From Candidatus Levyibacteriota bacterium (GTDB taxonomy: Bacteria; Patescibacteriota; Microgenomatia; Levybacterales; UBA12049): a stretch of 37,373 nt of DNA. Every line of letters starts with the position of its first letter. Within the stretch, counting starts at the first letter, position 1. The stretch covers positions 1-37,373 of the forward strand of contig DAIDHK010000013.1 in the NCBI GenBank assembly GCA_027459725.1, given 5' to 3'. The position numbers were made by a program, and so were the translations under genes. This document shows, in pieces, positions 1 through 37,373 of this stretch. Under the pieces are notes generated by a model, which worked only from the letters and a program-made list of their open reading frames with translations, did not search any database and was not told the DNA's origin.

Positions 1-162
1 TTCTACCGCAAAAAAGGTGCAGGGAATACTCCATCCCTCGACCTTACGGTCGGGGATTTAAGTAAGGAGTTGTTAAATAGACACAAACACCTCAAAGTTC
101 AAATAGACAAATCCAAACCCAGGCTTGCCTCATGCCAATATGTGTTTTATACTACAATCTGA
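1..162 (+). CDS. 3' end of an open frame entering from the left (partial)
   Basis: Frame 1 is open from the first base to a TGA at 160-162, giving 53 residues that begin FYRKKGAGNTPSLDLTVGD. The frame runs straight through the bulged hairpin at 33-57. Overlap of the last codons with a terminal hairpin is common for TnpB genes of IS200/IS605 elements, so this could be a TnpB tail, but no TnpB motif lies inside the window. It may equally be a chance open stretch. Low confidence. Confidence 0.25.
   Translation, partial: FYRKKGAGNTPSLDLTVGDLSKELLNRHKHLKVQIDKSKPRLASCQYVFYTTI
33..57 (+). mobile_element. Bulged hairpin resembling an IS200/IS605 element end
   Basis: ATCCCTCGACC pairs with GGTCGGGGAT around a TTAC loop. 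The stem has ten pairs and one unpaired T at position 38. Imperfect hairpins with an extrahelical T near the element end are the substrate of TnpA (Y1 transposase) in the IS200/IS605 family. The transposase gene would have to lie left of the window, so this is a suggestion from shape only. A plain terminator is the alternative, but no T tract follows. Confidence 0.3.
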
Positions 163-428
163 TCTTAAATTTATGTATTATTTTTTCTTCGGGATTCTAC
201 TCTTCCTACTGATTATAGGTTCTTATGTAGAATTCCACTATCTGGGCATAATCCACTAAAATTTCTTCTTTTTTCTTCATTTACTCAATCTTAAGTTGTT
301 AACACTTAGCTTCAAAGCAAAGCCACATTTAGTCTAAGGGATTCTATTAGGCGGTTTATACAGGCAGATTTAAATTTGAACTATGTTAATGCTTCAGGTA
401 TATAGCTTAGAGGTTAAAGGAGGTTTTA
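163..428. other. AT-rich intergenic stretch without a recognised gene
   Basis: No convincing coding frame, tRNA or strong hairpin is visible. It holds several T-rich runs and, at about 366-380, one copy of the AT-rich word (GATTTAAATTTGAA) that resembles the repeats found inside three genes further right. A Shine-Dalgarno-like AAAGGAGGT ends it at 416-425 on the plus strand. Confidence 0.5.
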
Positions 429-476
429 AGAAAATGGGCGCCGCTACGGACAGCTGTCCGCGTAAATGCGGCGCCC
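420..476 (-). terminator. Terminator-like long hairpin closing the hairpin-rich transcript
   Basis: On the minus strand a nine-pair stem (GGGCGCCGC with GCGGCGCCC, 436-476) encloses a perfect palindrome GGACAGCTGTCC (448-459). It is followed by ATTTTCTTAAAA, a short T-rich tail. It lies 20 bases past the stop codon of the 497-853 frame, so it fits as the intrinsic terminator of that unit. The T tract is interrupted, which weakens the call. Confidence 0.5.
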
Positions 477-831
477 AAATCTAGCCCTACGAGCTTCTAC
501 CGGCCCGAAAGCCGGTAGAAGAGGAGATGATCCCGGCCCTTTTGAGCCGGGAATGCGCAAGGATCCTCGGCCAAATTGGCCGAGGAAACGACGTATGGCG
601 CCCTACCAGGCGCCGAGCGAAGCGACAGCTGGGAGCTGTCCTCAGACAGCTCCCAGACCCACTCCTGCCTTTCGGCAGGAGAATGGGTCGGTCTAACAGC
701 CACCTTTCCCTCGGGGAGAAAGGTCAACCGTAGGGACACCGCCGAAGCGGCGTCCCCAGCCGACAGAAGGCCCTCCATCCCTTCCACGGGGATGGATGCA
801 AACTTTTTAGCCAGTCCCTTTCGGGTACTGG
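436..831 (-). ncRNA. Chain of about eleven consecutive strong RNA hairpins (novel structured transcript)
   Basis: Perfect or near-perfect inverted repeats sit back to back at 436-476, 494-521, 531-552, 564-586, 597-614, 629-656, 657-688, 702-724, 733-756, 775-795 and 811-831. The 629-656 stem has 12 perfect pairs with a four-base loop. Read as minus-strand RNA, two loops become GAAA (657-688, 811-831) and one becomes C-UUCG-G (733-756). The 733-756 stem has a G-U pair on the minus strand where the plus strand would have an A-C mismatch, as does the leader hairpin at 902-922. The block is clearly GC-rich inside an AT-rich chromosome. It matches no RNA family I can name. Whether it works as RNA, as mRNA or both is open. 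Confidence 0.6.
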
Positions 832-853
832 CGAACTCGTCGAATATTGACAT
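497..853 (-). CDS. Possible 118-residue protein encoded through the hairpin chain, unknown function
   Basis: The frame starts with an ATG six bases after GAAAGGAG (plus 860-867), one of the few strong Shine-Dalgarno sites in the window, and stops 20 bases before the terminator-like hairpin. The product begins MSIFDEFASTRKGLAKKF. It has no recognised domain, signal peptide or membrane segment, and its middle (RLTFLPEGKVAVRPTHS) could be beta strands. Almost every codon lies in a hairpin stem, and GC-rich palindromic DNA rarely contains stop codons, so frame length alone is weak evidence. The ribosome binding site is the main argument for translation. Alternatives are a non-coding structured RNA or a short regulatory leader peptide frame. 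Confidence 0.45.
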   Translation of the reverse strand: MSIFDEFASTRKGLAKKFASIPVEGMEGLLSAGDAASAVSLRLTFLPEGKVAVRPTHSPAERQEWVWELSEDSSQLSLRSAPGRAPYVVSSANLAEDPCAFPAQKGRDHLLFYRLSGR

Positions 854-859
854 CTCCTG

Positions 860-867
860 CTCCTTTC
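860..867 (-). promoter_or_regulatory. Strong Shine-Dalgarno site of the hairpin-rich gene
   Basis: The minus strand reads GAAAGGAG, then six bases, then ATG at 853. Most genes in this window have no such site, so its presence here argues that the 497-853 frame is translated. Confidence 0.6.
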
Positions 868-940
868 AGAGCTAGAATTAATAAGTGTCTTTTCCGAACA
901 ACAGCAGCGCAAACGCCGCTGTGTCGAATAGGACAGATAT

Positions 941-969
941 AACCTATCATGTCTTATAGTTTTTGTCAA
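941..969 (-). promoter_or_regulatory. Candidate promoter of the hairpin-rich unit
   Basis: A perfect -35 TTGACA (plus 964-969) is followed after 17 bases by TAGGTT (941-946), a weak -10. The predicted leader is about 80 bases and contains the hairpin CAGCGGCG-TTTG-CGCTGCTG (plus 902-922). The -10 match is poor, so the exact start is uncertain. Confidence 0.4.
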
Positions 970-1051
970 TATACTATAACATACATATCTATATTGCTAC
1001 TCTAAGGCTGTATAAGCTCATTTTTAACTTAATACAGGCCTATTCCCTCTC

Positions 1052-1080
1052 TTGACAAGTCCTATAAGCTATCATATAAT
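1052..1080 (+). promoter_or_regulatory. Consensus promoter giving a leaderless mRNA
   Basis: TTGACA at 1052-1057, a 17-base spacer and TATAAT at 1075-1080 match the sigma-70 consensus exactly. The ATG of the next gene starts at 1090, nine bases after the -10 box, so the transcript should begin at or within a few bases of the start codon. Confidence 0.85.
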
Positions 1081-1089
1081 CTTCTAACT

Positions 1090-2772
1090 ATGTGGGAACG
1101 TTTTAGATCATTTCGCTCAAGACCTGAGCACGCGACTCGTCTTACAGCTATAGAAAATTTACCAACAACTGCTACTACTGCCAATGACGTGGTTGCTACT
1201 TTCAGTGATTTTAATTTAGCAGCCCCCTCACGTAATCCCGATACAGGCAATATGGATATGAATCCAAATACAATCCTTCCTAGTAGATTTAGAAACAATG
1301 GTATTGCCGCTTTGGCCGCCGCTGGAACAGTTATTGGAAAAAATGTTTTCAGATTGGTAACCGGCGCTTCAGTTCCCGTCGTATCCGGTATTTCCGCAGG
1401 AGTATTATCAGGTGCTCGTTCTGGACTAGAACTTTGGAGAGGCGGCAACGCTAATACCCTCCACGCCAGACTGGAAAAGAAAAGATCTGATTTAATGACT
1501 CATCGTCCTGAAATTGCTATTATGGAAAGAATGATCCTAGGTATTCGCTGGAACCAGGATCGTGAAAACGCGCTTACTCCAATTGCGGCTACTGCTACTG
1601 CTCAAGAACAGATAAATTATGTCAGGGATAACCTTCGCTACTTAATCGCGCTTGATACTACTCAAAATCTAGGAGCATTAAACAGAACCAGAAATGGTGT
1701 AGATGATGGTAATTTAACCACTTTGAGAAATAATGTTGATACAGCTTGGAATGGATTGAATGATACTGCTAAGAGAGTAGTTGTAGAACAGATTTTAACT
1801 TCCCAACGCCGACGTGCTGTTGCTGCTGTTGGAGTAAACGCGGTATTTGCGGGCTTAAAAGCTGCTGCATTTGCTGAACTCTTCATGTTTGCTGGTGACA
1901 AAATCGGTAATGCCGCACATGATCTCACTGACAAAATTGGAGGTTGGTGGAAAGGACTTCCTTTTAATCAAGGTCCCCAACTTTCTGGTGATCATCATGT
2001 AAACTTACAACCTGGCATGGAGTCTATAAATAATGGTCATGTCGTAACACGACCATCTCTTGATCACTATAGTGTCAAAGGTTACTCAGAAGGAATAATG
2101 AAACAGGACATCATTCAATATGACCTACAAAACCATGCTAATGAGGGCAAAACATTTTTAAATCATTTAGTCAGTAATGGTGAACTTACCCAAGCTCAGA
2201 TCAATAGTGATCACTTATTAAACAGTGACGGTTCTATTGATTACAAAAACTTCAGATTTTCACCGCACAGCACATATAACTTGAAGTTGGCTAATGATGC
2301 TATTCATCATATGACTGATGCCTATGGTAATCCGTTATCAGAACAACTAGATAATTCAATCTACAATAATGGCGTTGCAAATTTACGCGCACAAATTGAG
2401 ATGAGAAACCCCTCGACCCTGTTTGGCAATGTCAAAGGATTAAATGTAGATTTATTAAATGCGACACGTCCTGGTGCTGAGAATATAACCTACATGGCAC
2501 CTTTTGTACAAGATTCAGCCAAGGGAACTATTGATTCGTTGTATCAATTCAGTCAGATGCAACCTGCTTCTTTCTTGGCATCCATGCGAGAATTTGTCAG
2601 TCAAAATTGGGTTAATTTGCGTACACCTGATCAAAATGCCTTAAGAAAAATTCTCTTAAAAGCTGGTTATTATGCTAATCAATTTGATTGGAGTAAATTA
2701 ACCCAATCAGAACTTAATTTCTTGCAGGGATTAAACTTCGTAGTTGCTAATACGCAACCAAAAGTAGCATAA
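1090..2772 (+). CDS. Unknown 560-residue protein with two hydrophobic stretches
   Basis: I do not recognise a family. The first 65 residues are polar. Residues about 71-110 are rich in Ala, Gly and Val and include a basic VIGKNVFRLV segment. A second hydrophobic stretch lies at about 243-268 (AVAAVGVNAVFAGLKAAAFA). The rest is polar and Asn/Gln-rich, without cysteine clusters or repeats. The two hydrophobic stretches could be membrane segments, but no cleavable signal peptide is visible. The gene has a consensus promoter ending nine bases before the ATG and no Shine-Dalgarno, so it is probably translated from a leaderless mRNA. The 2784 gene follows after 11 bases and is likely co-transcribed. 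Real as a gene; function unknown. Confidence 0.8.
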   Translation: MWERFRSFRSRPEHATRLTAIENLPTTATTANDVVATFSDFNLAAPSRNPDTGNMDMNPNTILPSRFRNNGIAALAAAGTVIGKNVFRLVTGASVPVVSGISAGVLSGARSGLELWRGGNANTLHARLEKKRSDLMTHRPEIAIMERMILGIRWNQDRENALTPIAATATAQEQINYVRDNLRYLIALDTTQNLGALNRTRNGVDDGNLTTLRNNVDTAWNGLNDTAKRVVVEQILTSQRRRAVAAVGVNAVFAGLKAAAFAELFMFAGDKIGNAAHDLTDKIGGWWKGLPFNQGPQLSGDHHVNLQPGMESINNGHVVTRPSLDHYSVKGYSEGIMKQDIIQYDLQNHANEGKTFLNHLVSNGELTQAQINSDHLLNSDGSIDYKNFRFSPHSTYNLKLANDAIHHMTDAYGNPLSEQLDNSIYNNGVANLRAQIEMRNPSTLFGNVKGLNVDLLNATRPGAENITYMAPFVQDSAKGTIDSLYQFSQMQPASFLASMREFVSQNWVNLRTPDQNALRKILLKAGYYANQFDWSKLTQSELNFLQGLNFVVANTQPKVA

Positions 2773-2783
2773 TCTAGACAGCT

Positions 2784-3209
2784 ATGCTATCTTCCACTCT
2801 TGCTAAATACGACCTACTTGATCTAGTCTTAGGACAAAACTGGCCCGAGAATACCCAAAGAGATTTCGCCATGAAATTTATGACAGCTTTATCCTCATCT
2901 CTTGGAGATTTACTTGAACGAGGACTTAATAAGGAAGATCTGGAATCTTATGAAAAGCTAATAGCTAGACCAGGTACTACTCAAGAGCAAATTAGTGCAT
3001 TTCTGCAGGGAAAAAACCCAGCCTTAGTTATACAAATCCAAGAAAAAACCTTAGATCTTAAACGAGAATTTCTACTTAAATTTTATAACGAAATGGTCAA
3101 TCGCACACAAGACGAGGAAAAGAAAAAATGGGAGGCTGTTGCTGAACTAGCTAAGCAGGATAATTGGGATGAAGTGATGACTCAATTAAAAACATTAAGG
3201 AATATATAA
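2784..3209 (+). CDS. Unknown helical 141-residue protein
   Basis: The product is charged and predicted mostly helical, with no membrane segment. Its N-terminal part (DLLDLVLGQNWPENTQRDF, then a hydrophobic helix and a Glu/Lys-rich tail) has the flavour of short CPR proteins such as the DUF5663 type, but I cannot confirm that. It starts 11 bases after the 560-residue gene and probably shares its promoter. Its stop lies only six bases from the stop of the convergent uppS, leaving no room for a terminator. Confidence 0.7.
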   Translation: MLSSTLAKYDLLDLVLGQNWPENTQRDFAMKFMTALSSSLGDLLERGLNKEDLESYEKLIARPGTTQEQISAFLQGKNPALVIQIQEKTLDLKREFLLKFYNEMVNRTQDEEKKKWEAVAELAKQDNWDEVMTQLKTLRNI

Positions 3210-3215
3210 CCTGTA

Positions 3216-3896
3216 CTATTTCCCCATTCGTCGTTCTCTATCTGTAAACCAATCCACAGCTTTATCAAACTCATCCGGCGTAAACTCTGGCCATAAAAGA
3301 TCAGTGAAATATAGCTCAGCATACACGCTCTGCCATGGCATAAGCCCACTTAAACGTTGTTCTCCCCCCGTTCGAATTATCAAATCAGGATCTGGGATAC
3401 CAGCAGTATCCAAATGATCAGCAAACTCGCTCTGAGATAATGTTGAATGCTTCTGAGATAAAACTCTGTTTATTGCACGAATAATTTCATCCCTTCCTCC
3501 ATAATTCAATCCTATACAAACCGTAATTCTATCGTTTTCTTTTGTTTCTTCTACAGATTTTTGTATTGCTAGTATTAAATCATTGGGAAAAGCACTCAAA
3601 TCACCGATAATTCTTAATTTGACATTATTTTTCTTAAGTTTTTCCAGAAAAGATGATGCAATAACACTCTGAAAAAGTTGCATTAATAAACCAACCTCCT
3701 CCTGCGTCCTTTTCCAATTTTCTGTCGAAAAAGCCCAGAAGGTAAGATAAGCAATATTTTTCTCGGCAGCACGCTGGATAATTGGCTCAAATACTTCATA
3801 ACCCTTACGATGGCCTTGCGCAATCGAATGATTATTTTTCTTTGCCCAACGCCTATTACCGTCAGGGATGATAGCAATATGGGAAGGTATGTTCAT
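3216..3896 (-). CDS. uppS: Isoprenyl (undecaprenyl) diphosphate synthase
   Basis: This cis-prenyltransferase condenses farnesyl diphosphate with isopentenyl diphosphates to make the C55 lipid carrier used for peptidoglycan and other envelope polymers. The signature HIAIIPDGNRRWAKK at residues 6-20 holds the catalytic Asp12 that binds the diphosphate. FSTENWKR, GLNYGGRDEI and the C-terminal IIRTGGEQRLSGLMPWQS blocks of the family follow in order. At 226 residues it is a normal length for the family, slightly short. It is convergent with the 2784 gene. The upstream gene cysS ends 46 bases before its start, so it may share the cysS transcript. Confident from motifs. Confidence 0.95.
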   Translation of the reverse strand: MNIPSHIAIIPDGNRRWAKKNNHSIAQGHRKGYEVFEPIIQRAAEKNIAYLTFWAFSTENWKRTQEEVGLLMQLFQSVIASSFLEKLKKNNVKLRIIGDLSAFPNDLILAIQKSVEETKENDRITVCIGLNYGGRDEIIRAINRVLSQKHSTLSQSEFADHLDTAGIPDPDLIIRTGGEQRLSGLMPWQSVYAELYFTDLLWPEFTPDEFDKAVDWFTDRERRMGK

Positions 3897-3942
3897 ATAC
3901 CAATAACCTATTTCCTGTGTAAAATATAAAAAGAGTATTACT

Positions 3943-5445
3943 CTACTCTTGGATTTCTATTTTTACGATCTTAGGACCACCTGCGCTATCTTCAATATCA
4001 AAACCTAAATTTCTGATCTGATTACGAACCTGATCAGCCTGAGCGAACTTTTTCTCACTTCTTAGTTGCTCACGTACCTCGACCAGACTTTTAACTTCAC
4101 GCGGTACCGAAAAGTTCAATTCCTGTTTATTTGCCTCTATATACTCCTGTAAATTCAGCCCTAACACTTCATCAAAATTCATAAGGCTGATGTATTTATC
4201 CAACGCTGCGGCATCTGATTTGATCATATCCCAGGTTATACTTAAGGCTTCTGGTAAATTTAAATCATTATTTATTGCTTCCGCAAACTTATCTTCATAT
4301 TCTTCTGAACCACTCGATTCAGTCTTTTTAATTTCCTCTGTTACCGATCTACTCAAACTGGCAAGTTTAAGGCACTCCTTGCGTAGATGATTAAGAGCAT
4401 TTTGCGCTGCATCCAGAGCAGGAAACGTAAAATTCATCTCCTGACGGTAATGAGTCTGCAAATAAAGATAACGCAGTGCTAAAGGCTCAAAGCCCTGTTT
4501 CTCCAAATCATACAGACGATAAACATTTCCCAGGCTTTTACTCATCTTCTGACCCTGCACCAGGATAAATGCTCCATGCAGCCAGTAATTAACGAATTTT
4601 TTGCCTGTTGCCGCTTCCGCTTGGGCAATTTCATTTGGATGATGAGTAGATCTCAAATCTATACCACCGGTATGTATATCAAAACTATCTCCCAAATACT
4701 TCATACTCATCGCCGAACACTCAATATGCCAGCCAGGAAAACCTACTCCCCACGGACTTTCCCACTCCATTTGGCGTTGCAAAATGGTCTTTTCCACACC
4801 CGAATCTCGCAGTTCCTGCTGATATTCATCCATACTTACCCCATCAGGATAACTGAATTTCCAGAGAGCAAAATCTCGTGAATTTCTCTTCTCGGGATTG
4901 ACTTCAACCCTGGCTCCTTCTTTTATCTCATCTAAATTGGACATTTCACCATATTTGGGAAACTTACTAGTATCAAAATATATTCCGTCGCTAATTTGAT
5001 AGGTTAAGCCTTTGTTTTCCAGACGCTTAACCAGAGCAATCTGCTCCTGGATATGATCAGTGGCTTTAGCAAAAATCTCAGGTGAAGTCAGGTTTAAAGC
5101 TTCAAAATCCTCTAGAAACTGTTCTGTATAAAACTGCGCCACTTCCCATGCAGTCTTATTTTCTCTTGAAGCTGCTTTCTCCATACGATCTTCCCCTGTA
5201 TCCGCATCACCGGCATTATCTCCCGTCAAATGACCCACATCTGTGATATTCATTATATATTTTACGTCGTAGCCATCATAAATCAATGTACGTACCAGCA
5301 AGTCAGCCATAAAATAAGTTCGAAAGTTACCAATTGAAGCAAAGTTATATACAGTAGGACCACAGGTATACATACCAACAATATCAGAATTAATTGGAAC
5401 AAACTCCTCAATTTCTCTAGTTAGTGAATTGTATAATTTAAGCAT
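3943..5445 (-). CDS. cysS: Cysteinyl-tRNA synthetase
   Basis: A class I synthetase that charges tRNA-Cys with cysteine. TCGPTVYNFASIGNFRTYF (27-45) is the HIGH region and KMSKSLGN (300-307) the second signature. The zinc ligands fit Cys28, Cys243 (GWHIECS), His268 and Glu272. The first histidine of the HIGH motif is Ser37 here, which is unusual. An extra segment at about 199-228 (DEYQQELRDSGVEKT) lengthens the part before the zinc cysteine. Total length is 500, a little longer than the roughly 460 of typical enzymes. A 78-residue gene ends four bases upstream, so the two form an operon whose promoter lies at 5693-5721. Confidence 0.95.
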   Translation of the reverse strand: MLKLYNSLTREIEEFVPINSDIVGMYTCGPTVYNFASIGNFRTYFMADLLVRTLIYDGYDVKYIMNITDVGHLTGDNAGDADTGEDRMEKAASRENKTAWEVAQFYTEQFLEDFEALNLTSPEIFAKATDHIQEQIALVKRLENKGLTYQISDGIYFDTSKFPKYGEMSNLDEIKEGARVEVNPEKRNSRDFALWKFSYPDGVSMDEYQQELRDSGVEKTILQRQMEWESPWGVGFPGWHIECSAMSMKYLGDSFDIHTGGIDLRSTHHPNEIAQAEAATGKKFVNYWLHGAFILVQGQKMSKSLGNVYRLYDLEKQGFEPLALRYLYLQTHYRQEMNFTFPALDAAQNALNHLRKECLKLASLSRSVTEEIKKTESSGSEEYEDKFAEAINNDLNLPEALSITWDMIKSDAAALDKYISLMNFDEVLGLNLQEYIEANKQELNFSVPREVKSLVEVREQLRSEKKFAQADQVRNQIRNLGFDIEDSAGGPKIVKIEIQE

Positions 5446-5449
5446 ATAT

Positions 5450-5686
5450 TTATTTATCCCCTTTAATAACAGTAAGATATGAAACTGAAAGAACTTCCCC
5501 TCCTGTAACTTTCTTTAGACCTTTACTTTTTTTACCAAATTTAATCTCCTCATTAACACTAGCTGCCTCACCAGTAAAAGGGTTCTCCAATGAAAAGCAA
5601 TTACTACCATCAGGTAGCGAATTAATTGTTAATCTTACAGGACGAATAACTTTCAAATTAGGCCTACTATAATCAGGTGAAGTCAT
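5450..5686 (-). CDS. Small unknown protein upstream of cysS
   Basis: The 78-residue product starts MTSPDYSRPNLKVIRPVRL and is polar and basic at its C-terminus, without membrane segments or known motifs. Its stop is four bases before the cysS ATG, so the two are co-transcribed. The ATG is six bases after TATAAT (plus 5693-5698), so the message is probably leaderless. A real small gene is likely from position and promoter; function unknown. Confidence 0.65.
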   Translation of the reverse strand: MTSPDYSRPNLKVIRPVRLTINSLPDGSNCFSLENPFTGEAASVNEEIKFGKKSKGLKKVTGGEVLSVSYLTVIKGDK

Positions 5687-5692
5687 GCATGC

Positions 5693-5721
5693 ATTATAGC
5701 GTGAATTGATAAACTTGGAAA
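5693..5721 (-). promoter_or_regulatory. Promoter of the small gene-cysS operon
   Basis: A perfect -10 TATAAT (plus 5693-5698) is preceded after 17 bases by TTTCCA (5716-5721). The start codon at 5686 is six bases from the -10 box, predicting a leaderless mRNA. Confidence 0.6.
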
Positions 5722-5722
5722 G

Positions 5723-6268
5723 TCAATGATGACCATGCTGCACGAGAGGTTGCAGATGTAAAAACTTCCTTGTCTTATTGAAAGCAGTTCTGATACCCGA
5801 ATATGCTAGATAAACAGGCCGAGCAACTTTATATAATGCTCGTTTTGCCAGGTTTGGCTTTTTATATATAATAACGTCTTCTTTGTTGTTGGCTGGTTTT
5901 TCCTCATTGAAAATAGTTGCATCTACCTTCACAGCAGGTATAGGTGGTGGAACAACCTTTTCAACCGGCTTATCCTCTGGTGTCGTACCTAGCGTAGATA
6001 GCTGAGGACTAATAGCTTGAGAGAGCTCCCTCAAAAGCCTGTGTTTATTCTCGGGGTTTCCCCTCCTAAAATCATCCATTATTTCTCTTACGTAATCACT
6101 CCTTTGATCCTGAGGCAAGATTAGTGAATGTTGAGTAGCTAACCGCTCAAAAAGCTGCTCAGGTGTAAGAGACGCTAAATTGATAGTCTGTTCCTGATGT
6201 TCTTCTGTAGGATTTGCTGCTTCAGAAGTTTCCTGATGATTATGATTATTTCTAAGTCTTTCGGGCAT
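5723..6268 (-). CDS. Unknown 181-residue protein
   Basis: The N-terminal 35 residues are polar and rich in Asn, Glu and His. A predicted helical segment follows (LTPEQLFERLATQHSLILP, about 34-52). A proline-rich linker (VEKVVPPPIPAVKV) comes next, and the C-terminal 60 residues are basic and end in HGHH. No signal peptide or clear membrane segment. The Q-L-F-E-R-L helix resembles a protein-interaction helix, but no family is recognised. It ends 36 bases before the promoter of the small gene-cysS operon. Confidence 0.65.
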   Translation of the reverse strand: MPERLRNNHNHQETSEAANPTEEHQEQTINLASLTPEQLFERLATQHSLILPQDQRSDYVREIMDDFRRGNPENKHRLLRELSQAISPQLSTLGTTPEDKPVEKVVPPPIPAVKVDATIFNEEKPANNKEDVIIYKKPNLAKRALYKVARPVYLAYSGIRTAFNKTRKFLHLQPLVQHGHH

Positions 6269-6328
6269 AATATATGTTTTTATTTTATCTATAATTTAAC
6301 CTACTGAAAATTAAACAGTGAATCTGCA

Positions 6329-6445
6329 TTATTTTTTTTCTTTCTTCTTTTTTTCTACATCTTCAAGTATTTTCCACATCAACCAAGCGCTATAAAAAGC
6401 ACCAGCTATCAATCCTATTCCAATTAATATTAAAACAATTTCCAT
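6329..6445 (-). CDS. Small single-span membrane protein (38 residues)
   Basis: The frame from ATG at 6445 to TAA at 6329 encodes a hydrophobic helix (MEIVLILIGIGLIAGAFYSA, residues 1-20, continuing to W24) followed by a highly charged tail (EDVEKKKKEKK). This one-helix, basic-tail layout is typical of real small membrane proteins. It lies between two minus-strand genes in the same direction. No Shine-Dalgarno is visible. It could be a regulator or membrane anchor; function unknown. Confidence 0.55.
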   Translation of the reverse strand: MEIVLILIGIGLIAGAFYSAWLMWKILEDVEKKKKEKK

Positions 6446-6524
6446 GAAGTTGACAAAACATTTCTACAAGCAATAGCCGGATGACCTAAAAAAGTGTTAA
6501 ATTAAGTCTCCACTCATTATCTTT

Positions 6525-7058
6525 CTAGCCTCCTACCCCCATACCAGCACGACGTTCAGATGTCTGTGGAGGTTTAACTGGTTTTTTCTTCTCTTCTTCC
6601 TCAAACTTTTTATTCTCAACCTGAATTTTCTCCTGCTCTTCCCGCTCATTTTTCTCCTGGGCCGTTTCTTCTTTTTTCTTAGGAGGATTAACCAACTTCT
6701 CAAAATATACTTTGCTATGCAGCTCCATCAGCTGTTTTCTTGTTTCGGCTAGTTTTTTTTGTTCTTCCGGAGTCTTCTGCTGGTTTTGTTGTTGTGAAGA
6801 ATTGCTTGTCAGATTAGAAGAAGAACTATTCTGTTTGGTTGAGGGATCCTGATTTGACTTATTCTGTTCTGTCTGTTTATTTGAAGCATCATCCCCCGAC
6901 GAATTAGTATCTTTGTTAGCATATTGCCCACTCCCAGTAACCTGATTCATTGCAGCTTGTGCTGTCTGCTTAGCCTGATCGGAGGCCACTTTCACTGATC
7001 TCTTACCAGCGTCGGCTAAAGTTTCAAAAACTGCATTACCAAAATCTCCATCTGCCAT
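6525..7058 (-). CDS. Low-complexity charged protein with a Gly-rich end
   Basis: The 177-residue product has a helical N-terminus (about 1-45, VKVASDQAKQTAQAAMNQV), a Ser/Asn/Gln-rich low-complexity middle (about 46-95), then a Lys/Glu coiled-coil-like region (about 96-160) and the ending SERRAGMGVGG. No membrane segment. Such layouts recur in CPR genomes as conserved unknowns. An extended -10 (TGCTACAAT, TACAAT at plus 7067-7072) lies eight bases before the ATG, so it is probably leaderless, although AAGGT just before the ATG could act as a very close ribosome site. Confidence 0.65.
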   Translation of the reverse strand: MADGDFGNAVFETLADAGKRSVKVASDQAKQTAQAAMNQVTGSGQYANKDTNSSGDDASNKQTEQNKSNQDPSTKQNSSSSNLTSNSSQQQNQQKTPEEQKKLAETRKQLMELHSKVYFEKLVNPPKKKEETAQEKNEREEQEKIQVENKKFEEEEKKKPVKPPQTSERRAGMGVGG

Positions 7059-7190
7059 ACCTTAGCATTGTAGCAGCTAGGACTGTACTTTTCCAGAATT
7101 TTCTCCTTCATAACGGGATATTAACCCTCTCATTTCATTAAGAATCCCTCTGCCCTCATCAGAAGAAATATTTGCCGATAAAGAGTAATC

Positions 7191-7598
7191 TTATATTAAT
7201 TGCAGTTTTTTCAATAATCTTTTCGTAACATCAGGTATATCTAAATTTAACAAATCTGTTTTTTTAACCCACTGCAAAGTAGTAATATCATCTCCTGGCC
7301 GTGGCTTACCGCTTAACCAATCAGCTTTATAATTCAATAAAATCATATGGATCATTTCCCCTTTTTTCTCCCGTATATCTTCATCAAACATTACCTGTTG
7401 CAAATTCGTTATTTCCAGTCCTGTTTCTTCTTTAACTTCTCTTCTTAGAGCTTGCTCAAGTGTTTCATCGGTTTCCTCCACTCCGCCGCCAATAATAAGC
7501 CATTGATCCGGATATGGTCCAACACCCGGCGCCTTACGTCCAAAAAGAAAGTTTCCATCTTTCTCAATTAAAGCTGAAACAATAATTCTCACTCTCAT
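7191..7598 (-). CDS. Nudix hydrolase
   Basis: A Nudix family pyrophosphohydrolase, which cleaves a nucleoside diphosphate linked to another moiety, often for nucleotide-pool cleaning. The Nudix box G-x5-E-x7-REV-x-EE-x-G-L is complete at residues 39-61, with the metal-binding Glu54, Glu57 and Glu58. The substrate cannot be told from sequence; the ADP-sugar/MutT-like size (135 residues) fits a general housecleaning role. The frame can be extended three codons to a TTG, but the ATG at 7598 is seven bases after an extended -10 (TGGTATATT) with TTTACA 17 bases further up, so 7598 is preferred. Divergent from the EEP gene. Confidence 0.9.
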   Translation of the reverse strand: MRVRIIVSALIEKDGNFLFGRKAPGVGPYPDQWLIIGGGVEETDETLEQALRREVKEETGLEITNLQQVMFDEDIREKKGEMIHMILLNYKADWLSGKPRPGDDITTLQWVKKTDLLNLDIPDVTKRLLKKLQLI

Positions 7599-7605
7599 TA
7601 GCGCC

Positions 7606-7664
7606 AATATACCATAACCCCTACAGTGTGTAAACTTGCCACCTACTTTGATCTATGGCATAAT
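7606..7664. promoter_or_regulatory. Back-to-back divergent leaderless promoters
   Basis: Minus strand: TTTACA (plus 7629-7634), 17 bases, TATATT (7606-7611), then seven bases to the Nudix ATG at 7598. Plus strand: TTGCCA (7636-7641), 17 bases, CATAAT (7659-7664), then seven bases to the EEP gene ATG at 7672. The two -35 boxes are one base apart. Confidence 0.7.
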
Positions 7665-7671
7665 GCGTAAA

Positions 7672-8430
7672 ATGTTACTCAAGCTCTTACAACTTAACTG
7701 CGAAAGTGGTAGATTCCTTGATGAACTTACAGAGTATATTAAAAAAAATGACTTTGATATTGTAAACTTACAGGAAGTATCATCTAAAACTCTTAATAAA
7801 TATCACACAGATTTAGATCTTTTTAAAGAATTAAAAAAAAGACTTGGCTTTAAAGGAGAGTTGACCAAAACCATATCAGCAAATGACGAGGACATATATT
7901 TTGGCAATGCCACGTTATTTAAACCAGAATTTTCTTTAGTTGATAAAAATGTCGTTTGGCTAAAACCATTTGCGAAATACTCAGAACTGCCAAAAGATCA
8001 TTTTGAAGATCTTCCCCGCAACGCTTTGCATCTGACCCTGCTTAATGAGAATAAAAAATTCAATATCATAAACACACATTTAGCCTGGGGAATAACCCCA
8101 CTGGATGAACAATATAAAGTTGATCAGGCCAATATTCTGTTTAACTACTTAAAAACTGTTTCTACTCCGTTTATTCTTACCGGAGATTTTAATGTAACGC
8201 CCCAGACACAGGTTATAAGGAAGTTTAATTCTATAGCAAGAAATTTAACCGTGGAAAATAAAATAAAAAATACTTTAAACGCACAGACCCATCGGGTTGA
8301 GGAGCTCTTTCCTCCTGGTTTGGCCGTTGATTATGTCTTTGTAACACGGAATTTAAAAATTAATAGCTTTGAGGTGGTCGAAGAAAAACTCTCAGATCAC
8401 TTAGGTTTAAAAGTTGAATTGGAGATCTAA
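7672..8430 (+). CDS. Endonuclease/exonuclease/phosphatase (EEP) family protein
   Basis: The fold is that of DNase I, exonuclease III and inositol phosphatases. All conserved blocks are present in order: LLQLNCESG (metal/phosphate Asn at 8), VNLQEV (catalytic Glu), RNALHL, INTHLAWG (His), LTGDFNVTP (Asp and Asn), AVDYVFVT and LSDHLGL (catalytic Asp-His). With 252 residues it is a minimal single-domain member without signal peptide, so probably cytoplasmic. Substrate (DNA, RNA or a phosphoester) is not resolved. The frame extends upstream to a TTG at 7636, but that codon is the -35 box; ATG 7672 fits both the promoter and family alignment. Confidence 0.88.
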   Translation: MLLKLLQLNCESGRFLDELTEYIKKNDFDIVNLQEVSSKTLNKYHTDLDLFKELKKRLGFKGELTKTISANDEDIYFGNATLFKPEFSLVDKNVVWLKPFAKYSELPKDHFEDLPRNALHLTLLNENKKFNIINTHLAWGITPLDEQYKVDQANILFNYLKTVSTPFILTGDFNVTPQTQVIRKFNSIARNLTVENKIKNTLNAQTHRVEELFPPGLAVDYVFVTRNLKINSFEVVEEKLSDHLGLKVELEI

Positions 8431-8452
8431 ACATTCGTTATTTTGAAAAATT

Positions 8453-8500
8453 ATATTGTAATTAATTTGAAACTGAGCGTTATTGTGGTCATTACAATAT
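8453..8500. repeat. Inverted repeat between convergent genes
   Basis: ATATTGTAAT (8453-8462) and ATTACAATAT (8491-8500) are perfect 10-base arms around a 28-base loop. It sits between the ends of the EEP gene and recR and could serve as a weak two-way terminator, although it is AT-rich. Confidence 0.45.
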
Positions 8501-8533
8501 TAAAATTAATAGTTGGTAATTAATGCTTTAAAA

Positions 8534-9154
8534 CTAGTATTCCGATCTTCCATTCATAGCCTGATCAAGAGTGGTGCTATCAGCATATTCCAAATCCGCC
8601 CCTGTGGGCAGTCCTCTCCCAATACGACTCACTTTCATCTCTATATCTCTTGTTTTAATCTGTTTTGAGATATACATCGCCGTTGCTTCACCTTCCATAG
8701 TAGGATTGGTAGCCAAAATAACTTCCTTAATTGGTCTATCCAAAAAAGAGGTGCCCTTCTGTAATCTTCCCATTAATTGCGGAATATATATTTCCTCCGG
8801 ACCAATATTATTCAAAGGATCAATCTTACCATGCAAAACATGATATATGCCTTTAAACTTACCACTTTTCTCCAGAGCTAACACATCCAAAGGTTGTTCC
8901 ACTACACATAAAAGTGAATCATCACGATCTTCATCAGTACAAATAGAACATGGATCAGACTCACCAACTAAAAAACATACTGAACAAATTGTGGTATCTT
9001 TTCGCAGGTTTTGTACTGCCAGGGCAAACTTATCCAACTCACCTTGTGGAACATGCAAAAGATAATATGTCAGTCTTTGAGCTGATTTAGGTCCCACACC
9101 GGGCAATCTTTCAAATGCTTCAATTGTATTTTGTATGGCTTTAGGTATTCTCAT
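8534..9154 (-). CDS. recR: Recombination mediator protein RecR
   Basis: RecR works with RecF/RecO to load RecA on gapped DNA. The helix-hairpin-helix (FERLPGVGPKSAQRL, 14-28), the zinc finger Cys57-x2-Cys60-x8-Cys69-x2-Cys72, and the Toprim domain (VVEQPLDVLALEKSG and ILATNPTMEGEATAMYI) are all present, with the C-terminal RIGRGLPTGADLEYADSTTL block. Length 206 is normal. In many bacteria recR directly follows dnaX and ybaB; here prs and an unknown gene lie between. Confidence 0.95.
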   Translation of the reverse strand: MRIPKAIQNTIEAFERLPGVGPKSAQRLTYYLLHVPQGELDKFALAVQNLRKDTTICSVCFLVGESDPCSICTDEDRDDSLLCVVEQPLDVLALEKSGKFKGIYHVLHGKIDPLNNIGPEEIYIPQLMGRLQKGTSFLDRPIKEVILATNPTMEGEATAMYISKQIKTRDIEMKVSRIGRGLPTGADLEYADSTTLDQAMNGRSEY

Positions 9155-9248
9155 AACAAACGCTTATAAATTGACAGAAACATTATCCTTTGTCAACTAA
9201 CTCTTTCACTCAGAAGTTTTCAGAAGACTGGTTAAGTTTTAATAACAT

Positions 9249-10175
9249 TTAACTTTTTATCTCTTCTCCCACTTTTTTGGCAATCGAGACCACTTTCAAC
9301 TTGGCAAACTGTTTTACTTTTGGCACAAAAACACTATCGGTAACATAAATATTCTCCATCGCAGAATTCTGCAAAATCTGGGGGGCTTCTGATGAGAAGA
9401 TAGCATGGGTAACAAAAGTATACATATCTCCGGCATCCAATTTTTTTAATAACTTCCCGGCTTCATCAATCGTATGACCGCTGGAAATCATATCATCCAC
9501 CAAGATCAGTCTTTTCCCTTCAAAGCTTTTTTTCTTCCAGGTACTTGATTCGCAATCAACATCTGCTGCCACAACTTTTCCTGTGGCTAAATCCCGATTT
9601 TTAACAACATTAGCATAAGGCATATTATCCAATGCTTCAGACAACAATTTGATCCTGTTAATCCCTCCCATGTCAGGGGAAATCAAAATAGTATCATCAT
9701 TTTCCCACCCATTCTTACGAATTGTTTGAGCAAATATGGGAATGGCTGACAGATGCTTAATCGGGATATGAAATAAATCCGGAATTCGAATTGAATGCAT
9801 ATCAAAAGTGATAATCTTATCAGCACCCAGAGATTCAACTGCTTTGATCATTACCTCCAAAGATACACATTCTCCGTCGCGAAACTGATGATCCTGTCGC
9901 TGATAGCCCATATAGGGCATAATAACGGTGATATCTCTGGCTCCATTACGCTTCAGTGCATCCACAATCAGAAATAGCTCGATATAATTGGTATCTACAT
10001 TAGGGCTGGTCGGCTGTACAACAATACAGTCATCTTCTAAAACATTGTCTAACACTCTAATTCTTCTTTCACCATCGGGGAAAATAAAAGTTTCCAACGG
10101 AGTCAATTCTAACCCCAACTGCTTGGCTATCTTCTCTGCTAGATCTGTATTTGAAGAACCAGTGACAATCTTCAT
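9249..10175 (-). CDS. prs: Ribose-phosphate pyrophosphokinase (PRPP synthetase)
   Basis: Makes 5-phosphoribosyl diphosphate from ribose 5-phosphate and ATP, for nucleotide synthesis. FPDGERRIRV (28-37) is the flexible-loop region, MPYMGYQRQDHQFRDGE holds the catalytic region, FDMHS the ATP/metal site, and RLILVDDMISSGHTIDEA is the PRPP-binding loop (DD-S/T-G-T type). Length 308 is typical. Its substrate can come from the oxidative pentose phosphate genes (gnd, zwf, pgl) in this same window. It lies between recR and the amber-interrupted gene. Confidence 0.95.
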   Translation of the reverse strand: MKIVTGSSNTDLAEKIAKQLGLELTPLETFIFPDGERRIRVLDNVLEDDCIVVQPTSPNVDTNYIELFLIVDALKRNGARDITVIMPYMGYQRQDHQFRDGECVSLEVMIKAVESLGADKIITFDMHSIRIPDLFHIPIKHLSAIPIFAQTIRKNGWENDDTILISPDMGGINRIKLLSEALDNMPYANVVKNRDLATGKVVAADVDCESSTWKKKSFEGKRLILVDDMISSGHTIDEAGKLLKKLDAGDMYTFVTHAIFSSEAPQILQNSAMENIYVTDSVFVPKVKQFAKLKVVSIAKKVGEEIKS

Positions 10176-10234
10176 GGATTATTCTCTTCTATTTTACTAT
10201 TATTCTTAGAATAAAACCACTATGCCGGTTGAAA

Positions 10235-10801
10235 TTAGCCATGTAGCAAACTAATATTTAGATTAATAAATTTCGAAGCTAAATCTGCCTGATTAGATCT
10301 GACTTGACTCAGCCACTGCTCACTATCTTCCATTTTACCGACGTATGCTTTGATTTGTTCATCAGACAGGGTAAAAGTATCTCCCAGAGGGGCCACAATT
10401 TTTACCTCCTGTCCAACCGGAATTTGTACCACTCCCCTCGATCCAACTAAAAGATCAGCTAAAATGCCCAGTGAACCTTTTCTTAAACGTCTTAAGTAAG
10501 CTTGAAAATTACGTTTTTCTCTGCGAGGCAAAGACTGTGTCAGAGAAGCTAATTGCGTATTAATTGCCTCACCCAAAAACGCACGGGTAGCCGGTAGTGT
10601 TCCATCATTTTCAAATCTTCTGATTAGACCAGTCCTTAGAAATAATTGTCCATTTGTTGGCAAATGTCCGGTGAATACTTCCCTCACACTAATCTGATTA
10701 TTCTATAGCCGGCTGATTACTTCAGGATTAACTCCACCCAAGTGCAAAAACTCCACAAAAGAAGCGTTATCAGAACTTAGCAAATTATTTTTTCTTTCCA
10801 C
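10235..10801 (-). pseudogene. Unknown gene interrupted by an in-frame TAG (150-codon 3' part 10235-10687)
   Basis: The downstream part (10235-10687, GTG start, 150 residues, MREVFTGHLPTNGQLFLRT onward) has no recognised family and no membrane segment; it contains a basic helix region (SLPRREKRNFQAYLRRLRK). The same frame continues upstream without a break except for a single TAG at 10703-10705, back to a GTG at 10801 that is six bases from a TATAAT promoter. The 32 codons before the TAG read as normal protein (NNLLSSDNASFVEFLHLGG). The whole would be 188 residues. Explanations are a nonsense mutation, a sequencing error, readthrough, or a short upstream peptide followed by a separate gene starting at GTG 10687. 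Confidence 0.5.
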
Positions 10802-10807
10802 GAAAAG

Positions 10808-10836
10808 ATTATAACAAAAAGAAAGCTAAACATCAA
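10808..10836 (-). promoter_or_regulatory. Strong promoter of the amber-interrupted gene
   Basis: TTGATG (plus 10831-10836), 17 bases, TATAAT (10808-10813) with an extended TGT before it. The GTG at 10801 is six bases away, predicting a leaderless message starting at the 32-codon frame. Confidence 0.65.
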
Positions 10837-10864
10837 CACTATAAGATAATCAAGAGTAAATATA

Positions 10865-11152
10865 TTACTTACCCATGCCACCCAGTAGACCACCAAGACC
10901 ACCACTCATGGATTGTAATTCCTTAGCTGCTACTTCCTGTGATTTTTTTACTGCCTCATTTACGGCTTCTAAAATATCCTTATCAGAACGATTGTTTGTA
11001 TGGATTTCTTTAATTTTCTGATCACCGGAAATGATGACATCCACACCGTTTTTATGCACGTCAATAGTCTTGGCCTGCAGTAAACGCTGAATTTGCATAG
11101 CCTGATCACGCATCTTTTTAAGTTCTCCGATTTGCGCGAATGGATTATTCAT
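10865..11152 (-). CDS. ybaB: YbaB/EbfC nucleoid-associated protein
   Basis: A small dimeric DNA-binding protein of the YbaB/EbfC family. The 95-residue length, the N-terminal helix (QIGELKKMRDQAMQIQRLL), the central beta part (VDVIISGDQKIKEIHTN) and the C-terminal helix followed by a Gly-rich tail (GGLGGLLGGMGK) are all as expected. It follows dnaX by about 87 bases, the usual gene order. A GGTGGT upstream of the ATG (12 bases before) is a weak ribosome site, and TATAAT boxes lie further up at about 11189, so it may also have its own promoter. Confidence 0.93.
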   Translation of the reverse strand: MNNPFAQIGELKKMRDQAMQIQRLLQAKTIDVHKNGVDVIISGDQKIKEIHTNNRSDKDILEAVNEAVKKSQEVAAKELQSMSGGLGGLLGGMGK

Positions 11153-11239
11153 AATTAAAAAATCACCACCTTTCAGTCTATTATATTATATCATCTAATA
11201 GTATATTCTGTCTTGCTTAACAGTCAAAACTAAATAGTC

Positions 11240-12868
11240 TCAATTAGCCCGAAGTACAATGCTTATCACCACGGGTCCTCCTAAAAGACTCTTACACACA
11301 TTCTCCAGAGCGGTAAGAGTTTTGTCCTCTCCTAGTTTATCTTTATGAAACTTGTAGGCTGCTTCGATAATTAAAGTTTTACGGTCAAAATCTTTAATTT
11401 TGCAGCTGCGCAATACTCCCGCGATAGTGTGGTTATAGCTTTTCATCTCGGAGATAATGCTTTTCCAAAACAAGTCCAGCCACTGCGGTGTAATCTCATC
11501 ACTGGCTGAAAAATGTAAAAGACTTACAGAATGAGTAATGATATTATTTTCTTCAACCGGTTTTGTTTTAACTACTGCATCTTCTCCATACAACGCCTTT
11601 ATTTTCGCCATTGCACCTACCTGTTTGCGAAGATGTGAAACCGTAATCTCCTCCTCTTTGTTGATCTTTTTATCGAAAGTTTTATCTTCCAGTCGTATAT
11701 TTCTCTTCTCAGTTACTTCTTCAATCTTCACCGTCTCTCCTGAGTGCTGGGAGTTTGAATTTGTTGTTTGGCTCCACTCCACCACCGCCAGTTCCAGAGG
11801 CAATTGAGGTAAATATGCCGATTTTATCTCATTATATGCTTGTCCGAAAAGATAGACCAGCTCTTTAATATCCTCCAGAGAAAAATCATCTGAACTTTTA
11901 TCTCTATCCGACTCTATAATAAGTAAAAACTTTTCATGCAGTAAGCTTAGTAGTTCCTGAGTAAAATAGGAAAGATCATTTTTTTCTTGAATCAATCTCT
12001 CAATAAATTCCAGAGCCCTCTTAGTATCTCTTTCCTTAAGTAATCTTAAAAATTCTTTACTTGATTTTACAATTCCGCCAATATGCAATTTGTTTTCCAG
12101 TAAATCAACGGTAACACCTTTCTCACCTGACAAAGCTACCGCCTCTTCCAACAATTTAGTTCCATCACGAAACCCTCCATCCGCATATTTGGCAATCAAA
12201 TCCACTGCCTGTTTATCTATCTTAATCTTCTCTGCGTCAATGATACGCTGCAAAGACCGCTTTAATTCTTCCGGCGTTGCCGGAGTAAATAGTAAATGAA
12301 AACAACGTGAAATAATGGTGGGAGGTATTTTTTGCGCTTCGGTTGTACAAAGTACAAACAGAGCATGCGACGGAGGTTCTTCTAATGTTTTTAAAAGCGC
12401 ATTAAATGCTTCCGGGGTTAACATGTGGACTTCATCGATGATATATATTTTCTTTTGCGACTGTACAGGTGAAAGATTAATTTTTTCCTTCAGTTCACGA
12501 ATTTCATCAATCCCACGGTTGGAAGCAGCATCAATTTCGATAACATCCAGATTAGTGCCATGAGTAATAGCCAGACATTGGCTACACTTATTACATGGCT
12601 CAATTATGTCTGATAATTTACCTACCTTCTGGGTACTATCTACTGAAAACTCGCGACTGAATGCATTAGTTTCACAGTTTACAGCCTTAGCGATCAATCT
12701 GGCGGTGGAAGTCTTACCCAACCCTTTAGGACCAGTAAAAAGAAATGCATGCGGGATATCAGTTTTTTTATTTACTGCGTTGGTTAATAAAGCAACAATT
12801 TTCTCCCTGACTTTTGTATTATCTAAATCATCAATAGTCTGAGGCCTGTATTTACGATAATAAACCAT
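11240..12868 (-). CDS. dnaX: DNA polymerase III subunit gamma/tau
   Basis: The clamp-loader ATPase of the replisome. Walker A GPKGLGKT is at 46-53, the zinc-binding cysteines at 65, 92, 95 and 98 (CNKCSQC), the Walker B-like DEVH at 145-148 and the SRC arginine-finger motif at 187-189. Domain III and a roughly 170-residue C-terminal tau-like part follow to residue 542. A TATAAT lies 20 bases upstream of the ATG (plus 12889-12894) with TTGAAA 16 bases further, giving a short leader without a Shine-Dalgarno. I did not find a clear slippery site for frameshifting, but I could not scan exhaustively. Confidence 0.96.
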   Translation of the reverse strand: MVYYRKYRPQTIDDLDNTKVREKIVALLTNAVNKKTDIPHAFLFTGPKGLGKTSTARLIAKAVNCETNAFSREFSVDSTQKVGKLSDIIEPCNKCSQCLAITHGTNLDVIEIDAASNRGIDEIRELKEKINLSPVQSQKKIYIIDEVHMLTPEAFNALLKTLEEPPSHALFVLCTTEAQKIPPTIISRCFHLLFTPATPEELKRSLQRIIDAEKIKIDKQAVDLIAKYADGGFRDGTKLLEEAVALSGEKGVTVDLLENKLHIGGIVKSSKEFLRLLKERDTKRALEFIERLIQEKNDLSYFTQELLSLLHEKFLLIIESDRDKSSDDFSLEDIKELVYLFGQAYNEIKSAYLPQLPLELAVVEWSQTTNSNSQHSGETVKIEEVTEKRNIRLEDKTFDKKINKEEEITVSHLRKQVGAMAKIKALYGEDAVVKTKPVEENNIITHSVSLLHFSASDEITPQWLDLFWKSIISEMKSYNHTIAGVLRSCKIKDFDRKTLIIEAAYKFHKDKLGEDKTLTALENVCKSLLGGPVVISIVLRAN

Positions 12869-12925
12869 AATATGAATTCAGAATATTCATTATACCTTTA
12901 AAACTTCACATTTCAATTCAGAAGT

Positions 12926-13309
12926 TTAGTGGTGTATGCCTAGCAAATGCAGCAAGCCATGCCGTATTAGTTGGTCTATTTTATCATCCACCAATACTTC
13001 ATCTCTGGCCGCTTCTCTTATAATTTCTGGATAAGAGATCACTATATCACCCAAACGCAAAACCCCCGCAGGTTGCGGTGTTTGTTCACCTTCATTTAAA
13101 GGGAAAGAGAGCACGTTGGAAACTTTATCCAGATTACGATATTTGATATTAAGACGGCGCATCTTGCGATCACCAACTATAGCAACTGAAACTTCAACGG
13201 GCGCGGATATTCCCTGCTGTGTTAAAACATTGTCAATACTAGCCTTAATACGTTTGCGGTCGACTTTATATCTACTTTCTACGTAAATAAGAACCTTCAG
13301 TTTATTCAT
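12926..13309 (-). CDS. ybeY: Endoribonuclease YbeY, short C-terminus
   Basis: A zinc endoribonuclease for 16S rRNA 3' end maturation and ribosome quality control. VSNVLSFP and the H-x3-H-x5-H metal site (His117, His121, His127 in RHGLLHLLGIHH) are present. The protein stops at the third histidine, while typical members continue another 15-30 residues, and the common YDH ending of the motif is IHH. The GTG/ATG start at 13309 lies ten bases after rpsU, so they form an operon. Confidence 0.9.
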   Translation of the reverse strand: MNKLKVLIYVESRYKVDRKRIKASIDNVLTQQGISAPVEVSVAIVGDRKMRRLNIKYRNLDKVSNVLSFPLNEGEQTPQPAGVLRLGDIVISYPEIIREAARDEVLVDDKIDQLIRHGLLHLLGIHH

Positions 13310-13319
13310 ACAGAGTTTT

Positions 13320-13502
13320 TCACATCACTCTACGACGTTTTCTGCGTGCTTCTTCTTTTTTTAATTTTCTTGCCAATGACGGCTTTGCATGAAATTGTCG
13401 ACGTCTTAGCTCTGGAATTATTTCTGCCTCCATTACTTTGCGTGAAAATTTGCGGATAAGTGAATCATCGCTGTCACCTGGCATTTTTTTAACATAAACC
13501 AT
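13320..13502 (-). CDS. rpsU: 30S ribosomal protein bS21
   Basis: A 60-residue basic protein of the small subunit that contacts the region near the anti-Shine-Dalgarno. The sequence (VYVKKMPGDSDDSLIRKFSR at the start, then an Arg/Lys-rich helix ending RRKRRRVM) fits bS21. It has the best Shine-Dalgarno in the minus-strand block (AGGAGGT), in contrast to the leaderless starts nearby. It is followed by ybeY after ten bases. Confidence 0.9.
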   Translation of the reverse strand: MVYVKKMPGDSDDSLIRKFSRKVMEAEIIPELRRRQFHAKPSLARKLKKEEARRKRRRVM

Positions 13503-13510
13503 GAAAGAAC

Positions 13511-13517
13511 ACCTCCT
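13511..13517 (-). promoter_or_regulatory. Consensus Shine-Dalgarno of rpsU
   Basis: AGGAGGT on the minus strand, eight bases before the rpsU ATG. It shows that both Shine-Dalgarno and leaderless starts occur in this genome. Confidence 0.8.
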
Positions 13518-13576
13518 TTATACATGTAGGTCTATTTTACCCTATAATTGTGCGTCTGTAAACCGCCAAGCACAAT

Positions 13577-13897
13577 TCAGGCTGCTGTTATAGGTCCTAG
13601 AAGGTGTATATGCAAATGATCGACATCCTGCAGCCCTCCGCCGTTAATTCTGATTTGATAACGATTATCCTTCAGTCCTGCCTGGTTGATAATTTGTTGT
13701 ACCGTATGAAATAGTTTTTCACGCAGATTTTCATCTTCCACGAAAATAAATTCAGGTATATGCTTTTTAGGCACGATCAGTAAATGAGTCTTGGCGCGTG
13801 GATGAATATCAGGGAAAACCATAACATCTTCATCCTGATAAAAAAACTTGGCTTGAATTTTACCATCTCTGATCTGACAGAATATACAATCATTCAT
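13577..13897 (-). CDS. HIT family (HINT-type) nucleotide hydrolase
   Basis: A histidine-triad hydrolase acting on AMP-linked substrates (HINT branch). DCIFCQI at the N-terminus, the KTHLLIVPKKHIP block and the catalytic DHLHIHLLG (H-x-H-x-H) near the C-terminus are present. Length of about 106 residues is normal. A GTG at 13903 also starts the frame, directly after the TAA of the upstream gene; ATG 13897 matches the family start. It is in an operon with the DHH-like gene upstream and lies before rpsU and ybeY. Confidence 0.93.
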   Translation of the reverse strand: MNDCIFCQIRDGKIQAKFFYQDEDVMVFPDIHPRAKTHLLIVPKKHIPEFIFVEDENLREKLFHTVQQIINQAGLKDNRYQIRINGGGLQDVDHLHIHLLGPITAA

Positions 13898-13903
13898 AAT
13901 CAC

Positions 13904-14839
13904 TTAGACTCCTGATAAAACTTTAATTATCTCCTGCAAACTTAACCTGGTAGGAACCATATCCGGATTTTTGGGTGTACCATTCAATAACATTTTTTTG
14001 GAAATATGTAAAAACCAGGTAGCTTGGGGATCAATTTTGCACAGATTCTCATATGCCAAGGTCAAATCTCCTCCTTTTTGCATTGTATCAACTTTGGCAG
14101 GACGAAGTTTAATCCTCACATACCCTTTGTGCGGATCTTTACGCATTACAATTTCATATCCTATCTTTTGCGACAATTTAAGAACCGCATCATTTATCGT
14201 CTCAAAGCCGATTCCTTTTCCCCAACGACTGGCAAACTCCGTACCCTTTTGTTTAATCTCTTTTTCCGCCCAGATACGATTTTCAAACTCATGTACTAAG
14301 GCATTTAAAGATTCGATACCATAAGTTAAGTACGTTTCATCTTCATTAGGTTTGGCCAGTTTCAAACCATCCAGAGTGCCATTTAAAGAAAACTCCTGAT
14401 AGTCAGCTACCGGATCACCCCAGAAAACTTCCTGAAAATGATCAATCTGCACAATAATATTTACAATTCTACTTATCGCTTCAACATGTTCATCAGTCAT
14501 CCTATTTTCACCTTCAATCTCTTGATTTTCCCTTCTTATATATTCCCAGGTTCTACTCATACCGCACACATGCATATCGTCAGTCTGATGATGATCCAGA
14601 GGCCCCAGACCGGTATCTACATGGATATACTCGTCACGACCAATATTTTCAATAACATCACCGGTAACTTGCTTTAACTCTCCTCCCACTTGTATTTTAA
14701 ATTTTGAGTTTTTAATCCTCTGTCCAGCCGGGACAAATTTAACTCCCGCTTCCTGCCAGCCAGGTAAATATTTTTTTATCAGCCAGACCGATCCAAGTGC
14801 ATCCCAGTCAGGTGAAGTATGGGTAACTACGTATTTCAT
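13904..14839 (-). CDS. DHH-like phosphoesterase family protein
   Basis: The N-terminus has THTSPDWDALGSVWLI (metal-binding Asp12 and Asp14, counted from the first of two Met codons) and IHVDTGLGPLDHHQ (Asp76, then the DHH triad at 83-85), the core motifs of DHH phosphoesterases. Members cleave phosphodiesters of small nucleotides or nanoRNA, but some are inactive. The rest (about 312 residues in all) is unassigned. KNSKFKIQ at 44-51 looks like an inserted repeat peptide. The start codon at 14839 is seven bases from TATACT (plus 14847-14852), so it is probably leaderless. It heads an operon with the HIT gene. Confidence 0.75.
   Translation of the reverse strand: MKYVVTHTSPDWDALGSVWLIKKYLPGWQEAGVKFVPAGQRIKNSKFKIQVGGELKQVTGDVIENIGRDEYIHVDTGLGPLDHHQTDDMHVCGMSRTWEYIRRENQEIEGENRMTDEHVEAISRIVNIIVQIDHFQEVFWGDPVADYQEFSLNGTLDGLKLAKPNEDETYLTYGIESLNALVHEFENRIWAEKEIKQKGTEFASRWGKGIGFETINDAVLKLSQKIGYEIVMRKDPHKGYVRIKLRPAKVDTMQKGGDLTLAYENLCKIDPQATWFLHISKKMLLNGTPKNPDMVPTRLSLQEIIKVLSGV
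14690..14713. repeat. AT-rich repeat read as peptide KNSKFKIQ inside the DHH-like gene
   Basis: The DNA contains ATTTTAAATTTTGAG, close to the tandem word in gnd (18803-18830). The encoded NSKFKIQ peptide sits between two predicted beta strands, so it is probably a tolerated insertion. The same type of peptide occurs in gnd and pgl. Confidence 0.5.
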
Positions 14840-14931
14840 CATCTGCAGTATACAACAAATTAAGAAATGAATAAACTATACGGGCTTTTGACTTGCCTTC
14901 TTTACATTATTCGTTTATTCTATACTTATCT

Positions 14932-15243
14932 ATGGCAAAACCTGCTCCGTTAAGCCCGCAACAGCAAGAGGCGCTGTCCAAAATTATGTCTGTACCGATT
15001 AATCCGGCACCTACTCAGTCTTATCAGGTTCCAGAGTTGACTCCACGTATCTCCACTCCGCCAACGGATGATAAAGACAAAGCTAAGGTAACCATTCCCA
15101 ATGTAACAGCAGCACCGGTAGTAGATGAAAAGCCGATTAAAACAAAGGGTAATCCAGTTTTAGTTATAGGGGTTGTAGTTTTAGTAATTGTTGGTCTTGT
15201 CGGTTACGCTTTCTTCTGGTTGAAATTCTTCAAAGTATTATAG
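14932..15243 (+). CDS. Small membrane protein with C-terminal anchor
   Basis: The 103-residue product has a Pro/Thr-rich polar N-terminal part and one membrane segment at about 75-97 (VLVIGVVVLVIVGLVGYAFF), so it is a tail-anchored protein. No family is recognised. A TTG at 14893 also opens the frame, but ATG 14932 lies five bases after TATACT (14921-14926), so this start and a leaderless message are preferred; no good -35 box is visible. Its 3' end overlaps proS, which is convergent, by 14 bases. Confidence 0.7.
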   Translation: MAKPAPLSPQQQEALSKIMSVPINPAPTQSYQVPELTPRISTPPTDDKDKAKVTIPNVTAAPVVDEKPIKTKGNPVLVIGVVVLVIVGLVGYAFFWLKFFKVL

Positions 15244-16951
15244 AATTAATCTTACCAATCAAATCCTCTAAATTAAGCAATTCTGTTTCTTTTTCTTTTC
15301 TTTTTTTAAGCTCGATCTGACCGTTTGATTTTATACTTACTACCAGCCTAATTGGAAAACCTAGTAAATCAGCATCAGCAAATTTTTCTCCCGGACCTAC
15401 AGAAGTTCTATCATCAAACAAGACTTCTATGCCAGCCTGTGTAAGTTTTTCATATACCTGTTCAGCCTGCTTTCTAACCGACTCGTTGTCTAAATTTAAA
15501 CCTACTAATTGAACCTGAAAAGGAGATATACCATCAGGCCAGATTATCCCTTTGACATCATTATGCATTTCCACAATTGTTTGCATCGTTCGTCCAATAC
15601 CAATACCATAACACCCCATATAGTATGGCTTTTGTTCTCCGGTGGCATCAGTAAATAACGCACCGGTCATTTTGGCCGAGTAGTGAAAACCCAATTGAAA
15701 AATATTACCTACTTCAATTCCTCGTTTAGCCAATAAAGGCTGCCCATTTTTTGCCAAATATCCATCTTTAGCCAAAGCTATATCCCCTTCAATATCACCC
15801 TGATAATCTCTGCCAATGTTCATATTAAACAAATCCCGATGTTTTTTGTTAGCCCCACCGTAAGCGTTTTTAACTGAATGTAAAGATTTATCAGCGACAA
15901 TCACTAATTGAACATCTTTCTCCAAGTCTTCTTTGATTCTCACCGGAGAGATAAAGCCTGGTTCAGAATGCAGGATAGTTCTAATTTCCTCTTCTGTTGC
16001 GAGGCGCAGTGTATAGGCTTTAATCAGATGTAGTAATTTAGTTTCATTGACATCATAATCCCCACGTATGATGGCTAAAATAAAACGTCCGCGCTCATCA
16101 ACAAACAGCACATCTTTAATTTGCTGCCAAAGAGGTTTGTTATGCAGTTTTACACCCTCCTCCATCGTCGTACCACGCACCGCCTCTACTTCCTTCAACG
16201 GTTTTTCTTCTTCGTCTACGTTTCTATCATCCACCTGGAAAACTGCTACGTCTTCATGAGCGGCATATGATCCATCCTGTGTTGTCAAAAACTTACTTTC
16301 TCCTGCCTGCGATTCAACTATAAACTCATGACAATACTCCCCTCCAATATATCCATTATCTGATTCGACGACTAAAGTTTTTAATCCCAGTCGCTCATAT
16401 ATCCGTATGTAGGTCTTTTTCATATTCTCATATTCTTTTTTGAAATCCTCTTCACTGGCATGGAAGGAATATGCATCTTTCATCATGAATTCCCTTGCCC
16501 GTAACAATCCGCCACGAGCTCTTAATTCATCACGAAATTTGGTAGAAAACTGATAAATATTAAAAGGCAAATCTTTATAACTTAATTGAAACTTCCGCAC
16601 CAAATCAACCATCATTTCCTCTGCTGTACCTCCTAACACAAACTCCATCTCCGATCTGTCTTTAATGGACATCAATTCAAATCCTACCGAGGTTGTACGA
16701 TTGGTCTCCTGCCATAAATATTTAGGATGCATCACGGGTGTGACAATTTCCTGTGCTCCAGCCTTATCCATTTCTTCTTTAACAATTTTCTGAATTTTCT
16801 GGTGAACCCGCAGCCCAAGTGGCAGGAAATAATAACGTCCGGCGCTGCTCTCCCGAATAAATCCTCCCTGATAGAGCAATTTGTGAGATATTAAAGAGGC
16901 ATCTTTTGGAGCTTCTTTAATAGTTTTACCAAAAAGTTTACTATAACGCAT
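15230..16951 (-). CDS. proS: Prolyl-tRNA synthetase, bacterial type
   Basis: A class II synthetase that charges tRNA-Pro. The long bacterial form with the editing (INS) domain between motifs 2 and 3 is supported by 573 residues. PVMHPKYLWQETNR, VLGGTAEE, FRDELRARGGLLRAREFMMKD (motif 2) and CYGIGIGRTMQTIVE (motif 3) are visible, then an anticodon-binding domain. The ATG is six bases after TATACT with a TGA before it (plus 16958-16966), so the message is probably leaderless. The -35 region overlaps the -10 of the divergent 17005 gene. Confidence 0.97.
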   Translation of the reverse strand: MRYSKLFGKTIKEAPKDASLISHKLLYQGGFIRESSAGRYYFLPLGLRVHQKIQKIVKEEMDKAGAQEIVTPVMHPKYLWQETNRTTSVGFELMSIKDRSEMEFVLGGTAEEMMVDLVRKFQLSYKDLPFNIYQFSTKFRDELRARGGLLRAREFMMKDAYSFHASEEDFKKEYENMKKTYIRIYERLGLKTLVVESDNGYIGGEYCHEFIVESQAGESKFLTTQDGSYAAHEDVAVFQVDDRNVDEEEKPLKEVEAVRGTTMEEGVKLHNKPLWQQIKDVLFVDERGRFILAIIRGDYDVNETKLLHLIKAYTLRLATEEEIRTILHSEPGFISPVRIKEDLEKDVQLVIVADKSLHSVKNAYGGANKKHRDLFNMNIGRDYQGDIEGDIALAKDGYLAKNGQPLLAKRGIEVGNIFQLGFHYSAKMTGALFTDATGEQKPYYMGCYGIGIGRTMQTIVEMHNDVKGIIWPDGISPFQVQLVGLNLDNESVRKQAEQVYEKLTQAGIEVLFDDRTSVGPGEKFADADLLGFPIRLVVSIKSNGQIELKKRKEKETELLNLEDLIGKINSIIL

Positions 16952-16981
16952 ATCACGAGTATATCATGAAGCTAAAATTTT

Positions 16982-16990
16982 TGGTATAAT
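16982..16990 (+). promoter_or_regulatory. Extended -10 of the 17005 gene
   Basis: TGGTATAAT combines a perfect -10 with the TGn extension and lies 14 bases before the ATG. No good -35 box is visible, as expected for extended -10 promoters. It overlaps the proS promoter region on the other strand. Confidence 0.6.
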
Positions 16991-17004
16991 TATAAGTTGA
17001 AAAT

Positions 17005-18006
17005 ATGATTTCACCAGATAATGATTATAATCGGGACGAATACTATAATGGACAAATAACTGGACTCTCCTTGAATTCTAAGAAATTTGCTCCGTCTGAA
17101 TTCAAGAAAATATGCCGGAATTTAATCAACTCAAACACCCAAGAGGGCTTCCTAAATTTAGGAAATTATCAGATTTTTAATCTTTCAGCCGCCCTTTATA
17201 GCTTTACCAAAGCCCCCACTTTCAGAGAAAAATTATCCATCTACAGAGAAATCCGTGCTAAGGCTAAAAACGCCAGCGAATTATATATCGGTACTTTAGT
17301 CCAGCCAGACCCCGATGTACAAGACAGATTAGCTGTGGGGAAAAATAGTCAGGGAGATACACAAAGTGTTACTTTTAATCCAAAAAGCTTTTCTACAGCT
17401 GCACTGGGAGAGATTATTACCTATCAGGCCACCTCCACTAACCCATGTATCATCTCAGATAGCCAGACAGGTGAAACTTTGGTCTCACGCAAACGCCTTA
17501 ATCAACTCAGAAGTGCATATAGAAGAAAGAAAAAATTACCCCCTTCAATCGAAAATATACAATCTGCTGAAAGTATTACTTTAAAGAGAGAAACAAAACC
17601 TGCAAGAAAAAAAGACCACACACACTTAGGAACAGCTGATATAAATATAGCCGCCAAGTTCATTAATGATAGACAACACCGCAGACATCTTGAATATCTG
17701 GATGAAATTGATGGAGTCAAAGAAAAAATAACTAGAGTTGTTATAAAAGGAGGACTGGATGAGAAAACAGCTCAGGCTTTAATAGCTCAACAGGCAAACT
17801 ATAGAGATAGATGTATAACTATCATACGCAAGCAAGGAACTAGAGTTACAAATACTGTTTACCCTTCCTCCATGCTGCAAACAAAAAATGGTTTAAATCA
17901 CAATGCGATTAATGCCATGCTTGAGAGGGATCATGAAGAACAGGTACTATCAATTACCATTGAACAAAAGCAGATACTAACTGACATCGAACAGAGAGCA
18001 GACTAA
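17005..18006 (+). CDS. Unknown 333-residue cytoplasmic protein
   Basis: No signal peptide, membrane segment or recognised domain. The middle (about 165-205) is Lys/Arg-rich (RKRLNQLRSAYRRKKKLPPS), the C-terminal third is helical and charged. The repeated charge pattern suggests a nucleic-acid- or protein-binding role, but this is only a guess. Its stop overlaps the stop of convergent gnd by four bases (CTAA). The extended -10 at 16982-16990 supports expression. Confidence 0.7.
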   Translation: MISPDNDYNRDEYYNGQITGLSLNSKKFAPSEFKKICRNLINSNTQEGFLNLGNYQIFNLSAALYSFTKAPTFREKLSIYREIRAKAKNASELYIGTLVQPDPDVQDRLAVGKNSQGDTQSVTFNPKSFSTAALGEIITYQATSTNPCIISDSQTGETLVSRKRLNQLRSAYRRKKKLPPSIENIQSAESITLKRETKPARKKDHTHLGTADINIAAKFINDRQHRRHLEYLDEIDGVKEKITRVVIKGGLDEKTAQALIAQQANYRDRCITIIRKQGTRVTNTVYPSSMLQTKNGLNHNAINAMLERDHEEQVLSITIEQKQILTDIEQRAD

Positions 18007-18944
18007 TCCTTCTTCTTTACCTCGTGCCCTCCGAATTCTCTGCGCAATGCTGCTACCATTTTAGCCGCAAATGATTCTTTAACTTTATTCTCCACCAGAG
18101 ACTTTTTCCTAAACTCCAACGAACTTTCTATAACCCCAACAGGGACATCCTCCTTCTTCGCTTCATTTATAGTCCATTCTGCTTCCCCTGTAGCCGCAAT
18201 CTCTCCAACAATATCTGCTAAATTAGCATCTTTTTCCAGTGCGTCTTTGGCCCGGTCAATAAGAAAACTATCCACAATCGTCCCTTTTTGCCATAATTTA
18301 GCTACTTTTAACAAATCAAAATTATATTTCGCCTTTTGCAAAACGCCAAAACCCTCACCGATTGCTTGCATCATGCCATATTCTACTCCATTATGCACCA
18401 TCTTCACGAAGTGCCCCGCTCCTCCGTAACCGAAATATTCATGTCCTCCTCCCGGTTTAGCCAGACTATCCAGTACAGGCTTAATATACTCATATGCGCT
18501 CTTATCTCCTCCCACCATTAATGGATAACCTTCCTTTTCAGCAATAATCCCTCCGCTCACTCCTATCCCTAAAAACCTTATACCCCTGGCACTGAACTCT
18601 TCATTCCTTTTTTGAGTATCCTGATAAAACGCATTTCCGCCATCGATCACAATATCATCCTTTTGAGTATATTTCGCCACTTCATCTAGAACAGTTTGTG
18701 TTGGGACTCCTGAGGGCAACATTAACCAGACTATGCGAGGAGCTTTAAGTTGTTTTATCAATTGCTCAATGTCATCTGCTACTATAAACTGAGAGTCATT
18801 CAATTTTAAATTTGAAATTTTAAATTTGAAATTTTCGATCGTTTCGTTCGAGCGATTCCATCCCACGACCTCATGGCCTTCTGTGAGAAGCTTTTCAGCT
18901 ATTCGACTACCCATTTTCCCGAATCCGATTAATCCTATTTTCAT
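18003..18944 (-). CDS. gnd: 6-phosphogluconate dehydrogenase, decarboxylating (short type)
   Basis: Oxidises 6-phosphogluconate to ribulose 5-phosphate and CO2, with NAD or NADP. MKIGLIGFGKMGSRIAEKLL is the Rossmann motif, DGGNAFYQDTQKR and GVSGGIIAEKEGYPLMVGGD are the substrate-binding blocks, and GGAGHFVKMVHNGVEYGMMQ holds the catalytic Lys. About 313 residues matches the short GntZ/YqeC type, not the 470-residue form. FKFKISNLKLN at 38-48 is a repeat-derived insertion. The frame extends to an ATG at 18971 (nine more codons), but the family start is Met10. It is convergent with the 17005 gene. Confidence 0.93.
   Translation of the reverse strand: MKIGLIGFGKMGSRIAEKLLTEGHEVVGWNRSNETIENFKFKISNLKLNDSQFIVADDIEQLIKQLKAPRIVWLMLPSGVPTQTVLDEVAKYTQKDDIVIDGGNAFYQDTQKRNEEFSARGIRFLGIGVSGGIIAEKEGYPLMVGGDKSAYEYIKPVLDSLAKPGGGHEYFGYGGAGHFVKMVHNGVEYGMMQAIGEGFGVLQKAKYNFDLLKVAKLWQKGTIVDSFLIDRAKDALEKDANLADIVGEIAATGEAEWTINEAKKEDVPVGVIESSLEFRKKSLVENKVKESFAAKMVAALRREFGGHEVKKKD
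18798..18833. repeat. Tandem 14-base AT-rich repeat inside gnd
   Basis: ATTTTAAATTTGAA occurs twice in tandem (18803-18816, 18817-18830) followed by ATTTT. It is translated in frame as FKFKISNLKLN, just after the Rossmann loop. The same word, slightly changed, occurs inside the DHH-like gene and pgl. Confidence 0.6.
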
Positions 18945-19034
18945 ATTAAATTTGTGTTGTGCTGAATTCATTTCAGCATCTTAAATAAACATTATCATAG
19001 ATCCTAAACCAAATGTTGTCTAACAAGCGGGCTC

Positions 19035-19066
19035 CCCAGCTGTGCTGGGTCCACCAATTCATGGTG
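19035..19066. other. Two small adjacent hairpins between genes
   Basis: CCCAGC-TGT-GCTGGG (19035-19049) and CACCA-ATTCA-TGGTG (19052-19066) lie 3' of the disrupted gene. They could end its transcript, but there is no T tract. Confidence 0.35.
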
Positions 19067-19076
19067 ACAAATAACA

Positions 19077-19497
19077 TTATTTAATTTTTTTTAAATCTCC
19101 CTTCGATACAACTGGCTGCATTATCGCTACTTCGTGTGACCAACGATGTTCATGATAAGAAGGAAAATCATTTAATATATATATTTTCTTTTTAATCAAA
19201 TGCGCAGTACCAACCTCCACCAGCGCAGAAATCCCGCTAAATCCTTCTATATTGTTACGCTTATGATTAACTACCAAAAACCATCTCCATCGACAACTTG
19301 CTGAAAGTTTTTGCGCGTAATATCATTTTCTATACAGAACTTTAAACCTCCTCGAGATTGTCCACCAGCGAACTATCTCTTAAATGTTCATCATTTCCTA
19401 TGGGTACATTTGCGGTACGCCCCAATTGCTCAAGCTCTTTTTGTATTTTCAGCATTTCTTTGCTTAATTTCATATTACCCATAATCTGGATTTGCAT
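19077..19497 (-). pseudogene. Nucleoside 2-deoxyribosyltransferase-like gene broken by two frameshifts
   Basis: Three frames of the minus strand together read as one protein. Frame one starts at ATG 19497 with MQIQIMGNMKLSKEMLKIQK and runs to DNLEE, then hits TAA. A second frame continues with LKFCIENDITRKNF. A third gives FLVVNHKRNNIEGFSG and KKIYILNDFP to a stop at 19077. The order matches small deoxyribosyltransferase-like proteins of bacteria and archaea (VLVxNHKKNNIEGYIG pattern). The second shift falls at a run of five T, so assembly errors are possible. It follows the MazG-like gene by one base. Confidence 0.6.
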
Positions 19498-19498
19498 A

Positions 19499-19828
19499 TT
19501 ATTTTTTTACTTTAGAACTTTTATATACTCTTTGATCCACAATTTTATTCTTATCTAAATACTCTTTTTCAATGTCAATTCCTAAAACAATTCCTACACC
19601 AAAGACCATATTAATCACATCTGCAATTTCATGACCTATTTGGACATCTTTCTCATCTAATTTACTTTTTATTCCACCAATTTTGCGATAGGCTTTCATC
19701 AATTCCCCCACTTCTTCAACCAACAAAATTAACTTTTCTTCAACAGTTTCGTCAGCAAAACCACGTTCTTCAGCTTTGCTTTTTACATATTCTTGTAAGT
19801 GTTTTATTGTGCCCTTTTTAAATTCCAT
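19499..19828 (-). CDS. MazG-like nucleotide pyrophosphohydrolase
   Basis: MazG-type enzymes hydrolyse non-canonical (d)NTPs to monophosphates. The helix LILLVEEVGELMKAY carries the E-x2-E metal ligands and HEIADVINMVFGVG the E-x2-D pair. The 109-residue single domain is typical of the small MazG-like group. Its start is 12 bases after zwf and its stop one base before the deoxyribosyltransferase-like gene, so the three are an operon of nucleotide or sugar-phosphate function. Confidence 0.85.
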   Translation of the reverse strand: MEFKKGTIKHLQEYVKSKAEERGFADETVEEKLILLVEEVGELMKAYRKIGGIKSKLDEKDVQIGHEIADVINMVFGVGIVLGIDIEKEYLDKNKIVDQRVYKSSKVKK

Positions 19829-19840
19829 ATTATATCTAAA

Positions 19841-21379
19841 CTATAGCCACTTCCTACCATCTTTTTCTATCAACTCATTTGCTTCCATGGGACCCCAGGT
19901 ACTATCATCATAAACATACAATGGTACACTCTCATCTTCCCATCCCTTTAAAATATTGGTAATCAACTGCCACGAACTTTCCAATTCATCGGAACGGTTG
20001 AATAACATCTGATCACCACTAAGTATATCCAACAATACTTTTTCATAAGCATCAACAATTCTATGTTCAACATGGTCAATATAATTAAACTTCATGTCTA
20101 CTGTTTCCAAGGCCAACTTCATTCCAGGTTTTTTTGTGATCACCCGCATCTTAATTCCTTCATCCGGTTGAATTCTAAAGGTTAAAACATTCCCAATTTC
20201 CGGGCATCCATATTCTTTAAAAAGAATATGACAGGTCTGTTTAAATACCACTGAGATCTCCATCATCTCCTGTGGCATTTTTTTACCTGCCCGGATATAA
20301 AATGGAACATTGGCAAATCTTTCATTCTCAAGCATAAGTTTCATCGCCACAAAAGTTTCCGTCATGGAATCAGCTGCTACATCTTGCTCACTCAAATACG
20401 TTTTATACTGTCCTCTGATCACACTTTTTTTTACATCCGAAGGCTCAATACACCGAATAGATTTAATTGCATTGGCCCTGGCATCTCTTACTTCCTCCTT
20501 AGTAAAACTGCGTGGTTGTTCCATAGCTACTGCGGCAAGCATTTGTAGAATATGATTCTGAGCTACATCCCTCATAATCCCAGTACCTTCGAAGAACTTG
20601 CCTCTTGTTTTAATACCTTCTTTTTCGGCAAAAGTGATCTGGATATGATCTATATATTCGCTATTCCATAAGGGTTCAAATATACTGTTAGCAAAGCGAA
20701 ATGCCAGCATATTCTGTATCGTTTCTTTACCTAAATAATGATCTATCCGGAAAACCTGCTTTTCAGAAAAAATTTGCCCTAATTTCTGATCAAGCATTTT
20801 AGCTGTGTCTAAATCTCGCCCAAACGGCTTTTCAATAGCAATTCTTGTCCATTTATCTGATCCCTGTCCACAACCTTCTGAGAGCTTACTGGAATCCAGA
20901 TTAGTAAGAATTGATAAATAGTTATCCGGCGGAGTGGCCAGATAAAATATACGCGTGATGCATGCCCCTATTTCCTCATCAAATCCGACCAGTTTTTTAA
21001 TTAATGCTTCATAACCAAATGGCTCATCAAAAATACCGTGCTGGTAATAAATATTCTCTACAAACATCGCCCATAATTTTTCTTCGTCTTCCTCTATTTT
21101 CTGATCAGATAAATATGGATCTATAAACTCTTTTTTGTTAGACTTTGACATGATGTGTTTATCATGCAAAAATTTCCTAAAATCATCATCTCCCCAGTTA
21201 CGCCGTGAAAAACCCACTACATAAAACCTTTGTGGTAATAATTTATTTTTATACATACTAAAAAGCGCCGGAAAGAGCTTATTTACAGCCAAATCACCAG
21301 TTGCTCCAAAAATAACCATCACAAAGGGTCCGGAATGAGTTGAAGGCAAAGAGTAGTTAACTAATTCATGGTCAGACAT
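19841..21379 (-). CDS. zwf: Glucose-6-phosphate 1-dehydrogenase
   Basis: First enzyme of the oxidative pentose phosphate branch, reducing NADP. VIFGATGDLAVNKLFPALF (23-41) is the coenzyme-binding motif, EKPFGRDL (183-190) is the strand before the active site and RIDHYLGKE (211-219) is the substrate-binding and catalytic segment. Length 512 is normal. Two TATAAT boxes lie upstream, 5 and 17 bases from the ATG; the further one has TTGTGA 17 bases above. Gnd and pgl are nearby, separated by other genes. Confidence 0.96.
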   Translation of the reverse strand: MSDHELVNYSLPSTHSGPFVMVIFGATGDLAVNKLFPALFSMYKNKLLPQRFYVVGFSRRNWGDDDFRKFLHDKHIMSKSNKKEFIDPYLSDQKIEEDEEKLWAMFVENIYYQHGIFDEPFGYEALIKKLVGFDEEIGACITRIFYLATPPDNYLSILTNLDSSKLSEGCGQGSDKWTRIAIEKPFGRDLDTAKMLDQKLGQIFSEKQVFRIDHYLGKETIQNMLAFRFANSIFEPLWNSEYIDHIQITFAEKEGIKTRGKFFEGTGIMRDVAQNHILQMLAAVAMEQPRSFTKEEVRDARANAIKSIRCIEPSDVKKSVIRGQYKTYLSEQDVAADSMTETFVAMKLMLENERFANVPFYIRAGKKMPQEMMEISVVFKQTCHILFKEYGCPEIGNVLTFRIQPDEGIKMRVITKKPGMKLALETVDMKFNYIDHVEHRIVDAYEKVLLDILSGDQMLFNRSDELESSWQLITNILKGWEDESVPLYVYDDSTWGPMEANELIEKDGRKWL

Positions 21380-21496
21380 AAAGAATTATATAAAAGATTA
21401 TAGTAAGATAACCTGTCTTTCACAAGTAAATCTTAACAGAAGAATTATTCTAACAGTAAAATATGAGATTTAGCTGAGAAAGAAAAAACCTCTCCA

Positions 21497-23236
21497 CTAG
21501 CAAGGATTGCCCGAAAGTGTACACGTAACAGTTCCACCATCATATGAAGCAGTACTAGCTCCTCTTGCACCCACATAGTTTACGCCTGGATACGCTCCTG
21601 GCTGTGTACCGGATGTATCAATTTGCCCGTTACTCACATTGTCGATAAATGCCTTACAAACATCAGTCCCTGCTGGGGCGCTAAAGGAAGGATTGGTTTT
21701 TGTTTGGTTACCTCCCTTGCAAATATTAAATGGATCATTGGATAAACTCGATTTATTCCTGCTGCCGACATAACCTTCAAAATAATGTGAGCAAACAGTC
21801 ACACCGACTCCACTACCCGTATTTTCGTTACAAGTCACACGATAATCAACCTGACTGCCAAAACATGCACCAGTACCACTGGGTTTTGGCAAAGGCGGAT
21901 TATATACTTCAAGCTGTAATTGATTATTAGTAGAAGACGAATGAGTTGGAAGCTTAGCCGCATCGGCTTTATCAATAGCTGGGTATAATTCATAGGCTTT
22001 GGTACCATCACTTAAAGTGCCTGACAATAAATACATCGGCACATAAACACTTTGCGCATAGGTCTCGGGGTAATCAAAATATACTAATGCTGCATCCGTT
22101 ACTTTGAGAGTATCAAAACTCTTAGTTTTGGTACTCAATGGAACAACAATTGGAGGCATTGCCGGAGTAGTATCACCATACTCTGAAACAGACTTAGCTA
22201 TAGATATACCAACAGCGGTAGAAACACTGGAAATTTTGCGCGTATAATCGTCTACATTTTGCAAACTTCCATCGAACTGACTTTGATAGATAGTTACGTT
22301 ATTTGTGTCATTTGCCGAAGTAACATTACAGACAGAACCACCGGCCTGAGCTACGATCGAGTCATTATTAACCATAGGCAGATAAGTCGTTGATCCTGGA
22401 TGAAGAGCATAAAGCTTTGTGAATGTGGTCACATATTCGCCACCAGATAAAATAGTAACTCCGCTGTCAAAAACTGCTTTAGGTTCTAAGTTAGTTATAA
22501 AAGTCCCCAGATCTTTATATGCCTGAGTTTGTGCCTCAGTCTGAGTAATACTCGTCATAATGGCAGCTGGAGTAGCAGAGGGTGCCAAGTGAAAATGCAT
22601 TTCGACTGAAGGCTGAGCAACGTTTAAAAACGATGTATAGTCATTGGTGTACTGATAGTAGAATGAACTGCCATCTCCCATAGGGACTGAACCTGCATTT
22701 ACACTAAGTCCGAATGCGCTGGCATATGGTGTAGCATCGGTTGTCCCTATGTCATTTTTTAGTACGTAAACATTTACTGGTCCTGAAAGAGCACCACTGC
22801 AATCAGTAGTAGTTGATGCATAAGCCTGGGGCACCAAATTCATTGATGAAGAATTGTTAAGATATTTAGCCGGCAAAACTACTTTAAATACTGGTGTAGA
22901 TAAAGAGGGAGCTTTTTCACCTGCTTGCTGGTACATCTTTTGGTAAGAATCAGCCTGTCGTTGTGCTTCCTGTTTGGAAATTAAAGGATTATTGGGATTA
23001 TAATTTGGCACAACAGAAGGACCATTAGATACATTTGGAGTTGGAGATACATTCTGAGCAACCTGTTTAGCAACTCCAGTTGGACTTTTAGTAATTAACG
23101 CAACCGCTAACCACACCACTAAAAGCAAGACTATAATTACTCCCCCTATAATCAACAATTTTTTATTATTATTAGGCTTACTCTGAGGAAGAGTAGAGTT
23201 CATCATTACATCAGATGAAGCAGATTGGTTATCCAT
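21497..23236 (-). CDS. Membrane-anchored surface protein, unknown function
   Basis: The product of about 579 residues has a polar N-terminus, one membrane segment at about 27-49 (LLIIGGVIIVLLLVVWLAVA), a Pro/Ser/Asn-rich linker and a large outer part. Ten or so cysteines cluster in the outer part, mostly near the end (GACFGSQVDYRVTC, VTVCSHYFEGY, FNICKGGN, DVCKAF, GGTVTCTLSGNPC), suggesting disulfides. No known domain. The frame extends to a TTG 13 codons earlier, but ATG 23236 is eight bases after the -10 TATACA, so it is preferred. Confidence 0.8.
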   Translation of the reverse strand: MDNQSASSDVMMNSTLPQSKPNNNKKLLIIGGVIIVLLLVVWLAVALITKSPTGVAKQVAQNVSPTPNVSNGPSVVPNYNPNNPLISKQEAQRQADSYQKMYQQAGEKAPSLSTPVFKVVLPAKYLNNSSSMNLVPQAYASTTTDCSGALSGPVNVYVLKNDIGTTDATPYASAFGLSVNAGSVPMGDGSSFYYQYTNDYTSFLNVAQPSVEMHFHLAPSATPAAIMTSITQTEAQTQAYKDLGTFITNLEPKAVFDSGVTILSGGEYVTTFTKLYALHPGSTTYLPMVNNDSIVAQAGGSVCNVTSANDTNNVTIYQSQFDGSLQNVDDYTRKISSVSTAVGISIAKSVSEYGDTTPAMPPIVVPLSTKTKSFDTLKVTDAALVYFDYPETYAQSVYVPMYLLSGTLSDGTKAYELYPAIDKADAAKLPTHSSSTNNQLQLEVYNPPLPKPSGTGACFGSQVDYRVTCNENTGSGVGVTVCSHYFEGYVGSRNKSSLSNDPFNICKGGNQTKTNPSFSAPAGTDVCKAFIDNVSNGQIDTSGTQPGAYPGVNYVGARGASTASYDGGTVTCTLSGNPC

Positions 23237-23244
23237 ATAATCAG

Positions 23245-23272
23245 TGTATAGATAAACAAATATGCTTGTCAA
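23245..23272 (-). promoter_or_regulatory. Promoter of the surface protein gene, leaderless
   Basis: TTGACA (plus 23267-23272), 16 bases, TATACA (23245-23250), then eight bases to the ATG at 23236. The -35 lies only eight bases from the 3' end of pgl. Confidence 0.7.
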
Positions 23273-23279
23273 CAATCAC

Positions 23280-24047
23280 TTATTCATATGAAAAAAGATC
23301 CTGGTCAGTAATTAAAATTGTTTTTTTCTTATTCTCCCCCCGTAGATAAAACCTGGCAGGGATCTCCTGTTCTGATCCATCCTCAAACATTTTCAGAATT
23401 GCTTCTTTTTTATCCTCCCCAAATGCCAAAATAATATAGAGATCCAGCATAGAAAGTCCCAGCAGTGTCATACTGATTCTCCTCTTATATAACCCATCCG
23501 CATATTCATATGCACTTACATAATCATATTTCGTAGAATTGGAATTAGTAATTTGGAATTTAGAATTATCGGGTAACAAACCGGCAGTATGACCGTCACT
23601 ACCAATTCCTAAGACTGCTATTAATGATTGATACTGACTAAACATGCTTCTGACTTGGTTATCATAATTTGTTGTAGTCTCAATAATTCCCTCTTCACCC
23701 TGTAAAATTGGATGAAAAATAATTCCCCTCATAGTTAAATAATGCAACAAACCCGTATTTTGTATCATTAGCTCATTACTCTGAGCGTGGAATTTTTCTC
23801 CAAATCTTTCATCAATCATTCCTACTACCCCGGGTGTAAATTTTTCTTCTCGAGCAAGCTGTTGATATATTGGTGATGGAGTTTTACCACCTGAGAGGAA
23901 AACAGCTGTTTTGTTATCAGTCAAACCTGTAAGTAAGATTTTACCAATCTGCAAACCCTGATCAGAAGAAGCGACTGGAAGTAGATATACTCCTTGTTGA
24001 AGAGAATATTTTATTTGTTCACGATGAAAAAAGCTCTCAACAAACAT
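23280..24047 (-). CDS. pgl: 6-phosphogluconolactonase
   Basis: Hydrolyses 6-phosphogluconolactone, the step between zwf and gnd. FLSGGKTPSPIYQQLA (50-65), MIDERFG and LGIGSDGHTAGLLPD (146-160) are the NagB/PGL-family blocks. The zwf and gnd genes close by support PGL rather than an amino-sugar isomerase. NSKFQITNSNSTK (161-173), directly after the conserved GHTAGLLPD, looks like an inserted repeat peptide. An ATG six codons upstream is possible, but the ATG at 24047 is eight bases after an extended -10 (TGCTATATT), so it is preferred. Confidence 0.9.
   Translation of the reverse strand: MFVESFFHREQIKYSLQQGVYLLPVASSDQGLQIGKILLTGLTDNKTAVFLSGGKTPSPIYQQLAREEKFTPGVVGMIDERFGEKFHAQSNELMIQNTGLLHYLTMRGIIFHPILQGEEGIIETTTNYDNQVRSMFSQYQSLIAVLGIGSDGHTAGLLPDNSKFQITNSNSTKYDYVSAYEYADGLYKRRISMTLLGLSMLDLYIILAFGEDKKEAILKMFEDGSEQEIPARFYLRGENKKKTILITDQDLFSYE
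23529..23567. repeat. Repeat-derived insertion in pgl (peptide NSKFQITNSNSTK)
   Basis: The DNA contains AATTGGAATTAGTAATTTGG and a following AATTTAGAATT word, an imperfect direct and inverted repeat. The peptide resembles the ones in gnd and the DHH-like gene and falls just after a conserved motif, a typical place for a tolerated loop. Confidence 0.55.
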
Positions 24048-24095
24048 GCACTGATAATATAGCACTTCTGAATTAAAATGTATGAACCAGTTTAT

Positions 24096-25277
24096 TTAAT
24101 GAAAAAGTTTGCTCACATCGGAGACCGTAACCAGAAGAAGAAGCATAAGTAAAACTGCCATGCCAACAGTATGAATATATCCTTCAATCACCGGATTTAC
24201 TTTTCTCCTGAAAACCAACTCAAAAAGAATAAAGAAAAACCTCCCCCCATCAAGTGCCGGAATAGGTAAAATATTAAAAAATGCAAGAGAAATTGATAAC
24301 AGACCCATCAGATTCAATATATCCAGCACCCTCTCTTTAAGGTTAGGAATATGCACCACAGTTCCTACCACCGAGTAAATTCCTACGGGACCGGAGACAC
24401 TTTGACTAATCGGTGTGAAAGTATGCTGCCGGACTGATACTGCAATCAGTTTCCCTATCACATCAAAATTATATAACAGCATATTATATGGATAAGTAAT
24501 TCCCGAAAAAATCTTTTGTGGAAGTGTAGTATATGTCAACATCATCGATTGCATCGGGAAAAATGCGATACCAATTGCTCCCTGATTCTTAGGCGGGTGT
24601 ACACGTGGAATTACACTTACGGTATTTTTCGCCAGTGTAGAAGGATTTTGTAGAGTCAGACTTACCTTTTCACCTTTATGACCATCAATAATTTTGGGCA
24701 CATTAGTATAATCAGTTATTTTTTTTCCATCTATGGCTATTAAAGCAGTTCCGCTCTTAATTCCCGCTTTACTGGCAGGAGAATTGGGCACTACTTCACT
24801 CACTAGAATTTGTGAATTAACAGTCTGATTGGCACCCACAAAATTAAAATTAGGATCAAGAAGTGGCAATTCTGTTTTGAAATTGGAGAGGCTTATGAAG
24901 ATATAATAAATAACTATTGCTAGAACAGCATTCATTACCACACCCGCTACAATAACCAGTGCACGCTGCCAGGCCGGATGGGCATAAAATGCTCGGGCTT
25001 CGTCTTTATCTCCCTTTTTACTAACTGTTTTAGCAACACTTACTTTTCCCCCACCAGCTTCATCTTCACCATATAATTTTACAAAACCACCAATAGGCAA
25101 CCAGTTTATAGAATAGATCGTTTCACCTTTTTTGATACCCAAAGCCCTTGGAGGAAAACCGAAACCAAACTCCTCAACTTTAATACCAAAAAATTTGGCT
25201 GTAAAAAAATGTCCTGCCTCATGAATTATAACCAGGATAGAAAGAATTAAAATAAAAGCAATTAGAGTAATCAACAT
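24096..25277 (-). CDS. rseP: RIP metalloprotease (site-2 protease, RseP/RasP type)
   Basis: A zinc protease in the membrane that cuts transmembrane substrates, including anti-sigma factors and signal peptides. The HEAGH motif (19-23) is in the first membrane segment, FFNILPIPALDGGRFFF near the C-terminus supplies the second metal-ligand motif (LDGG), and a PDZ domain lies at about 150-215 (VVPNSPASKAGIKSGTALI). Length 393 fits the family with one PDZ domain instead of two. It follows frr after about 105 bases. Confidence 0.95.
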   Translation of the reverse strand: MLITLIAFILILSILVIIHEAGHFFTAKFFGIKVEEFGFGFPPRALGIKKGETIYSINWLPIGGFVKLYGEDEAGGGKVSVAKTVSKKGDKDEARAFYAHPAWQRALVIVAGVVMNAVLAIVIYYIFISLSNFKTELPLLDPNFNFVGANQTVNSQILVSEVVPNSPASKAGIKSGTALIAIDGKKITDYTNVPKIIDGHKGEKVSLTLQNPSTLAKNTVSVIPRVHPPKNQGAIGIAFFPMQSMMLTYTTLPQKIFSGITYPYNMLLYNFDVIGKLIAVSVRQHTFTPISQSVSGPVGIYSVVGTVVHIPNLKERVLDILNLMGLLSISLAFFNILPIPALDGGRFFFILFELVFRRKVNPVIEGYIHTVGMAVLLMLLLLVTVSDVSKLFH

Positions 25278-25383
25278 ATAAAAAATTTATAGACAAGCCA
25301 TCACAATTAATACAAAACTAAATTTTAGCAGCCACTGGGGTTAATATAAATATGAAACCTTAATCTATTCTGAATTTTATATT

Positions 25384-25947
25384 TTAAATCTGTAACAATT
25401 CAGCTTCTTTCTGTTCACCCAGTCCATCTATTATAGCAATGTAGTCATCAACAACCCGTTGTACTTCCTTTTCCAGCCTTGATTTTTCGTCTTCACCAAT
25501 TGTTCCTTCATCATTACCCTTTTTAATAGCCTCCATACCCTCATGACGAGCCTGTCGAATCATTATCTTTCCATTCTCTAATTTGTGTTTCATCGCTTTT
25601 ATTAACTCCTGACGTCGTTCTTGCGACAACGGAGGCAAGGAAATACGTATGATTTGACCATCCACCACAGGTGAAACACCAATATTGGCCTCAAATATGC
25701 CTTTTTCAATTTCCGCAATGACGCTATGATCAAATGGAGTTATAACCAGCGTCTGTGGATCGCTAGATCCAATGGTAGCCAGTTCCATTAGCCGCATTTT
25801 GGCATTTCCCCCATAAGCGTTAATAACCAAGTTTTCAACTAAAGAAGGACTAGCCTTACCAGTACGAATAGTGGAAATATCATTCTTAATAACCTCAATA
25901 ACTTTTTGCAATCGTGCTTTGGTTTGATTTAGAACATCAGGCTGCAT
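25384..25947 (-). CDS. frr: Ribosome recycling factor
   Basis: Splits post-termination ribosomes with EF-G. The whole sequence fits the family, from LQKVIEVIKNDISTIRTGKASPSLV to the ISLPPLSQERRQELIK block and the C-terminal KSRLEKEVQRVVDDYIAIID. The frame reaches a GTG at 25959, but that is only four bases from the extended -10 TGGTATAAT (plus 25964-25972), so ATG 25947 (187 residues) is preferred. The gene lies after tsf with one unknown gene between. Confidence 0.95.
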   Translation of the reverse strand: MQPDVLNQTKARLQKVIEVIKNDISTIRTGKASPSLVENLVINAYGGNAKMRLMELATIGSSDPQTLVITPFDHSVIAEIEKGIFEANIGVSPVVDGQIIRISLPPLSQERRQELIKAMKHKLENGKIMIRQARHEGMEAIKKGNDEGTIGEDEKSRLEKEVQRVVDDYIAIIDGLGEQKEAELLQI

Positions 25948-26010
25948 AAACTTTCTCACTCATATTATACCAATCAATTATACAATTACAACTATCTGAT
26001 TTAAACTGCT

Positions 26011-26556
26011 CTATCTACCGACAACCATGTCTCCAGATGGCAAGCTAATATGACTATATAATTGAATTTCTCCATCAAATCTTTTTTTCCATTCACCTAA
26101 AGCATTCGCATATTCGTATGGATTTTTGAGATGCAGTTCATGGAATTCAGTTGGAATTATACTTGAAAATGAATCTAGAAGTTGTCTTCCGGCTCCAATG
26201 ACTCCATCCTCAACAGCGGAGTTAAAGACTCTTCCATTTAAGACTATGTTTACTAAAAATCTGGAGAAAATATCCGGATTACCATGGCCAATATCTAAAC
26301 CTAAAACTGCCGGAAGTACAGACAGGTCTGAATAATATCTACTCAGAGCACGGACAGCATCACGACAAATTGCGGGATCCTGCCAGATAACTGGATCTGC
26401 ATTCTGCCCCACTTTTATTGTTGAGTAAGCTAACTTTTCTAAAATGTTCTTTCTGACTCTCTCGGGTGAATTATTAATATTACTAGCGGGATTTTTTAAA
26501 CCTAAAAGCGGCAAACGTGAAGTAAACGATCCTGGCAACAACACTTCTGCATTCAT
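26011..26556 (-). CDS. Unknown 181-residue protein in the pyrH position
   Basis: No recognised domain, membrane segment or signal peptide. The middle reads VLPAVLGLDIGHGNPDIFSR, followed by FLVNIVLNGRVFNS and then a helical and polar C-terminus. It lies between tsf and frr, where UMP kinase (pyrH) often sits, but it shows no amino-acid-kinase motifs and is too short. The spacing (36 bases after tsf, 63 bases before the frr start) leaves room for its own promoter but none is obvious. Function unknown. Confidence 0.7.
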   Translation of the reverse strand: MNAEVLLPGSFTSRLPLLGLKNPASNINNSPERVRKNILEKLAYSTIKVGQNADPVIWQDPAICRDAVRALSRYYSDLSVLPAVLGLDIGHGNPDIFSRFLVNIVLNGRVFNSAVEDGVIGAGRQLLDSFSSIIPTEFHELHLKNPYEYANALGEWKKRFDGEIQLYSHISLPSGDMVVGR

Positions 26557-26592
26557 AGAGAGTAGACGGCTATATAGATAATACTGTCACAA

Positions 26593-27051
26593 CTATTCTC
26601 CCAATGCAATACGAGAAAAACGCTTCACCTGAATATTTTCACCCAGTTTTCCAATGGTGGTTTTTATTAATTGTTCAATAGTTACAGAGGCATCTCGTAT
26701 ATATTCCTGTTTTAATAACTCATCAACATCTTTAGGATTCATTGCTGAGACCTGCATAGCAATCTCGTGAGCGAGTTTTTTAAAATCATCAGTTCTAGCT
26801 ACAAAATCTGTCTCACACAAAACTTCCAGTAACACTCCTACACGCCCATTGTGAACATATGATTCAACTAATCCCTGGGAAGTTTCACGATCAGATTTCT
26901 TTTCAGCTCTCTCCAATCCGCGCTTTTTCAGCCACTCTTTGGCTTTTTCATAGTCATTTTCTGTCTCTTCCAAAGCAACCCGACAATCGGCAATCGATGC
27001 ACTGGTTTCATTTCTGAGTTGTTTTAATAACTTAATATTTACTTGTGCCAT
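26593..27051 (-). CDS. tsf: Translation elongation factor Ts, short form
   Basis: Nucleotide exchange factor for EF-Tu. The N-terminal UBA-like domain (LLKQLRNETSASIADCRVAL, 5-24) and the TDFVAR motif in the core are clear. At 152 residues it lacks the second half of the core and the coiled coil of the 280-residue E. coli protein, resembling the shortened forms in some bacteria. It starts 20 bases after rpsB, so the two form the usual rpsB-tsf operon. Confidence 0.95.
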   Translation of the reverse strand: MAQVNIKLLKQLRNETSASIADCRVALEETENDYEKAKEWLKKRGLERAEKKSDRETSQGLVESYVHNGRVGVLLEVLCETDFVARTDDFKKLAHEIAMQVSAMNPKDVDELLKQEYIRDASVTIEQLIKTTIGKLGENIQVKRFSRIALGE

Positions 27052-27071
27052 AGTTAATTATGAAATAAAAA

Positions 27072-27938
27072 TTATTTAGCAGCTGCTGTATCTGCCTTGG
27101 CCTTTTTTCGTGCAGTTTTTTTAGTTGTAGCGACAGCTTGATCTTCTACTTTCATAGGAGCTTCCTCAGCGACTTCCTTTTTAGTTGTTTTAACTTCTTT
27201 TTTAGATATCTCTTGAGATGCAGATGAGGCTACACCTTTTTTACCTTCTATCCATGCATCAACAATGTGATGAACAAGCAATTTAATAGAGCCAACCGCG
27301 TCATCATTAGCAGGAATTGGATGCGCAATCACTGTAGGATCAGCATTAGTATCGGTAATTCCCACAGTCGCGATATGTATATTGTTAGCTTCACGCACCG
27401 CTAAATCCTCCATATGAGTATCTATGACAAATATGGCATCTGGAAGTTTAGTCAGCTCATAAATTCCGCCATAAAATAAGAGCAACTTCTGTCTTTCTTT
27501 TTCCCATAGAGAAATTTCTTTTTTGGTATAGCCAGCTTGAGCCTTCTTATCTCCAAGTTTTTCTGTCAATTTTTGCAAACGTTTAAAATTCTTTGAAACT
27601 TCCGGAAAATTAGTCAAAATACCACCAATCCAACGGCTAGTGACGCTATACAAACCAGTAACGCCTTCTGTTTTTGCTCTTTCAACCTCTTCTCTGACTA
27701 CCTGCTGAGCTTGTCTTTTAGCTCCTAAAATAATCATGGAAGAATCTGTTTCTGAGGCTAATTGTTTAACGAATTCTGCGGCTTCATCTAATCCCTCTTT
27801 AGTTTTAGCCAAGTCTATAATATGAATACCGTCACGAGTTTCAAATACGTAATCACGTGCTTTGGGGTTTTGTCGGGTGACCTGATGACCAAAATGGCAT
27901 CCAGCTTCCAATAGTTCTTCTAGTGTAATATTTTTCAT
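27072..27938 (-). CDS. rpsB: 30S ribosomal protein uS2
   Basis: The signature LLEAGCHFGHQVTRQNPKA is at the N-terminus, with IDLAKTKEGLDEAAEFV, the SRWIGGILTNFPEV block and DAIFVIDTHMEDLAVREAN in order. After residue 235 there is a Lys/Ala/Glu-rich tail (VKTTKKEVAEEAPMKVEDQ), longer than in E. coli. The ATG is six bases after TATAAA (plus 27945-27950) with TTGATG 16 bases above, so the message is probably leaderless, unlike rpsB in many bacteria. Confidence 0.97.
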   Translation of the reverse strand: MKNITLEELLEAGCHFGHQVTRQNPKARDYVFETRDGIHIIDLAKTKEGLDEAAEFVKQLASETDSSMIILGAKRQAQQVVREEVERAKTEGVTGLYSVTSRWIGGILTNFPEVSKNFKRLQKLTEKLGDKKAQAGYTKKEISLWEKERQKLLLFYGGIYELTKLPDAIFVIDTHMEDLAVREANNIHIATVGITDTNADPTVIAHPIPANDDAVGSIKLLVHHIVDAWIEGKKGVASSASQEISKKEVKTTKKEVAEEAPMKVEDQAVATTKKTARKKAKADTAAAK

Positions 27939-27944
27939 ATCCTT

Positions 27945-27972
27945 TTTATACCGCCATCTGATGTTGCATCAA
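27945..27972 (-). promoter_or_regulatory. rpsB-tsf promoter, leaderless
   Basis: TTGATG (plus 27967-27972), 16 bases, TATAAA (27945-27950), then six bases to the ATG. A small hairpin ACATCT-ACC-AGATGT (27987-28001) lies above the -35 and is not part of this short mRNA. Confidence 0.6.
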
Positions 27973-28082
27973 TTTCTTGATCAAGGACATCTACCAGATG
28001 TGAGAGATAATATCTATTATACAAAATAAAGCTGCAGCTTGCAAGCGTAGTGTATTTATTCTAAGCTAGAATGAAGTATATT

Positions 28083-28271
28083 ATGGACCGGGGAGAATTT
28101 ATAGTTATCTTGTTAATTATACTCATAATCATGGCCGCTGTAATCTTAACCGGCGGTGTGACACCAGAGTATCCTTACTCAGCTGCACTGCATGGGTCAG
28201 GTAACTCAGCCGCAACTGCTAGTTCAAGTTCCTCTCCTACTAACACTCCTACTCCTAGCCCTACCCCCTGA
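28083..28271 (+). CDS. Small membrane protein with a Ser/Thr/Pro tail
   Basis: The 62-residue product (from ATG 28083) has one membrane segment at about 6-24 (FIVILLIILIIMAAVILTGG) and a low-complexity outer tail ending SPTNTPTPSPTP. Such tails are typical of CPR surface or cell-wall-linked small proteins. An ATG at 28071 is in frame, but a TAGAAT -10 (28067-28072) overlaps it, so ATG 28083, ten bases on, fits a leaderless message. Function unknown. Confidence 0.55.
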   Translation: MDRGEFIVILLIILIIMAAVILTGGVTPEYPYSAALHGSGNSAATASSSSSPTNTPTPSPTP

Positions 28272-28297
28272 CTAGTCTTAGGCTCATCTTAAACAAT

Positions 28298-28648
28298 TTA
28301 TTTTTTTTTATCAAATACCGTTATTCTACTAATACCTCTTTTAGTCTTCAGATTTAGCATCACAATTTTTTCACCTCCAAATGTATTACAGTTTCTTTGA
28401 TAGGGTTGATATTTTGGCAGGATATGTTTTCTATAATCAATATGCCTCCCCTTTCTATCCACCGAATAGACTAATTCTGATGTCGGATAATGATTAACCT
28501 TTGCTATAGGAGCATTATCCTCCACTTCTTCACGCCAATCTCCATACAGCTTATATCTTCTTAATTTATTAGCAGCCTCAGCCTCTTTTCGGTTATATCG
28601 TACTGCACGTACAAAAGCTCTAGGATTTTCGATCGATGAAATATACAT
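28298..28648 (-). CDS. Unknown basic protein after glyA
   Basis: The frame reads back into the 3' part of glyA, but an ATG at 28648, 17 bases after the glyA stop, gives a 116-residue product that starts MYISSIENPRAFVRAVRYNR. It is basic and Tyr/Arg-rich without membrane segments or known motifs. A TATAAA lies 15 bases upstream, inside or next to the glyA end. It is probably co-transcribed with glyA. Function unknown. Confidence 0.5.
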   Translation of the reverse strand: MYISSIENPRAFVRAVRYNRKEAEAANKLRRYKLYGDWREEVEDNAPIAKVNHYPTSELVYSVDRKGRHIDYRKHILPKYQPYQRNCNTFGGEKIVMLNLKTKRGISRITVFDKKK

Positions 28649-28664
28649 AAATAAAATGTTTAGT

Positions 28665-29993
28665 TTATACTGGGATGGGGAATTTACGACAAAAATCTTT
28701 AACTTCTTTAGCAATCTCCTTAAGCCGTTTATTTCTGGCAATTTTCTTTTTATAATTATCAAACATTGCCTTACGTTCAGCTTTTTCCTCAGTTGTGAAA
28801 TCAAATCCTTTAACCTCTTCAATCGCTTGATTCATCCAGCGGGCAATTCTAACCATGTCACGCTCTTTCATACCACGAGTTGTAATAGCCGGTGTTCCGA
28901 AACGTATACCTGAGGGATAAAATGGTGGCTTTTTATCAAAAGGCACTCCGTTTTTATTCAAAATAATTCCAGCCGCTTCCAACGCCAGAGCAGCCACCGC
29001 TCCATTTACTTTTTTATTATTCAAATTAACAAGCAACAAATGATTATCCGATCCTCCTCCTACTAAATCAAACTTATACTTATGTAACTCTTCTGCCAGC
29101 TTTTTAGAATTTAAGACAATCTGCTGAGAATACTTTTTAAACTTTGTACTACTGGCTTCTTTCAAGGCTACGGCAATCGCCGCTGTCTGATTATCATGAG
29201 GTCCTCCCTGAAGACCAGGTATAATAGCTGTATCAATTAACTTACCCAAATCGGGATTTTTCTTAAGACCTTTCTGCGTTACCATAATCATGGCTCCGCG
29301 CGGTCCACGTAAAGTTTTATGCGTAGTAGTAGTAACAATGTGTGCATATTCAACAGGAGATGGATGTACCCCTCCAGCTACTAAACCCGCAATATGTGAA
29401 ATGTCAGCCAGTAAGTATGCTCCAACTTTATCAGCGATTTTACCAAATCGTTTAAAATCAATTAATCTGGGATAGGCTGTAAAACCACAGACAATGATTT
29501 TTGGTTTTTCTTTCATGGCCAGCGCTTCAACGGCAGCAAAATCTATACGTTCATCTTTACCAAGTGTATATAACACCGAAGGAAAGAATTTACCTGTGGC
29601 AGATTGCGGTTGACCATGAGTTAAATGCCCACCAAAAGCTAAGGCTAAACCCATTATTTTATCCTTCATAGGTTCCAAAAGCGCAAAATATACGGCTAAA
29701 TTCATCACAGATCCTGAGAGAGGTTGAACATTTACATAAGGAACACCAAACAGCTTTTTAGCTCGTTCCTGAGCTAAAGTCTCAACTTCATCTGCGACTG
29801 CATTTCCCTGATAATATCTTTTTTTAGGATAACCTTCTGAATACTTGTTATTAAAAACTGTCCCAAGAGTTTCCAGTACTGCACCTGAGGTATAATTTTC
29901 TGAGGGAATCAACTCCAGAACTTCACGCTGACGTTTTTCTTCCTGTTTTACCAAATCATAAACTTCTGGATCAGTAGTAAGTAGTTGCTTCAT
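28665..29993 (-). CDS. glyA: Serine hydroxymethyltransferase
   Basis: Converts serine and tetrahydrofolate to glycine and 5,10-methylene-THF, the one-carbon donor for thyA. IPSENYTSGAVLETLGTVFN (29-48), NKYSEGYPKKRYYQG (49-63), LADISHIAGLVAGG and TTTTHKTLRGPRG with the PLP lysine at 226 are all conserved. An ATG at 30011 is in frame, but ATG 29993 lies seven bases after TATAAT (plus 30001-30006), so 442 residues and a leaderless message are preferred. It lies in the same block as folA and thyA. Confidence 0.97.
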   Translation of the reverse strand: MKQLLTTDPEVYDLVKQEEKRQREVLELIPSENYTSGAVLETLGTVFNNKYSEGYPKKRYYQGNAVADEVETLAQERAKKLFGVPYVNVQPLSGSVMNLAVYFALLEPMKDKIMGLALAFGGHLTHGQPQSATGKFFPSVLYTLGKDERIDFAAVEALAMKEKPKIIVCGFTAYPRLIDFKRFGKIADKVGAYLLADISHIAGLVAGGVHPSPVEYAHIVTTTTHKTLRGPRGAMIMVTQKGLKKNPDLGKLIDTAIIPGLQGGPHDNQTAAIAVALKEASSTKFKKYSQQIVLNSKKLAEELHKYKFDLVGGGSDNHLLLVNLNNKKVNGAVAALALEAAGIILNKNGVPFDKKPPFYPSGIRFGTPAITTRGMKERDMVRIARWMNQAIEEVKGFDFTTEEKAERKAMFDNYKKKIARNKRLKEIAKEVKDFCRKFPIPV

Positions 29994-30049
29994 CGTAAAA
30001 ATTATACACAAAGTATAAACATCTTTTTACTCATCTTCAAGAGGCAAAA

Positions 30050-30220
30050 TTAATAACTATCATCAGTCATTTTATAGCCAATTATTATCCCAATAATTGC
30101 ACCAACACCACTTAGAACTAAGGACCACACAGACAAAATCCCTGCTCCCCATAATGATGGTATCAATCCTCCAATAATTGACCCGATAAACATACCCAAC
30201 CAAATCATTAATTTCTGCAT
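30050..30220 (-). CDS. Small two-helix membrane protein
   Basis: The 56-residue product of ATG 30220 has two hydrophobic helices (MIWLGMFIGSIIGGLI and VWSLVLSGVGAIIGIIIGYK) around a Pro-Ser-Leu-Trp-Gly turn and ends MTDDSY. The pattern of glycine-rich helix, short turn with PxLWG, and helix ending in GYK matches a widespread family of tiny bacterial membrane proteins of unknown function. It fills the gap between glyA and folA. Confidence 0.65.
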   Translation of the reverse strand: MQKLMIWLGMFIGSIIGGLIPSLWGAGILSVWSLVLSGVGAIIGIIIGYKMTDDSY

Positions 30221-30300
30221 TATCTTTTATTCAAAGGAATTAAATCCCATAAATTTCCATAGACATCTTTAATGCAACATACATTAATGACTGATTGATA

Positions 30301-30819
30301 TTATTTTTCCAAAACCAAAAAAGTATATTTATATCCATTTCCTTCACTCTCACGCCTCGAAACTACTTTGTTAAACTCAGAATAATCAGGGAAAAACGCA
30401 TCTCCTTCATAACTTCCCTGCACAACTGTTAAATATATCCTGTCGGCATAGTTAATCCCCTCTGCATAAATTTGCCCCCCACCAATGATGAATATCTCGT
30501 CGTTACCCGGGGTATTTTCAGGAAAATTCTTAGCGTAACTTATAGCTTCCTCTATGGAAGGCACAAGCCCTTCTACCACTAATCCTTTTTCTTTTAAATA
30601 ATTAGCAAACTTAGCTATATCATGTGTTATGACGATATTTGTCCTATTAGGCAAGGGCTTGCCTATTGACTCAAAAGTTTTTCTGCCCATGATTACCGGA
30701 TGACCTCTTGTCTTCTCACGGAAAAATTTCATATCTTCAGCAATATGCCATAGAAGTTTATTCTCTTTTCCTAATACCCTATTTCCTTCACCTATTTCTG
30801 CAATCATGGAGATCTTCAT
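30301..30819 (-). CDS. folA: Dihydrofolate reductase
   Basis: Reduces dihydrofolate to tetrahydrofolate, which thyA consumes. ISMIAEIGEGNRVLGKENKL is the N-terminal strand and loop, WHIAEDMKFFREKTRGHPVIMGRKTFESI the substrate and NADPH site, IFIIGGGQIYAEGI the nucleotide loop and DRIYLTVVQGSYEGDAFFP the final strand region. Length 172 is normal. It lies one base from the end of the HAD gene and forms a tight operon with it and thyA. Confidence 0.95.
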   Translation of the reverse strand: MKISMIAEIGEGNRVLGKENKLLWHIAEDMKFFREKTRGHPVIMGRKTFESIGKPLPNRTNIVITHDIAKFANYLKEKGLVVEGLVPSIEEAISYAKNFPENTPGNDEIFIIGGGQIYAEGINYADRIYLTVVQGSYEGDAFFPDYSEFNKVVSRRESEGNGYKYTFLVLEK

Positions 30820-30820
30820 C

Positions 30821-31399
30821 TTAAAAATATTTTTTCATCCTTTCTTCAAAATAATCAATAGAGGTGAAAATCTCTGCCTGTATACCCAGTTTTCTTGCAC
30901 TTACAACATGCTCTATGTCATCATCCCACACTAACACTTCTTCTGGTTTCATATTTTGATCATTCAGAATATATCTAAAAAAAGTAGTATCTGGTTTTTT
31001 GTATCCCATATAACCCGATGCATAAATCTTATCAAATTTTTTTTCTAAATCTAATTCCTTTAATAAATATTCAACTCTATATTTTTCATTATTTGTTGCC
31101 AGAAAGACTTTAAAGCCTTTTCCCTTTAAATTTAATACATACTGCATTATTACATCATCTGTCTTTTTCTCTCCACTAAACCAAAACTCTAATAAGTCAT
31201 CTAGTGTTCCTTTCCAACCCCAACTTTTTATGTTTTTAGCTAATTCAATTCTCAAATCTGCTCTCCCTACGAGACATCTTTGGAAAACTCCTTCAAAAAA
31301 TGGATTTACTTTTTCAAACGGTAAACCTGCGCGTTCACTAAAATATTTTTCTCTACAGATAACCACACCATCGGCATCAAAGATGACTGCATTTATCAT
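30821..31399 (-). CDS. HAD superfamily hydrolase
   Basis: A phosphatase-like HAD. Motif I FDADGVVI (nucleophile Asp8, Asp10), motif II FLATNN, motif III Lys in GYKKPDTTFFRYIL and motif IV VWDDDIEH are complete, so it should be active. The helical cap after motif I is short. The start overlaps thyA by four bases (ATGA) and folA follows one base after its stop, so it may act on a deoxynucleotide or folate-linked substrate, but this is inference. Confidence 0.88.
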   Translation of the reverse strand: MINAVIFDADGVVICREKYFSERAGLPFEKVNPFFEGVFQRCLVGRADLRIELAKNIKSWGWKGTLDDLLEFWFSGEKKTDDVIMQYVLNLKGKGFKVFLATNNEKYRVEYLLKELDLEKKFDKIYASGYMGYKKPDTTFFRYILNDQNMKPEEVLVWDDDIEHVVSARKLGIQAEIFTSIDYFEERMKKYF

Positions 31400-32382
31400 T
31401 TCGTAGATTGCTTCTTTTTTCCTTCATACAAACCACCTGCTACGGTAAGTTCTGCTTTAATGGGAGGATAGGGATCATAATTTTCTAAAATAATTTTATC
31501 AGGTGTAAAATCTGATAATTTAGTCATCTCACCTTCAAATCTTATTGTAGGAAAGGGTCTTGGCACACGATTTAGTTGCTCCTTGAATTGCTCTAGGTGA
31601 TTCTCATATATATGTACATCACCATAATCATGGATAAATTCCCCTGGTTCCAGTTTCAGAATCTTAGCCAAAACTACTGTTAACAATGCATAACTGGCGA
31701 TATTGAATGGAACTCCTAAAAATAAATCACAGCTACGCTGATATAGAATCAAAGATAACTTTCCATTACGATTGCTAATTTGATACATGTTATGACAAAT
31801 CGGAAATAACGAAGCATCTTCAGTATCTGCCATTGTATAAAGATATTCAGGATTCCAGGAATTAACTATTGCATTATGTGCATTGGGATCAGCATTTAAC
31901 TCATCAACCACCCATTGTAATTGATCAATAGTTTTCCCCGGTTTTCTGGTAGGCCAATGCCTCCACATTTCTCCATATATTTTTGGTAACTCTCCCCACT
32001 CTTTAGCAAACATAGAGTCATTTTTTATTTTTTCAATAAATTCATCTTTGCTCAATTCGACTAAACTTTTATCTTTTGTTCTGGCTTTTTTATAAATTTT
32101 AAACGGATAATCATCCCAAATATGGACATTTCTATCGACTAAATATTTAATATTAGTCTGTCCCGAAAAAAACCAATACAATTCTTCTACCACACCCTTC
32201 CAGTAGACCTTTTTAGTAGTTAACAGAGGAAAACCTTTAGATAAATCATATCTTGATTGACGACCAAATAAGCTGTACGTCACAACACCGGTCCCACGGT
32301 CAACCTGTTTGATACCGTCTTTTAAAATCTCTTTTGCTAAATCTAAATACTGATTCTCTGGATGCTGTTGCTTAGTTTTCAT
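31396..32382 (-). CDS. thyA: Thymidylate synthase
   Basis: Methylates dUMP to dTMP using methylene-THF. KGFPLLTTKKVYWKGVVEEL (50-69 region), the catalytic Cys196 in FPICHNMYQ, QRSCDLFLGVPFNIASYA (215-232) and the C-terminal block are present. The usual PPCH before Cys is FPICH here. About 328 residues fits the longer class because of an insertion at about 95-125. Its 3' end overlaps the HAD gene by four bases. Confidence 0.96.
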   Translation of the reverse strand: MKTKQQHPENQYLDLAKEILKDGIKQVDRGTGVVTYSLFGRQSRYDLSKGFPLLTTKKVYWKGVVEELYWFFSGQTNIKYLVDRNVHIWDDYPFKIYKKARTKDKSLVELSKDEFIEKIKNDSMFAKEWGELPKIYGEMWRHWPTRKPGKTIDQLQWVVDELNADPNAHNAIVNSWNPEYLYTMADTEDASLFPICHNMYQISNRNGKLSLILYQRSCDLFLGVPFNIASYALLTVVLAKILKLEPGEFIHDYGDVHIYENHLEQFKEQLNRVPRPFPTIRFEGEMTKLSDFTPDKIILENYDPYPPIKAELTVAGGLYEGKKKQSTK

Positions 32383-32428
32383 CTTTTCATTTTTAAACCA
32401 TTTTGAACAATATTACAAGAGTTGAAAT

Positions 32429-32457
32429 TTGATATTAAATTCAGAAAGTGATATAAA
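32429..32457 (+). promoter_or_regulatory. Promoter of the fusion gene, leaderless
   Basis: TTGATA (32429-32434), 17 bases, TATAAA (32452-32457) with TGA before it (extended -10). The ATG at 32467 is nine bases from the -10 box. Confidence 0.65.
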
Positions 32458-32466
32458 CCCCCACAT

Positions 32467-33324
32467 ATGACGGAATTAAGCAGTAGAACGCAGTTTAACG
32501 TACTTTGTATACCCGGAGGATTTGATGTGCTACATCCAGACCATAAAGCATACATTATGCGAAACATAAAACATGTTATTAAACGTGGACTGTCATTTGA
32601 TCGAATTAGTATAGGTCTCTCTCCCGATAGCTTTATTAGTAGAAAAGGGGCCTTAAGTCCTCTTTATGAATATGATTGGAGAAAACAAGATTTGCAAGAT
32701 TGGTTCAGTAGTACCATGTATCAAGGTTTAGTTGATATAGATCCTTTTGAGCCAAATGCTATAGTAGAGAATGGTCCAAACCAAAGGCGTTTACTTGTAC
32801 TTTCAAAGGAATATGAAGGAAAAACAGTTGGTAATGCCTTAGAGAGTGTAAGCGGGAGGACATTATATCTTCCACCGGTAAATAGGATACATAGTTCAGA
32901 CATAAGATTAGCATTAATCTCAAGTATGAAATCATCCAATTGTGAGAGACAGGTAGGAGCTGTCTTACTAAGAGACGGTGTTATTGCAAATACAGCTCAC
33001 AATGGAGGAGGGCCCGCTTCATGTGCCTTCTGCCCTAAAAGGATAGATTACTATTTAAACCTGGAAAGGACTGGTATACATCAACCCAGTGCAGTTCCTT
33101 GTATTTACCCTCATGCAGAAGAAATTGCCGCGAAAAACGCTCAAAAGGGTGATCATCTTCTGACTACTCTATCTCCATGTAATAACTGCGCTGAAACAAT
33201 ACTACAAAAAGAAATTAGCCGTGTTGTATATGTTGAAGGTTATCATGATCAAAGACCGATCAGGAGTTTATCGAGAAAAGGAGTACAAGTTAGACAGGCA
33301 GGCTATCATCCATCAATAGGTTAA
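32467..33324 (+). CDS. Fusion of a nucleotidyltransferase-like domain and a dCMP deaminase-like domain
   Basis: The 285-residue product has two parts. Residues 10-150 look like an HxGH-type nucleotidyltransferase: PGGFDVLHPDHKAYI (16-30; His23 and His26) and RIHSSDIR (140-147), which corresponds to the ISSTxIR motif. Residues 150-285 look like a zinc deaminase of the dCMP/CMP type: Cys186-x2-Cys189, HAE (His216, Glu218) and SPCNNC (Cys238, Cys241). All zinc-site residues of a deaminase are present. The gene is on the plus strand in a minus-strand block between thyA and dcd and has its own promoter. The substrate of the first domain is unknown. I know of no described fusion of this exact kind. 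Confidence 0.75.
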   Translation: MTELSSRTQFNVLCIPGGFDVLHPDHKAYIMRNIKHVIKRGLSFDRISIGLSPDSFISRKGALSPLYEYDWRKQDLQDWFSSTMYQGLVDIDPFEPNAIVENGPNQRRLLVLSKEYEGKTVGNALESVSGRTLYLPPVNRIHSSDIRLALISSMKSSNCERQVGAVLLRDGVIANTAHNGGGPASCAFCPKRIDYYLNLERTGIHQPSAVPCIYPHAEEIAAKNAQKGDHLLTTLSPCNNCAETILQKEISRVVYVEGYHDQRPIRSLSRKGVQVRQAGYHPSIG

Positions 33325-33338
33325 ATATTTTTTATTAA

Positions 33339-33872
33339 CTACACTTGTTTTTCTCTCTTCGTCGCACTTACTCTGCCCCCTTGCCATTGTCCACGATATG
33401 CACTTCCTTCCCCTTTTATCTCATGAAAAACTATATGCACAAAACGTGCTCCCATCTCTATTTCAACTGTAATCGGCCCTTCATTTTTCAGACCAAAGGT
33501 TAACTCTCCACTATAGCCTGGCTGTACCGGACCTGTGCGCAAAAACAAACCTGATCTAAAAGTCGTGGTGCGTGGTAAAATAACTGCTGATAAATCCAGA
33601 GGTAGATTAATCTTTTCAATCGTTTTCACCAGGAAAAAATCCCCTGGTTTTATTTTAATACTCTTATCTTTCCCATAAACTGCTACTGAGGTGATATCAG
33701 CAGTTTTACGGTGTGTTTCTCCTAAAAATGCGTCTCCCGAAATCTTAAAAACCTCACCCAGTCTTAAATCAAAACCTGTACCCTCGGGATTGGTTAACTC
33801 ACGTTCTGATAAACTTTCAACTAGCTTTTCTTTCTTAACTAGATCCAATAATATTTTAGGAGATAAAATCAT
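33339..33872 (-). CDS. Dcd/dUTPase-family protein, catalytic residue altered
   Basis: The protein has the Dcd fold: GTGFDLRLG (37-44), PRTTTFRSGLFLRTG (105-119), QPGYSGELTFGLKN (122-135) and YRGQWQGGRVSA near the C-terminus. In dCTP deaminases the segment reads V-L-E-L-x-N with the catalytic Glu; here it is T-F-G-L-K-N, so the Glu is Gly132. The dUTPase Asp at the corresponding loop is also absent. So it may be a regulator, a dUTPase of unusual type or an inactive paralogue. The frame extends to a TTG at 33887, but ATG 33872 is 15 bases after TAGTAT with TTGATT 17 bases up. Confidence 0.75.
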   Translation of the reverse strand: MILSPKILLDLVKKEKLVESLSERELTNPEGTGFDLRLGEVFKISGDAFLGETHRKTADITSVAVYGKDKSIKIKPGDFFLVKTIEKINLPLDLSAVILPRTTTFRSGLFLRTGPVQPGYSGELTFGLKNEGPITVEIEMGARFVHIVFHEIKGEGSAYRGQWQGGRVSATKREKQV

Positions 33873-33942
33873 ACAGTTGACGTTCAAATACTAACAAGAA
33901 AAACAAATTAAATCAATATAGGGAATGATAAAAAATATAGCA

Positions 33943-34605
33943 CTAAATCGAGATAATTTTATTCAATATATCCTCGGTTACCTTTTCTTGAGTCTGTTGT
34001 CCGTTAATAATAGTAAATAAATCAGCAAATCTATTTACTAAATCGGTATATGATCTGTAAATCAGATTCAATTTCTCTTTTTTATCATATATGTCATTAT
34101 GTTTATTACTACCTTTTATTCTATTTACTGCCTCTGCGGGCTTCACATCTAAATAAAGAGTTACATCAGGGACAATAAAACGGTTATAGTGAGAAAGAAC
34201 CGAAAAAGAACTCAAGTAAATATCAGCTTTTGCGTCTTGCATATCCGCAACCGCATAAGCAACTCCTGTCCAGAAATAACGATCAGTAATAACCAAATTT
34301 CCTTCTTTTAAAAAACGTATTATTTCTTCCTGGTGAACTGTTCTATCAGCGCTAAATAGATATTGTAGTGCAATTGGAGGAATCTTTACCTCACCAGATA
34401 AGACTTTACGAATAAGTTTTCCTATCTCCCTATCCGTAGGTTCTTTGGTAAAGATAACTTTTTTACCGAGTCTTTTTAACTCCTCCACAACCAAATTTAC
34501 CTGTGTAGTCTTCCCACTTCCATCAATTCCTTCAAAAGCAATAAGCTTACCTGGATATGAATTTTTTAAAAATTCCAATTCATATTTGACAGGATATTTC
34601 TTCAT
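33943..34605 (-). CDS. tmk: Thymidylate kinase
   Basis: Phosphorylates dTMP to dTDP. The P-loop EGIDGSGKTTQV (25-36), the LID-type TKEPTDREIGKLIRKVL region, the RTVHQEEIIRFLKEGNLVITDRY block (DRY motif at about 110) and a typical C-terminal part are present. Length 220 is normal. It lies between the two Dcd-family genes in the same direction, completing the path from dUMP (thyA) to dTTP. Confidence 0.96.
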   Translation of the reverse strand: MKKYPVKYELEFLKNSYPGKLIAFEGIDGSGKTTQVNLVVEELKRLGKKVIFTKEPTDREIGKLIRKVLSGEVKIPPIALQYLFSADRTVHQEEIIRFLKEGNLVITDRYFWTGVAYAVADMQDAKADIYLSSFSVLSHYNRFIVPDVTLYLDVKPAEAVNRIKGSNKHNDIYDKKEKLNLIYRSYTDLVNRFADLFTIINGQQTQEKVTEDILNKIISI

Positions 34606-34657
34606 ATAATTAAACTAAAAAAATGAAACTAATACAAAATAAATTAAAACAGATTGA

Positions 34658-35227
34658 TTATTTGTCTTCTGATATTTTTGATTCCTGAGGTCCTTCCTGA
34701 ATCACATACTTAGCATTATTTTTCCTGTTATAAGGAGCATCCGCCGGACTACTTAGCTGTTCAAATGCCATTGCACAAATCCTCATCCCAACAGTCAATG
34801 CAACAGCCATTCGTCCTAAATTACCCAGTTCAAGCACACATTTACCATCCCATCCGGGATCAAAAATTGAAGCTGTCGAATGAACAACGATTCCTAAACG
34901 CCCAAGGGATGAACGTCCTTCCAGTCTTCCCATCATATGATTTGGAATTGTTAACTTCTCATATGTTACAGCTAGTACAAAATCTCCGGGCTGCATAATA
35001 AATTGCTCTCCATCTTTTAGCACAATCTCGCGGGTAATCTCATTACTATAATCTTTTTTTGAAGGATCAATATATGGCTTTTTACTGTATTCAAATACAC
35101 GAAAAACATTTCCCAGTCTTAGGTCGATCGAACAACTACCAAGTTGTTTATTCAAATCCGGAGCGGGACTGATTACAATCACATTATCCTTAAGGGCTTT
35201 TTGTATATCCCTGTCTGATAGAACCAT
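34658..35227 (-). CDS. dcd: dCTP deaminase
   Basis: Deaminates dCTP to dUTP (or dUMP in bifunctional types), feeding thyA. RLEGRSSLGRLGIVVHSTAS (101-120) is the substrate site and IFDPGWDGKCVLELGN (121-136) holds the catalytic Glu133. MVLSDRDIQKAL is the normal start of the family. Length 189 is typical. The -10 TAGACT with TGA before it lies six bases from the ATG, with TTTCCA 17 bases up overlapping a perfect palindrome. Confidence 0.95.
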   Translation of the reverse strand: MVLSDRDIQKALKDNVIVISPAPDLNKQLGSCSIDLRLGNVFRVFEYSKKPYIDPSKKDYSNEITREIVLKDGEQFIMQPGDFVLAVTYEKLTIPNHMMGRLEGRSSLGRLGIVVHSTASIFDPGWDGKCVLELGNLGRMAVALTVGMRICAMAFEQLSSPADAPYNRKNNAKYVIQEGPQESKISEDK

Positions 35228-35257
35228 GAAGAAAGTCTATCATGAATAGTTTAGTTT

Positions 35258-35271
35258 GGAAAGTACTTTCC
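35258..35271. promoter_or_regulatory. Perfect 14-base palindrome on the dcd promoter (candidate operator)
   Basis: GGAAAGTACTTTCC reads the same on both strands. Its right half (minus strand TTTCCA) is also the predicted -35 box of dcd, 17 bases above TAGACT. A dimeric repressor bound here would block RNA polymerase. Confidence 0.5.
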
Positions 35272-35729
35272 TTGAGTAAATAAGAATTGAAAGAGATGGA
35301 GATTAACACAGAATATATTATATATACATATCTGTTTTATTATCAAACAATAATTAATCTACAGGGACAAATAACTCTAAATATATTTCTGGTGCCCTAC
35401 ATTTTTATTGCACCTATCTAATTCTTAGCTAAACATCTTTTTTTTAAAACAGATTATAGGAATAACAAATCATTAATTATCTTGACATTTTTATATAAAA
35501 ATCTCCCCCATCTAAAGCATCTGTTTACATCTGTTCCAAAGGATAAAGATTTTCTTAATGTAGATTTTGACGCACAAATCAGATTGGAACATCATCTATA
35601 TTCTGCATGCATTAACCGAAGAACGACATCTTTTTCAGGATTCAAATTACAAGCAATACTGTGAGAAAGTTCGTTACCGCTTTATACCGCTTATAGTTTG
35701 ATGTTTTAACTTACTCTTATACTTATATG
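35272..35729. other. Intergenic stretch without a supported gene
   Basis: AT-rich. A 60-codon frame from a TTG at 35482 is the only open one of note; its start TTG is part of TTGACATTT, and no -10 follows at the right distance. Nothing else coding or structured was seen. Confidence 0.4.
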
Positions 35730-35759
35730 TTGACGCATAGAGAGATTTTTGCGTAGTAT
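35730..35759 (+). promoter_or_regulatory. Promoter of the 35766 gene with a short inverted repeat
   Basis: TTGACG (35730-35735), 18 bases, TAGTAT (35754-35759), ATG seven bases on (35766), so leaderless. ACGCA (35733-35737) and TGCGT (35750-35754) form an inverted repeat between the two boxes, a possible operator. Confidence 0.5.
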
Positions 35760-35765
35760 ATACAT

Positions 35766-36365
35766 ATGAACTATAAACGACTGGTAATTATATTTATAGC
35801 TTTTTTTATCCTAGATTTATTGCTTTTCACCATATATTTTTTAAAGACTTATAAGTCAGGATTCTCATTTCTCAAAAATAATTCTACAGTCCAAAATACA
35901 ACAAACCCGCCCCAGAGCCTATTCCAATTCCAATCTCAGATTGCACATACTACATTCAGTTCTGTAAATCAAAGCATATTTATACAACCTTTTTACACAA
36001 CTCACCTACTATCCTCAGGCGCCCATCAATCTGTAATTGTAATTATCACACCAGATACTCAAAAATGGGGCAATAAAATTATTGCATCTATTCCCTATCC
36101 AAACCCACAAGATCCAACACCTATATACTCAAGTTATTATTTCAATAGTATAAGTAAACCACCGAAACTTTATGTTGGAATATCCTCCAGTTTATTTACT
36201 AAAGGTCAAGCTGAAGAAAAACGTATCATACTATTCAATGCTCTATTGCGTGCAATCTGGCACTCAGCAAATACAAATATAGATCCTAAGTTGGATTCGT
36301 CAAGAGCAGAACAGATTTTTAATAATCAATATCTATATCTTTATCAGAATCTTAAAATTAATTAG
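35766..36365 (+). CDS. Membrane-anchored unknown protein
   Basis: The 199-residue product has an uncleaved-type N-terminal membrane segment (about 6-26, LVIIFIAFFILDLLLFTIYF) followed by an outer part rich in Ser, Asn, Gln and Tyr. No known domain. It could be secreted or surface-exposed, perhaps linked to the downstream cysteine-rich protein, whose ATG starts eight bases after this stop. Function unknown. Confidence 0.7.
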   Translation: MNYKRLVIIFIAFFILDLLLFTIYFLKTYKSGFSFLKNNSTVQNTTNPPQSLFQFQSQIAHTTFSSVNQSIFIQPFYTTHLLSSGAHQSVIVIITPDTQKWGNKIIASIPYPNPQDPTPIYSSYYFNSISKPPKLYVGISSSLFTKGQAEEKRIILFNALLRAIWHSANTNIDPKLDSSRAEQIFNNQYLYLYQNLKIN

Positions 36366-36373
36366 ACTCTAAT

Positions 36374-37373
36374 ATGAAAAAAATCTTTTTCATTAATATA
36401 ACACAGGTTTTTTTCCTAGGACTTTTAATCTTATTTATTACCCCTGTTATTGCCTATGCCTGTAATGAACCTGGTGCTGTCTGCCCGTGTGGCAGTAATG
36501 GACAGTGCCTTCTATCGGTAGGCCCTCCAGCCTTGTATGGCACCAACTGCATAGCCTGTCCTGCACCAACTGCGGTACCTACGTCCCCGCCACCTCCTTC
36601 ATGTAACTCTAGTTGTGTAAACACATATTCCTGTTCCTGGGTGGGAACCGCATGTGTCTGTACACCCTCGACTCAAGGCTGTTGCACATCACAACCTGGA
36701 AGTTGCTCAGGTGCACCCTCAAGCTCATCTACAAGTTCGACCGGTGGCATAAGCTGCCCGCCGGGATTCCATTCAATCCCCGGACAAGCCGGTTGTTATC
36801 CTAACTCAACTGGCTCTTCCTCTTCTAGCACAAGCTCTACCAGTAGTACCAGTAGCACTGGGGGCTCCTGCTCTACTTCTACCTGTGGCGGTTCTACACT
36901 CTGCTGCTTAGGCTATACCTGCTGCTCTGGAGCCTGTACTCCCGGTGGTGCTTGCGCCCCTACTCCCACTCCAACTCCTCAATATCAGGCTCAAGGCTAT
37001 GTCTATGTAGACTTTAATAATGCTGCTAACTCAGGGTACGCATGGCTCTCGCCAAATTCTTCCACCAACTTCATCATGCAATCTCCGCAAAGACCAGTAA
37101 GTAATCTCACCGTCCAGGCTGGAACCTTATCCGGTTCTAACTTTACCGTCCAGTCCTCTACTACCACTGATAACCATGGCTATTACTCCCTCCCTCTACT
37201 TTCTAACTGGAAAATAGCTAATGAGTATATCTCCGTACCCAAATCCTTCCCCGGTTATCATATTGAAAGCCTACCTTCTAGTACTAAACCAGATCCCTAT
37301 ACGCTTGGCGGTTCTACGACTGGTGTCCTCCTCCCTGCTAGCTCTAACTCCCAACCTAATGAACAAATCCCTT
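36374..37373 (+). CDS. Secreted cysteine-rich surface protein, N-terminal part
   Basis: The frame runs from ATG 36374 off the right edge (333 codons seen). A signal peptide (KKIFF.. then FLGLLILFITPVIAYA) ends near residue 29 before a Cys-rich region (24 cysteines between 30 and 194). The region has Pro-rich (TSPPPPS) and Ser/Thr-rich (SSSSSTSSTSSTSST) linkers. From about 206 the sequence (QGYVYVDFNNA.., TTTDNHGYYSLPLL, then SVPKSFPGYHIES) resembles the SdrD B/carboxypeptidase-regulatory-like beta domains of surface proteins. It follows the 35766 gene by eight bases, so they are an operon. Function unknown; likely disulfide-stabilised cell-surface protein. Confidence 0.75.
   Translation, partial: MKKIFFINITQVFFLGLLILFITPVIAYACNEPGAVCPCGSNGQCLLSVGPPALYGTNCIACPAPTAVPTSPPPPSCNSSCVNTYSCSWVGTACVCTPSTQGCCTSQPGSCSGAPSSSSTSSTGGISCPPGFHSIPGQAGCYPNSTGSSSSSTSSTSSTSSTGGSCSTSTCGGSTLCCLGYTCCSGACTPGGACAPTPTPTPQYQAQGYVYVDFNNAANSGYAWLSPNSSTNFIMQSPQRPVSNLTVQAGTLSGSNFTVQSSTTTDNHGYYSLPLLSNWKIANEYISVPKSFPGYHIESLPSSTKPDPYTLGGSTTGVLLPASSNSQPNEQIP

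Follow-up and report, generated by a model that had tools for sequence, protein, structure and literature searches.

The window, by which we mean the whole stretch of 37,373 nt analysed here, carries near its start a block of hairpins on the minus strand (Table 1). About eleven tall hairpins lie across 832-436, with their centres ~35 nt apart, and an open reading frame of 118 codons fills the block. The GC content of the block is 0.60, compared with ~0.38 for its surroundings and for the genome.

Table 1. Features of the hairpin locus (window positions; stems are given as predicted by folding)
Feature	Position	Strand	Description
Stretch without counterpart in G001	262-1025		limits approximate
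Candidate promoter	941-969	-	TTGACA (969-964), 17-nt spacer, TAGGTT (946-941); 9/12 match to consensus, weak -10
Leader hairpin	901-922	-	9-bp stem with a 4-nt loop; -14.7 kcal/mol, z -3.2
Hairpin covering the Shine-Dalgarno sequence	859-872	-	GCUCU-GAAA-GGAGC; GGAG at 863-860; weak alone, z -0.7
ORF, 118 aa	497-853	-	ATG (853) to TAG (499-497)
Hairpin 1	810-832	-	GAAA loop; local fold
Hairpin 2	774-796	-	8 bp; local fold
Hairpin 3	732-757	-	11 bp, C(UUCG)G loop; local fold
Hairpin 4	696-731	-	15 pairs with bulge; local fold
Hairpin 5	656-689	-	14 pairs, GAAA loop; local fold
Hairpin 6	629-656	-	12 perfect pairs, UGAG loop; local fold
Hairpin 7	597-614	-	6-7 bp; local fold
Hairpin 8	564-586	-	10 bp, loop of 3; part of the chain of about eleven
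Hairpin 9	531-552	-	9 bp, AAAA loop; local fold
Hairpin 10	494-521	-	11-12 bp, UUCG loop; contains the stop codon; local fold
Hairpin 11	435-477	-	after the stop; 10-bp outer stem and inner 6-bp hairpin, then ATTTTCTT; -30.8 kcal/mol, z -5.3

The genes flanking the block are 828 nt apart in the window, versus about 105 nt in G001, a genome of the same genus (locus L166). The hairpin gene is therefore either a gain here or a loss in G001. CysS, encoded near the block, puts the genome within or close to Candidatus Levyibacteriota: its best match with a name (DAIDHL010000009.1) is 86% identical, and so is its counterpart in G001.

Several other features were recorded in the window. A mini-gene at 173-259 encodes a hydrophobic peptide of 28 aa (MYYFFFGILLFLLIIGSYVEFHYLGIIH); it is conserved in G001 (L166) and borders the 828-nt gap. 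Positions 1-77 are the end of an IS200/IS605-like element. This end is repeated on contigs C6 (at the contig end) and C14, which accounts for the contig break at the window start. The C14 copy has a TnpA-like ORF, and a 25-nt hairpin of the element end is present in many relatives. A 560-aa gene without a family lies at 1090-2772; in G001 its place is taken by a longer gene (885 aa) with no detectable DNA similarity. At 36374-37373, a GC-rich ORF encoding a Ser/Thr/Cys-rich, exported-looking product runs off the contig end.

We found that the minus-strand RNA is much more strongly folded than its dinucleotide shuffles. The RNA of 975-430 folds at -288.3 kcal/mol, versus -201.4 +/- 7.0 for the shuffles (z -12.45, 0/100), and 67% of its bases are paired when pairs are limited to 60 nt. 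Nearly all of the stems are perfect. There are 7 strong perfect hairpins per 400 nt in the block, compared with at most 2 elsewhere in the same genome (1.49 Mb) and at most 2 per 400 nt in G001 (1.02 Mb). The block is unique for tall perfect stems only, because a fold-based survey revealed weaker relatives (below). A sequence-only reading of this DNA had described dense strong inverted repeats at 831-436 of the minus strand, with stems of up to 12 perfect pairs (as in hairpin 6), in a GC-rich block of an AT-rich genome, and had called such stem density unusual. These descriptions were borne out.

The hairpins differ from one another in sequence, and each is present in a single copy. No REP/BIME-type or other repeated palindrome was found, as the genome has no similar copies of the block hairpins. 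As the sequence-only reading had supposed, the block matched no recognised RNA family: an Rfam search gave none at threshold, and weak matches to RsmY and istR were rejected with scores far under the gathering cut-offs. A generic two-hairpin covariance model (24 synthetic hairpin pairs), built to detect similar arrays, did not recover the window block itself, so that its lack of matches elsewhere carries no weight. Pairing of third codon position with third codon position is common among the block stems and not clearly above chance.

The proposed ends of the transcription unit stood in part. The TTGACA suggested as a promoter is present, but the -10 element is weak and the standard promoter scan did not call the pair of hexamers. 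The terminator-like hairpin at the other end (477-436) is strong, but the T-run that follows it is weak and the terminator scan did not call it; hairpin 11 with ATTTTCTT is a possible terminator. The hairpins of the proposed unit are real, but the intact ORF that fills the block (853-497) had been overlooked.

A protein-coding frame with more structure than its protein requires

We found several signs that the ORF is protein-coding. A Shine-Dalgarno sequence, recognised by inspection, lies 6 nt upstream of the ATG and is the 3' arm of the 872-859 hairpin. When hairpin arrays were randomised but kept the pairs of the block, a frame of 118 codons in this position was open by chance in 2.5% of cases, and any of the six frames was open for at least 118 codons in 10.6%. 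The amino-acid composition of the ORF scored -9.4 bits, versus -43.6 +/- 8.8 for random hairpin arrays (3.9 SD more protein-like), and was the best among the six frames. The best reading of the block is that it is a protein-coding gene rather than a non-coding RNA.

The 118-aa protein had no homologue by sequence in Pfam, NCBIfam, PHROGs, PADLOC or the PDB, and none in overlapping samples of 147 genomes of relatives, 374 of the class and 380 of the phylum. Phages and plasmids searched with tblastn, and viral and genome contigs scanned for peptide patterns, gave nothing credible. Two weak matches (L003 and L132) were judged not to be relatives. An AlphaFold model from the single sequence had a pLDDT of 46. 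Its Foldseek matches all had E > 0.06, and several of these were lipid-binding beta barrels. The model makes a helix and then strands a plausible arrangement, and we claim no fold.

The structure of the ORF exceeds what its protein requires. We permuted synonymous codons so that both the protein and the codon usage were kept. The ORF was more structured than its shuffles with z = -7.3 (200 shuffles, full fold) and z = -7.9 (100 shuffles, local pairs); a rough estimate from 20 shuffles gave z = -5.4. In a regression on GC content over 1,903 ORFs, its residual was -8.1 SD, and that of the next-ranked ORF was -4.7. Of the options listed in the sequence-only reading, an mRNA under strong structural control is the one that fits both the ORF and this excess of structure.

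Sister genes and signs of selection on RNA

We surveyed 3,500 ORFs for genes of the same kind. The 134 candidates were given 20 synonymous shuffles each, so that single z values are rough, and the sister genes described here are outliers chosen from this survey. Two lie side by side in the same genome and were identified with Pfam: a GT2 glycosyltransferase gene (L059:4437-6353; z -7.7) and, next after it, a GH26-family gene (L059:6367-7311; z -7.0). Their neighbours have z values near 0. The region L059:4437-7540 (contig C5, 64437-67540) is hairpin-rich throughout its ~3 kb, including ~200 nt beyond the second stop codon. Two homologous genes come from two same-genus genomes: one encodes a secreted protein of 421 aa (L064:13813-15078; z -7.3), and the other is its homologue in G001 (L088:2941-3933; z -5.3). 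The remaining two are from other MAGs: a lipoprotein-like gene of 199 aa (L230:7247-7846; z -8.4), whose tested neighbours are all ordinary, and a gene of 207 aa (L258:7888-8511, minus strand; z -8.7). Structure extends beyond the stop codon in the window gene, in L059 and in L230. Scans of viral contigs for two of the sister genes found no relatives.

The closest relative of the GT2-GH26 pair (L288, same class; GT2 55% identical) is only mildly structured. The protein therefore does not dictate the structure.

Two further loci were noted. An rplB-like gene (ribosomal protein L2) in G001 (L190:2318-3070) had a synonymous-shuffle z of -5.1 (20 shuffles). In an Uhrbacteria MAG, three long near-perfect palindromes with CGATCG centres are closely spaced in an apparently non-coding stretch (L244:5268-5520).

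We found that stable tetraloops are enriched on the sense strand. With the loop bonuses of the folding program turned off and seven genes pooled, 14 of 47 tetraloops on the sense strand were GNRA or UNCG, versus 2 of 32 on the antisense strand (Fisher p = 0.009). Control ORFs had 2 of 49. The window block also has more G-U pairs on the sense strand (16) than on the antisense strand (4); this asymmetry was absent in the pooled class.

We compared base pairs between homologues. The two secreted-protein genes (L064 and L088) align over 75 codons with 32% amino-acid identity. In this stretch 16 base pairs fell at aligned positions, versus 0.84 in synonymous shuffles (0/300) and 1.1 expected from shifted alignments (0/46 reached 16). 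Among the shared pairs, 4 were compensatory, with both sides changed, and 5 were changed on one side. The covariation check that the sequence-only reading had asked for was positive for this sister pair. The result was weaker when the whole genes were folded (13 shared pairs versus 1.6; the largest of 60 null values was 17). For GT2 and its relative in L288, 32 pairs were shared versus 10.2 expected (0/60 shuffles), which is suggestive of pair conservation. GH26 and its relative in L288 shared 5 pairs versus 2.9 expected, which is not significant. The cysS control was chance-like (33 versus 24.8). The evidence from homologous pairs is thus mixed and not uniform across pairs.

Based on these results we favour, with somewhat more confidence than doubt, the interpretation that the block represents the mRNA of a small gene (118 aa) specific to this lineage, whose chain of sense-strand hairpins would be kept by selection on both RNA and protein. 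Selection on RNA structure is fairly well supported for the class; we infer that it also acts on the window locus.

Alternative explanations and known systems

The main rival is a mutational origin without selection on RNA. Template switching during replication (quasi-palindrome correction), or something similar, might have copied short segments as their reverse complements and so left near-neutral perfect stems in a gene that was acquired recently and is under weak constraint. Such switching creates perfect stems in single events and also repairs them (PMC8794818). This would suit a block whose stems are nearly all perfect and a gene within a stretch that is missing from G001. It would also suit the third-to-third codon register of many of the longest stems, which synonymous tuning alone would not favour. 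We nevertheless consider it unlikely. A strand-blind process on DNA should not enrich GNRA and UNCG loops on the sense strand only, and it would not keep aligned pairs through compensatory change, as in L064 and L088. Comparable stems are also not dispersed over the rest of the genome.

A functional non-coding RNA, acting as a scaffold, sponge or antisense regulator and with a 118-codon frame that happens to be open, is a good deal less probable. GC-rich hairpins are poor in stops, and a frame of this length was open somewhere in about a tenth of the random arrays (10.6%, above); no homologous protein turned up in the collections searched, and a z of -12.5 is typical of structured RNAs. But the non-coding options of the sequence-only reading (a novel structured RNA, a protein sponge or a capsid-like scaffold) are unsupported, because the block is filled by an ORF that has a well-spaced ribosome-binding site and start at its 5' edge, a protein-like composition (z 3.9) and a stop at its 3' edge, and because conserved protein genes of the same genome, GT2 and GH26, have structure of this kind too.

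Palindromes exist in DNA too, and the hairpins could act as cruciforms, as protein-binding palindromes, or as a REP-like mobile element moved by the adjoining IS200-like transposase. Compared with G001 the locus is an insertion, and the IS200/IS605-like end lies at 1-77 of the window. We regard such a function as very improbable, as each hairpin has a sequence of its own that is not found again in the genome, and both the loop bias toward the sense strand and the G-U asymmetry in the window point to RNA. Least probable of all is an alien gene kept unchanged from an organism or RNA-based element with hairpin-rich genes throughout (for example an ssRNA phage-like source): the gene is an orphan with a GC content of 0.60 in a 0.38 genome and, compared with the nearest relative, an insertion, but phage, plasmid and viral collections yielded only chance-level matches of 30 nt, the sister genes encode proteins of cellular kinds (GT2, GH26 and secreted ones), and the GT2 relative that is 55% identical, from the same class, is only mildly structured.

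The interpretation as a structured mRNA has precedents. Selection for secondary structure in coding sequences was reportedly already addressed by Katz and Burge in 2003. Gebert et al. (2019; PMC6544989) described coding sequences in which extremely high secondary structure is selected for. As in their work, individual ORFs here exceed the structure of their synonymous shuffles, and it is the codon order and not the protein that sets the structure; Gebert et al. also saw no correlation across homologues. What they found is statistical, with extreme scores enriched in a set of a million ORFs. In contrast to that set, the window gene is in tall hairpins nearly everywhere, from the start region to beyond the stop, and the class described here has tetraloop enrichment and, in one homologous pair, compensatory change.

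Genes of RNA viruses and RNA phages, with ordered RNA structure on the scale of the genome, likewise have dense local stem-loops throughout their coding RNA. Unlike these, the window gene is DNA-encoded and cellular, and our searches found no viral homology. Rickettsia palindromic elements and REP/BIME hairpins also place palindromes inside or near ORFs, but these are repeated copies of one element, whereas the window hairpins are all different and present once. Hairpins made by template switching (PMC8794818) share a route to perfect stems; that process alone does not predict the loop bias toward the sense strand.

A possible role for hairpin-saturated mRNAs

ORF 853-497 is best read as belonging to a small set of hairpin-saturated mRNAs in this Levyibacteriota-like lineage. 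By analogy with other systems, the purpose of the fold is probably longevity of the message or limited translation. Between ribosomes the message would refold into GC-rich hairpins strung compactly together, several of them with stable tetraloop caps. Ribosomes would open local hairpins singly, and the hairpins would re-close behind them. Such a chain could conceal single-stranded entry sites for nucleases, making the transcript long-lived, and could slow or meter translation, keeping output low. The Shine-Dalgarno sequence, within its own GAAA hairpin, might add to the protection or the metering. The stems might instead be targets of RNase III, which would shorten the life of the mRNA.

Structure in coding regions has been linked to the functional half-life of mRNA in other systems (PMC6883848). 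The window gene would resemble those mRNAs in what its folded coding region does, a changed half-life being the proposed effect; it differs in being a natural bacterial gene.

A broader possibility, which we hold only tentatively and think unlikely on balance, is that some Patescibacteria have a class of hairpin-armoured mRNAs. These would come mostly from surface or exported genes, with whole transcripts folded and often capped by tetraloops, and would serve a common purpose as a previously undescribed form of control. If this is true, the purpose could be very long-lived messages, localisation, or recognition by a dedicated helicase or RNA-binding protein.

Structured coding sequences are known as a statistical phenomenon (PMC6544989). 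What is new is that single whole transcripts are saturated with structure and carry tetraloop and compensatory signatures, an extreme variant of that phenomenon. Selection on the structure of coding regions usually shows only as a weak signal averaged over many genes. In the present cases individual genes are saturated beside ordinary neighbours, with a loop signature on the sense strand. These cases come from a group of bacteria with small genomes, whose RNA biology is largely unknown, and they provide concrete genes with which to ask what strong structure in coding regions does in bacteria.
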